64,000 nucleotides of DNA, taken from contig JAALGY010000052.1 of NCBI GenBank assembly GCA_032358165.1, forward strand, positions 1,798,001 to 1,862,000, read 5' to 3'. Source of the DNA: Diplosphaera chodatii (taxonomy: Eukaryota; Chlorophyta; Trebouxiophyceae; Prasiolales; Stichococcaceae). Under the pieces are notes generated by a model. That model did not search any database. It saw only the letters and a list, made by a program, of their open reading frames with translations, and was not told where the DNA came from. Shown here one piece after another: positions 1-64,000 of this stretch; within the stretch, counting starts at the first letter, position 1; each line of letters starts with the position of its first letter. The translations under genes and the position numbers were made by a program.

Positions 1-218
1 GAGATGGGGACTTGGTGCTGCGGGGTGATGTGCAGGCGCACTGCGTGAAGGAGCAGGCGGCCGACTACGGGGACTTCCGGCAGCACATGCTGTGGGGCGC
101 GGAGGAGGCGATCCGGACTGCGGGCGCCCAGCTGGCCGTGCCGACGGCGCTGTACTATCAGGACACGCCACCAGCGCCGCCAGCGTTGCCCCAGGCCACA
201 GCGGACCGCCCTGCCTAG
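1..218 (+). CDS. C-terminal end of a probable MscS-like mechanosensitive channel (5' partial)
   Basis: The frame is open from the window edge to a TAG ending at 218 and gives about 72 residues. The pattern is a short beta stretch (LVLRGDVQAH), a helix (YGDFRQHMLWGAEEAIRTAG) and then LAVPTALYYQD. This resembles the C-terminal beta/alpha end of MscS-like channel proteins, in which a helix is followed by a short A/F-PT-x-T/L-YL strand. The tail is proline/alanine-rich. The pore helices and the beta domain lie outside the window, so the family call rests on this short match only. Such channels release ions when organelle or plasma membranes are stretched. Confidence 0.45.
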   Translation, partial: DGDLVLRGDVQAHCVKEQAADYGDFRQHMLWGAEEAIRTAGAQLAVPTALYYQDTPPAPPALPQATADRPA

Positions 219-757
219 CCATCCGCTGCTGCTGCCACTGGATGCGGACGAGCCGCCAGGATAGCTGGTGCTGTGTATCACCATCTCAATTTTGGGCCGA
301 CACCCATGCTGGAGCCTCATCAGCAGGACGACCGTGCATAGGGCTTAGCCATTGGGGACATGGTGCTGCCAATGCCTGCAGCACGCAACCGTGCATGATG
401 TGACGGAGAGCAGCGCCATGTCAGATACTGGTAGCGAGGACACCAAGGTCACGCACTGGCCTGACTGGTTTTGGTCTGTGACATATGTTTGCTGTGAGAG
501 CTTGAACTGCAGACACCTGGTGGTTAGCTGACGGGACAGCTTACGATCTTGCTTGTTTGTTGACATGCAACGAAAACCATCTATGTGCCTATCAGCCGAT
601 GCACGCTGCAAATGACTTCATGCACTGTTCACCACAGCTGTGCTCTGCTTCGTTTATCAGGCTGCGCGCACTGCGCCTGCCATCATGTTCATCAAACCAC
701 TCATAGAAACGTTTCCCCCTCAAGGCTGCCCCTTTGCAACCCATGTTGCGGAGCTGC
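219..757. other. Intergenic: convergent 3' ends
   Basis: About 540 bp between the end of the MscS-like gene and the end of the minus-strand repeat protein gene. It should hold both 3' untranslated regions. I see no further coding signal. Confidence 0.5.
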
Positions 758-1447
758 TCACTCCAGGAGCCGTGCTGGAATGTGCGCCGCGCTGACCGGC
801 TCGCTGTGCATGTCGCGCTCGGCTGCTGCAGCGAGGTCCGACTGCGACAGCGCCAGCTCCCGCAGCTGCTGCATGCTGGCCGCCACCCCGGCATCCAGCC
901 CGGTTGTGCCCGGCACCGCCGCAGCAAACCGTCGGGCCGGCAGGCTACGAGCCGAAGCAGCCCGCGCGCTGACCAGCTTGGCCAGGCCGCGCATGGTCAT
1001 GCTGAGGCCGGCGTGCAAGTCCGTCTCTGCGTCCTCCTCAACAGCGGCAGCGGCCTCCGCCTCAGCTGACGCCATGCTGCTGGCTGCCACGTACTGCAGG
1101 ATCTGCTGCATGGAGGCTGCCGCGCCGGCGTGGAGGTCAGACCTTGCGCCTGAGCCGCTCGTGCGCTCGGAGTGCGCATGTGCCATGCCGCCGGTGCTGG
1201 ACGCTGATGCTGTCGCCATCGCAAAGGCGCCGGAGCCGCTGGTGGCTGCAGCCGCCGCTTTCAGCTGCCGCATGCCAGCTGCGACGCCGGCGTGGAACTC
1301 GGCGGCGTTGAGCTGCTGCGCCCGGCGGGCAGACACCTGCAGCCTAGCTGCCGCGCCGCCGCAGGGCAGCACAAGACAGCAGGCAAGCGCTGCGAAGAGC
1401 GCCGCTGCTCCTGCCGACAGCCTGCGGCTGTGCTGGATGCTGCCCAT
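758..1447 (-). CDS. Secreted Ala-rich protein with four degenerate ~16-residue repeats
   Basis: A single intronless frame of 229 codons. I chose the ATG at 1447 because the residues after it form a classic signal peptide: a charged start (SIQHSRR), a hydrophobic core (AAALFAALACCLVL) and small residues before a likely cleavage near GGAAA. The mature part repeats one motif four times: FHAGVAAGMRQLK, LHAGAAASMQQIL, LHAGLSMTMRGLA and LDAGVAASMQQLR, separated by low-complexity Ala/Ser linkers. The consensus is roughly [LF]-[HD]-A-G-x-x-x-x-M-x-x-[LI], probably amphipathic helices. An upstream in-frame ATG at 1516 would add 23 residues before the signal peptide and is less likely. I do not recognise the family. 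Secretion is inferred, and function is unknown. Confidence 0.6.
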   Translation of the reverse strand: MGSIQHSRRLSAGAAALFAALACCLVLPCGGAAARLQVSARRAQQLNAAEFHAGVAAGMRQLKAAAAATSGSGAFAMATASASSTGGMAHAHSERTSGSGARSDLHAGAAASMQQILQYVAASSMASAEAEAAAAVEEDAETDLHAGLSMTMRGLAKLVSARAASARSLPARRFAAAVPGTTGLDAGVAASMQQLRELALSQSDLAAAAERDMHSEPVSAAHIPARLLE

Positions 1448-3144
1448 AGTGCAGTGTCTGTGCTGTGGTGCGACCGCCCTGATTGTCTTGACGGGGGCGC
1501 TGCACGGCTGTAACACCTCAACCCAGCCAGCCGTGTTGCTTTCCGGCCACAGGAAGTGCCTATCGCCGTGCAGCAGGCTGGGCTGCCCTCAGCCACCTGT
1601 TTCAGCAACACAATCAACTTGTGAGCTCCCGTGCCAGCTAGTTTCATGTGCACCGTGCGGATAGGTGGTTTCGTGGAGACGGGGACTCGCGGATAGTTGG
1701 CAAGTGCAAAAGTGGAATCTGGACCGCTGCCTGCCGATCCTATGCCTTGATATAGCACGTGCATATGTACTTGTGTCATAGCTGCGGCTCATGAACGCGC
1801 TGCGGCTGTCGCTGTCCCGCGATTGTGCGGGATAGGCATGGGTGCCTGACCTGGCACCCCGAAACATGTCCTAGCAACGCCCGCAGTGCCGCGCGGCGCA
1901 AATCGTCACGCCTTTGTGATCATATGGCCCAGAAGCCCCACCCAAGCAGGCGACAACGTGCTCGAGGAGCACGGACCCAGCAGTGGGCTCACCGTTCCGT
2001 TTTTGAGGCGGGTTGCCCCTTGGGGTGCGCGCGGATCAGAGCAGCGGAGGACGCGCAGCGGCCGCAGGGCAATGATAGCCGTGTGATGCACCTTGCAGCT
2101 TGAACCAGTGAAGTGGGGTTCCAGGCAGAAGATAGGGCGAGTGCAAAGGCGCTCGACCTCACACCAATGCCCTGCCAGGTAGGCAGGAGGGGGTCGGTGT
2201 GCAATGCCCGATCCCCCGAAAGCACCTCTTTCGGAAGGAAAGGCACGCCTATCACTGATCATCCAGCTCAGCATGTGCTCAGCACGCCCGTGCTGCGCAA
2301 TGCACATTGCTCTTGTGGGCAGGCCTCTGATCTCTTCACATTGATTGGACGCGCAGTCGCTGTCGACAGCTGCCGACTACAAGCTGTTTGGCGGCTGGTC
2401 CTCAGCAAAAAGGCAGGCAGGCCACTGTTCACGGGCAGGCAACAGCTGGCCAATCGAGCTGGGAGGATTGTAGCCAGAACCGGCAGCACTTGCATGTCAC
2501 AAGCATGAGAGGAGCCTGATTGAATGTCACAGCCTGTTTGCACAATGTGCAATCGAGCGGACCACAGACAAGGTGAACCAATTTGCCTGGTACGGTTCAC
2601 ATCATGTCCGCGGGCTGTATGTGGGCGGTTTGCATGCTATGGTGGTTCAGCTGGTTCCATGAGCTTCCGAAGTATGGTTCGGGTTGAGTTCGGCATGATT
2701 GTGCAAAATTACATTGGCAGTGATCTGAGTTCCCAATGCGCAGGCCGATTCGGAACGACAACATATTGGACACTCCGGGCTGCTTGATAGGATTAGCGTG
2801 GCCTGTTAGCTGCACCTTGCCTCGCCTCTCGCAGCCTGCCGGGTGGAAGGAACATCCTTTGTGCATGCGGCAATGACCCAATGTGAGAACCTTCTCAATA
2901 CTTGGCAGGCGATGGAGGCACATCTGACGTATGGGCTGCTTGGATCGCCAGTCCAAATGCTTATGGCGTCCAAAGGCTCATTGTCCTTATGGGTCCATAA
3001 CCTGCGCCAGCTGTCAATTGTAATGGTGCCATCGTGGTCTGCTTGACTGTGTGCTTTGCTGCATGAGGTCAGGGTGGCGACGCTAGTCCACAGCCGTCGT
3101 CCACAGCGTATCAGGCGGGATTGCGTGTGCAAGTCCAACAGCTA
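1448..3144. other. Intergenic, divergent promoters
   Basis: About 1.7 kb between two divergent genes. Several small open frames exist on both strands, but none has a recognisable motif or a consistent exon pattern. A short perfect inverted repeat (7-bp arms, 5-nt loop) lies near 2218-2236. An undetected 5' exon of the downstream ankyrin-helicase gene could lie here. Confidence 0.4.
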
Positions 3145-3703
3145 ATGGATTTAACCCCGCAGCAAAAGCTCTACCTCCGGCAGCAGGCTGACAGGTTAGT
3201 CCCACGATGTTTTAGCTCTAGGCGCAGGAGCGCTGTCGAAAAGCACCAGGATCTGCCTATGGAAGCCTCAATATATGGCCACATTGTAGCTTGCCTCCAT
3301 GATGCGTGCCCTTCAGAAACGTGCTGCGAATCTGCTGCAGTCAGGTCTCAACACAAGGCTCAGATTGCAACAACAGAAGCTGGTGACTGGGGGTCAGCTG
3401 CTGACACTGATGCTTTGGCGTCCAGGGCAGCTGGTATGAATGCGCAGCAGGCAGCCCAGCGGGCACAAGCTGGGCTGCAGCAGCAGCAACAGCCGGACCC
3501 GTCGGTCTGGCAACATGATGGCACCAGCTGGCAGCCGCCTGGAGGGTGGCAGCAGGAGCAGGAGCAGCAGCCATACGTCTCTCCCTACGTGCAGCAGCAG
3601 CAACAGCCCAGCCAGCCATTCTTGCAGCCGCACCTGCAGCATGGCCGGCCTGGAACCCTGGGACCACAGCCGGCTTGGCAGCCGCCGCCCCAGCAGCTGC
3701 CGA

Positions 3704-3741
<38 letters not shown>

Positions 3742-6700
3742 TGGCAGCCGTTGCCGCAGCAGCCTCAGCAAGCCCAAGCGCAGCAAGCGCGCCCGCGCAG
3801 CGGGTTCAAAAGCGGGTTCCTCAATGCTCGCTCAGAAGCGCCCACTGCGCGGCGCAGGCGCGAGGCTGTGGAGGCGCAGCAGCGCCAGGCGGCTGCCGAA
3901 GCCGCTGAGCGACAGCGGCGGGAAGAGGACAGGCGACGTAAGGAAGCAGAGCGTCAGCAGCGGTGAACTCTCTGTGAAATGTCATCAAACTTGCACCGCA
4001 CCTGCTGAAGCTGTTGTCAAGCCACACAGCTGGACACATCATCTGTTGCAGGTACACTCGCAATGCCGCTCAGTCTGCTCAGAACCACATGTCCCGCGGT
4101 GTCAACGCGGTGTCAACGAGACTAGCCTCATTGATGGTTGGCATCTGCAGGGATGCGCAGGCACAGCGGCGGGTGCAGGCGCTTATACAGCAGGCGCTTC
4201 AGGATTGGCGCGATGGCAACACGGCACGCGCCAAGGCGGCGCTTGCGCAGCTTGCCAAGCCGTGCGCACAGCTTCTGTGCCTGATTGTACATACCGCCAG
4301 TGAGGCGTCTGACGACGTCGTCAAGCACTGTTTGCCATCGTGACCCTGGGCAGGCTGCTGCTGTAGATCAGCAGTTTGCTGAGCCAGTGGGCATGCGTAT
4401 GACAGGGAAAACAGCACGGCGGTGACCAAGAAGCTGGTCAACGCCTTGTACTGGGTGGTGTCCGTCGAGGCTGGTTCTAAGGAGCTTCTGCGTGAGCTGC
4501 GCAACTTGCACCAGACCGCCATGTGGCAGAAAGTCTCCTGTCTGCAGCTGGCAGACATGGAGGTAAGCTGGCTGGTGCATGGGGCTGCTGTAAGGCACTA
4601 TGGTTGGTCAGCATCGGCCCGCGTTTGCCTCTGGCAATGGTTGCACGCTGTGATGTCTTGCAGGCAGCAGGCGGAGCCTACCCTCCCAACCACACAGCTC
4701 TTGACGAAGTAATCCGCAGGGGGCACACCAGCGTGCTGGACTTTGAGCTGACCAGATTCCAACATTCGTTGAAGAAGCTGTCCAGGTGCCGCTGTGCTGC
4801 TGCATGGGCACACATTCATCAGCTTGACAGCTTCATTGACCCTCACCAGGGCAGCTTCGAGAAGGACATGCCCGGCAGGTGCCATGCTCTATCAGCTTCA
4901 TGTGCAGGCCGCCTGTCCTGCTTGCTGTGGAGTCTGGCGCGCCGCCAGCAATGGTCGACATACTGGGCCGTAATGTATGTAGCAGACTTGTGCTACCCTG
5001 TCATGCGCTCTACATTTGTCGTGTTTCAATTCCATGGATGCTATCCACCATGTTCTGGCCGACTAGCGCAAGCTCGTATGGTGTACACCACTACACCGCC
5101 CTCATGGCTGTGGCAGGTGAAGGTATTTCGAGGCGCAGATGCCAACGAGGCTGACTCGGCCGGCAACACTCCGCTTGCCTACCTACTGGACCAGTGTGCA
5201 AAGAGTCCAGCGGTAAATTCCGTCGGTCTGCTGCCAGTTGATTGACACATAGTGCTAGCTGCATATTTTATTGACGTTTCTGGCTCAGCTGCTGTCCTGA
5301 CCTGGTTACCTATGCCCTGCTGCGACGCAGGCGCCGCCCCGGCTGTTACTGGAGCAGCTGGCAGCAGTCATGAAGCATATGCAGCAGCCAGACAGCACCT
5401 TCAGGGCGCTCGGCGATGCACGCATGACAGCCGTATACTATGCTGCCGTGCATGTGAAGACTTCTGAGGTGCCCATGCATCCATGTTGATGCGTCTAGCA
5501 GCTGCTGAAACTGCTGACGGATAAAGCAAGGTCAAAGCCCAGCTGTGCCATTGGCTTGTGTCATCTGCTCGCTCAGCAGATGACATGCGCCATTGTCAAC
5601 ATACCACTGCCCACATGAACCTTGCATGTATAAGTGTATGCAGGTGCTGCGGACGCTGCTGAATGGCCTGAAAGCATTCCCCGACAAAGCCAGGGTAGAA
5701 GCGGCCATCAACCGCCCAGTCAAGGGCTTGACACCGCTGTTCAAGTACCCAACTGCTGAACTGCATCAAGATCTCGCACATGCTCTGCTTTTGAGGGTGA
5801 CTGCTCAGTGACCATGCCCAGGACTGCTGGATGGCTGTATCTTGCTGACGTCACTACTGGTGCTGTCTGTAGGGCGGTGGACAGCATGAGCCACGAGGCA
5901 CTTGCGATGCTGTTGCAAGCGGGTGCAGATGCATTTGCAGTATGTTTTGTTGCGGGGGAGGCCACCACTGCAGTGCACCTTGCCGTGGACCATGGCTACC
6001 TCCGCTGCATCGAGGTAAGGGGCAGCTGTTGCTTCCAGCTTGGATTGCATGGACAACCTCACAGCAGAACATGGTCGTGAACACCGACCAATAAATCAAG
6101 CAGATGGTCCGTCATTGACAGGCCATGCTCTCCAGCTCGGCGGTCAAGGGCCGAAAGCGCATGCTGCTCAACACCACCACGGACCACCGCAGCTTCACGG
6201 CGCTGCATGTGGCAATGGAGTGCGGGCACGCCGACATCGCGCGCCTCCTCCTGCGGCATGTGCGCTTGGCAGGGCTGTGTGGATGGCCTGCAGGGCTGTG
6301 TCTGGCAGACTGTACTCTGGAGCACTGGTGCGTATGATGAGCGCAACTGTGCATGTGCTGGCGGTGCATTTTCAACTGTGATGGCATTGCACATCTGCAG
6401 GAGGCCAACATGCACGTGCGTGCGCCAGCAGCACGCAACTCGAAGTCAGGGTCCCCGCCCTCCCCGTTGCTGCTGGCGGTGCAGCAGGAAAGCGAGGATG
6501 CCCTCAGCCCTGCTGCCCAGGTTCACGTTGCTAGATCATGCTGCCAATGTTCGTTTCATCACTGCATCGGCACCAGGGCAAGTGACGCACCCACATCAAT
6601 CTGCCACCGATGGCAATTCAGGCGCGGTAGTTGTGCACTCGAAGAAAGACATGGTGTTTGGCAGATTGATCCGTGGCCTGTGATGGGCATTGTTGCTTAA

Positions 6701-9700
6701 CATCGCCTCCTTTCGTTGTGCAGATCCTGGACACGATTCTGGGAAACTGGCAAGCAAGCGACACGCTGCGATCCACGCACGCTGATATGGATGCTAAGGA
6801 TGTCGACCTCATGACGACCTGGCTTCGGAGGCATCACACAATCACGCTGAAGCCTTTTCTCAAGGTGACAGGTCCACTTGCGGTTCCAGCAGCATGGCCT
6901 GGCATCAACGCATCCTTGCAAAGACCTTTTCAGGTGTTGAGCGCATCTACTGATGCCGCCTGTGCGGCCTGGAGCCATGTAACACTAACCAGTGTGGCTT
7001 GTGCAGGGTGACAAGCTGTTGCAGCTCATGGACGGGGTCATTGACAACCGCAATCTTCCGCTGTTGAGCCTGCTGGCATCGGAAAAGGCGCGCATCAGGC
7101 TAGGACAACCCTCTCGTGACTCGCCCAGACCTACTTGATGCTGTGGCATTGACTGCGTGGACAGATTGGTGTGGACATCATGCATGTCCGTCCTGCTGAT
7201 GACTCTTGCCTTGTCCATTGCGCAGGGTGTCGTCATCGGTGCAGACCATCTGCACAAGCTGGTGGGACAAGCTGGCATGGACAGTGCAATGTGGCACAAG
7301 CTGTTTGCGGGCGGTGCCACCCCAAATGCGCGCGATGAGAGGGGCAGCTTCCTGCTACACAGGGCAAGCTCCACGATGGCAATGTTGAAAGCCCTGTGTC
7401 GTTATAGCATACTGACTGTGGTTCAGCCACGACCTGCCCTGGCCGGCAACCCCTCCAGCTACGAATTGCGCCATGCTCATGCTGGGTGTCCAGCATTGCG
7501 CGGCATCCCCTGCGCAGGCGGTGGAGGAAGGGCAGCGCAAGCTCATCGCTGTGCTGCTGGAGTGCGGTGCAAGCGCGGTGGCACGCAACAAGGCCGGCAA
7601 GACAGCGCTGCACCTGGCGGTGAGGCATCTCAACAGCAAGGAGCGCAACCGTCTGGCTGACGCGGTGCTATCGGTGAGTTGTTGCATCTGAAACGATGCC
7701 TAAACACCTGCTATAACGTGCAAATGCACATGCGCACCCACCAGGATGGCTGCACGAACTGTCCTGTCACAGACAGCACAGCTGCTCTGCTGTGTGCAGG
7801 CTGCCAGCAATCCCGCCACCCTGGTTGCGGCCGTTGATGATGGTGGCAGCACCCCGCTGGACTTGGCCATGAACCCGGCAGTCAAGGAGACGCTGGAGGT
7901 TTGGCCCCCTCACCTGCATGCATACCACCACAGCATGAGAACAGGGCGTCAGTCTGGCTGCAGCTCGCAACTGCTCCCGACCTGTCTGGACAACGAGTCC
8001 ACAAAGTCTGTCATGTGGCGTGCCTGCAGAAGTATGCAATGTCCGGTGCAAAGGATGCCTTCGAGGAGGAGCGGCAGCGGGCTGCGGCACGGACCAGCGC
8101 CAAGCGCCAGGCTGAACAGGCAGCCATCGATGACGAGCAAGGCTGGTGAGCTAGACAGCGTCCCATATTCTTCACCAGGCCTTCTGTGCAGTTGGGCAAG
8201 TTCTGCACTGCATGTCTTGATGTCAAGTGCGCAGGACGGTTGAGATCCCTGATCATTGCCAGGGTGCACACTGCTGATACTGTAGGTCGGACGAGGAGTG
8301 GAGTGGGCCGGGGCCCAAGCCGCTGGTGCGCCCGGGCGCGTCGGAGCAGCAGAAGCGCGCACGCCTCAGCAACCTGCTGACAAGCCGCATACCCGATGTC
8401 CTCACCCACATGAACCTGCGCCTTGAACAGGAGCGGTAGGCAGTGAAATTGAGTCTGTCATGCATTGACGTTCAGCTATTGTATCGGTCGTGCAGTCAGT
8501 CATTCGGCGAACACGCATGCCTCCTGCCTTCCACATGACAGTACATCCCCTCACGCTGGCCTGTGGTCACAATGCTCACTGTTGGCATCGACAATGCAGG
8601 CAGGTGGATGGCACAGCAGCCTCGAACACAGAAATGGCTGCCCTCTCCCATGTGGTTGCAACGGCCACAGCCGCGCACGGCATGCAGAATGGCGGGCCGC
8701 ATGCAGCAGGTGCAGTGACTGCACCGGATTGCCAGAGAGTGGATGGTCATGATGGGCAGACAACAGACCAATGTTATGACTCAGTCAGTCTGTCAGCCCG
8801 ACAAAGCTTACTTGACCGTCATCTCATCTGCAGCTGAGCTGGTGCATGCGGCGGCGGCAGCAGCTTTCGACCCCGAGGATGCGGATGACGTGGTCGCGGC
8901 GTCGCAGCTGGAGGACAGCGATGCAGAGCGCATGCTGGACGGGCTGCTGTGGGAGTTCACGATTACCAAGGAGGCTAGGGAGGAGTGGGCCGCGCTGCCG
9001 CCCGTGTACAAGTGCGCTGCCCGCCTACTGCCTGTGTCACCCGTCCGGTGTCCTCTTCACCCACGACACTGCGCAGGAGCTGCCCTGTTTGTTGCAAACA
9101 GGGCAGGGCACCTTCAGATGGCGGCCTTGCAGCTGATAGTGCCAGAACCTTTTGCGTGCAGCAGACATCTAGGCGGTGAGCGTGCAGCTGTTGGCACGCT
9201 GCAGGAAGATGGTATGCAACAAGCTTCGGCGTATCGGCGAGGGCTGCTGGCTGAAGGACGGCTCAACAGACTGGCTGGGCGCCGATAGCAAGTCCGGCTG
9301 TGAGGGTCTGGAGCTGTGGCGCAGCAAGTGGTGCGCAATCCATGCAGCCAGGACCGTGGTAGTACCGGTCCTGCCGATGGCGCTCTGCAGTGTTGGCGGA
9401 CTGCAAAGCTATGCCGTCCATGATGCAATGCCCGCATTTTGCCATATCCTTTTGCATTTACAGCCACCAGGTCAAAGGGCGGGCGCATCATCTTCGAGGT
9501 AGCGCTCGACTGGTCGGAGGAGAAGCAGGGCTACCGTGACATGCTGCGGCTTTGGGTGAGCTGCACGCAGCATTCTGGAGTCGCTGCTCCTCAGTTGATG
9601 TCTGCAAGCCAAGCACCGTGTCTAGCCTGTTGCCGTGCAACTGGTATGAGGTACTCGGCGGTAGTCCTGTACATGAATGCACTCATCATATTGAGCCTGA

Positions 9701-12700
9701 CCTCAACATATCGAGTAATCAGTCATGTGGACACTCGAAGAAGTTGAGCTGCTATATATCAAACGCTCAGGTGATCACGCTCAGTCATGACAAGTACGAG
9801 GCGAGCATTGAAAAGATTCAGGAAAGCCACCGCAAGTCGCAGAGGGTTGCTGATAAGCTGCGCTTGGAGGTACGTTTGCAGTCATCTGCATGTCATATGA
9901 AACCTGATGTGGCACAAACTGCTTTGCCAGAGGCGTTGCAGCCTTTATTGCCTCCATGAAGTGTCGTCGTGCAAAGTCACACCCGAAGCCATGCAACGGT
10001 GCTTCAGGGATTTACCTCTTTGCAGGTGGTCCCTGGCAGTGGTGGGACCGGGCAGGCAGGGGAGCGCCTGCCAAAGTCGTATCGCAAGCCAGGCACCGGC
10101 GCCGAGTGAGTGACGCCCTGCATGATGTGTACCTGCTCGATAAAATTAGGTGTTCATGCAGAACAACACATGTTCAGCTGCCTCAGCATCAGCGCCGCCT
10201 GCTGCGCAGGGGCCCGGCGAGCCCCAGCAAGCGGCGGGCGCGGCAGAAGGAGGAGGCCAAGGAGCTGCGGGAGCACCTGCCGCCCGCCAGCGCCGGCAAG
10301 GACTCCTACACCCTGCTGAAGTTCTACAACATCAGCACGCTGCTCGTCTCCTCCGTCCTCAAGGTGACACGGCCTCCTTCTGTCAGCCTTGGCAATGGCT
10401 CTGCCCTGCTGCCGGAGTTGCGCAATGTCAGCATGAGAAAGGTCCCACCCCGCCCCTGCTGCAGGCTCGTACTTGCAGTTTGTGCACAGGCTCTGCTGCG
10501 ATTGCCGCTAGCGGAACCAGAGCTGCTCGTCATGGCCCCAGCAGTGCAGGGCAACGATTCAGCCATGTGACACTTGCCGACCATGCAATGGCAGGGCATG
10601 AAGGAGTGCGAGGTGGACTTCAAGTTCAAGGTGTCACCGGCGGAGCAGCGCATCATCGAGCTGCGCCCAGACCCGCCCAGCTCCATCATCTTGCTGGGGC
10701 GCTCTGGCACGGGAAAGACCACCTGCGCCGTCTTCCGCATGTTCGGCCGCTGGCTGTACGCTCACAACAAGCAGGAGCCTGACAACATGGTGGGTGTCGC
10801 ACCTCAGGCCTTTCCTTGAACAGATACCTGCATGATGCTGCTGGGATGCTGAAGGACAGCTGTCAGACTGATGGCAATTGTCGAGCCTCGTGCTGTGCAG
10901 GTGTTCCTCACGGCCAGTGCGACGCTTCGGGAGCAGGTTGCCCTGTCGTTTCGCAAGCTGCAGACGGCCAGCCTGGGGCCAGAGGCGGCCGCTGCCACGG
11001 CTGCGGCTGCGGCTGCGGCCGAGCTGCACACCTTGAACGGCGTGCCGCCTGCTGCCTTCCCCTTGTTCCTGACCACCAAGCAGTACCTGCACATGCTGGA
11101 CGGCACTCTGGCGGAACCCTTCTTCCCGCGGTAGGTCGACTCCAGTAGCAGGTTGCGCTGGTGTGAGTGTTGTAGGCCTTCCGACCTGCACATGCTGCAG
11201 GAAGGAGGTTCTTAGCTGTTGCGGCAGTGTCGCTCTCAGTGTTACTAAGAAGCGTCTGCTGGACCTGCAGGCTTGAGAGCGGCGCCCTGAAGCATAGTGT
11301 GGAGGACGACTTCGACCCCGATGGCATGGGCATCGCACTCAACCTGTCCATGAACTATGAGGTAACCCGCCCCAGCGCCTCTGCATGGCAGTAGCGGAAT
11401 GGCAGGGTACCTAATGCTGTACATGCACAGCTGCAACCACCTGGTACGATGAACACAATGACTATAGCCGTCAGCACACGGACGCTCTGCAGGAGGACGA
11501 GCTCGAGGAGATGCTGGACGATGAGGATGATGTCGGCGAACTTTCGGGTGATTTGGCTGCTGTCGCACTTGCCGCCACACGCAAGGAGCTGACTTACCAG
11601 GTGTGGTGACAGCCTCGGGTGCCATCCTAGCCTGTTTCACTTGCACAGCGCACCACACTGTAGAGCAAGCACTGCATGTCTTGCGACTGTGCTGGCCGCG
11701 TCTGCGCAGCACTTCGTGGAGATGATGTGGACCAAGATCACAAGTGCGGAGGAGCGGCGGGAGCTGAAGGCCTCACTGGTGCGGTTTGAAGTTATCAGGC
11801 TGAGTCCCATGTCGAAGAAAGCATGTAGCATTGCATTTGTTACCCAAGATCAAGCGCTCCTGTTGATCGTTGGGCCTGCACCCCACAGGTCTTCCAGGAG
11901 GTTGTAAGCTACATTAAGGGCACAGCTGAGGCCATCTCCAGTGACGGCGGCCTGCTCACGCTCAGCCAGTATCTCGAGGTGCTGCGCCCCTCCACGCTTG
12001 AGCTTCAACCCTGTAATGCCAGCATGATCGTCATGGCGCATCCCACACTGTGAAGCTCAAGCACAACCTAATCATACAACTTTCATCTCACGGCCTCATC
12101 GTTTCACCTGCGTGCCTGCAGGTGGGCCGAAAGCGCGCCCCCAATTTCTCGTCAGACATGCGCAGGAGGGTATACCCAGTATTCCTGAAGTACGAGAAGC
12201 TCAAGGTGCGGGCCCACACAGCTATAAGAGCTGCTACGGCTGAACTTACCATGCAGAGGCCATCTCTCACCCTGTTCGAGTTGCCGCACCCCTATGGGCT
12301 TGATAAAGACGGCATCGCGCCTCACGTGTGCAGGTGAAGCAGCGGCGGTATGATGCGATGGACCTCGTGGCCTCCATCTACCGCCGGCTGCAGTGCGGCG
12401 GCTACACGGGCACCCCGCTGCACAGCCTGTACCGAGACGAAGTGCAGGACTTTGCACAGGCCGAGCTGCTCATGGACCTCAGGTGTGCCAGATGTCCGCG
12501 CAGGCATGACCTGCCAGTTGCCAATGCACGCAACGATGAACTCGGCTGCAGGTGCCATATTGTGATCCTACGCTGCGACCACACTACTGTGATATCCTGT
12601 CTGCAGGGTGGTGGCAGACCCCAACTCCTTGTTTTACTGCGGTACACCAGACCGCTGCCATAGTTGTATGGCAGCCTACAGTGCTCTAGTGTCTGTTGGC

Positions 12701-15700
12701 AAGCTGCACTAATCGCAATATACCAACAACATGTGCCTAGTGGGCTGCAGGCGATACATGCCAGACCATTGCACGTGGCATTGGCTTCCGGTTTGCCGAC
12801 ATCCGCACACTGTTCTTTGAGGAGTCCGAGCGGCGCAAGGTGCGTGCACAAGCGGTCCTGTTGTACACCAGCAGTTTTGCAGGTTCTTGGATCTACATCG
12901 CGCCCAAACCTTGGATGTTACTGCAGGCAATCGGCGGGGTGCACAACGCCATGCCGGTGGCCGTGCCTGCGCTGGAGCACCTGAAGGTCAACTACCGCAC
13001 GCACTCCGGCATCATGAATGTAAGTCGGCTCTGTCATCATGTGAGGATATATGGCTTCTGAACGAAAACCATCAGTACCTGCTTTGATAGCATGCAAAAG
13101 TTCACGCGATCTGCTTGAGCACCACACATGCCCCTCAATCTGATGCGCCTTCAGGTGGCGTCCACCATCGTGGACCTGCTGCAGCGCTTCTTCCCGCAGC
13201 ACATGGACCGCCTGGAGCGCGAGAAGGCGTTCTTTGACGGACCCGGGCCGCTGCTGCTGTCCAGCCTGGTGGATGATGACCTGGCGATCCTCCTATCCGG
13301 CTCTGATCGCAAGGAGTCCCAGGTGTTCGTGCTGTGTCACTTGATCCGATGCGATGCATGCGATCTGCAACTGTCCTGGGTTGCTGCTTTCACAACAGCT
13401 CATCACAGTGTCCTCACATGGTGCAGGTCGAATTTGGCGCGCACCAGGTAGGGCACCATGCTGACATTTATGCGCAGATGTGGGCTCAGTGTCTGCATGT
13501 CTTTGCTGCACTGTACTTTAGCCTCGAGAACTCGCCCTCACGTCGTCACTGCTGCAGGTCATCCTCATGCGAACAACCGATAGCTATGAGACCCTGCCGC
13601 AACTGCTGAAGGAGTCCAACGCTCTGACCATGACTGTGCCGCAGAGCAAGGCAAGTGCCTTTTAGGTTGTTAAGAGTCTTCATACAACGCACAACCATGT
13701 TGCTCCTGTGATGCCTGCCTCGATGTAACACTGTTGCACCTCCTGCTGCAGGGGCTGGAGTTTGATGACGTCTTCCTGGTGAGCTCATGTATGCTCAGGG
13801 TGTCCTTTGCAGGAGCTCGAAGCACCAGCTTGCCCACTGCAGTGCCTGTGAGTCAAATGTTCCGGCTGTCCGTCTCACAGGTCAACTTCTTCAGCGACTC
13901 GCCGGCGTCAGCAGAGTGGCGGGTGCTCATGACGTACCTCGAGGAGCTGGAGGCCCTGGTGGGCCCCTGCACGTCGTCCTCTGTGGCTGCACGCGGTCAC
14001 TCCCACCACTCAGACAGAGGCTGGCTATTGAGCTGTATGTGCAGGAGAGGTGTGGCTGGTGCTCACCCACAGGCGGCGTGGCAAACACGTACCGCAGCAT
14101 CAGGGCACATGTCTGCACTACAGGATGCCAGTGGGGAGGCTCTGCCCGGGGACCGGGCGCTGGTGGACGTGGAGCCCGATGCCCGGGAGGCGGCGGGGGC
14201 GCTGCGGCCGCTGCCGTTCGATGCTGCGCGCCACCCCATCCTGTCCGAGGAGCTCAAGCACCTGTATACTGCGGTGAGCGTCACTTCTGATGACTGCGCA
14301 GCTGGCCGTGGTCCATCAGAAGTATATCCCTCCGCTTAACCATGAGGGGTCGGAGCATGAGCCCTATATGGTAGATGCAATTGCCTGCAGCGGTTAACCC
14401 AGCCTTGCCATGCGTATCTCACCATGTGTGATGCCATATGCAGGTCACACGGGCCAAGAACAACGTCATCCTGTTCGACAGGGACGCTGAGAAGCGCGCG
14501 CCCTTCTTCCATCTGCTGAGGCGCCTTGGGCTGGTCCGCGTTGTCAAGTCGCTCATGCGGGACGGCGCTGATGCCTCCAAGTTCGGCCTGTCCCAGGTGC
14601 AGAGTCCCCACCCTCGGTTTGCGTCGTCTGTGCAGCAGGAGCTGACATGTTCTCGTTCTCGCCACTCCACTGCCATGCAAAGCTACGAAGGGGCTGTGTA
14701 CGAACTCTGTGTTTGGCTCCTGTACATGTGTCGTCCAGCAATGGTGTGGCATTGTGCAGGCGCGCAGCAGCAAGGAGGAGTGGATGGCGCGCGGCGACAA
14801 CCTCATGGACAACCTGCGATTCGAGTTTGCGGCCCGCGCCTACAATCAGGCGGGCGACCCGGTACGAGGCACGGCGGCGGCCGGGCGGCACGCCTACCAG
14901 CGGGCCCGGGAGGTGGCCACCGAGGCGCTGCGGCACACCCAGTACCTCGAGGTGCCTGGCCGCCTCCTCAAGCATCCTGTGTGTCGTGTGCAAAGCGTCC
15001 CTCCGATGTGGGTGCTTTGCGCAATTGTGATCGTCCTGCTGCACCAGTTTGGCATGTGCCCATGAACTGCTGATCTGAGCTCCTGTCGTGCCCAGGCCGC
15101 GTTCAATCTGCTGACGGCCGCAGCCAAGGCGCAGCAGGCCGTCGTCCCAGTGCCAGCCACAGAGCTGCGCAAGTGGCTGGCGATCGCGGCCCGTGCCCTG
15201 GTGCAGGTGGGCATCTCCGTCTTTGCGAGGTTCACACACGCAGGCAGTTGAGGACCTCATATGTGCTGGGCGCTGAAGTGATCACTGTGCCACGCTGGTG
15301 CAGGCGGGCTGGGTGGAGGCCGGGGCGGAGCTCTCCATGCAGCTGCACGACTTTGCCTTTGCGCGCAGGGCATTCTCACGAGCTGGTGCGAGCCTGCTGC
15401 GCCCGGCTTGTGACATGTCAAACCGTTTCACCCTGTGCTTCTTGTACCCTTGCACCCCCTGGTACCCTTGCACCCCCAGGACGACTGCTGACAGGCTTGC
15501 GAGCCTGGACACCTCAAGCTGATGGTGCCGCTTTCGATGTGCAGGCAACTACGAGAAGGGCGCTGCGTGCGCACTGCAGGCGGCTTCGGCACTGCAGGCG
15601 GCCGGCAACGGCCGCGAGGCGGGGCGCTGGCTGCAGCGTGCCGCCCGGCAGTACCGCTCGGCGCGCATGTTCGACCACTGCCTGGCGCTGCTGCAGGAGC

Positions 15701-18700
15701 ACCCCGAGGTTGCGGACGCCCTCCCCGCCAAGGAGGTACCGACAGCAGTGAATCTTGTAGCCCATATCTGGGCTGTGCATGCCTGGAACGGTCTTAAGGT
15801 GTCACACCGTGGGGCCAGGATGCTGGGTAGTCACAGGAGGCGAGGACTGCAGCTGTGTGCCATGCCTTATAGCATGGGCCGTCCCGACATATATTCGGTC
15901 TCATGACATCCTCTGATGTTGTCAGGTGAACGACATGGCAGGCATTGCGGTCACGGCAGCCATGAACAGGGGTGATCGTAAGGCGGCGCTGATCGCTGCG
16001 GAGCGCATCAGCGACCCCCAGCAGCGGGAGAACATCATGCGGCGCTATGGCTTCTTCAAGCAGCTAGCCGAGGTATGCTTGTTGTGATTCAGTCACACCG
16101 CATTTGCGGTCTACAACATGTGCCAAGTGGCTGTGTGACCCTGCGCACTGCGGCTCCGTCGTTAGCTCCTAGTCACAGTGCTGGTGCTGCCCCTGTACAC
16201 TACCACATCGTCCGATTGGCCTCCTTTCAAAGCCTGGTGGCTGTGGTCAGGCTGTCGGGGACCCAATGGAGGCGGCAGAGCTGCTGGCTTCGCAAGGGGC
16301 GCTGGCGGCTGCTGGGCGGCGGCTGGCGCAGGGCCACTCGGACCCAGCCACCATGCCGAAGCAGATGCGCGTCCGGCTGCACGGCTACGCGCTGCGCCTC
16401 GCCCAGGTACGAACACGTCCAGAACGTATCACAACAGCAGAGAAGTCTGCTCTCGGCACCGTGCGTGTTGCTGGCTACCCCACGGCGCACCTCGTCAGCA
16501 ACCTAGAGATGTGAAGATGTCCAATCAGATATGATGTCCTCCAGCTTGTTTGTCATCAAGCCTTCATGCGCTTCTGTTGGACCGACCTCCAGGATAATAT
16601 GAAAGAAGGCGACAGCAGCGGAGCACGCACAGCACTCAACAAGGCCAAGCAGCTGTGGAGCGGCCCCGCCACAGATGCTGCAGCCCGGCAGCAGCGCCAC
16701 CTGGCGCTGGGACAGCTTTCCCTTGCGGAGGCGCGTACTTATCTAGCGGCTGCAGATCCTGCAGATGCGCAGGTGAGCTGGTGCTACTGTGCATGAGCAT
16801 TGGAGGTTGCGGATATTTGAGGGCCCGCAGCCAAACCCTGGGTGGTGTGTGTTACTTGTCATAGAATAACTTGGCAAGCTTGACGACATGTACTCCAGCA
16901 TGAACAGCGCCGTCGGTCTGATTGCACAATAAATCTGTGTACAGGTAGCGACCCAACGCCAAAGGGCGGTTCAGCCGGCCACCACTGCCGTCGCATACTT
17001 TGTCAAAGCAGTCAACCCCTGCGGCACTGCGCTGGCCCTAGCACTACTCGCAGAGGGTCTGCATGAGTGCAACAGCGGCAACATCAAGACCCTTGGCGCG
17101 GCGGTCATGGACATCAAGGACCTGGGCACCGCCAAAGGCCGGTCGCCTGCTATCAGCAAGGTGCCACTGCTCCCTGGAGCTGCTGCTGGATGAGCACCCG
17201 GGTGTCTGGTGGAAGCAGCACCCTGCTTGACGATCTCGGGTCGTGCTGACGCTGCGCTTAGGGGGAGCACTAGCTGTTCACGGGGGCCATATACCACCCG
17301 TCAGGCTGCAAACGTGGGCAACTGTGTCCCGGTCGCGTGTTGCAGGCACTCATGGTACAGTCGCAGCTGCGGCAGCTGCTGCTCAGGCTCAGCAGCCCCA
17401 GGGGCATGAGCGCAGAGGAGCGCGCCCTGCTGGCGGCCGCGGAAGCATTCTACGGCGTCAGCGAGCTGGCGCTGAGCACAAGGGATCTGGCGACACGTGC
17501 TGACAACGTCTTTATCATATCTGCTCTCGGTGACGCCCTGGCCGCACCTCGGCGGTGATGACCCGTGGCCTGAGCATCGGCAGTATCGAGGCAGGTGGAC
17601 AGCATGTGGTTCATGGTCCTCAAGGCTGCTGTCGGTGCTGTAGGTGCGGCAGGGTGCACATCTCACACCGCTGCCCAGAAGGCCGCCGCTGACCAGGGCA
17701 TCATGCGGGTAGCGATCAGCGCAGCAGACGCCCGAGCCGCAGTCGCTCACGACCTGCTTCACAGCATGGTGAGTGCCAGGATAGTCAGGATGATGAACCA
17801 ACGCCCTGGTGCGCAGCCGTCTGCAGACTGGGCCGGAAGCATTCCATTGGAATTGACGTTATCGTGCTCTGTGTGCGCACAGGTGACGCTGGCAAGGTTC
17901 TTTGGCACAGCGGTGGAGGCCAGCATGCCGACAATCAGCGAAGAAGGTCCCAGCAGCGTTGCTGTAGCAGACCAGGTGACACAGCCGTGCCTGCTGAGGT
18001 CCAGTGTATCGGATGGTGTGGGCAGTCTATGTGCATGCCCATACGAAGCATACATCGCTGCGGTGCGCAGTATGCTGTCGGTGCTCTGAAGCGTCCGTGT
18101 CAAAGCAGGAGGCGCAGCACAGTATCGAGCTGCTGCTGGATGCTTTCCTGTTCGTCACGCGTACCAAAGACATGCTCAGTGACGGCAGAGCACTGCTGCA
18201 AGCCGCGCCAGAGACTGCGTCCCAGCTGCAGCTGGCCCTGCAGTGTGAACATGACAGTCTGGGGGCAGGTGCATGTTGTCTCCTGCCGTATACCTTTGCT
18301 CAAGGCCTCTTATAGCCAACAGCACTCTCAACAACTGCAAGGAGCATGCTTGCTGTTGCAAAGGAGCGGTGTTAGGTAGCGTATGTTGTTGCAGGCATTG
18401 CCAGAGATGTGTTTCCTCTCAGCCTCAACACCGTCGCCATGAAGACCTTCGTGTTTAACTGGCGTCAATTCGCTGGCAAGCGGACGGTGGGTCATGACTG
18501 ACGTGGCGGTGTGTGTGGTCGTATCAAGCTGTCTCTCATTGCAGCACTCGAGGGCAGCTCGTGATCATGGTCACAGCGGAGGTCAGAAAGGTGACTTGCC
18601 ACTGTTATAGGTGCAAGAGCAGCGGTATTTAGCTATTGCAGAGACACTGCTGCACGAATTCAACGCCCAGTCGCCACTAGACAGGTGCGATCAGATGTTG

Positions 18701-21700
18701 CGCTGTGTAGCGGATCTTCGTCATGCTACTATGCGTTCAGCTCTGAATGGCCTGACAAGCCACATGTGCTGCAGGCTCGGAGAGCAAAACCTGGCCCATC
18801 TGCTGTGGCGCACATTGTTCGTGTTGCTGCGCAAGAGTGCCAACGACCGCCGTGCACAGTTCAAAAAGAAGTGGGACAGGGCTATGGCGTCGCTATCGGC
18901 AGAGCTCAGGTGGATAGGCACAATCGCCTATGCTGCTGCTCCTGTCCCAATGCCAATTCGTGTTTTGCCCAGTCGTTTGCTGCTGTGCGCCCCAGGAACG
19001 AGAAGCTGGCTGGGTTTGAGCTGCGGGGTGCAACTGGGCGCCCAGAGCACAACATCACCCTCCTGCACCGCGCCCAGCAGGTGCCAACAGTGAAGCATGC
19101 ACTGCACTTCAGCAGCCGTATACCCCAACCCCCAAAGGGTCACTCTATGCTGCGATGACCGTGAACATGGGGGACAGAACCTCAAGCTCACACGAGCGCG
19201 AGCCCCAAGTTGCTGCCGCAGTTCGGCTTCAGAAGGAACAACCTGCGCAGCGGCGTCGAGGATGTCCTGGCCTACCTGGAGCGCTGCCGCATCAGTGAGC
19301 TTGCAGGCGCCACGGACCACCTGGCGCTGGAGGTGAACCTTGACTGCACGCCGTAGACTGCTTGTAGCCATGCCTGTGTCGTGTGTCCACAGCCATGCAG
19401 AGTGCCGAAGCGATGCAGCTCAGTCTGTGAGGAGGTGCTAGACAGAGTGAAGCCATAGCTGCTGCTACCAGTGGCTTCAGGACGGGTTTGTGAGACAAGA
19501 ACACGGCTGCAACTGCAAGTCATAGAGTGTATGCTGGGACGGCGACCCTTCGCCTCCACAGCCTTCCAGAGCCGGCAGCCTGTCATGCAGGTGTACGTGC
19601 AGCTGCTGGAGACGGTGGGCGGGCTGCTGGCTCTGGCGCTTGCACCCCACTGCACCTTCCTGCCACAGCCGCTGGTCGACACGCTGCTGCACTCCCCCGT
19701 CATCGGGCAGGATGACGCCGCCACACAAATGCAGCTGCCGGCAGTGTCGGACCTGTGGAGCGGCACGGGCCACGGGGTTGGCCACTTGCCCGTTCACTGT
19801 CTGATGTTCCCACCCTGCAGCTACTGTGGCGTTGCTTTGCTGAGAGGAAGTCAACACGAAGTACTTGGACGCAGCTTATGCTGCAGGCATCATCCCGCAA
19901 GCTGCATGCAACTCTGCTGTGGTGCACTGCAGGCGCTGCTGGCGCTGGTGCGGCATGCAGCGGCCCTTCTGCGCAGCGTTGCGCAGGAGTTTGCCCCTGG
20001 CGCAGCGCAGCGACTCGACCTTGCCGATGAGCTCATTGGAGACCTGCATGGCAAGGAGGACCTCAGTGCGTCCTACACACGGCGCCCATGCGGACCATGA
20101 CTTGACAATGCAACTCGAGCCAGATGAGCAGCGTCAGTACCACTGGGTCACCGGCCCCAGTTCATGTCACTGCGCCCATGCCTGCGCAGGCTGCGCCGGC
20201 ACCTGGCTGGCGGCACAGCGCAACGCATCAGCACGGCTGGCCCTGCTGGGCTGCATGCTGACGGCGGCCCTGGCCGTGCACTCCGCTGTCATTTACGGCC
20301 CAAAGGGCGGTGTTGAGGATCTGCGCTGGGGTCTGACGCAGGTATGCTCCCAAAAATCCATGCATGGGCGGGTCTGCTTCATCTTACGACCTGTGTCCGA
20401 CGAGTAGTGTGAGTGGGAACCTGCAGTAGGGCCTTTCCTGCTGTGGATTCTCGTACACTCAGGCAGTGATGGGGCCTGCCAAAGTGCACACGCCATCGCT
20501 CCATGCCATCTGTTTGCACAGGTACTGTACGAGCTGCCGGGTCTACCGCGGGTGCAAGACGACATCTTCCAGGAGGCAGTCGAGCGCATGCACGGGGCCA
20601 CCATGCTTGGCGAAGCCCTGTTGGCACTGAGTGTGGCTGCTGATGCGTTTGACACCCGGGTCGTCGAGGTGCCCCCACCATACTCTGCGGCACCAACATC
20701 ATTTTGACGGCCGACACAATGTGGCTGATAATTGCCATGCGCAGCTTGTCGTCATCTTGTCATGGCCTGCTGTTGTGGCTCAGCTTCACAGCTAAAACGA
20801 CTGCTGATGTGTCTGCCTCTCGCCATGGTCAGGTACAGCCCGCGGCCTACGTGGAGTTCATCGGCTACTTCTCGCCGCAAGCGCCCGCCTGCTGCTTCAG
20901 CGAGGAGCAGGCCCACCGGCCGCTGCGCTGCGGCAGCAAGGCACAAATGCGGGCGGCGGCCGAGGCGCTGCAGCTGCCACAGCTCCGCGAGCTGGCGGTG
21001 AGTTGTGATCGCCATGCCTCGTGCTGCCTAAACTCCTGCTCAGCATTTGCTGGCATGCTTCAAGTGTATCCTTGCACCATGTGCATACGATCAACTTGCA
21101 TATTTGATGGCATCCCACAACATCCACGCGGTTGCGCCCCGCTGCTGACCAGGCTACCAGTCGGGATGGGCCAGGTGCCATATGTGGAGCACATGCGGGA
21201 GAGGTGCCGTCATCAGGCGGCACCTCTCGCAGTGGTGTTGTAGACCCGGCTGCACGAGGAGCGCACACTGCATTCCACAGATTCGCGTATGGAGTAGTGT
21301 GTTTCACTGCAGGCGGCGGGTGCCGTGGATGCGGCCAAGGTGCAGGAAGAGGATCGTCGGGAGGCGGCGGCGGTGGTCATCCAGCAGGCCTGCCGGGCGC
21401 TGCTGTCGCACCGCGCGCAGCTGCGGGCTCTGGCGCGCCTGCGAGCCGCTGCAAAGTGCCACGGCCTCTTCGAGCGGCGCTTCAAGTGGGCATGCGCTGG
21501 TGGTTGAGGCTGTGTGCGTCAGATGCACCATCAACGTGATTTAGCTGTTATCTGTAACATGTTTGCACGCTGGTCAGACATGCTGCAGCACCCTTGGGGT
21601 GCTGGGCCCAAGGCCACGGACTGTCCGCACGTATTTGCCCTGCACACCAGTCCCAGCACCCATGCCGGCGCGCTGCAGGCGGCTGTTCCTGGACAAGGTG

Positions 21701-23964
21701 GCCGCCGTGCGCGCCCGCATCGCGGAGCGGCGCGCGCGGGAGGCGGCGGCGGTGATGGAGGCGGAGCGCCGGGCCGCCGCCACCGCCAGCGCCTCCGAGG
21801 TGCCGGGCAGCTGTGCCCCGAGTGCTGCAGGGTGTCGTGAGTGGTGGTGTTCAGCACTGCCGGCAGCATGTGATCCCGCTGGCCGGCCGCAGCAACCGAA
21901 GCGGCTTGGATGGAACAGCAAGGGTCGATCCCTCTGTACTTCGCCCTTGTAGTGGTCTCAGGCGTCTGTGCCACTGTGGCCATCTGACGCGGTTTGGGTA
22001 ATTTGTCGCGCACAGGACCGTCTGAAGTGGGTGCTGGATCGGCTGGCCGCGCCGATTTTGGATGCATCCCTCTGCCCCGTGTGCAGTCGGACCCCCGCAC
22101 TTGGCAGTGGACCGGGTGCGCGGCGCATTCCCTGCAAAACAGTGGCACCGTGATGTAAAGGTCATGAAATGAACCACATGCAATGAGCCTCCTTCTCTGC
22201 AGTGGTCTTCAGTTCCGAGGATGTGCAGTTCTAGCTGCATCCTTCAAACAAACATCAGGACTGTAGGAACTGCAGGGTTGATGCAACTGTGCATTGACGG
22301 TGTGTGGCTGTGTTGTGCAGTGTCGCCGCAGGGAATGTACACAGCCGGCGGCAGCCCTCGGGAGAGGGGCAGCCCGCGCAGTGGTCTCGGCCTGGCGCCA
22401 TCCGCCATGGCCTTCATCCCGCACAAGTGAGTGTCCACCGATTCAGTGGTTTCTGCATGAATCTCGGTGTCTGTTGACTCCCTGGCTGCCACTGACGCTC
22501 TGGATCCTGCCACCTGGGACCGGACGACGGGCGCACAATGTTGTCAACACGCATCACAACGGCGAGTCCTGGTAGGATCTACGCTATCTGATGCAGGTCC
22601 CTGGACAGCCATCGAGAAGCTCTCAGCAGCTTTGAGACATATCGCATGCTATTCGAGCACACGCTCCTGCCGGAGCTGCATCGGTATCAAGAGCTCGATG
22701 CCGAGGTGACTTCTCTGCCCCTTGCTTCCGGCCATGTGTCGGCAACATATCGGCTGAGCATCTCGAGCCTTGTCATACATGGCCAGCGGAGTTATGCAGG
22801 GGACAGTACTGCATGTTTTTCCACCGACCGCTGATACTTGCTATCAATGTGTACGCAGGTGGAGAAGAAGTTGGCGAGCGTGCGTCAGGGCAATGATGCG
22901 GAGCTGGAGCACAGCGGCCACGCCGCACAGCAGCGCCTCAAAAAGGCAGTGGCCACGCTGCTGGTGCGTGGCTGCCTCCAAAGTTTGCTAGTGGCCTTAC
23001 CGTGACGATAATAGGCAACCAATGATTTAGCCCTCGAGCGCCTTGCCAGGCTCCAACATCACCCTTGACACATGACATCAGGCAGTTCAGCAGGCAGCCA
23101 CAGCCCAGCCTGCAGATGGCCAGCAGCACGTCTCTCGTGCACCCGTGCACTCTGCCGTCGGCCTCCTCCACATGGCAGGGTGCACATGGTGTTTGCCGGC
23201 TTGTGCAGGGGGCGATGGAGCATGTGGAAGGCGATCGGCGGTGGGCCGCCTCACAAGACGTGCTGGGTCCTGCGGACGAGCTGAAGGCTGCGTGCGATGC
23301 CGCGGGCACCTGGCTGAGGGTGAGGCCCACCTCCCAATGTGCATTTGGTGTGTGATGGTCTGAACGTGGCCTCAGACTTACCAGCAACATGCAAACTGTT
23401 GCAATGAGCATGTACGGTTCGGACCTGCAAGCATGCGCTGTCAGTTGGACGGCGTACATCCACATGCCTGACTGCACATGTGCAAATGCAGGCTGTGAGG
23501 GACGCTGCAACGTGGACCAGCTTGGGGGGCCGCAGGGTGGTGTCTGCCGCCAACGCCGCCGCTCGCGCCGAGGAGAAGCGCGCCCTGGAGTCGGATGACG
23601 AACAGGATGACGACTTGGTGAGCCGCGAGGCTGAGGTTCATGTCACCCGGAGCCATGCTCACCTTTTTTTGTGTATGCAGAGGTGGCGGGTCCACAGCAT
23701 CCGGCCTGACACAGGCCGCCATGGCATGGTATGCACAGCCCTTGGTCTGCACCAGCAACAGAGGAGCCACCAACGGTTCCTGGTGCACAGGATGACGATC
23801 TGGCGGATGACTTTGCCATGGCGGCGGCGCTGGGCAGGCGCCAGCAGCCGAGTCGCGGCGCCGCTGGAAGCGGAGGAAGCCGCCGGCCTGGGAGCGGCGG
23901 CAGCAACAAGCAGCAGACTGGCGGTGCACGTGCCCGCCGTGGCCGCGGCAACTTTACATACTAG
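3145..23964 (+). CDS. TRANK1-like giant protein: ankyrin repeats, SF1 (UvrD-like) helicase, helical repeats, IQ motif
   Basis: Many exons with GT/TGCAG borders. Order of parts: a Q-rich start with 12 consecutive Gln (3706-3741) and a charged coiled coil (3820-3965); helical then ankyrin repeats (about 4420-8150; for example FTALHVAMECGHADIARLLL at about 6190 and KTALHLAVRHL at about 7600); a TRANK1-type linker (about 8830-10620); a helicase core; helical TPR-like repeats (about 14760-18300); an IQ motif (VVIQQACRALLSHR, about 21375); an acidic Gly/Arg-rich tail ending NFTY. All SF1 motifs are visible: Walker A GRSGTGKTT (10697), DEVQD (12436-12450), FYCGDTAQTIARG (about 12635-12780), VNYRTHSG (about 12990), SKGLEFDDVF (about 13750) and YTAVTRAKNN, split by an intron (14264/14444). 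The enzyme should be an active NTPase. Substrate and biological role are unknown. The start ATG at 3145 and the join between the ankyrin and helicase parts near 8430-8830 are inferred; two adjacent genes remain possible. Confidence 0.75.
3706..3741 (+). repeat. CAG/CAA microsatellite coding 12 glutamines
   Basis: CAA, ten CAG codons, then CAA, read in frame as a Gln run inside the wider Gln/Pro-rich N-terminal segment of the ankyrin-helicase gene. Pure CAG runs of this length tend to vary in length. Confidence 0.85.
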
Positions 23965-24817
23965 TGTTGCAAGAAAGTGCGGCCATCACGCGGTCTCCTA
24001 TGGCAGACATCAAAGTAGCAGCGCCCACACCATGGGCGCTGAATGTGGCAGCTGATGGTTTCATCGGCGACCAAGCCTTTCATCGAGTTCCTGGGTGTGG
24101 CGCATTCACAAGCGAACTGCAATGTGAGATCACTTTGCAGGCAACGGAGCGACGGGTAGTCTCAGTCTCAGACATACCTGTATGTCAGCAGTTGCGGTGG
24201 CTGCAACCGGGACAACACCTCTGCTGCATGATGCCGGTTTAGTATTCGCTCTGATTGGTCTTCGGTCACGAGCTTGTGGTTTGATGATGCATCACCTGCC
24301 CAACGGTGGGCAGTCTTTCAAAGGAAACTTCTGAGGGTAGGTGTTGGGAGGGCATGCATGCGCACATCAGGGGGGTCACAAGTGCAGGGCAGCAGCCGCC
24401 CATGTGTGTGACCCGTGCCATCAAGGGTCAATGTGACAAGCCTTGTATGTCAATCGCTGAGAGTCGACTGACAGAAACCAGCGCTGCTCACGCACTCTGA
24501 CAGAACTGCATCAAATGCCTGGCGCCCTGGTGACTGTGACTGCATCGAGGCCTCGTCACGGCCGAGGATCTGGCCTCCTGGATCGAGACCTCACCATTGG
24601 CAGAGGTCACGTCCTTGTCCCAGGGGTGCGTGCACTGCTGTCCAGATGCAGCATAGACATATTGCATCCGTCACACTGTTGCCACTGACATGACACTGGT
24701 CATCGATGATAGTTTAGATAAATCTTGTGACACTGTGAGTCGACCATGAGACATATATCGGTGACAATCATGACCTGCGCAAGCTGTTCCGTGCAATCTG
24801 GCGTCGGTTTGTTGCAA
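23965..24817. other. Intergenic
   Basis: About 850 bp between the giant gene and the next plus-strand gene. A short open stretch around 24515-24600 could be an upstream exon of the next gene, but I cannot link it in phase. No RNA gene or repeat seen. Confidence 0.4.
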
Positions 24818-26060
24818 ATGTCCCGCGCGAGTTGTTCGCGCCAGCCTCGGCCACATCTCAAGGTCCCACTGCTGCAGCTGACACGCCGCACAGCACCCCA
24901 GCAATATGGCGCAAGTCTTGCAGCCGCAGTGCGTGACGCCGCGAGCACAAGGTCTTCGGTCTCAGTGCCAAGATTTCAAAGAGCTTTGCGGTTGCAGAAA
25001 CCTCCTGCTGTGATGTCGGCAAGCAGTGCAAGCAGCAGCGCCAGCAAGCCAACAGCCGCTCGGAAGCAGCTAGATCAGTTCTTTGACATCCTTTCGAGCG
25101 ACAAACAGATCATGACAGCACAGTGCTGGTCGTTCGCCGACTACGAAACGTTTGAAGACCGCATGCTCCGCCGTGGTGTGCTGGCCTTCTGGCCTTTCAA
25201 GAAGACCTCCGGATGCTGCTATCTCGCTGTGAGCGCACCATCAAGCACAACTGCAGAATCAGTATTGCAACCCTTGCACACGTGGTGATTTGACGATATC
25301 ATACGCATGCAGCTGTTACAAACTGGGCCAACAGCATGCATCTGTGGAGCGGAAGTGCCCTGTATGATGCATCTGACGGTATTGTTTAGTTCACCAGGTA
25401 TGGTGCGTTGTGCATGCTGCAGGGACAGGAAGCTGAGCACTTGGCAAAACATGGACACGTGGAGCTAATCTACAGCAGCTTCAAGCAACACGAGGATCTG
25501 GCGGACAAACTCCTGGCAGACTTGATCTACAACACAGCACTCACCTGCAACCTGCCCATCCAGTGAGTAACGAACCACTTGTCACGAGCACATGGCGTGT
25601 GCCAAACAACATGATATGCACGGCAGTCTGTGTTGCAGTCTTGCAGACATACACGCATGTTCACTCGCTTGCATTCATAGATCTATGCATGTGCCAATTG
25701 AGCCGCATGCACACTGAGAGCGCATTGCACATCCTGACTGTGAGGCGGGATGCAGCTTGCATTGGAGAGACGTAGTCCACGGGCCTTCGGACTGCATCTG
25801 CATGTTGTCTTTCCCACAACATACCGCAGCATGCACACGCTTGGTGATTATGCAGGAGAGACGACGACAGTTCACCAGCTTACAGCCAGCCAAGCTTGAA
25901 GATCATCGGTTTTGATCCTGAGGAGTTTGCCGAGGAAAGCCGCAGGTTGGAGAGTTTCGAATACAATGATGACGGCACCTTGGCCAATTTCTTGATATAC
26001 AAGAGATACAGAAACCCAGGTGTTGTGCAACTCTTCGGTGATATGAAGATAAAGTTCTAG
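24818..26060 (+). CDS. Unrecognised protein, possible organelle transit peptide
   Basis: Three exons join in phase: up to 25228, 25423-25562 and 25856-26060. Donors are GTGAGC and GTGAGT; acceptors are CTGCAG and ATGCAG. The N-terminal 60-odd residues are rich in Ser, Ala and Arg with almost no acidic residues, like a chloroplast or mitochondrial transit peptide, and continue into a Ser/Ala stretch. The body contains LDQFFDILSSDKQIM, YETFEDRMLRRGVLAFWPF and YSSFKQHEDLADKLL, and a well-ordered C-terminus with GFDPEEFAEESRRLE ending MKIKF. The start is uncertain: ATGs at 24746, 24770, 24818 and 25013 are all in frame. I do not recognise the family. The phase-consistent splicing and ordered sequence make a real gene likely. 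Confidence 0.6.
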
Positions 26061-26344
26061 GGCAATCATGCCAGGCAGGCAGTCTTTCTGTGGTGGCACC
26101 AGTTCTCTGCGCTGGCACTAGAGACAAAATACTGACGGATGCGGTGCACTATGGTATCAGCAGCAGCAGTGGGCACAGTACATAGCGGGGTGGTGACTAC
26201 ACTCGATCGTGATGAGGCTGTGGACGCATGTGGTTGCAATCGAGAGTCCACGGTGTTATACGCTGCAAGATCCAGATCATTACAGTCTGTCATGCACAAG
26301 ATGAGGGGCTGTGAGTTGAACACATGACAACGACGACTTAGGCA

Positions 26345-27940
26345 TCAGCCGCTGCCATCTGTGACCGGCCCAGTACGGCAGCCCCAGTACCAGGCGTTTG
26401 AACGGTAGCACTGGAACCCTGCAGGTGCACAGCATGGCACATGGAAGCTCAGGGGTTGTCAGTGTGGTAGCCCCGAGTCAGACCTCCAACACCGTCACAC
26501 CTTGCCACAGATGAGCTGTCAGGCAATCTGCTATGGCGCATGTGCTGTGGCATGGACGCTCACCAGCTGGGCAGAGGAAGCCGGCCCACGGCGCGTCCTT
26601 GCACTTGGCCTTGCCGGCGCCCACGCAGGTTGGAGCGTCCAGCCCGCCGCACTGCTTCCAGGCGTTGCCCGAATTGGCCACCACCTTTGCAGGCGTTGGC
26701 GCCGCTGCAAACACATGACCATGTGAAGTAGTTGACAATCAGCCGTTGACCCGTCAAGCTGGTAACACAGAAGCGCAGGCTTCCAATCAATAGCACGGTA
26801 CGCTGCTGCGCATATTACACAGGGACATCGCTTGCAATGCAAGGCTCATGATAGGCGCCTAAGGTTGCGAGATACAAGGCAAGAGCGCACCCGTCTTCTT
26901 GGGCGGCTTCACATCGCAGGCATAGTAGTACTGGGACACCTTGTAGCACGTCAGTCCTGTGGCGCACTTGACGTCTGGCCAAGCCTGCAGCAGCGTTGCC
27001 CACACTTTAGACGCGCAGTCTGCAGTCTGTGGGCTGACGAAGACCTGATAGCAGGCGAACCAGGGGCTGCTGAGTGAGTGCAACAACAGCGACAGTGGCG
27101 CACCCCGTCGCGGCACTGGCTGCCCTTGCAGTTTGTGACGCCGCCGCACTGCTTGAAGTCGCTGGGCTTGTAGGTGCGGGGCGCGACGGTGGCCTTGGGC
27201 CCGGTTGGCGGACCTGCGCATCAACCAGGCGGTGCGTTGATGCATCAAGTTCATCCTGTATGCAGCATCACCGCCTTAGGTCCGACCTCTCAAGGATGCA
27301 ACACCTCGACACCAGCAGGGAGAGAGGAAGGCAGCTCGCCTGTCTTGATCAGGGTCTTCGGTTTGTCACACTGCCTGCAGGTGCATCATCAACGCGTCAT
27401 TGGCAAGATGAATTCGTTGAGGCATCCTACCAGTGTGTGTCAGCTGCGCGCAGCCCGATGGCTTGTCCCCACCAGGATGCCATGCTCACCAGTAGTAGGC
27501 GTTGATCTTGGTGCACACGAAGTTGCCCGCGCATTTGAAGTTGGGCCACGCCACGTCCTTGCAGACTGCGCCTGGGAGCTTACAATCACCGCCGCTGCCG
27601 CCGCACTGGAGGTATGGCGCGGGCCCTGCAGGCCGTGTGTCCGCCCTCAGGTAATAGACAAAAACAGAAGGCAGCTGGGGCCCTTGCGCCAGGCATAGCC
27701 TGACACGGCTCATTTTTGCTCATGGCTGTGACTGTGTGCGGTCTGACACGGTCACTGTGACGTGCAGCCAGGACCTTGCATCTCGAGCGCATTCGCGTTA
27801 ACAACGTTGCCAGGTAAAGCGATCCCATGGGTAACTGACACTCACTCACCAAGCAGCCGCCGCGCCTCTGACGACTTTACTGCAACAGCAACCACTACCG
27901 CTGCCACCAGAAGGCCCACCTTCCAACCGACGCGAGCCAT
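26345..27940 (-). CDS. Secreted protein with three CBM1-like (fungal-type cellulose-binding) modules
   Basis: Seven exons join with every phase matching: 27850-27940, 27490-27625, 27313-27374, 27104-27213, 26891-26984, 26564-26704 and 26345-26418, giving 235 residues. Exon 1 is a clean signal peptide (MARVGWK, then a run of Leu/Val/Ala, then SSEA). The rest is three repeats of one Cys-rich module. Each opens with QCGG, has a C-K/R-D segment followed by a Trp, then C-x(2)-G-x(2)-C, and ends N/Q-x-YYWQC, YYYAC or WYWGC. That is the CBM1 signature (QCGG ... C-x(2)-G-x(2)-C ... N-x-YY-x-QC) with an inserted Cys pair. Linkers are Pro/Lys/Thr-rich. There is no catalytic domain. The likely role is binding cellulose or another wall polysaccharide outside the cell; the polysaccharide is inferred. 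Confidence 0.8.
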
Positions 27941-28768
27941 CCTGCACAACAGGCTGCTTGAAGCAAGTCAGTTGCATGCAGCGTGATATTAAGCAGCGTG
28001 AGAGATGCGCGGCGGCGCTGTGTCCGCGCTGGGAGAACTTGCGGCAGGCCTGTGCGGCCGATAGTGTGCATGCTAGCAAATTGCCGAGTTTGCCGCAATC
28101 GCACTGCCCTGCACACTGGCCCCGGCATATCTGGCTCACGCCATTTAGTTCTCATTACAGACTTCCTATGCAGCAACGCCTGTGTCTGCTGCTGCTGCAC
28201 CTGCAAACTCTACTACAGACCGCAGGATGCGTGGACACCGCAGACCTCGCTTTGCTAAGCTTCATCTGGTCAGTAGGCCCAGTGCAAGGTGTAAGATATG
28301 CAAACGAATGAGCTTGGCGCAACGTTAGGCACCCGTTCGCCGTGCGCACCCGTTCGGTTGGGGCCGCGGGCACGGTTGTCGGGGTGCACCGCCTTATCTG
28401 TGGGCGTCAGCGCCTGGCGTGTCGCTGGGGTGGCAGAGTCACGCTTAAACGTGCACGATGAGCTTCTGGCGGGTATCGTGCAAGCGGGCTGTGGCTGCAC
28501 CTCGAGTGAACAACGGCCAAATCTGGAGGTGAGACTCTAGCAGACCGTGGGGGACTGCAGTGTTGGAGAGGTGCCGTGCAGCTGTGGCCTGCCACAAGTG
28601 GGTTGATAACTAACTCTGCAGGTAGAGGACGTTACATGCTGCTGTTGCAAACAAGATATGCCCCCAACCGCCTATGCCACGCCGTCCCTTACGCCATCGC
28701 CGTGCCCGGCGCCAATGCCAGCCAGCTGCAGACTCTGCCGCTCTGGTGCTGAGGAGCCCCGCGCCGCC
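27941..28768. other. Intergenic
   Basis: About 830 bp between the start of the CBM1-like gene and the stop of EIF3J, both on the minus strand. It should hold the EIF3J 3' UTR and the CBM1-gene promoter. I see no coding or RNA signal. Confidence 0.5.
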
Positions 28769-30508
28769 TCACATGAAGTCATACTCGTCCCCTGCCAGCG
28801 GGTGATCGACCCAGGTCAGAACCTCAACCATCGCAAGAAGCAAGATGTGGCGGCCTGCGGCTGCTCCGCTCAACGTGCATGCGCCTTCGCCTGGACACAT
28901 GCACCAAGAAAGTAGTAGAACAGGAAGCTCACCGCCGTCATCAGAGTACACATAGTCCTCCAGGCCGGCGCTGCCGCCCTTCGACCCCACATTGAGGCTC
29001 TTCTTTCTGCCGCCTGCGACGAGATGATATTTGGCATGTCATGCGCAGAGCTCGACATTTGTAGAGTGTTCCAGGGCAGGCGTCACCATAATGTGCTGCA
29101 GTGGCAAACTGGGGTCGCACCCTTCTTGGCGGCTGCTGCGGCGGCGGCCTCTGCCTTGACCTTCTCGGCCCGCAGACCCGCTATCGTCGTCTCGAGGTCC
29201 TTCGTCTCCTGTGCATTATTTCACATGACGGTTCAGCAGCCAGACACGCACTGGAGGCAGACATGCAGCTGGGTTGATGCAGACCGAGTCAGGTGGCCGC
29301 TGTGCCCCTCTTCACGGTGGCACACTGGGTTGGGAGCGGAGCACCATGGTCGCACCTGCACAGACACGTTTTCGAGCGCTGCCTTGAGCAGCGCCTTCAG
29401 CAGCCCCTTGTAGTGATTGCTGCCGTCGTGCTGCGTGAGGTACGTGAGTGCGATTGCCTGCACAGCATGGGTCGCAGTGTCGGGGTCATGAGGGCAGATG
29501 GTATCTACGAATACTCTGCGCATGTATGGAGTGGGGCATTGCCATGTGCTTCCACTGCACGCATCCAGAAGATGCTCGGCTTCAGAGTGTTACCCTGCCA
29601 TAGTTTTCGTGTTCCTTCAGTGTCTTCAGCTTCTGCGTCTGCATGTCCCCGCCGCCACCAAACAGTTCCTGCGCGCTCCGCAGGTCTGCGTCCTCCACCA
29701 GCCTGCATGCATCAGTTTGGATGCACATGGGGCGCCATCGTGGCCCGACCATGCAGAGCGATATAGGACAACTGCTCAGCCACAAACCCAGCAGCAGTGA
29801 GCAAAGAGCTGATGTTTTTGACCGACCACTCATGGCATTGGTGTGCACCAGCATCAGGTGGTGCCAAACCGAAGGCACACCTCTGTTTCCGCAGCTTTTC
29901 AGCGATGGGGTCATCGAGTGGTGTGTCGTCCGGCAGTGCGCCCTTATCCTCATACTTGGGCTTCGCCGACTTCTTTGGCTGCAGCAGATGCCACGGCAGG
30001 TACATGATGGCATGCACATCCCATGACAAGAAGATGCGCCAACAGGTCTCATGGTGTACGGCCTGCATCATGTGCTGTGTCTGCGCCTCGATGCCAGATG
30101 CAAGCCACGTACGGCAGCACGTGCTCTTTGAGCTCTGCTGGCGCCGTCGAACGCATGACATGACCTGACAGCTGCTCACCTGTTGAGGTTTTGGGACGTC
30201 ATGCTCCGGCTCGTCCTCCCCCTCATCCTCCCCAGCAAACTTGTCATCGACAGCCGGTGCCGCTCCTGTGGCCGGCAGCTTGGGCAGCTCCGGCACGTCC
30301 GCCGCCTCCTCCCAATCCTCCCACGAGTCGTCCGCCCTGCAGGGCACGCAGGCGCACCAATGGCCTGCCTCGCCAATGCCGCTGTTACACACGCAACAGC
30401 ACCTGCGTGAGCCCGCTACATGCCAGGCCTCAAGGCACTTGGGATGGGATACGTTGATCGAATGCGACAGTGCTCTCCGGGCTTTGTGGCCTTTTGTGCC
30501 GCTTACAT
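28769..30508 (-). CDS. EIF3J: Eukaryotic translation initiation factor 3 subunit J
   Basis: EIF3J is the loosely bound eIF3 subunit that helps 40S loading, mRNA-entry-channel occupancy and recycling. Visible in order: an acidic N-terminus (ADDSWEDWEEAADVPELP), a KKSAKPKYEDKG region, DPIAEKLRKQRLVEDADL, a conserved helix around SNHYKGLLKALLKAAL (29356-29457), the ETKDLETTIAGLRAEK helix (29121-29208), KKSLNVG (28933-29013) and the classic DEYDFM terminus (28769-28791). Most exon phases match. The exon between about 29457 and 29600 is uncertain at its 5' edge. The start codon seems to be made by splicing: exon 1 ends ...CAT at 30507 followed by GTAAGC, and exon 2 starts at 30336 with GGCGGAC, so AT plus G then GCG GAC reads Met-Ala-Asp-Asp-Ser-Trp. 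Confidence 0.85.
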
Positions 30509-31802
30509 GCTGTGCTGCTGGGTCCTGAGGGACTCCTGGCTGCCGAGGCTGGCAGACCCTCAGAAGCGAATGAGCCGTGAGGGCCACTGAAGTTCAAGCG
30601 TACTGGGTCCGCTGTACAATGACGATGCTGGCCACTGGCTGTTTCGCCGCTAAAACGTTTGCTTCTTCTGGAACAGATTGCAGCAAATTCAAGATTTGTG
30701 TGGGCGTGACAGACCGTCAGCCGTATGGCACAGTAGCACAAAGTAAGAATCTGCAGAATCACTCACGTCAGGTCAGTGCTTTGCAACAGTGAGCGGCGCT
30801 GCGCCGCAGCAGGCACCATCCCTTGCTCCGCGCCTTTCATTGCCTGCCTTTCACCTTCTGATCGCGTGTGTCCGCTGATGACTGGCACGACCTGCCTTTC
30901 AGCAAAAAGCTAAACCCCTGCGATTTGGTCGCTGTGTGCCTGTGCCTACAGCGGCAAAACACCGTACGCAAGCGTCGCAGCAGCTTGAGATCCTAATCTG
31001 GAGAGGCTGTGGTGGCGTGAACTGAGGCTGTGCACCCGGCGAGGCGAGAACGGGGTTGAGGCTGAAGATGCCAAGGAAGTTCCCTCTAAACAGCAGGTGA
31101 GCTCGGGCTGCAGGCCGCGCACAGGTTGCTGATACTGTCGAGAGTTGCCCAAGCGACCGACGGTGACTCGGATCGTGGTAGCCACGTCAACATGCCGAGC
31201 TGGCGGTGCTTCGCTTGCTTGCACTGGGAAAGCACAGCGTAGAAGCACTGTGCACCGTCTCGTGGAACCACAGCACAGGCGAAGAAGCTGCCTTGGAGAC
31301 TAACGGAACGAGTCAGGTGCCTTTCAGCCGGGCAGGAGTGCCTATGGACTGCTTCTCAAGTTTTACGTGACAGTCACCCCGACTGATCCCCTCGCACAAA
31401 GCGGAAGTGTTTCCCCTTCAGCGGGTGCAAGACATTCACCGTCAGTTCGACGCTGTATTGACAGCTTTCCGCCGTCGGCAGAGGAACAGAACAGCTACAT
31501 GCAGCCCGGTTATGTGGTGTGCGCTTGCGCATTGCTGCGGCGTGATCATAATGGGAGGAGCCATACATCGCCGGTTGTGCCGGTACTGTGGTCTAGCTGC
31601 GAGTGCAAGCCCGCAAGGCGGTGCTAGACGGTCATCCTCTTGCCGTCTCCGTGATAAGGAGCCACTGACACTTGCCGCAATTCAAGACGTAGTGAGGGTT
31701 TCCATTCGTGGTAAGAGGGTTCTTTCTGTGCATTGGTGGCCAATGTCTCTGATCGTTGTGCAGGCGACACGAAGGTGGCGGTGAGGGGTGCGCAGCTCCT
31801 CC
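30509..31802. other. Intergenic, divergent promoters of EIF3J and NOT2
   Basis: About 1.3 kb. A possible small coding exon (ATG at 31068, MPRKFPLNSR, donor GTGAGC at 31099) points towards NOT2, but I could not join it in phase. Otherwise nothing clear. Confidence 0.4.
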
Positions 31803-34800
31803 ATGTTAAACACAGGCAGCGGAGGCATTGACCCCTCCAATGCGCGCCCATTCGCATCGTATGCTGGGGGGCAGCCACAGGGGGGCAGTGACACGATCTA
31901 CCAGCAGTCAGGTGCGCTTATGCTGCCGCTGCCTTGGACCAGCGTCGCAGTCATGGGGCACCCTATCTTGTGATAACATGCTGTACCAGAGCCGCTGTGC
32001 ATTGCTGCAGGAGGCTATGGTCTGCAGAGCAGCTTTGGCATGCAGGGCCAGGTGCCAGCTTCAAGGTAGGGCACTCAGGCAGACCGTCGTTTGGGCTCAG
32101 CTGTGATGATGCTCAGGAACAACCTGGCCAGGCAAGAAAACTGCCATCATGTAGCATGTCTCCTGGTTCCCGCAGGCAAGCAGCAGGCATCGGCAGCATA
32201 CCAATGGCACAGCCTGGCCAGGGCCGCTTCCCAAGCGGCAACCTCAGCAACCAGCTACAGGTGCTGCATATGCTGCATGTGTGCATGCACGCGACCTGTC
32301 AGGCGTCCGTGTCGTATGCGCGCTGCAAGACACTGGCAAGCAACAATTGACTCGCAACCTTGCTGCGTCGCAGCAGCAGCTTGGGCAGCAGTATGGGCAA
32401 GCGCCGGGACGTGGCGGCATGCCAGGCAGCCAACTGCTGGCGATGAATGGCCTCAGCGGCAGGCGCGACAGCCCCGCGCCCGCGCCCCCCCAGGGCAGCG
32501 CCCCGCAGGTACGCACATCTTCAGCGCGCTTCAGGGAACCAGAGAGGGAGACCTGCCTGCAGATCAGAGTACAGTGTTTTTCAACACTGACACGTACAGT
32601 GTATTGCCCAGCTGACAGGTCGTCTGTCAGTGCAAGGAGCATAAGCAGATGCGACTTGATGGTACCACCTTCTGCCTGCAGCAACGCGGGCCACTGGACC
32701 TGGGTGGAAGGCTCGCGGGAGCAGATGGACACCAGCGCAGCAGCGGGGGCCTTGGCATCTCGGGCGGCTTTGCAGGCAGTGGGTTTGCTGGCAGCGGGGC
32801 GGGCATGCGGAGTGGCCCTGTGGGCTCCCCCGCGCGGCAGCCGGGCACAGGCAGTCTGCACGCCAGCGGCGACCTCATGTCGCTGCTGGACGGCAGCGGC
32901 GGCGGCGGTGGCAGCGGGCCCACCAGCATGGCCGCAGCAGCCGGTGGCAAGTTCAGCCAGGCAGCTGGCCGTCAGGTGGTTGCTTCGGCGCGTTGATCTG
33001 CTGCATGCTCAGAGTGTCACCCTGCAGATGCCCACTTGTAGCATGCTGAGTGGTCGTCAAGTCGATTTTGGCAGTATCGCACATTGGTTTTCGTGCATTG
33101 CAGGCGGGGGCGGGTGGCTCAAAGTCTGATGCGCCAATCACGTTCGACGAGTCGGACTTTCCGTCGCTTGGCGGCGGTCCCGCACGGCCAGCCGGCGTGA
33201 CGGCCGATGGTGGCACCGCTAACCCAGGGGGCGGCAGCGCCACAGGGCCTTCACCAATCACTGCCGCATCTGCTACACTGGGGCCTGACCCGTATGTGGC
33301 ACTGTCACTCGGCAAGGGCCAGGAGTTCAACATGCAGGTGAGCAGCTCCTGCAGCATCAGCTTGCTGTGCCACATGTAGGCGAGCGCCGCACTGTGGGTC
33401 TCATCTCGGTGCATAGTATTCCTGCGGGCTCACTGTGTGGTTATGATTGCCACCTGTGACATCGCGTCACCTTGTCGGCTACCCCCGTGCCTGTGCTGTG
33501 CTGCAGCCAGAGGAGTTTCCAGCGCTGCCGGGCGCACCGCGGCCGGGCCCGCCGCCCGGCAGCAGTGAGGCGCAGGACGCCAGCAAGTCGGATGCCTCTG
33601 GCGGAGAGGTGCGGGGCGATTGTTTCTGTGCAGGACACAGCGCGCAGCAAGCACTGCAAGTGGCCGTCGTCGTGCATGCTGTATGCGCACCGGTCGTGCG
33701 AGCACCACACATCCGAGGACTACACAGGTCGTATGTCCTAGCAGGGTCAAGGCCAGCCGCAGCCATCGCAGCCAGGCGGTCTTGGCAGCGGCGGCGACCA
33801 GCAGTCGATCCAGGGTGGGGCAGATGGCGGCGGAGGGGTCAGCTTGCCGCCGGGCCACCCGAACTATGACCAGATGCAGCGGTTTTACCAGCAGCAGGCG
33901 GCGTCGCGTGCCAGCGCAGGTGCTGCCACAGGGGGACCAGCATCGGATCCGAAGCCGGGTGTTGGGGCCCCAGGGCAGCCGGACCGCTTTGGCCTCCTGG
34001 GCCTGCTGTCCGTCATCCGCATGACAGACCCCGACCTGACCACCCTGGTGCGCCTGGCAGCTTCGCTGGACGTGCGTGAGCGCATGCACCTGTTACTGGA
34101 CGGCGACTACTCCAGCTTGTAGGCAAGCGTCCGTGCACAGCAAACAAATTGCGTGCTGGTCGCAGCACATGTCATGTCAGCTGGCCATTGCTGTGCAGGC
34201 TCTTGGAACAGACCTCACAACGCTGGGGCTCAACCTCAACTCGCCAGACCAGCTGCACAAGACGTTCGCATCGCCCTGGGCGGATGGGCCGCTCAAAGCG
34301 GAGCCCGACTTCAAGGTGTGGCTGACATAGATATCTTCTAAGCATGTCTTCAAATCAAGTGTACATGATGACATGAGCATCGAGGCCATGCCCTGCTTAA
34401 ATGCTCGTTAGTGCCCAGACACACAACGCCAGTCACCCATGTTGAGTGGCAAGGCAAGATGTTGGAGGCATCAGTCCCAATATGCTCTAGAAGCAGACCG
34501 ACTTGGCTAGGGAGTTGTTATCGTCTACGACGTCTACAGCGTCTGGAAGAACAGCCCATCAGGGTTATTTATATTTTCGCAGGTGCCGGCATGCTACCTG
34601 CATAACCCGCCACGCTTGCAGCCCGGCTACTTTGCGAAGTTCCAGCAGGACACGCTGTTCTACATCTTCTACTCGATGCCGGGTGACGAGGCGCAGCTGC
34701 TGGCCGCTGACGAGCTGTCCGCACGCCAGTGGTGGTTCCACAAGGTGCGCAGACTGCTCAGTCCTCCCCTCGGACGACGCTCGTGGCCTTCAGTGGCAGG

Positions 34801-35286
34801 GCACACGCAGGCGCTGCAGTCCAGCCGTGAGTGCACGCCCTGAGAACACCACACCCCCTGAGAAGCACCCTGGCTGTGGCTGCGCAGGAGTTCAAGCTGT
34901 GGCTGACGCGCATCCCCAACACCGAGCCCATCATGAAGACGGAGCGCTTCGAGCGCGGCTCGTACCTGGTGTTTGACACCAACACCTGGGACGCGGTCCG
35001 CAAGGACAACTTCGTGGTGCGGTCCAGTGACCAGATCAGCGCACACCATCCTAGTCTGGTCCACGGGCTGCTTCAGGAATCGGAATTCGTGTGGATGTCA
35101 GCACAACCGCATCAGATGGTGCTGTGGCTGTCACGACAGGTGCACTACGACAGCCTGGAGCGGCCGCCAGACTTGCCGCGCCCGGCGCCCGGCAGCGGTG
35201 CCGCGCCGCCAGGCGGCGGCCCCGGCGGCGCCTCGGCGATCAAGCCCGGCGGCGCGGGCGGCCTCGCCCCCGGTGGCGCGCTCTGA
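31803..35286 (+). CDS. NOT2: CCR4-NOT complex subunit NOT2 (VIP2/CNOT2 family)
   Basis: Scaffold subunit of the CCR4-NOT deadenylase complex, acting with NOT1 and NOT3 in mRNA decay and transcription control. The N-terminal half is Gly/Gln/Ser/Pro-rich and disordered, from MLNTGSGGIDPSNARPF. The diagnostic segments follow: FDESDFPSLGG (about 33140), EEFPALPG (about 33510), DRFGLLGLLSVIRMTDPDL (33981-34037), LGTDLTTLGLNLNS (34201-34242), YKTF-like HKTFASPW, then the NOT2 box YFAKFQQDTLFYIFYSMPGD (about 34630), WWFHK, EFKLWLTRIPN, FERGSYLVFDTNTWDAVRK and HYDSLERPPDLP. A Gly/Ala/Pro-rich tail ends at TGA 35286. Checked exon phases match from 31803 to the fourth exon. An earlier start exon near 31068 is possible. 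Confidence 0.88.
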
Positions 35287-36435
35287 GACAGCGGCTTGAT
35301 CAGCTGCTGGAGTCTTACGGCTGAACATGGAAATGGCATGCGGGGAGTTGGTTGTTGCGTGCTGTGTGCACCTGCGGGGATTGGCCTGCAGACGGTCTGG
35401 ATGCTGAAACATGTGCCCGCTGCAGCGGGCTCTGCTGACCAGTTGCCAGGCATGCTTGCATTGCTTGGATCGGCAGTACTCAGTGCTTTTGCTGCTGTGG
35501 CCGCTGCCCAACGCCACTTCGGAGAACGAATGCTATTCGACCCTCCAAGTTCCTCGTGTAAAGCCGCTGCAACCGCATCATGCACCTCAGATCCTCAGTG
35601 CACATGGACTCGTCTGCCTCGAGGGGCCTTCCAAAAGTGAAGGGATGACGTGATCTAAAAGTTTCTTCTGACCCTCGGCTAGAAGCTGGGCCACCTTGCA
35701 ATCTCCAGCTCACATTTTGGAGCGTACACACACCTAAGACGCTAGCTGATTGCCACCAATAGGTTGGCCTGGCCCACGCAACCCCTTTGCGTCCGGCGTC
35801 GCGCCTTCGGCCTTAGTCACGCTGGTCACTGAGAGTGCGAGGAGGCCTTCGAGCGGGCCTCAGGCTGTGGCAGCGGCTGCTGCCAGGGCAAACGGTTGTA
35901 GGCAGATCATCAGGTTGCAACGGGGCCGGCGCCCACGGCACACCCGAGCTGAGGGTGCTGGGGCTTCTGAACAGGGCAGGCAGGTGAATACTGCAGGTCG
36001 CTGTCCTCTGCCACCCAAACCCAGGCTGAGGCCGCTCACGCATGTCAGAAACCCAATAGAGGCTGATCTGGAGGCCACAAGCCGGTGTGATGCAGCTGAG
36101 CTGCGCCCGTTTGCAAACGTGTCACTTTCGATTGACCAGCAGAGCACTTGTTGGTGTGCCTTGTAAGCTGGGTTTGTTGCGACGCTGTGCCTTCACGCTG
36201 CATTGGCAGTGGGCCAGTACGGCTTCTGTCTCTGCATGCATCTCAATGGCGTTGGATCCAGCATCGTGCGCAGCTGCTGAGCGCCACCGGGCGACGCAGG
36301 GTAATAGCTCGACATGCAGCGCAGAGGCATCCGCTGAACACCACTTCGATTGCTGTTGCTGAGCTGTGCTGGTGATTGCCCGATCGCAGGCTACCGGGCT
36401 GGCGTAGCGCCTGGGACCCGCCAGATTCCAGCCGG
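35287..36435. other. Intergenic
   Basis: About 1.15 kb between NOT2 and the PP2C gene, both plus strand. It should hold the NOT2 3' UTR and the PP2C promoter. Open frames here lack motifs and look like chance. Confidence 0.5.
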
Positions 36436-39003
36436 ATGCCGCTCAACTTGATGCAGCGGTTCTCTGGTAGCAGAGGAGCAACCATGGATAGCACAGCCAC
36501 ACGAGGGGCGCCCACCAAAGCAGAGGGCAAGACCAGTGGCGGCGAGACCAGGTGAGTGGCATTGTTGCGCTGCTGCGTCTCCTGTTGGCGGCAGCTGGGA
36601 CAGGCTGGAGATGTTGCAGGTTGTAAACGCCTGCTCATCCACCCTCTGCGACTGTTCGTGGCACCTGACGTCTGTAGGGAAGACGGAAGGGTCAGCTTCG
36701 GCTACAGCACATTGCGCGGAAAGCGCGCCAGCATGGAGGACTTCCTGCAGGCCAAGGTGCAGTTGTAGCTCCTGAGGGTCTGCAGAGTGCATGCTGTGCT
36801 TACATGCTGCATGCATCGGATTGGCGCTGTGCAAACAGGATCGTTATTCGATGGTTGCTCCATGTGCAGTTCTCACAACACCCAACGAACGGCAGCACAG
36901 TGGGCTTCTTTGGCGTCTTTGATGGTGGGATTTAGTGAGCCATGGCACAGCGGCTGCTGTTTGGGCATGGATATCACCTTGCTGTGTTGCAGTTTATGTT
37001 TATGTTGCAGTTTATTCGAGCACCTGTCGCTGCTGCTGCACAGGCCACGGCGGGCCAGGCGCGGCAGCATATGTGCAAGAGAACCTGTGGAAAACGCTGC
37101 AGAGCCACAACAAGTTTGATGCGGACATCAAGCAGGCCCTGGGTGCGCCTGCATGCAGTCATGCCACTGCTCGTTGTACCGGCTGTGCTGATGTGGTGAC
37201 GGTGGCACAGCAAAACCTCGTGAATCGGCCGGCGGTCCGGTCATCTGTGGCACACGGCTGTCAAGGCTTCGCTGACGTATGTGACGAAGCTTGCCGGCCT
37301 CCACCTGGCCAGCGAGCCACTGCGTGTCGCACGTCCTGACGAGGTGTGTGGCGCCTGCAGTGGAGGCATTCGTGGAGACAGACAAGGCGTACCTGGCGGA
37401 CGAGGCCAACTCGAAGAAAGACGACGGCTGCACCGCGGTGGCCGCGGTGCTGCTGGAGGACCGCCTCATCGTGGCCAACGTGGGCGACTCCCGCGCGGTG
37501 CTGTCGCGCGGCGGCAAGGGTGAGGCCCCCGCCACCGTCAAAATGGACCCATAACGCACTGCTGCTCAATATCTGGCAGCCTAGCTGCTGGGAAAGAAGG
37601 CCTCTTCCTCACCAAAGCGGTACAACTTTGGCACTTGCAGCACTGTCATCTGTTATACAACCACAGCCAAGTCAAACACACATGGGACATGGGCAGGGGA
37701 GGACGGTTGCTCTGCAGTCATCGGGCTTTTCGATCTGAAAGCGTTCACCTTGGCTGACGTGCGTCGGTGCGCCCCCCGCAGCGTACCCGATGAGCGAGGA
37801 CCACAAGCCCAACCGCGCGGACGAGCGGCAGCGCATCGAGGAGGCGGGCGGCGTGGTGGTGTGGGCCGGCACCTGGCGCGTGGGCGGCGTGCTGGCCGGT
37901 GCGCCCGCCCCTGGCGTTGCATTGCCTTGATGCTGCATCCCGTCAAAGCGTCCATGCAGCCTGGCAACAACGCTGCTGATTGCTTTTCTTCCCAAAAGGA
38001 AACGAGAGACAGTGTCTGTCAAGTGTTTTGAAAGCTCGCAAGTCGAAGCTGGCAACAACGCTGCTGATTGCTTTTCTTCCCAAAAGGAAACGAGAGACAG
38101 TGTCTGTCAAGTGTTTTGAAAGCTTGCAAGTCGAAGCAGGCTATCTTCCGTCAGCTGTGCCAACCATGAGCACGCCAGTGTTGAGTGGCGGCTTGATAAT
38201 GGGGACTGTGTAGGGACGCACTGCGTTGGTCATCAGATGTCCAACTCTGAGGGCCATCCTGTGCTGCAGTGTCTCGCGCCTTTGGCGACCGGCTGCTGAA
38301 GAAGTACGTGGTGGCGGAGCCAGATGTGGTGGAGGAGAGCCTTTCGGGCGATGACACGCTGCTCATCATGGCCACCGATGGCCTGTGGGACGTCATCAGC
38401 AACCAGGACGCGATCTCCATGGTCCGGGTGCGCAATCTCAAAGCTGGGCCACCCTCAAGCTTGCCAAGTCAACCAATGCTGTGTTCTTGGACGTCTGGGA
38501 TGTGGTGTTCATACACCTGCAGCCATGGTCCCAGGAGGCTTCCCAGGCCACACTGGGGTTGCAGACTTGCCTCGTCTGAACCCCTGTGCCTGCATGCGCA
38601 GAACATGCCAACTGCAGAGGCTGCGGCAGTGCGCCTGACCAATGAGGCATTCCAGCGCGGCAGCAACGACAACATCTCGTGCATCGTGGTGAGTAGCATT
38701 GCGGCCACACCGAGACGTCTTGACATCAGCAACACCGCAGTCGTATGCCCTTTGAAGCTCAGCGATTGCATGTAACATGTGCACTCCACTGTCAACTGTC
38801 AGCTCATGTCGCAATCACCCGTGCCATCCACTCCACAGGTGGCCTTCAAGTTCGATCAGTCGAGCGGAACAGCCGGTGATGCCATGGCTGCTGCAGCGGG
38901 CGATGCGCCCTCGGCGCCAGCGCAGACCGCAGCAGCGTCGCACATGACGCCAGCGCCGGCCTCGCATGGCGATCATGCGTCGAACCCCAACATGCAAGGC
39001 TGA
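36436..39003 (+). CDS. PP2C-type (PPM) protein serine/threonine phosphatase
   Basis: Metal-dependent phosphatase. The family motifs appear exon by exon: [18 protein letters not shown] (about 36700), GFFGVFDG joined by splicing to GHGG (about 36900 and 37045; the catalytic D-G-H-G-G), [10 protein letters not shown] and [15 protein letters not shown] (about 37420-37520), [20 protein letters not shown] (about 37790), [14 protein letters not shown] (38268), [14 protein letters not shown] (about 38370) and [11 protein letters not shown] (about 38665). The metal-binding aspartates of VFDG, ATDGLWD and SNDN are all present, so it should be active. The N-terminal 39 residues are polar. Two ATGs (36436, 36484) are in frame; the first is used here. 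The C-terminal tail is Ala/Pro/His-rich, ending NMQG. Substrates cannot be told from sequence; plant PP2C clades vary widely. Confidence 0.88.
37961..38136. repeat. Tandem 88-bp duplication inside a PP2C intron
   Basis: Two adjacent copies, 37961-38048 and 38049-38136, each starting CTGGCAACAACGCTGCTGAT. I find one mismatch between them (GCTCGC versus GCTTGC near each copy's end). They lie in the intron between the ...GGVLA and VSRAFGD exons. The near-identity in non-coding DNA means a recent duplication or local gene conversion. Confidence 0.92.
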
Positions 39004-39372
39004 ACGCTAGAGGAGTTCTGAAGATGACGCCAGCGAATGATGTGGCTTGGCTGAGCAGCAGTCGACCGGTGTTTGGGGGCGCCAACCCACACCAGTCTCG
39101 CGCTTGCTGCCCGCAGCACGCACGATGACTACAGCACCCGAGTGGCGCGGTGCGCACTCAGGCGGTGCTGGTCGTGCCTGGTTTCGCAGGTCCACTTCTG
39201 CACCCACCATGATCACCTGCTGATGTAGCTGCTACTGCTGTTTGCCGCCTCACTAGCATACCACTCTTGCTTAGCGGTAGAATTCGATTGTGCCTTAGCT
39301 CTGAGCCTGCTGTAATGTTACAGCAGCACATCTGTCCGCTGGCTGACAGTCGCAACTGGACCAGGTCTCCTC
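39004..39372. other. Intergenic
   Basis: About 370 bp, likely the PP2C 3' UTR and the promoter of the next frame. Nothing else seen. Confidence 0.45.
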
Positions 39373-40524
39373 ATGCCAACTCCTGCAGCATACGAGGAGG
39401 AGGAAATGATGCCCTCTCTGTCATGCCCATCTGTGTCCCTTGAATCCATTCCAAAGTTCATCGAGGATTCGAGGTGCTGCTTGAACATCTCTAAACCCGC
39501 CGGTTCATGTCATATGTCATGCGTCCGGCCGAAGGTTACCGAGCCCTCACTACGCGCTGCCGGCCAACTCTGCGCGGGGCAGCCCTCTCACGTGCTGCTG
39601 GCCAGCCACAGCAGAGTGTTGTGGCTGGCCAGGTCCGGGCTCCTGCGGTGCACCGTCATCCCGCAGTATCCTGCCAGATACCAAGAGCTGCGACTCTTTG
39701 ACCGGGCGCCGGGCGCCGCCATGGCGATGGCGGCACCGCACCACATGTATCCAGCAATCGTTGACTGGACGTCTGGCGCCCGAGCGAAGCTGCTGGCGTC
39801 GCTGTCGCAGATCAGCCAGCTCGCGATCCGGCACTGCAGGCGACATGCGTCCAAAGCGGCCTTTCGAGGTGGCAAGGGCAAGCTGGCCGCCACCAAGGAG
39901 CTCAACACCAGTGGCGCCGCTGGCAGTGCCGCCAACCAGCAGTGGCGCGGTCAGCGCGCGTTGGGGGGCCTGGCAGCTGATCCCGCAGCACCATCCCGTG
40001 GGTTTGGGCTGCTGGGGCCCCTTCGGCCGCCCTTTGCCGCGCTGCCCTTCCTCAACAGCCAGGCGTTGCTGGCGGTGGGCCAGGAGCTTAATCTGCCAAC
40101 GGATGGCAGTCTGCTGGCGCCGGTCGCGTCACAGGAGGCGCCTTCCTTTGCCGCTGCCCCGGCTTTCCAAGCACAGCTATCCGCCAGTGCAGGTGGCAGC
40201 CATACCGCAGCGCCAGCGCGCAAGGCCACAGACTCGGTGCAGACACCGCGCGACCCACGCAAGGCGCACAGCCCACTTGCGCGCTACGCCCTGCTCCCAG
40301 GCTCTGGGTCCACCACCCGCATCAAGGCTGGAGGCGTCAGCAAGCAGCAGCAGCGCCACCGGCAGCACAGTGCGCGCCAGCTGATGACGGCGCTGCGTGA
40401 CTGGGCACACACCTGCACCCAGGAGGATGTTGGCAGCAGCAGCACGGCAGGCAGCGTGTCTGGCGGCCGACGCACTGTCAACTTGCGTGCCTCGCTGCTG
40501 CACTATACGCGCCTCAGCCACTGA
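39373..40524 (+). CDS. Intronless 383-codon orphan protein
   Basis: One uninterrupted frame of 1.15 kb, unusual here because neighbours rarely run more than 300 bp without an intron. The protein begins MPTPAAYEEEEMMPSLSC. It has a middle segment with GFGLLGPLRPPFAALPFL and a basic C-terminal part containing KAGGVSKQQQRHRQHSARQL and a helix (LMTALRDWAHTC). I recognise no domain and see no signal peptide or membrane segment. It could be a complete single-exon gene, the last exon of a larger gene, or a retained chance frame in GC-rich DNA. Confidence 0.45.
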   Translation: MPTPAAYEEEEMMPSLSCPSVSLESIPKFIEDSRCCLNISKPAGSCHMSCVRPKVTEPSLRAAGQLCAGQPSHVLLASHSRVLWLARSGLLRCTVIPQYPARYQELRLFDRAPGAAMAMAAPHHMYPAIVDWTSGARAKLLASLSQISQLAIRHCRRHASKAAFRGGKGKLAATKELNTSGAAGSAANQQWRGQRALGGLAADPAAPSRGFGLLGPLRPPFAALPFLNSQALLAVGQELNLPTDGSLLAPVASQEAPSFAAAPAFQAQLSASAGGSHTAAPARKATDSVQTPRDPRKAHSPLARYALLPGSGSTTRIKAGGVSKQQQRHRQHSARQLMTALRDWAHTCTQEDVGSSSTAGSVSGGRRTVNLRASLLHYTRLSH

Positions 40525-41175
40525 CAGACTGCTGCCATCGAGCATGTCCAAGCTGGCTATGCCATCATGTGGCGAGATGTACAGTGAAGGCGGCAGCATG
40601 CGATACCAAGAACGGAGAGTATGTTTTCAGCCTTATCAGATCGGACAACCAGCCGCATCAGCATCAGGTTGTTAGGACTCAGGCGTGTGTATGCTGTGTT
40701 TTGAAGCCGTTGTTTGGGCAGCGCTTTGGGCCCCCATCTTCTATACGGCTTGTGCAAGTCCCGGTATCAAGAGCAGGGTGCAGGGTGTATTGCGCAAACT
40801 CAAAGCGTATGATTTTACAAGCGCACATCATGATCAAGCGGATTCATTCGCTCAGCCCAAACACAGGTCGACACTCGGACTTGCTTGAAGCGCAGTTGCA
40901 ACAGCCACAAGGGCCAATAAATGTGTCAAAACACAATGCTGCCAATGTGGCGGAAAAACCTGAACCAAGAACACCTACATTATATAAGTCTACCGCATGT
41001 AAGCCTGTGCAGCCACCCCACCTCCCTCTGACCCTCTCAAATAACACAGTTGCTGAACGACTGCAATGACGCAAGAATCAGTATTACTTTGTCACGGCGC
41101 TGCGCACACATGTAGCATTCCCTGCGAACTCAGCGGCTTCTTCGTGATTGGGTCAGAGAATGCCCGAGGACCCCT
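40525..41175. other. Intergenic, convergent 3' ends
   Basis: About 650 bp between two convergent genes. It is less GC-rich than its surroundings, as expected for 3' UTRs and spacer. No RNA gene seen. Confidence 0.45.
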
Positions 41176-44191
<3,016 letters not shown>

Positions 44192-45349
44192 GGCACCGAG
44201 AACAACAGCTGCACGAGAAGGTCTTGTTGTTGTTGTTGTTGCTGCGAAAGCTGGCAGCTTGCAGATTGAGGGCGTGCACGGGCCGCCACGGATTTGCTGG
44301 CTACCAACACAGTGACTGAAATTGCAAATGAGTTCAAGGAGTAGCTGAAACTGACAACTGTGTTTGAGAGAATTGAGACTGCGAACGATTATATGGATCA
44401 GTCTGCCAGCGCCGCGATGCTTCCTGCTCCTGCAGTTGTCGTAATAAAGCTCAAGCACGTGCCAGCTTCGAGTGACGTCTTGATCGGCACGTGACCATCA
44501 AAGAAGCCATCAAATCAAGCATGCACAGGCCAATTGCCGCAATCAAGCAACATTCTTTGGCTTGTCACCCAGCCCCATCGTGTTATTCATTTCAATCGCG
44601 CCTCGTGATTACACCCGTTGGTGCGTTAGCACTTCAGGCTGGGCTACCTGTCAAGGTACGGCTGCTCAACAACGCATGTAGCCGCAGGAGGAGACAGGCA
44701 GGTGCGTGCAATGTCAGGCTATCTCGCAGATCTGTCGCCGACCGCTATGCCAACGTTTGCTGATAGTCGAAGGCCACAACGGTTCGCAGCTTTGCCAGCA
44801 TCACCGGAAGGGCTCTCGCCCGCAGCATGCCTTGTAGGCCTTGCGGGTCAGCGGGCACTTGGTGTTGCGGCTTGCAGGCCGCCCGGCCAGCGGGCATGGC
44901 GTCCCCTTGGCACTGACCGCGTGCACAGGGACCACATGCTCTGCATTGCATTGCAACGACCATGTCACTCTGCATTGCGACGGCAATGACAGTATACAGT
45001 CATTGTGGTGGGTTGGATGGCTCTGCTGCCAGTGGCCGGAAACGTGCGCATGTGCATGGCACACACGACGCTGCCTTGGGCAGCATTACACGTGCAATAA
45101 GCAACCATGTCCTGCGCCCACCGCTGCTGGGCGCAACTCGGTGCGGCGCTCTGCCGTCTGGCTGCAGGACCTGTGGTCGCTCGGGGGCCTGCTGTTGCTT
45201 GAAGTTGCGCCATGTGCCTGCGAAGTTGTGAAGGAAGCGCTTCGGTCAAGGACATGAAGTACCAATGGACTGGAACTGAATGCTCAGGGTCCAGCAACTG
45301 CGCTTTTGACAGCAAACACCACGCTCGGCAGTGGATGCAGCCTCGATGT
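44192..45349. other. Mostly intergenic; doubtful minus-strand coding traces
   Basis: About 1.15 kb. The 5' leader of the OYE gene lies at the left end. On the minus strand near 45100-45215 a stretch opens after an acceptor-like TTCGCAG (TWRNFKQQQAPERPQVL) and another near 44800-44930 ends CCGREPFR-stop. These could be 3' exons of the SRP54 M-domain gene or a small separate gene; I could not join them in phase. Confidence 0.3.
44224..44241 (-). repeat. (CAA)6 tract in the 5' leader of the OYE gene
   Basis: Six TTG triplets on the plus strand read as CAA repeats in the mRNA sense of the OYE gene. The tract ends 32 nt before its ATG at 44191. CAA-repeat leaders are unstructured and in other systems favour ribosome scanning; that role here is inference. 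Confidence 0.65.
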
Positions 45350-46354
45350 TCATTGATGTGACAGCATGCAACACCATGATCGCAGCAAGGCGAATGCAAA
45401 GTGTTGCGTTTTGGAGTGCTCTGTAGGGGGCACAGCAGCTGGTGCGGGCGCACCACCGACGGTGCGCTCCATGTCGTCGATGCTTTTCGGCAGCGGCTTG
45501 CCCTGCCGCTTGGCCTCCTGCACACGCGCCATCATCGTCCGCATCCACTGCCACTTGGCCAGGCAGTCGTCCACCTAATGGCAAAACATGCAGGATTGAA
45601 ACATGCCTTGCAGGTCTCGTGGCAGTCAGCAGAGAAGCACTGTTCCTGGGTGCGAATCCTGCACACCGAACCAAGTGGCTCAGGCAGCATATTTCTGTGC
45701 AACCAACCTGAGCGACACTGCAGCCGCTGGCTTGCGCCACACGCTGCCGTCCTGACGCTCCCATGCCAAGTGGGTCTGCCTTGTCCTCAGCCGACATTAC
45801 CCTAGGGAGAAGTTTGCACCCGTCAGCTGCTGTCACTTCTGTCACGGCATGGCAGCTTGCTCAGCAGACCAGCATACCGCAGCCTTCAATTGCCACATCA
45901 CGCGAAGCCAACGTGCTGTGCTCACCCAATGATCTGCTCATACTGGTAAAGGTTGGCGCTCTGCACTGTGTTGCTGAGCTTGCCGGCACCAGGCAGGTAG
46001 CTGGTCACACTTCCCAGACGCCGCGCCTGCCGCAGTGTGCTGGCAAACTCTGCGGCATCAGACTCCCAGTGCTGACCTGTTGGTGGCTGCTTTCAGATGC
46101 GGACCGACAAAGAGAGGGTCATGAAAGTGATGCCTCCACGGCCGCTGAGTGGCTCAACTCAAATCACATGACATGCCTCTGCATGCAGTATGCCAATGCC
46201 GGAAAGCTTCACCAGCCATGACTCACTGTCTAGGGTGAGCTCCTCGGTCTCCTCTGAGGCAGGGGTGCCGCCCACCGCCTCCGGCAGGCGCTGCCGCAGC
46301 CATTCGGGCACCCAGCCCTTTGGCTTGCCGCCCTGAGACTCTGTGCTGTATGAG
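45350..46354 (-). CDS. SRP54 M-domain-like protein (no GTPase domain seen; 5' end uncertain)
   Basis: Four exons join in phase: 46229-46354, 45926-46049, 45708-45801 and 45350-45574. The order of motifs is GWVPEWLRQRLPEAVGG, EELTLDKFASTLRQARRLGS, SYLPGAGKLSNTVQ, YEQIIGVMSAEDKADPL, then GRQRVAQASGCSVAQ followed by VDDCLAKWQWMRTMM. This matches the SRP54 M domain: the FTL-x-x-F helix, the linker P-G-x-G, then the signature GR-x-x-R-x-A-x-GSG-x-S-x-x-x-V-x-x-L that binds SRP RNA, and a final helix. No NG GTPase domain is visible upstream within about 700 bp. The first exon starts with an incomplete codon, so an N-terminal exon is missing from this model, perhaps an organelle targeting peptide. 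Function is unknown. Confidence 0.7.
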
Positions 46355-47034
46355 CTGCAGGCTATCAGGGTTCAGAGCTGGCGTTGGGTGACGCCGCGTC
46401 ATGCACCAGTCTGTGGTCAGACAGATCTGTGACGAGGATACACTGACGTTGACTGAAATGTGGAACGGTGAGTGCTTATCACCTGATGCATACGCTGCAG
46501 CATGCAGATCATGCACGGCGCCCACACACACAAGCCTGCTGTTGCTGCATGCTGAGACACTATGCCGCAAGCATCTCCGTGCAACAACAACTCTCAGCAT
46601 TGACTGATACACAACTACGTCGAACTGCTGACCACTGCAATGGCACAGCGATGGCCAGACTAGCGTGATGATTGGGGTGATGTCAGGCAAAACGCTTAGC
46701 CTGGACGTAAGTGCAACCGGCAAGAATGGGTAGTGTCGTGAGTGTACGAACCAATGCCAGTGCTTGCAGATGTGATTCTGGCCATATGGCAACACGGCGT
46801 GTGAACTGACATGCACATGCTCCAGGGTGCGCACATGCCTGTGCAGCAACTCAGCGCCACGACAAGCGGACCACTTCGGCGAACACAATTTATTGTGCAG
46901 ACTGTCAGCAACGTGCTCCGACCTGTTCCGACATATCACTGCTGCAGAGGTGCTGCACCGCCTCCTACACTTGCCCATTGTTTGGTACCTCGCCGCACAG
47001 GCATCTCCAGCATTGCCGGCCGGATGCTGGTCGG
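46355..47034. other. Divergent upstream region (M-domain gene / CMC1)
   Basis: About 680 bp that must hold the missing 5' exon(s) of the M-domain gene and the CMC1 promoter. A long minus-strand open frame runs through here, but it is out of frame with the conserved M-domain exon. Confidence 0.4.
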
Positions 47035-47583
47035 ATGACAGACGCAAGTGTGCACATCACCAAGAAGGCCGAGGAAGGTCTGCACACAGCTTGATACTTA
47101 GTTGTATACCCTGCATGCGCCTCTGGTACCTGCACAGCTGCCGACCGTGCTTGGTGCCTGCGCTGCAGCTTGCCTCTACAAGCTCAAGCAGCACGCACTG
47201 AAGAAGAAGTGCGGCGAGCAGTCACAGGCGTACGCCGAGTGCTGCAAGGGGCGGTCCTTCTCGATGGTGTGGGCATGCAAGCCGGCACTCAATGACCTCA
47301 ACGACTGCTTGAAGCAAAGGTGAGGACAGCGGAATGCGTTGCATGTGTGCTGGACCAAATCAAGATGATGATGCTGACGATGATGGTATACTCATCGGCT
47401 TGCATGACTGCAAGCTCACAACACTCATAGCGATGGCTCTGGTCCTTGTTTTATCATGCTGACAGAAGCATGCATGGTGCATGCAGCACGAGGAGGGACA
47501 TCCAACAGGAGCTCTTCCGGCGGTATGCAGATGCGGGGCGGCCCGAGCGGCCCGACTGGGATGCGCTTTTAGAGGGCTTATAG
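47035..47583 (+). CDS. CMC1: CMC1-like twin CX9C protein (cytochrome c oxidase assembly)
   Basis: Small protein of the mitochondrial intermembrane space that acts in copper handling and early COX1 assembly. Three exons join in phase: MTDASVHITKKAEE from 47035; a central exon (about 47175-47321) with LYKLKQHALKKKCGEQSQAY; and a final exon from about 47492 to TAG 47583 ending WDALLEGL. The twin motif is exact: C-x9-C in CGEQSQAYAEC and C-x9-C in CKPALNDLNDC, separated by a short loop with VW. About 96 residues, close to the family size. The first donor (GTCTGC) is weak, so the exact N-terminus is slightly uncertain. No targeting peptide is expected, since import uses MIA40. Confidence 0.8.
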
Positions 47584-47998
47584 CAGCGCTGCATCAGCCA
47601 GCTGGCTGATAGCGGCGCAATAGCTATCCGATGCGTGGCAACGCATGCCAGAAGGAGGCGGGCGGGCTGAGGTTGCTGATGCCCTCCCTTTGGAGTCCTG
47701 TGCACTTCGTGGATTCAGTATGCAGCACGTTGGTATGCAACTCCTGCTACTCCAGCCGTGTAGACCCATGTGTGGGCTCATGCTCTCAACTAGAGTCGCT
47801 CGTGCTGCTGCCTTTCCCAAGCAGTCTGCCAATGCCGCCCCTTTCAGACGTCACTCCATTCGGCTCATGCCGCGCTATGGATCTCAGACATGCTGCGCAG
47901 CAGGTCACATACTGTTTGACAGCCCTATACGTCAATTCCAGCAGTGACGTGTCCGTCGCGATCGCTTTCTTGACTTTTTGCCGGATGTGAACGCACCG
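47584..47998. other. Intergenic
   Basis: About 415 bp between CMC1 and ALDH22A1, both plus strand. No feature recognised beyond the probable 3' UTR and promoter. Confidence 0.45.
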
Positions 47999-50900
47999 AT
48001 GGGTGTGTGGGAAGCAGTGGCTGTGCTTGTAAGCGTTTACGAGCAGCAGCGATGGGTTGTGCATGCGTTGATAGGACTACTAGCAGTCCTGTTCGTGGAC
48101 CGCCTGCGCAGTGCGGAGTGGTTTGACCGTGTCCCGACCCTCGATGTCCATGTTGATCCAGGTGAGTCAGGCATGCATGCAGCCTCGTTTGTGCCCGATC
48201 CAGTGTTCTCCCTCTTGTTGTGATGCAAATAAGAGCGTGGAAATCCCTTCAAGAGCAGCGTCTGGTGTTGCAGCGGAGAGCCAGGATGAACTTGAGGGCG
48301 GGCGGCCGCCTCGCCGCGCCGGCAAGCAGGAGATCCCCTGCTATGATCCGGCCACAGGGACATACCTGGGGACGCTTCCCGCGATGACGCCTGACGAGGT
48401 AGGCGCAGCTGGTGAGATGACCACCACCATGCACACAGTTACCCGATGTGCACCCCAGGACGCCGATTACCACTGCCGTGCCAGCAGGTGCGAAGGAGGA
48501 TCAGCGCAGCTCGCGTTGCCTCTAAGGTGAGGAGCTTGACCTTCTTCTACAAAACACTAGCATCAACGCTGCGAAATCCTGTGGTCTTGATGCGCTGTCT
48601 CCCAGCACGCAAGTGTCGACCATCATCATGCAGGAATGGCGCAAATCACCATTCAGACAGCGCAACCTGCTGCTAAAGACACTCGTCAAGTACATCGTCG
48701 AGAACCAGGATACCATCTGCAGGTTGGGCACAGCGCCATGCTGTGTCAGCGGCTATACTCGTTGGTTCTGGTTGGGTTGGAAAGCTTGGCAGGCCATATC
48801 CTACGGGTGCTGGAGCGTGGAGCGCTACGTTTGCTGACATACCCTGCGCAATGATGCAGGGTGTCGGCACGGGACTCGGGCAAGCCCATGGTGGATGCGG
48901 CGTTTGGCGAGGTGATGGTGACGTGCGAGAAGATCTGGTGGCTGGTGAAGGAGGGGGCGCAGTATCTGCGGCCGGAGCGACGGAAGGCGGGCGCCATGGT
49001 GGGATTCAGCGCCTGAGGAGCTGGCTTGAGGGCCGTTGTGGTGACCGACTCGCAGTTGTGACCCAGCCTGCAGTTGCAGTTGTTTGCAACCGCTGCTGTG
49101 TCCGTCTTGCAGATGTTCTACAAGTCCGCCAGGGTGGAATATCACCCACTGGGTGTGGTGAGTCTCCTGACCTGCTGCCAGTGTGCAGCTACCAGCGTGC
49201 ACTTCGTAAGCAAACAGCAGCTGGGGAGGCACTGCCGTGTGCAGACTCCTGGAGCACTCAAAATCATCCTGCTGCCGCAGGTCGGCGCCATTGTACCGTG
49301 GAACTATCCATTCCACAATGTGTTCAACCCCTTGGTGGCCGCACTGTATGCCGGAAACGGCATTGTTATCAAGGTCTGGGAATGCACGTCAAGTGTACTG
49401 CTGAGCTCCAGCAGTGGGAACCCTCCCCAGTCCGTAACTACTGTCATGCTCCTGTGTCCACATTGATAGCATCGAGTGAGCCTTTCACAGGTGTCAGAAC
49501 ATGCTTCCTGGTCCAGCCAATACTATGGGCGGATTATCTCCGCAGCCCTTGCAGCAACTGGTACGCTGCTCTGGGGAGCACTGTGGGCATGTGCACCGTC
49601 CAACAGCAGGCACACCCTCACATTGCTTGCGACAGAAAGCCAGCCTCTTGACGATCAGTGTGACGGCATCGCAGCGCAGCTGTGCTGCACTGCAGGTGCG
49701 CCAGCCGATCTGGTGCAGATCGTGACAGGGTATGGTGATGCGGGCAATGCACTCGTCACCGGCGGCGTCGACAAGCTCATCTTTGTCGGCTCCACCAAGG
49801 CGGGTCACTGCGCCCCACATTGCAAACCCGCTGCCGCACACCAGCAGCCAGCAGGCAGCGCTCGCAGCCCTCCAACCGACAGGAGTACAGTGCTCATTTC
49901 CCGCAGCCCTGTATTCGACAGGTTGGCAGGATGGTCATGGCGGCGGCAGCGGAGACGCTGACGCCGGTTGTCTTGGAGCTGGGCGGCAAGGACGCTTTCG
50001 TTGTGCTAGACGATGCGGACCTCAATCACGTGAGGATGCAACCACTCAACCGCAGATCGCCAGTCGAATGCTCCACGGCAATAAGGGGGCCCAAGCTTGG
50101 TGCTGGAAAATGCCCACTTGAGATTACGGGCGTGTATTTGATACCTGTGGCATGGTGTTCCTGCCAGCTGACGACGGAGCAGTAATGACTCACTGTTCCT
50201 ACATCAGGTCGTGCCGACAGCCATGCGCGGCGGGCTGCAGTCTTGCGGGCAGAACTGCGCTGGCGCAGAGCGCTTCATTGTTGCGGCTCCACTTTTTGAC
50301 GACTTCACTGCCCGAGTCGTGGACACAGCAAGGAAGCTGCGACAGGTATGTCGCCTGTCACCCTTGCACTTTGTGACAGTGAAGCATGGAGTCTATCAAG
50401 CCATTGCCAGGCTGGTTTCAGCATTGTCAGTACTGCCAAAGCAGGCCACAGGCGCTCGCTGGTTGGCCTGTGCTCTGGGCTGTGTGCTGATTGGGCTGTC
50501 TGCTTTGCAGGGGCCGCCGCTGGCAGGGCAAACAGTGGACTGCGGCGCAATGTGCATGCCGGGCGCAGCAGAGCAGATCCAGGCGCTTGTGGATGACGCT
50601 GCCAGCAAGGGTGCCAAGGTTGGGAGTGCTGTGCTGCATGCTCACAGCTTTCTTGTTGGCTGTGCCCAAGACTTGACACTATTTGTCATTGGCGACTGCT
50701 GCAGAAGGCAGGTGCCTCGTTGTTGATGCATCGGGCCGCAGCATAACCCCTCTGCACCAACCCTGTTCTGCCAGGTACTCGTTGGCGGCCAACTGACCAA
50801 CGGCAGAAGCGGGCAGTTCTATCCGCCCACAGTGATCACCGGCGTGACGCCCGCCATGCGCATCTGGACAGAGGAGGTGTTTGGCCCGGTCATCGTCATC

Positions 50901-51866
50901 GTCAAAGGTGGGGCTGTGGCCACCTATATCTGCCCCCAGTGCAACAGCACACCAGTACTGACCACTACTCACGTACGACTGCACACTGCAACGGTCGCGG
51001 TCAGCAAGCAAGCAGATCGGCTTATGCTGAGTCTTGGCCATCATGTTACGATGTCGCCTGCGCATGCACAGCCGAGGACGATGACCATGCCGTGGCGCTG
51101 GCCAACGACTGCCCCTTCGGACTGGGCTCCGCGGTCTGGAGCCGGAGCATGAAGCGCGCCCGCGCAGTTGGCGCTCGCCTGGAGGTGGGCCATGACCTTG
51201 CAGCTGGCATGTGGCACATGTGCATACGGTTACCTGCTCAGGCAGTAACAGACAGTAGTATAGCACACCAGGCTGGCACAGGTGCAGACTTTCACAAGCC
51301 GCTGTGTGGACGAGCTCACTCACTAGGGTGTCTTGCGTTTCATGCAGGCGGGGATGACCAGCATCAACGACTTCGCGACGACGTACATGTGCCAGTCGCT
51401 GCCCTTTGGCGGCGTCAAGCACTCGGGCTTCGACCGCTTTGCCGGCATCGAAGGGCTGCGCGGCCTGACTGTGCCCAAAGCAGTGGCAGAGGACAGGTGC
51501 ACCCTTCCACACCTTCTGAGCACCCTCATTGATGTCTTTATAGTGGGCTGGCAGATCCGGAAATGACGTGCCATGCTCCCAAAGCCATACGGACAAAGTC
51601 TTCCATAAGCGCCAGCATCGCAACCTTATGCTCAAGGCTGCGGGTTTGACTTGGCTAAAGTGTGCTGCAGGGTGCCCTGGCTGATGCGCACCGACATCCC
51701 GCCGCTGCTGCAATACCCCATTGGCGACGCTGCTTACGCCTTCACAGCCAGCCTGATCTCCATGTTTTATGCGCCGGGGTGGGGCGGCTCCGCCCGCGGC
51801 CTCGTGGGCCTGCTGCGAGCGCTGATGCCCGGCGCCAACAGCAGGCAGAAACCCAAGGGGCAGTGA
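47999..51866 (+). CDS. ALDH22A1: Membrane-anchored aldehyde dehydrogenase, ALDH22A1 type
   Basis: NAD(P)-dependent oxidation of aldehydes to acids; plant ALDH22A1 enters the secretory system through an N-terminal hydrophobic segment. Here the first exon (47999 to about 48160) has such a segment ([18 protein letters not shown]). Then come [105 protein letters not shown], the catalytic-Glu box LELGGKD (about 49975), the catalytic-Cys box GQNCAGAER (about 50250), [31 protein letters not shown] and [12 protein letters not shown]. Both catalytic residues are intact. The C-terminal tail after EDR is longer than in soluble ALDHs and ends QKPKGQ, as in ALDH22. The start ATG (47999) is the only one giving the anchor. 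Confidence 0.9.
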
Positions 51867-52506
51867 TGAGATGCAGCTATTCTTGCTGCGACAGCGGTGT
51901 GCATTTGGTCAGCGGTTCGTGTGGTGTGTGATGGCGAGAAGAGTGAGGGGAGCAGATCGGTGAGCAATCGTATGGCACTGGGAACTGCACCTTGCAGCCG
52001 TGGATAGTCAGCACAGTCATGAATCGCTGATGTGCTGAATGCTATGTTTGGCCGTGCGTCATAGTCCGGAATTGGGAAACGTGCTCAGACCAGCGCCACA
52101 GACAGCAATGCTATTGCACTGCCAGTTGATTGATTGGTGTGCTAATCCTTGTCTGACTGTCGCACAGTCTCGATGCTTTGAACAAAGGACAAACTGACAG
52201 CATAGCTCAGCAAACAGCCACAGTGCACTCTGTTCATTCGAGTCCTAGGTCAAGCGGCTGCGCTGCCGGGCAAAGGGTGTGTTGGCATTGCCTCAGGCAC
52301 GGTGCCAACACCATTCTGCTCTACTTGATGCTGCCCGCTTCCATCTGCCAGTTCAGCTGTGGTGGTGTCAGCAGCTTGCGCAGGGGGGACGCCCTGCATG
52401 GCATCATGCCACGCCCTGTCAGCTGCTCAGCGCTCAGCCTGCCAGGCGCACTGCAGCTTCCAGGGCTTGAGCGGATCACCGGAGCAAGGAGTACGCATGA
52501 ATGCAT
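51867..52506. other. Intergenic, convergent 3' ends
   Basis: About 640 bp between ALDH22A1 and the MPND-like gene. No coding or RNA signal recognised. Confidence 0.45.
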
Positions 52507-55500
52507 TTATGGTGCAAAACCATGGGCCAGTTGGCGACCATGAGGGTGACAAAACTTGGCGTGCAAATCTTGGCAGCCGTGCAGCACCTGCTGCGCCGGG
52601 CCGCCGCCGCTCCAGGCGGCCAGCGCCGTGTCTGCAGCGGCCTGCGCCCAGGCGCGGGCTTCAGCCTCGGGCCACGCCGCCGGCAGCCGCGCCGCGAGGC
52701 TGGCGCGCAGCTTGTCGGCGCACGTCAGCCCCTCGCGCCACTCCGCCCGCAGCTCCGTCCGCGAGGCCTGCCGTACGAGCAGGACGCCGCTGATCACTGT
52801 GTCTGTCCTGACGTATTGTGACACCGCGCGCACAACAACTGGCCTGCAGCCGAAATCCCTGCCGCTGGTATCCTGATGAGTTAGGTGATAGCAAGTCGTC
52901 TGATGCATGCAACCGCTCCACCTTTGCAGCGTAGCGCTGCGCGAGGGCGGGCAGCTCGGTCGCCGGCAGCGCGCGGGCGTGCGCATCCTCGGCGCCCTCC
53001 TCGTCCACCGCCACCACCACCCGCACCGGCTTGCAGCCCACCGCCAGCGGGTCCGCCACTGCACCACCATTCTTGCAGTGTGAGCACAGAATCTGCAGAG
53101 GCATGTTTGACAGTTGAGGACAGGGGGCCAAAGCATGCGGGCCGTTATGATGCACACAGATTGCCCAAGCTGCTCGTGACTCGTGCAGGATGCAAGCGCA
53201 ACGCAGGCAGGCGGCTCTGCAACATGCAGACGATTGCTTTGTCTGACAGCATGAAGCCGGAACCTGAGGGCAGACGGCCGAGCGGGTGCTCCACTCGGAA
53301 CCAGGTCAGCACCGACTGTGGTGATGTAGCCTGCCGACCGTACGGCGACATGATGGCCGCCACATAAGGCTCTGCTCCACCAGCTTCATCGTCTCTGCAC
53401 AGCAGGATGGCATGCACGAGTGGTGAACAACGGCGTGAAGAAGGAGTAGACAGTGCACGACATGGTGAGGTCAACATGCAGTTAGTCTGAAGTCAGCTGG
53501 CAGCCTCAAGGCCAGGCCTTGTGCAGTGGAAGGCCCCAGGCACACACCTGTGAGCGATCTGCTGGCGGGCCTGGTTGGCTATGTCGATCACCGATGGCAT
53601 TGCGGCAAAGCTTGGGTGCGAGTGATACCACCCGACACACCTGGACAGAGGCGATGCTTGTCACCGACAGTGTGACAGCCGTCATGACAGCTGGAGTACG
53701 CCGCTGCAGGGTGCTCCTCACCGCCCGGCAGCACGGTCAAACAGGTGCTGTCAGCATGAGGGCGAGTGAGACCCTACAGGACTGCGTCCGGACAGCCGCT
53801 GCGCTGCAGCGGGGTCCCGCACCGCATGCCGTGCTGCTCCTGGATGGCGGCGCGCACCGCCGCCTCGTCCACCGGGTCCATCTCCACATCGATGGAGCCG
53901 CCCTCCCCCGGCAGCTCCTGGACTGGAAACGCCCGCAGGATCCTGCAGGCCCACGGCAACGTCAGCACCCACCCGGCACCATCTGCAACTGCAACTGCAA
54001 GAAGGGGACAAAGCCGATGTCGTGTGCTGCTGTCGGCCGCCCGCCGCCCAGCTGGGGCCGCGCACCGCATCGACCGCGTCGCGGCGTCGAAGGTGCCGCC
54101 CAGCATGCCAATGACCTCGTGGTCGGACAGGTGCGCGTGGAAGTCCATGGCCAGCAGCGCCGCGGGCGTCACGCTGACCGAGAAGGGCTGCGCGCCCTGC
54201 GCCCCGCCGCCCGCTGCCCCCCGGTACTCCTCGCACCGCACCATCTGTGCAGCCCACGGACGTCTATCAGGGCGGTGCACCACAATGCACCTCTCTAGTG
54301 TCTATGCTGGAGAGCGTGGTGCAAACACAACACGATAGCTGGTGTGCCTTGCTCGAGTGGTGCTCACGGTGCCCGGGCTGGTCAACTGTGGAAAAGCTGG
54401 ATCGCTATGCAGTCACCAGGGCACCCGCACCTGGTGCTCGTCCAGGAACTGCGCGTGCATGCGCGGCGGCGGCCGGATCTCACGCCTCGGGCGGTCCGAG
54501 GCGGCTGCCGCGGCTGCTGAGGCGGCGGACTGGGGCGTGAACAGCTCCCCGCCACCCGTTCCATTCGCCAGCACCGCCCCGCCCGTATGCCTCTGCTTGC
54601 CAGGTTGCTGTTCGGGTCAGAAGGCTATCAGGCGAACATGACATGTTCCACAGTGATGGGCTGTTCTCTGCTGGTGCCGCGTCGCGCTGAGCCTAGCAAT
54701 CAACTTTCAACAGCATGCTTGCTGAAATCCTCCTGCGCCAAATAATGCCTGCTATGGAAGCCACTCCACGGCTGCCTCCACATGTGGTGGACAAGCAAAC
54801 CTCAAGACCTGCAGAGGCCACAGCAAAGGAATGCAGCAGATGCAGCCCACCTGCCGGAGGGCCTGCTCGAAGGCGGAGATGGCGGCCTTGGACGGCGTCA
54901 CGGGCGGGCTGGTCACCACCTGTGCCTGGGAAGGCTGCTGCTGCGGCGGCTGGTGCTGGTGCTGTGGGGCCGCATGCTGCCGGTGCGGACCCAGGCTGCT
55001 GGGCTGCCGGGGAGCTGCAGGACAGTACACCGAACAATCAGCACTAAGCACGCGCAAGACTATGCTAGCAGCATCAATGAGCGGCACATTCAGCACAGCA
55101 GTTGCGCTGGAAGAGCTCTGCCAGATGCGCTTTGTCAGCAGATTGTGGCCGCAGCTCTCGGTGTCAGACACTGTTGGGCGGGTTGGGACGTAACTCGCTC
55201 ATGTGCTCACCGCCAGCCGGCGAGTGCTGCGGGGCGGCGTGCTGGTGCGGATGGGCCGGCGCCTGGCGCGGCCGCTTGGGCGCGCGCGGCCGCGCCTCGT
55301 ACGACTCGTCATCCTCAAACTCCTCGAAGTCCTCCTCGTCCTCCTCATCATCCGACTCGTCCAGGCTGGTGGAGGGCGACCTGCGGACAACGCGGCACGG
55401 GTTTCAAAAGGAAACAGCTTGGCTGCCCCGCAACACGGTGGCAGCAGGTGCAGCACATGGCTGTAGGGTCACACGGAATAACTGACATGCAGCCCTTGCG

Positions 55501-56948
55501 CAGATACCATGGCTGCGGTGTGCACATGCAAGTATGATTCGTCAGCGCTCCAGCACCTGCGGCGAGTTGCTGCGGGGCGCTGGCTGGTGCGGACGGGAGC
55601 TGGGACCTTGGCGGCGGTCGCGCCGCCGCCGCTGCCGCCCTGCGCAAAGGCATCCGGGAAGCGCCGCATCGCCAGCTGGATTTTGTAGTGCTCCAGGTAC
55701 CTGCAGTTCAGTGCAGGACGGTCAGCACATGATAGCAGTTGTCTGGCCACCCTGGACAGGGTGTGCGTTGTGGGACGGGGTGAGGGATTGGATGCGTGGT
55801 GCACCATAGGATAGCAAAAAGATTTTTCATTTCCTGCTTGACACCAGGCCACTGCAAACAGAAGAATATACAAAAGCGTGACGACGCCACTCACTTGCCG
55901 CCAAACTTGACGGTCTTCCAGCCGTCGTCCGCCTTGCGGTCTGGGTTGACCAGGCGCTTCAGGAAGATGGAGAATGCGCTCGGCGACTCAAACTCCCTGT
56001 AGCCGCCGCCGACTGCAGCAGGACAGGCAGCAGCTGAAGCTCATAGCTCAGAGGGTCAGACGTCATGCTGCATAGCACTAGAGACAGTCGAGCAGAAGCA
56101 CCCCACGGTTGGCCCTGTGCTGCAGCAACAGGCATGCCAGGGTGCACACTCACTGCTAGACGCGATCTTCCCATCCGGCGTGAGGCTGGCCAGCGTCTGC
56201 TGCTGCTTGTAGTCCACGCTCAGCACATCCTCCCCCGGCCACAGCAGGCCCTCCTCGATGAGCGTCTGCACCAGCAGTCAGGGGGTAAAAAACACTCGTG
56301 GCAAATGAACAACATTGCAAGCAACCTGGTTGCATGATGCAGCTCACGGTGTCATTCCACGGAGCATGTGAAGATGTTGCAGTGCCATGTGCAAGCAACT
56401 GCATTAGACCACGAATCCTGTGCTGCCCCAATGACAGTAGAGAGACATCAAACTGGCACGATTCTCGAGAGAGCGTTGCCTGCCGCCTTGCATACAGTGG
56501 CATGCGGCTGACCTTCATGGTGATGCCGCTGCCGGCGCGGGAGCGGCCGCTGGTGGTCGCGGGCCGCTTCTTGGGCGCCACCGCCATGGCCTTGCGCCGC
56601 TGCGACATTGCACTCGTCCGCGCCTCGCGCGCCTGCAACCAACATGTCATACACCCATCATGCAACACAGGACTGGGCTGCGCTTTCTGCAGTCATGCTC
56701 AGACGATCGTGTCCCTTGCTGCAGCCGAGCTGATCGTTGTGCTGTGTTTGCGCAGCAATGCTGCTGTCATGTCACACCTTGCGGATCAGCTCGCCATCGT
56801 CATCCGTGTCTGTGCCGCTGCCGTCATCGCCGGCTGGCTGCGGCGGCAGCGTCTGTGGTGCGGGCTCGTCCACATCAATCTCCTCGTCGGAATCGGGCGG
56901 CTCTGCAAAGGGAATCTTGGGAAATTTGTTTTTGAGGGCGCCAATCAT
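52507..56948 (-). CDS. MPND: MPND-like protein: RAMA domain plus JAMM/MPN protease domain
   Basis: Nuclear, probable metalloprotease. The N-terminal exon (56778-56948, MIGALKNKFPKIPF, then acidic) joins in phase to a basic exon (KKRPATTSGRSRAGSG). The RAMA domain follows: TLIEEGLLWPGEDVLSVDY, SLTPDGKIASS, then FESPSAFSIFLKRLVNP, DGWKTVKFGGK and YLEHYKIQLA (about 56275-55640), matching human MPND closely. An acidic, Pro/Gln-rich linker follows (about 55400-54420). The MPN domain holds PFSVSVTPAALLAMDFHAHL, SDHEVIGMLGGTFD, IDVEMDPVDEAAVRAAIQEQ, and the zinc-ligand exon VGWYHSHPSFAAMPSVIDI (about 53625-53570), a complete JAMM (H-x-H-P-x6-S-x2-D), then EPYVAAIMSPYGR. A helical C-terminus ends near 52507. 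Human MPND has been linked to N6-methyladenine in DNA; that role here is inference. Exon edges in the linker and the stop are less sure. Confidence 0.82.
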
Positions 56949-57989
56949 GATACACAAGCTCTGGATGGAGTTTCATGTCAAACTGTGCAGGATTGGATTA
57001 GATTGTGGTGAAGGGGGACACTGACACAAACACTGACCGTGCAGGGCGACACCAGCGCCTGCATTCATTCCCTGCCTGCACGGCGCACAGCAGACCGAGC
57101 TCAGCGCTGGCGCCTGGACGATGTCAGCTTGGCGGCAGATATGTATGAGATGAGCAGGACACCGTCGCACTTAGCACGTACATACACACACTGTATCAAA
57201 AGGCTGCAGTTTGCGCTCATACAGCCCTGATGCACTTCCCCGTGAAGGGGTGCAAGTGAGGATTCAAACTGCACGGGGTGGCCAGTCGACCATGTTTCGC
57301 TGTGCTCTCACCCTGATACACCAACATGCGCCATATCTACGCCTTCCACACCGGTAACAGCAACAAGAGGCACGTCTGCGTCCTGATCACCCCCTGTATT
57401 GCAAGATTCGCCAGCTCATCAGCTTGGCAACAAGGCGGGAGGGCAATGAACTGCGCTGGCCGAGCGTCAGACGTCACCATCTCTGCAGCACCAGCTGTCT
57501 GCTCCCGTGCAAAAAGCACAGCAGCTGGGTGTCTGAAGTGAGTGCTATGGCAGTGCAATCCGTACGTCTGCTGGATCTGCTCAGTGCAGCGAGCTGCAGC
57601 ACCACCTGCTCCGGAAGCTATGCGCGGTCCAGGGTCACGCCCGCCGCCACAAACAGCAACGAATGCAAACCTGAGATAGCCAGGGGTTGCCATCTGCCAT
57701 GGTAGACATGCTACTGGGTGGGGCAGTATCCTCACCCAGTCAGTCACCCTGCCAGCCTGCAGCCTCCACTTTGCGGCCGCCCCGCCTGTTCAGTGGTGTT
57801 TGCCTGTTTCCGGAACACCCGCAGTCGCACATGTCCAGCACCACCTGAAAGTCTGCGTGCGACCTTCCATAGGCTGATCGCGGTCAGGTGCAGCGTTGCT
57901 GATACAGCAGGCAGCCGGCCTTGCCGCGCAGGCGCTCATCTGCTGTACCCTGCCGTGCTTTGTACTTTGAGCAGACGCGGCTTGCTCCA
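56949..57989. other. Intergenic, divergent promoters
   Basis: About 1.04 kb between the divergent MPND-like gene and the basic protein gene. A 136-codon minus-strand frame (57337-57747) has no recognisable motif. Otherwise nothing clear. Confidence 0.4.
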
Positions 57990-59657
57990 ATGTCTGACAC
58001 CTCTAGCAGTGAGGACGAGGAGGAGCTGCAGCGTCTGCAGGCGGTCAGCGTCGCAGGGCGGGACATCGCCGCCGCCGCTGCTGTGTCGTCACAGAAGCAG
58101 GTGCGGCAGTGCACCATGGCCACGGCTTGAAACCCCTCCCTTCTGTGGGCTGTTTCAAGACCGATGGCTGACATCGCTATGGCGCTGCTGTCTGCAGCGG
58201 AAGCGGCGCGGGGATGATGTGGCAAATGGCGGCACACAGGGCGGCGGCATTGTTGAGGAGAAGCTGTGGAAGGCGCTGGCCAAGCGTTTGGATGGTGACC
58301 TGGAGTGCCAGCTTGCAACGCCAGCAACTGCCGAGGGACACAGTCCAGTACAGGACGCCAGCCCGCCTGCGCAGGAGGGCGACGCGTTCCGGCTCTTCAG
58401 GTTGGTACAAGGCAGAGCTGCTGGTTGGTGCTGCCCATGGCTATCAGCTGGTTCGAAGAAGTTCACCCCAATGCGAGCAGTGCGGCCATCATGCCTGGCG
58501 GTATGCATTCTGCAGGAGAGCACAGCCTGGGGCGCCGGTACAGCTGCCAGCTCCCATGGCAACAGCCAATGGGGCTTTGTTGCCGGACACAGAGGCAGCG
58601 CAGCCCGGCAGCGGTGCGCAGCCACTGACCAAGAAGCAGCGGGCGAAGCTGGTGGCCAAGGAGCGCCGGCAGCAGCGCAAGGCGGCAAAGCGGGAGGCGG
58701 CCGCGGCACAGGACGCCCCACGGCCGCTGCCCCCGCCGCCCGCTGACAAGGTGCTGCACCTCGGCACTTTCGTTGGCAAGTGGGGTCGTGCTATCGTCCC
58801 AGTCCACTCCAGTGACTTTGGCCCCGATGCAACTGTAACTGTCTGATGTATGCAGTCGACAGCGCTGTGGACATCCCACAGCTTCCCACAGTCTGGGGTC
58901 TCGCCTTACATGCTCATGGTCCGTGCAGATTGCGGACGCGCTCAGGGCCGGGGCTGAGGCGGCGCACCATGTGTCGCTCACGCCAGCTGATGCTGGTGCT
59001 GGCGGCCGGGCCGGGGCCAGTGGCAAGGCGGGTGCCGCATCTGGTACCAGTGCTGCCACAGCTGCTGGCCAGGGCGGCGGGGCCGCACCGCAGCTGACGG
59101 ACCGCGAGCGGCGCAAGCAGAAGCGCATCGAGAAGCGGGCGCGGCGGGAGCCCGCCAAGCTGGAGGTGCGTGCTTGTTGACTGGTTCCACACGAGCGATT
59201 GGCTGTGCAAGAACGACTAGTCATGCAGGTTGAGGGTGGGTCAGTGAAGGTGACGTGCGACCTGCCACCGAAAAGCATTGGTCTTTGCTGCTTGCAGGCA
59301 AAGCAGAAACGCAAGGCTATCAAGGCGGAGCGCCACCGGAGGAAGTACGCCATGAAGCAGCAGCAGAAGGCGGCAAAGGCACGCGCCGCTGCGTCAGGCG
59401 ACACCGCCGCGGCGGTGGGAGGCGCGGCCGCCGGGGGCGGCGCCCCATCGCAGAGCACTCCCGGCAATTCTACAGTAGCCGCCGGCAATGGTACGCGGGC
59501 AGCCACAGCAGGGAAGAAGGGCAAAAAGGCTGGCAAAGGCAAGCGGGAACAGATCGGCGTGCGGCGCGGCAAGTTCAGCAAGGCGAAGGTGAAGCAGCGC
59601 GTCACGGCCCGCAAGGGGCAGCAGCCGGCGGCAAAAACACAGCGCGGTGGAGCCTGA
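57990..59657 (+). CDS. Lysine/arginine-rich, probably nucleolar protein
   Basis: Five exons join with every phase matching: 57990-58100, 58198-58400, 58516-58750, 58929-59165 and 59298-59657, giving 381 residues. The N-terminus is acidic and serine-rich (MSDTSSSEDEEELQRLQAVS), followed by an ordered helix (EEKLWKALAKRLDGDLE). Three strongly basic helical stretches come next (LTKKQRAKLVAKERRQQRK, LTDRERRKQKRIEKRARRE, AKQKRKAIKAERHRRKYA) between Ala/Gly-rich linkers, and a basic tail with GVRRGKFSKAKVKQRV. This composition is typical of nucleolar ribosome-biogenesis factors. I do not recognise the exact family, and localisation is inference. Confidence 0.75.
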
Positions 59658-59936
59658 GGACCTGCGAGCTTGTGTTGCATGCCTCTCGACTGCCCATCTG
59701 CCGTGTAACGGAAGCATGTGGCCCAGCTGTGCCACACACCACCTGCATTGAAAGTGCAGGTGCATGAGATCATCACCTCCTACGCATGCAGCTGGGCATA
59801 CCGTATGCGAGGCCTCAATGGCTGCAACCCTGCCTTGGCCATCATTGCAGGCAACACGAGCCACACACGCACTCTGCACGCAAAACGCTTTGCACATAGA
59901 TGAGGCCTGCAAAGAATCGCGCTCCCGACGCTCAGC
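59658..59936. other. Intergenic
   Basis: About 280 bp holding the 3' UTR of the basic protein gene and the downstream side of the permuted tRNA gene. Nothing else seen. Confidence 0.5.
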
Positions 59937-59940
59937 AAAA
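59937..59940 (-). terminator. Probable RNA polymerase III terminator (TTTT)
   Basis: The first run of four T on the minus strand after the permuted tRNA, beginning 10 nt beyond the last base of its 5' half. Pol III stops at such runs. Confidence 0.55.
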
Positions 59941-59949
59941 CGAAACAGA

Positions 59950-60033
59950 CTTCAGTGCCACGCTCTTCCAACTGAGCTATAAAGGCTCGTATAACATTGC
60001 CTTCACCCGGGATCGAACCAGGGACCTTGGCAA
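59950..60033 (-). tRNA. Circularly permuted tRNA-Phe (anticodon GAA)
   Basis: Read on the minus strand, the 3' half comes first (60033 to 59998): loop T, anticodon-stem TGCCA, variable AGGTC, T stem CCTGG, T loop TTCGATC, T stem CCGGG, acceptor TGAAGGC, discriminator A. Eleven bases follow (59997-59987), then the 5' half (59986 to 59950): acceptor GCCTTTA, TA, D stem GCTC, D loop AGTTGGAA, D stem GAGC, G, anticodon stem TGGCA, loop start CTGAAG with anticodon GAA at 59953-59951. Joined at the anticodon loop these give a normal cloverleaf. Acceptor 7 bp (one G-U), D stem 4 bp, anticodon stem 5 bp perfect, T stem 5 bp (one G-U). U8, A14, G18G19, A21, U33, purine 37 and the G15-C48 pair are all present. 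No CCA is encoded. Box B therefore lies upstream of box A. Identity Phe is from the anticodon and A73. Confidence 0.9.
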
Positions 60034-60496
60034 CTCTGCTAGTCATCGTTGATGCCCCTCACCATAATTCTGCATCTTATCATTTATGGACGCCGCTTTT
60101 CAGTATAATGGCGGTTTTAGGGTTTAGCGTATGCACAATCCTCGGCCCAGCCCCAGCTGTGCGCTAGCCCAGCAAGTTTCGTCGGGTGGCTGGCGATTGG
60201 CATCACAACACGCGGACCCCAACATCATTTCACATCAGCGTCTGCAAGGGGTTGCCATGTAGCAGCAGCATCAGCCAATATTGAACCAAAACCGCGATAC
60301 TGTGCCACCATTCGCCACATCGATGCCCGTGCGCAGTGCACAGTCACAGGTCCAATGTCCAAGGCAGGCCCCTCAAAACCGTGCTTCCATACAACTTTAA
60401 TCCTACCACCGTGTTGGGCCTGTGTCCCCATGCTGCCTACCTGTTCTGCCATGCTTGTGCATCTGCTGCCATGCCCGCTGAACACAAGGAGTGGGC
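60034..60496. other. Intergenic
   Basis: About 460 bp between the tRNA gene and the stop of the SET gene. An A/T-rich patch (about 60062-60089) lies 30-55 bp upstream of the tRNA gene on its own strand and could serve as an upstream Pol III element. A single plant-type telomere-like TTTAGGGTTTAG occurs near 60116. Confidence 0.45.
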
Positions 60497-63400
60497 TCAG
60501 AGACTGCCGTCGTCATGCCAGAGGTCCGACTGTCTAAGCGGCCGCAGCGCCGCTGCAGGGAGCCGCAGCTGCCCATCGCCGCCGGCCAGGCTGCGTGGCT
60601 CGTTCACAAAGCGGCGGCATGCCACGGCTCCACAATTGCACGGCAGCTTGGCCTCACCGGCAAAGCGGTAGTCGTATGTCAGCTCAGCACCAGCAGGGAT
60701 GTCGACCTGCAGATGACGGCAATAACAGGGATGTGAAGTTGTTCGTGCTGATCGATGTCCACCTAGTAGGGCCTGGACCACATGCCTGGGGGGTATGTCA
60801 TGCTGCAGTTTCCCCCTCCTCCCTAGTATGCAGATGCAGACGCGCAGACATCCTACCTTGGCGAACAGCATGACGTGCTCCTGTGGCGCCTGTGCAGTGG
60901 CGTCCCACACCGTTATGAGGCGGCTGTGGCAGTTTGGCATGCACGAGTGGTTCAGCAGGTGCGCCAGGTTGCCCGCCTGCAACAACAGGAACCTCGCTCA
61001 AGGGCTGCGCAGATGCTGATGCCAGAATATGTCCAGAATGTCATAGCCTGCATCATCCATCTGCAGCTTCTGTATGCCCGTTGCATCGGTACCGATCTCC
61101 GGCAAGCACAACCAGTAGCATCCATCCAGTGTACTTACTCGCGTGGCATCAGTGCACAGCCCGGAGGACGCGGACATGCCGAAGACGTAGGTGCCCGAGC
61201 CGCAGCGGGCATCATACTCGGCCGCCTCCCGCAGGCTGACCACTGACCGCCGCACCGTCTCGCCCACATACTCCACCACCATGTCGCCTGGGCACAAAGC
61301 AGGAGGCATAAGGAGGGGCCAGCCATGCTCGGCAAGCTTTACAATTGCTGCAGCTGCAGTGCTGGATGACATTGTATACAAAGGTGCAGGCCCTGAGACA
61401 CTGCCTGCTTCCTTTGATGTCATGTACGGGCGCATGAGATGCCTCGGATCGCACCTGCGGCATGCGGCAGCTTGGTGAAGGCGCCAAACCCATGGATGGC
61501 CGACTTGCCAGCTGTCACACGCTTTGCCAGCGTGGCCGCCTGCTGCGCATACCGCTGCGCCAGCGACGCCACCCGGGGCGCATTGGGCGACGAGCTCCGG
61601 AGGGGCGCCCCGGCGCTGGGGGACTGTTTGCTGGGGCTGCTGCACTGCACTTCTGTCAGCGACACGCCTGGGCTGCTGCCGGCCGCGGGGCTGCAGCCAC
61701 TGGACGGCGGCGGCAGCGGCGCATCCAGACGCCTGCTGGTCGTCAGGTATGGCACCTGCACATATCACATGCTAAGTGTGTGCCACATACTGGATTGCAC
61801 ATCTATGCAGCTGAAGTTCAGCTTGTATGTGTGGCCAAGCACCGACACCACCATCAGGCAGATCAATGACAAGGCCGGACGTCTCTGCCGCTGGCCCCAG
61901 CCAGGTCAGCATCTTGTGCCCCACCTTCCGCAGGAAAGCGCGCTTGGCAATGGCGATGGCTGCGGCGTCTGGTGCACGCAGGCCGCGGCGGGCGGCGGCA
62001 TCGTAGGGTGCAGCACGGGCGCAGCCTCCGCCCTGCGGGTGCAGCCGCGGCGAGGCTGCACCCGCAGAACCCCTGTCGATGCTGCTCTGGCGGTGGCCTG
62101 CATGACAGATTGAGTCATCGTGCAGCCACAAGGCAACACTTGCACCGCCACATACCGGAGGAGCAACTGCAAGGCGTCAGCACGAGCACTGAGGGAACAC
62201 ACCAGGTGCACCTGCTGTGCCCTGCTGGCCGCCCAGCATGAGCTGATCGGCTCTCGGCGAGGTCGGCAGCACAGGGGCGCTGGGCTGGATGGCCGCGGCA
62301 CAGTCGCGGTGGCGCGGGCAGAAGCACAGCCGCCGCACGCCGTCACCAGCCGTCGTGCCTTCGACACGCTGCACCCGCTGCCGCCGCTTGCGCTTCCTGC
62401 TGTCGCCGGCGCCCCGGCCCTCCAGCATGGCTGCACAGTCACCGCCACCATGTTAGCTGACTGCACTCGGGTCTCATGTTGTAGGCTGTGTGGGGTGCAT
62501 GCACGATGTCGTGAGGGCATGCTGTGGTTTGACCCCTGTGTGCGGTATGTCTGTCATGGTGCATCGGGACTTTGTGTAAATGTGCGGCGTCAGCAGTGTG
62601 CAGCGCCTCAGCACCTGCCACATTGGCATCGCCGGGCTCTCGATCACTGTCGCCGGAGCCCCAGGCGTCTATGCAGTCGCCTGCCGCAGCTGCATCCTCC
62701 TCGGCATCCACCGTTGCTATGGCGTAGCCGGCTGCGCGGGCGCACAGGGGATGGAACGCGGCAAAGCAAGCTGCCGAGCCGGCGCACTGCATGCATTTCA
62801 ACCAGACTGATAGCATTTGGGTTGCTGTGTTCCATCAACATTGTTTCATCACTGCCTTCAGGAGCAGTAGTTCTTGACAGATGCACCTGCTACTTGTGAT
62901 GCATGAAACCGCCATCAACAGGCGTGAATCACATACCTGGATGCAGGCGCCATGCGTTTGGCGGCACAGGCCGCACAGTAGCCGCCGCCGCGCCTTGCTG
63001 ACCTGCACAGCTTTCAGCCAATACGTTACATACATGTGAGTTACGCCCAGTTGATATCCTGCTCATTGCCACGTCCCAGAAAGGCAACTCCTAGACTGTG
63101 GAGGCAAAGGCGCCTTGTCTACGCGCGACATGCCACCTGCTCAATGCCCTCAATCAGGCCGGTGTCGGGGTCCAGACCGACGGCGTCGGGGGCCCACAGC
63201 GCGCAGGCGAGGTGCGCCCAGCGGCCGCAGGAGGTGCCCTTCAGGGCGCCGCCCGCCACGGGGCAAAGGCAGCACGGCGGCGGGCTGCGCAGGCCTGCAC
63301 GAATGTCGACAGGAGTCAGGTAAGACACCTGCACCATGCACCGGCTTTCAAACCTAATGGGATGGTTGATCGAGCCAGTGAGTCGGGTCGCTTGTTTCAT

Positions 63401-64000
63401 CTGGCACTTGGCAACCCTGCCTACCCAGCTGGCAGCTGTCGCACAGCCACAGGCGGCCGTTGGGCGGAGCGGCGACGCCATAACACGTCTGGTGGACCAG
63501 TACACGGCATCCGTCGCACTGCAGCACAGTCCAGGTGCCCAGCATCAAACCAGCACTGTGTGGTAGGTAGAGTCTGAGCAACTTCCAGTCATGGCTGCAG
63601 CAAACTGCACATGTTGCAACATCAGCATGCTTTGCATGCAAAGCCTGATATATGATGTGATCCTGGTCGGTTTAACGTGCAACACCTTCTGATCTGACCT
63701 CCAGCTCTATGTTATGAGCTGGTTACCTGCAGCAGCACGTTGTCATCCGCTTCGTCCTCCTCGCCGCACACGTGGCAGGCTGTTCCTGAGGGCTGCGCCG
63801 CCACAGCGGCCACGCCGTCCGGCAGCCGCTGCATGCGCGCCAGCGCAGCTGCCCGCTGTCGCTGCTCCGCCTGGCTCTGCAGCGCGGGCCACACGCGTTG
63901 GCTGCTTTGCAATCACGTACCACAACTCTGCAACAAGTTCCTTGACTTGCACCTTGAGCAGGCTCACCAGCGGAGGTGGAGGAGGCCGCTCCTCCCCGTC
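60497..64000 (-). CDS. ATX-like (trithorax family) histone-lysine methyltransferase, 5' partial
   Basis: The gene enters from the right edge. In order: a PHD finger (CHVCGEEDEADDNVLLQ joined to CDGCRVLVHQTCYG and WLCDSC, about 63830-63430); an extended PHD finger (CCLCPVAGGALK, GRWAHLACALWAPD about 63290-63180, then CGLCRQTHGACIQ about 62970 and CAGSAACFAAFHPLCARAAG about 62780); a basic linker with CFCPRHR; a pre-SET segment (KSAIHGFGAFTKL, about 61490); and the SET domain (VVEYVGETVRRSV about 61270; TDATR joined to AGNLAHLLNHSCMPNC about 60970; LTYDYRF; post-SET CNCGAVACR). The catalytic NHSC and YDY motifs are intact. PHD plus ePHD plus SET is the ATX3/4/5 layout, which methylates histone H3, usually Lys4. 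The N-terminal part (PWWP expected) is outside the window. Confidence 0.88.
62033..62067. repeat. Perfect 14-bp inverted repeat with 7-nt loop
   Basis: Arms CTGCGGGTGCAGCC (62033-62046) and GGCTGCACCCGCAG (62054-62067) are exact reverse complements around GCGGCGA. It lies within the ATX-like gene, in or beside an exon, and would form a very stable hairpin in the transcript. Confidence 0.85.

Follow-up and report, generated by a model that had tools for sequence, protein, structure and literature searches.

This 64-kb stretch of nuclear DNA carries what is very probably a working circularly permuted gene for tRNA-Phe(GAA), the product of which would be made by RNA polymerase III (Pol III) transcription, cleavage at a bulge-helix-bulge (BHB) and passage through a circular RNA. 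The window, i.e., the whole stretch that was analysed, comprises bases 1798001-1862000 of contig C45 in a genome of 85.6 Mb and 55 contigs, and the gene occupies positions 59950..60033 on its minus strand, as judged from the order of its parts, ARAGORN on the rejoined halves, a covariance model and tiling with circularised sequence. Read along that strand, the 3' half (tRNA positions 38-73, with the B box, 36 nt; 59998..60033) comes first and is followed by an 11-nt intervening sequence, ATGTTATACGA (59987..59997), placed between the 3' and 5' ends of the tRNA and free of TTTT, and then by the 5' half (positions 1-37, with the A box and the anticodon, 37 nt; 59950..59986). The two halves are thus swapped on one strand around a short spacer, the reverse of an ordinary intron-bearing gene in which the 5' half lies upstream, and they meet at a 37/38 junction, i.e., the type II arrangement of green algae. 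A leader (60034..60047), 12-14 nt of which are unchanged in the homeologous copy described below, adjoins the 3' half, a T4 run that is a putative Pol III terminator lies downstream of the 5' half (59937..59940), and an upstream element, CTAAACCCTAAAACCGCC...GAAAAGCGGCG, spans -94 to -58 (60091..60127). Three ORFs neighbouring the locus gave no match in Pfam.

Joining the 5' half to the 3' half yields a 73-nt tRNA-Phe(GAA) with A73 and a complete cloverleaf (ARAGORN), the stems of which hold two G.U pairs in all, one in the acceptor stem and one in the T stem. The conserved bases are present (T8 and A14 were checked, the other positions by eye). Position 20 is A; the usual Phe identity base at this position is G (yeast, human). 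The sequence-only reading had described a 3' half preceding the 5' half across an 11-nt gap and a near-perfect cloverleaf on rejoining, and both descriptions are exact for this locus. It had also expected standard finders to miss the gene, as indeed they do: linear ARAGORN returned no genes and Rfam at gathering scores no matches in the 64-kb window, and ARAGORN with introns allowed made a single call, a tRNA-Ser split by a 916-nt intron, away from the locus. A tRNA finder run on circularised sequence, as the same reading had suggested, does recover it, the circularised 84-mer of the locus being called tRNA-Phe by ARAGORN (a circularised 150-mer gave no call). When the window was tiled with 9131 circularised 84-mers, four gave any tRNA, one of them elsewhere and three overlapping the locus, of which one was read as Phe while two were out of register; none of 9131 base-shuffled circularised 84-mers gave a tRNA. 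For a covariance model, 12 ordinary nuclear tRNAs from this genome, none of them Phe, were put into permuted order in silico. This model scored the locus at 62.7 bits (E = 7e-19, a rough value) and matched nowhere else in the window up to an E of 10; an earlier permuted model that included Phe gave it 71.8 bits.

An unbroken nuclear tRNA-Phe gene was sought in several ways. The joined 73-nt tRNA-Phe used as a query against the genome found only two loci, both permuted and each as two half-matches (two candidates scored). An A-box pattern with at most two mismatches hit 18 places and revealed no further nuclear Phe gene: seven lay on contigs C54 and C55, two were the permuted Phe pair itself, and the remaining nine comprised Lys (two), Tyr or a Tyr piece (two), Ala (one), two tRNA-like loci (L117 and L118) and two places without a tRNA (L120 and L121). 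Among the 63 RF00005 matches listed, 24 are nuclear, and ARAGORN called 23 of these, none as Phe, leaving a partial match on C41 uncalled. The only unbroken Phe(GAA) genes seen were two, one on C55 (L015) and one on C54 (L026), where 24 of 39 RF00005 matches were examined. Both contigs look organellar: C55 (174 kb) carries a plastid ccsA and a 301-base stretch of 36% GC (L050), and one stretch of C54 (84 kb) has 23% GC. The closest matches to this ccsA are 99% identical, and the best species-named one among the 120 listed belongs to the trebouxiophyte Prasiolopsis wulf-kochii (55% over 71%); Neocystis, Coccomyxa and some Chlorophyceae follow further down the list. By this gene the host is a green alga, probably a trebouxiophyte, and the earlier attributions to a green alga and to its nucleus hold. 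As these routes brought up no unbroken nuclear Phe gene, the cytosol probably relies for the decoding of Phe codons on the permuted pair, which, judged from the assembled sequence, is probably the cell's only non-organellar source of tRNA-Phe. The lack of an ordinary nuclear gene, raised beforehand as a condition for such dependence, is in this way supported, short of proof.

The best-surviving alternative, compatible with our preferred explanation, is that the permuted locus is expressed but minor, and that an unbroken nuclear Phe gene overlooked by the searches supplies most of the tRNA-Phe. The RF00005 list holds the best 63 of 1132 candidates, is identical at E of 10 and 0.001, leaves out genuine genes, Arg(ACG) and Met(CAT) among them, and is not usable as a census; moreover, the searches aimed at Phe used the A box and the joined tRNA, and a strongly diverged Phe gene could escape pattern searches and a single DNA query of which the best candidates were scored. 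We nevertheless regard this alternative as unlikely, as neither the joined-Phe query nor the A-box pattern turned up anything else nuclear of Phe type.

A second copy of the permuted Phe gene is present on contig C17 (L001), at the place corresponding to that on C45, and the comparison of the two is informative as to function. All 73 tRNA positions are identical, whereas 5 of the 11 intervening-sequence sites differ, the outer flanks agree in 128 of 190 columns and in 94 of 148 (about two thirds), and BLAST identity across the region is 78% over 2.1 kb. An identical tRNA within a diverged spacer and diverged flanks is the pattern left by selection on the product and not on the spacer, and the drift that a pseudogene would show is not seen. 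Degeneracy in relatives, named earlier as an outcome that would speak against a functional gene, does not appear in the one relative compared, i.e., this homeolog. The same holds throughout the five homeologous pairs of permuted genes introduced below: their tRNA halves are identical in 360 of 361 columns, the single change (G-U versus G-C in the Cys acceptor stem) keeping the pairing by our own reading, against 69 of 94 columns in the intervening sequences, 55 of 60 in the leader (-1 to -12), 42 of 60 in the trailer (1-12), and 504 of 970 and 386 of 728 in the outer flanks. The difference between halves and intervening sequences has a Fisher p of about 1e-17, for sites and pairs that are only partly independent. 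These data bear directly on the reading of the locus as a silent relic, a disused remnant of a tandem duplication that has lost its outer halves. The tandem-duplication model for permuted genes, as given in a 2014 review (PMC3978253), predicts such remnants, and broken tRNA copies do exist in this genome (truncated Asn in L106 and L108, truncated Ser in L152, Tyr pieces in L069 and L116). However, a relic would hardly have kept all 73 tRNA positions while its outer flanks fell to about two thirds identity, nor retained the T run, the upstream element and the leader in the homeolog, and neither the joined-Phe query nor the A-box pattern brought up a replacement nuclear Phe gene; we therefore consider it improbable, more so than a minor but expressed locus.

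C45 and C17 share the tRNA order Asp, Phe, Asp, Cys and Asn, with Phe and Asn oppositely oriented. Other contig pairs (C3/C10, C46/C49 and more) likewise have their tRNA genes in common, with the order kept or reversed, within strongly diverged non-coding DNA, which suggests a hybrid or an old duplicated genome.

The Phe gene belongs to a family. Short B-box and A-box patterns, followed by inspection of the flanks, recovered at least ten permuted tRNA genes in the genome, forming five pairs on eight contigs and all having a 37/38 junction: Phe(GAA) on C45 and C17 (intervening sequence of 11 nt), Cys(GCA) on C17 and C45 (30 nt), Pro(AGG) on C3 and C10 (13 nt), a further Pro(AGG) on C35 and C38 (31 and 28 nt) and Pro(TGG) on C11 and C25 (8 and 9 nt). 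The Phe-free model scored the nine genes outside the window at 52.1-61.6 bits and the next match at 26.2 (41 of 167 loci scored), and the Phe-containing model, applied to 80 loci, placed permuted genes at 52.4 bits and above and the rest at 27 and below. On circularised 400-bp pieces ARAGORN recovered the Phe gene of L001 and the Pro(TGG) gene of L125; it misread a Cys piece (L063) as Ser and a Pro piece (L127) as Leu and was not relied on. That the Phe locus might be a chance or repeat-derived tRNA-like arrangement, from a mobile element or an assembly error, has in its favour the presence of repeats with B-box-like stretches GGTTCGATCCC (e.g., L055, L059 and L071), and can be dismissed at the sequence level given the model score, the mere two copies at corresponding places on C45 and C17, the conservation between homeologs and the recurrence of one anatomy in ten genes of four kinds on eight contigs, which a single assembly error would not produce.

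By hand tally, 61 nuclear tRNA genes were resolved, 34 of them unbroken, 17 intron-bearing and 10 permuted; the census is partial and its counts are lower bounds, 15 of 23 and 9 of 21 nuclear places of two pattern lists having been inspected. No nuclear His or Trp genes, nor several isoacceptors, were seen in this partial census. The introns measure 14-60 nt and lie at or near 37/38. Pro(CGG) is intron-bearing, which leaves two of the three Pro species with permuted genes, and Ser(GCT), Ser(AGA), Leu(CAG), Leu(AAG) and an initiator-like Met are not permuted in this genome. L083, L084, L094 and L102 are genuine tRNA genes by eye and by ARAGORN. The homeologs L144 (C3) and L145 (C10) make sense only as Leu(AAG) with an intron at about 34/35, inside the anticodon, in agreement with ARAGORN; their acceptor stems differ and each is fully paired.

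Several tRNA-like fragments were also encountered. A Tyr 3' half (L069, C26:215423) and a Tyr 5' half (L116, C26:248091), the latter interrupted within the anticodon, lie 33 kb apart on one strand; we read them as a remnant rather than a split tRNA. Three near-identical Asn tRNA regions (L106, L107 and L108; C17:1956540-1974220) each have an additional tRNA-like 5' half 65 nt upstream, and in two of them other sequence stands in place of the T arm. A tRNA-like 5' piece with the anticodon loop CTGGAAA and no T arm (L109, C25:3050370-3050620) is perhaps an organelle-derived fragment. A repeat family (L051-L055, L058, L059, L067, L068 and L071-L075) contains the B-box-like GGTCCCCGGTTCGATCCC, several members forming inverted pairs about 100 bp apart; by our own reading it has the box pattern without a tRNA and was rejected, as were L057, L078 and L081 (box pattern, no tRNA) and the A-box look-alikes L086, L088-L093, L095-L097, L100, L101 and L103-L105 (no tRNA). 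Linear ARAGORN without introns, run on the 57 loci set aside, made two calls only, Val(CAC) at L117 and Met(CAT) at L118; these two are homeologs with conflicting calls and, by eye, poorly paired acceptor stems, and they were left out of the tally. Allowing introns of up to 150 nt added nothing but an Ala, interrupted by a 122-nt intron, in L071 and L072, both of the repeat family.

In the BHB expected at a 37/38 junction, the four leader bases before the 2-nt bulge piece pair with positions 32-35 of the anticodon loop. In the Phe gene these bases are GCAG (60036-60039), able to form three of four pairs with CUGA, i.e., a BHB in relaxed form only. The Cys genes likewise form three of four and all six Pro genes four of four (with one G.U in two of them). 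Five representatives together make 18 of 20 pairs, against a random mean of 8.5 and with none of 20000 draws as high, and the mean at the BHB register is 3.6 of 4 as compared with 0.9-2.2 at twelve other offsets. At the same place, 15 of the 17 intron-bearing genes (two Leu genes, with the intron elsewhere, were omitted) have a mean of 3.13 pairs, and 4 of the 15 have only two of four. The Pro leader base facing wobble position 34 tracks it (A34 with T, T34 with A), and in the intron-bearing Pro(CGG) the intron-end base facing it follows too (C34 with G). This pairing and covariation indicate that the leaders play the part of an intron's 3' end. A minimum free energy fold of the Phe precursor in which leader AGCAGA pairs with trailer UCUGUU was set aside, as by eye the pairing is lost in the homeolog's trailer.

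As regards transcription, a run of four or more T within 40 nt downstream of the 5' half is found in all ten permuted genes (background, 314 of 9138 plus-strand 40-mers of the window), as well as in 25 of the 31 rows parsed for ordinary nuclear genes, and none of the ten intervening sequences contains TTTT. Upstream, the strict motif RACCCTRA-(0-4)-CCG occurs at -91 to -111 in seven of the ten and the core ACCCTRA in eight; the element is absent from one Pro(AGG) pair (ProAGGa). The motif was noticed in the same upstream stretches in which it was then counted, and the counts are descriptive. Within 200 bp of ordinary nuclear genes (31 parsed rows, 30 genes) the strict form is present in 7 and the core in 10, a Ser pair outside the parsed rows also has the strict form, 17 intron-bearing rows, many with less than 200 bp of upstream sequence, show 0 and 1, respectively, and 20 organellar rows have neither. 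Both strands of the window hold one strict match, that at the Phe gene, and 15 other nuclear loci hold one in 90,570 strand-bases; the core occurs 9 times in the window and 13 times in those loci. Being present in some but not most ordinary nuclear tRNA genes, the motif would represent one promoter type and not a universal one. More broadly, a bipartite element, roughly TAAACCCTRAAACCGCC-N-GAAAANTGGCT, stands about 80-140 bp before nuclear tRNA genes (L006, L007, L033, L034, L038, L040, L041, L094, L102, L146, L147, L149 and eight permuted ones), and looks like an upstream Pol III promoter.

We propose the following route for the Phe gene. Pol III would start upstream at a site set by the -94 to -58 element, and not by ordered internal A and B boxes, and would stop at the T4 run that follows the 5' half. 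The anticodon stem would bring together the transcript ends, and the leader could pair with positions 32-35, giving a relaxed bulge-helix-bulge that the tRNA-splicing endonuclease would cut at 37/38 and a ligase would close into a circle. RNase P and tRNase Z would then excise the 11-nt intervening sequence, and CCA addition would complete a linear tRNA-Phe. The same succession (Pol III transcript, BHB cleavage, circle, RNase P and tRNase Z trimming, CCA addition) is summarised for algal permuted genes in the 2014 review (PMC3978253). It is also possible, in our view a little short of probable, that cytosolic tRNA-Phe, tRNA-Cys and two of the three tRNA-Pro species are made wholly through circular RNA, and that an upstream Pol III element at -90 to -110, shared with some ordinary genes, has replaced ordered A and B boxes and so allowed permutation.

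The class is already known, and the alga's Phe gene adds a member to it. The genome of Auxenochlorella is far smaller than that of the present alga (85.6 Mb). Like the present one, that of Auxenochlorella UTEX 250-A (2025; PMC12633428, PMC12636532) is a trebouxiophyte nuclear genome with permuted tRNA genes, which were found after a tRNAscan-SE set had proved incomplete. The 2014 review counts 34 permuted genes in seven species, and its Table 1 lists neither Phe nor Pro among them (PMC3978253); the titles and abstract openings of the papers listed likewise yielded no report of a permuted Phe or Pro gene, the Auxenochlorella isotypes lying outside this comparison. As the review relates, the genes of prasinophytes (Ostreococcus and Micromonas; Maruyama et al. 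2010, via PMC3978253) resemble ours in being nuclear, in having a 37/38 junction in all but one of 19, in a relaxed BHB and in the shortness of the intervening sequence (11-64 bp, against 8-31 in this genome). The isotypes represented there, namely Ser, Leu, Cys, initiator Met, Arg and Asn, include neither Phe nor Pro; Cys(GCA) is common to both. Cyanidioschyzon merolae (Soma et al. 2007, via PMC3978253) similarly combines many intron-bearing and permuted genes in one genome, with an upstream promoter and a downstream T run proposed; however, its junctions fall at 20/21, 37/38, 50/51 and 59/60, unlike the uniform 37/38 of all ten genes here, and its upstream signal is TATA-like and within 50 bp, whereas ours is of CCCTAAA type and about 90-110 bp away. 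Swapped halves are also described in the nucleomorphs of Bigelowiella natans and Amorphochlora, there in Ser(AGA) and Ser(CGA) (PMC4494063, PMC3978253), and in Thermofilum pendens, there with a 59/60 junction and an encoded CCA (PMC3978253).

What sets this alga apart is the likely dependence on permuted genes for Phe and Cys, the five homeologous pairs and an upstream element common to ordinary genes. With ten genes in five such pairs, it becomes possible to compare how leader, intervening sequence and promoter have each fared under selection. If the dependence on circular intermediates is true, the permuted genes would be essential. When the tRNAs of such algae are annotated by standard tools alone, genes that are probably essential will go unnoticed. 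If the upstream-element reading is true, it would answer how permuted genes are transcribed. For a class that is thinly sampled, this genome supplies a candidate promoter element, together with a dependence that can be put to the test.
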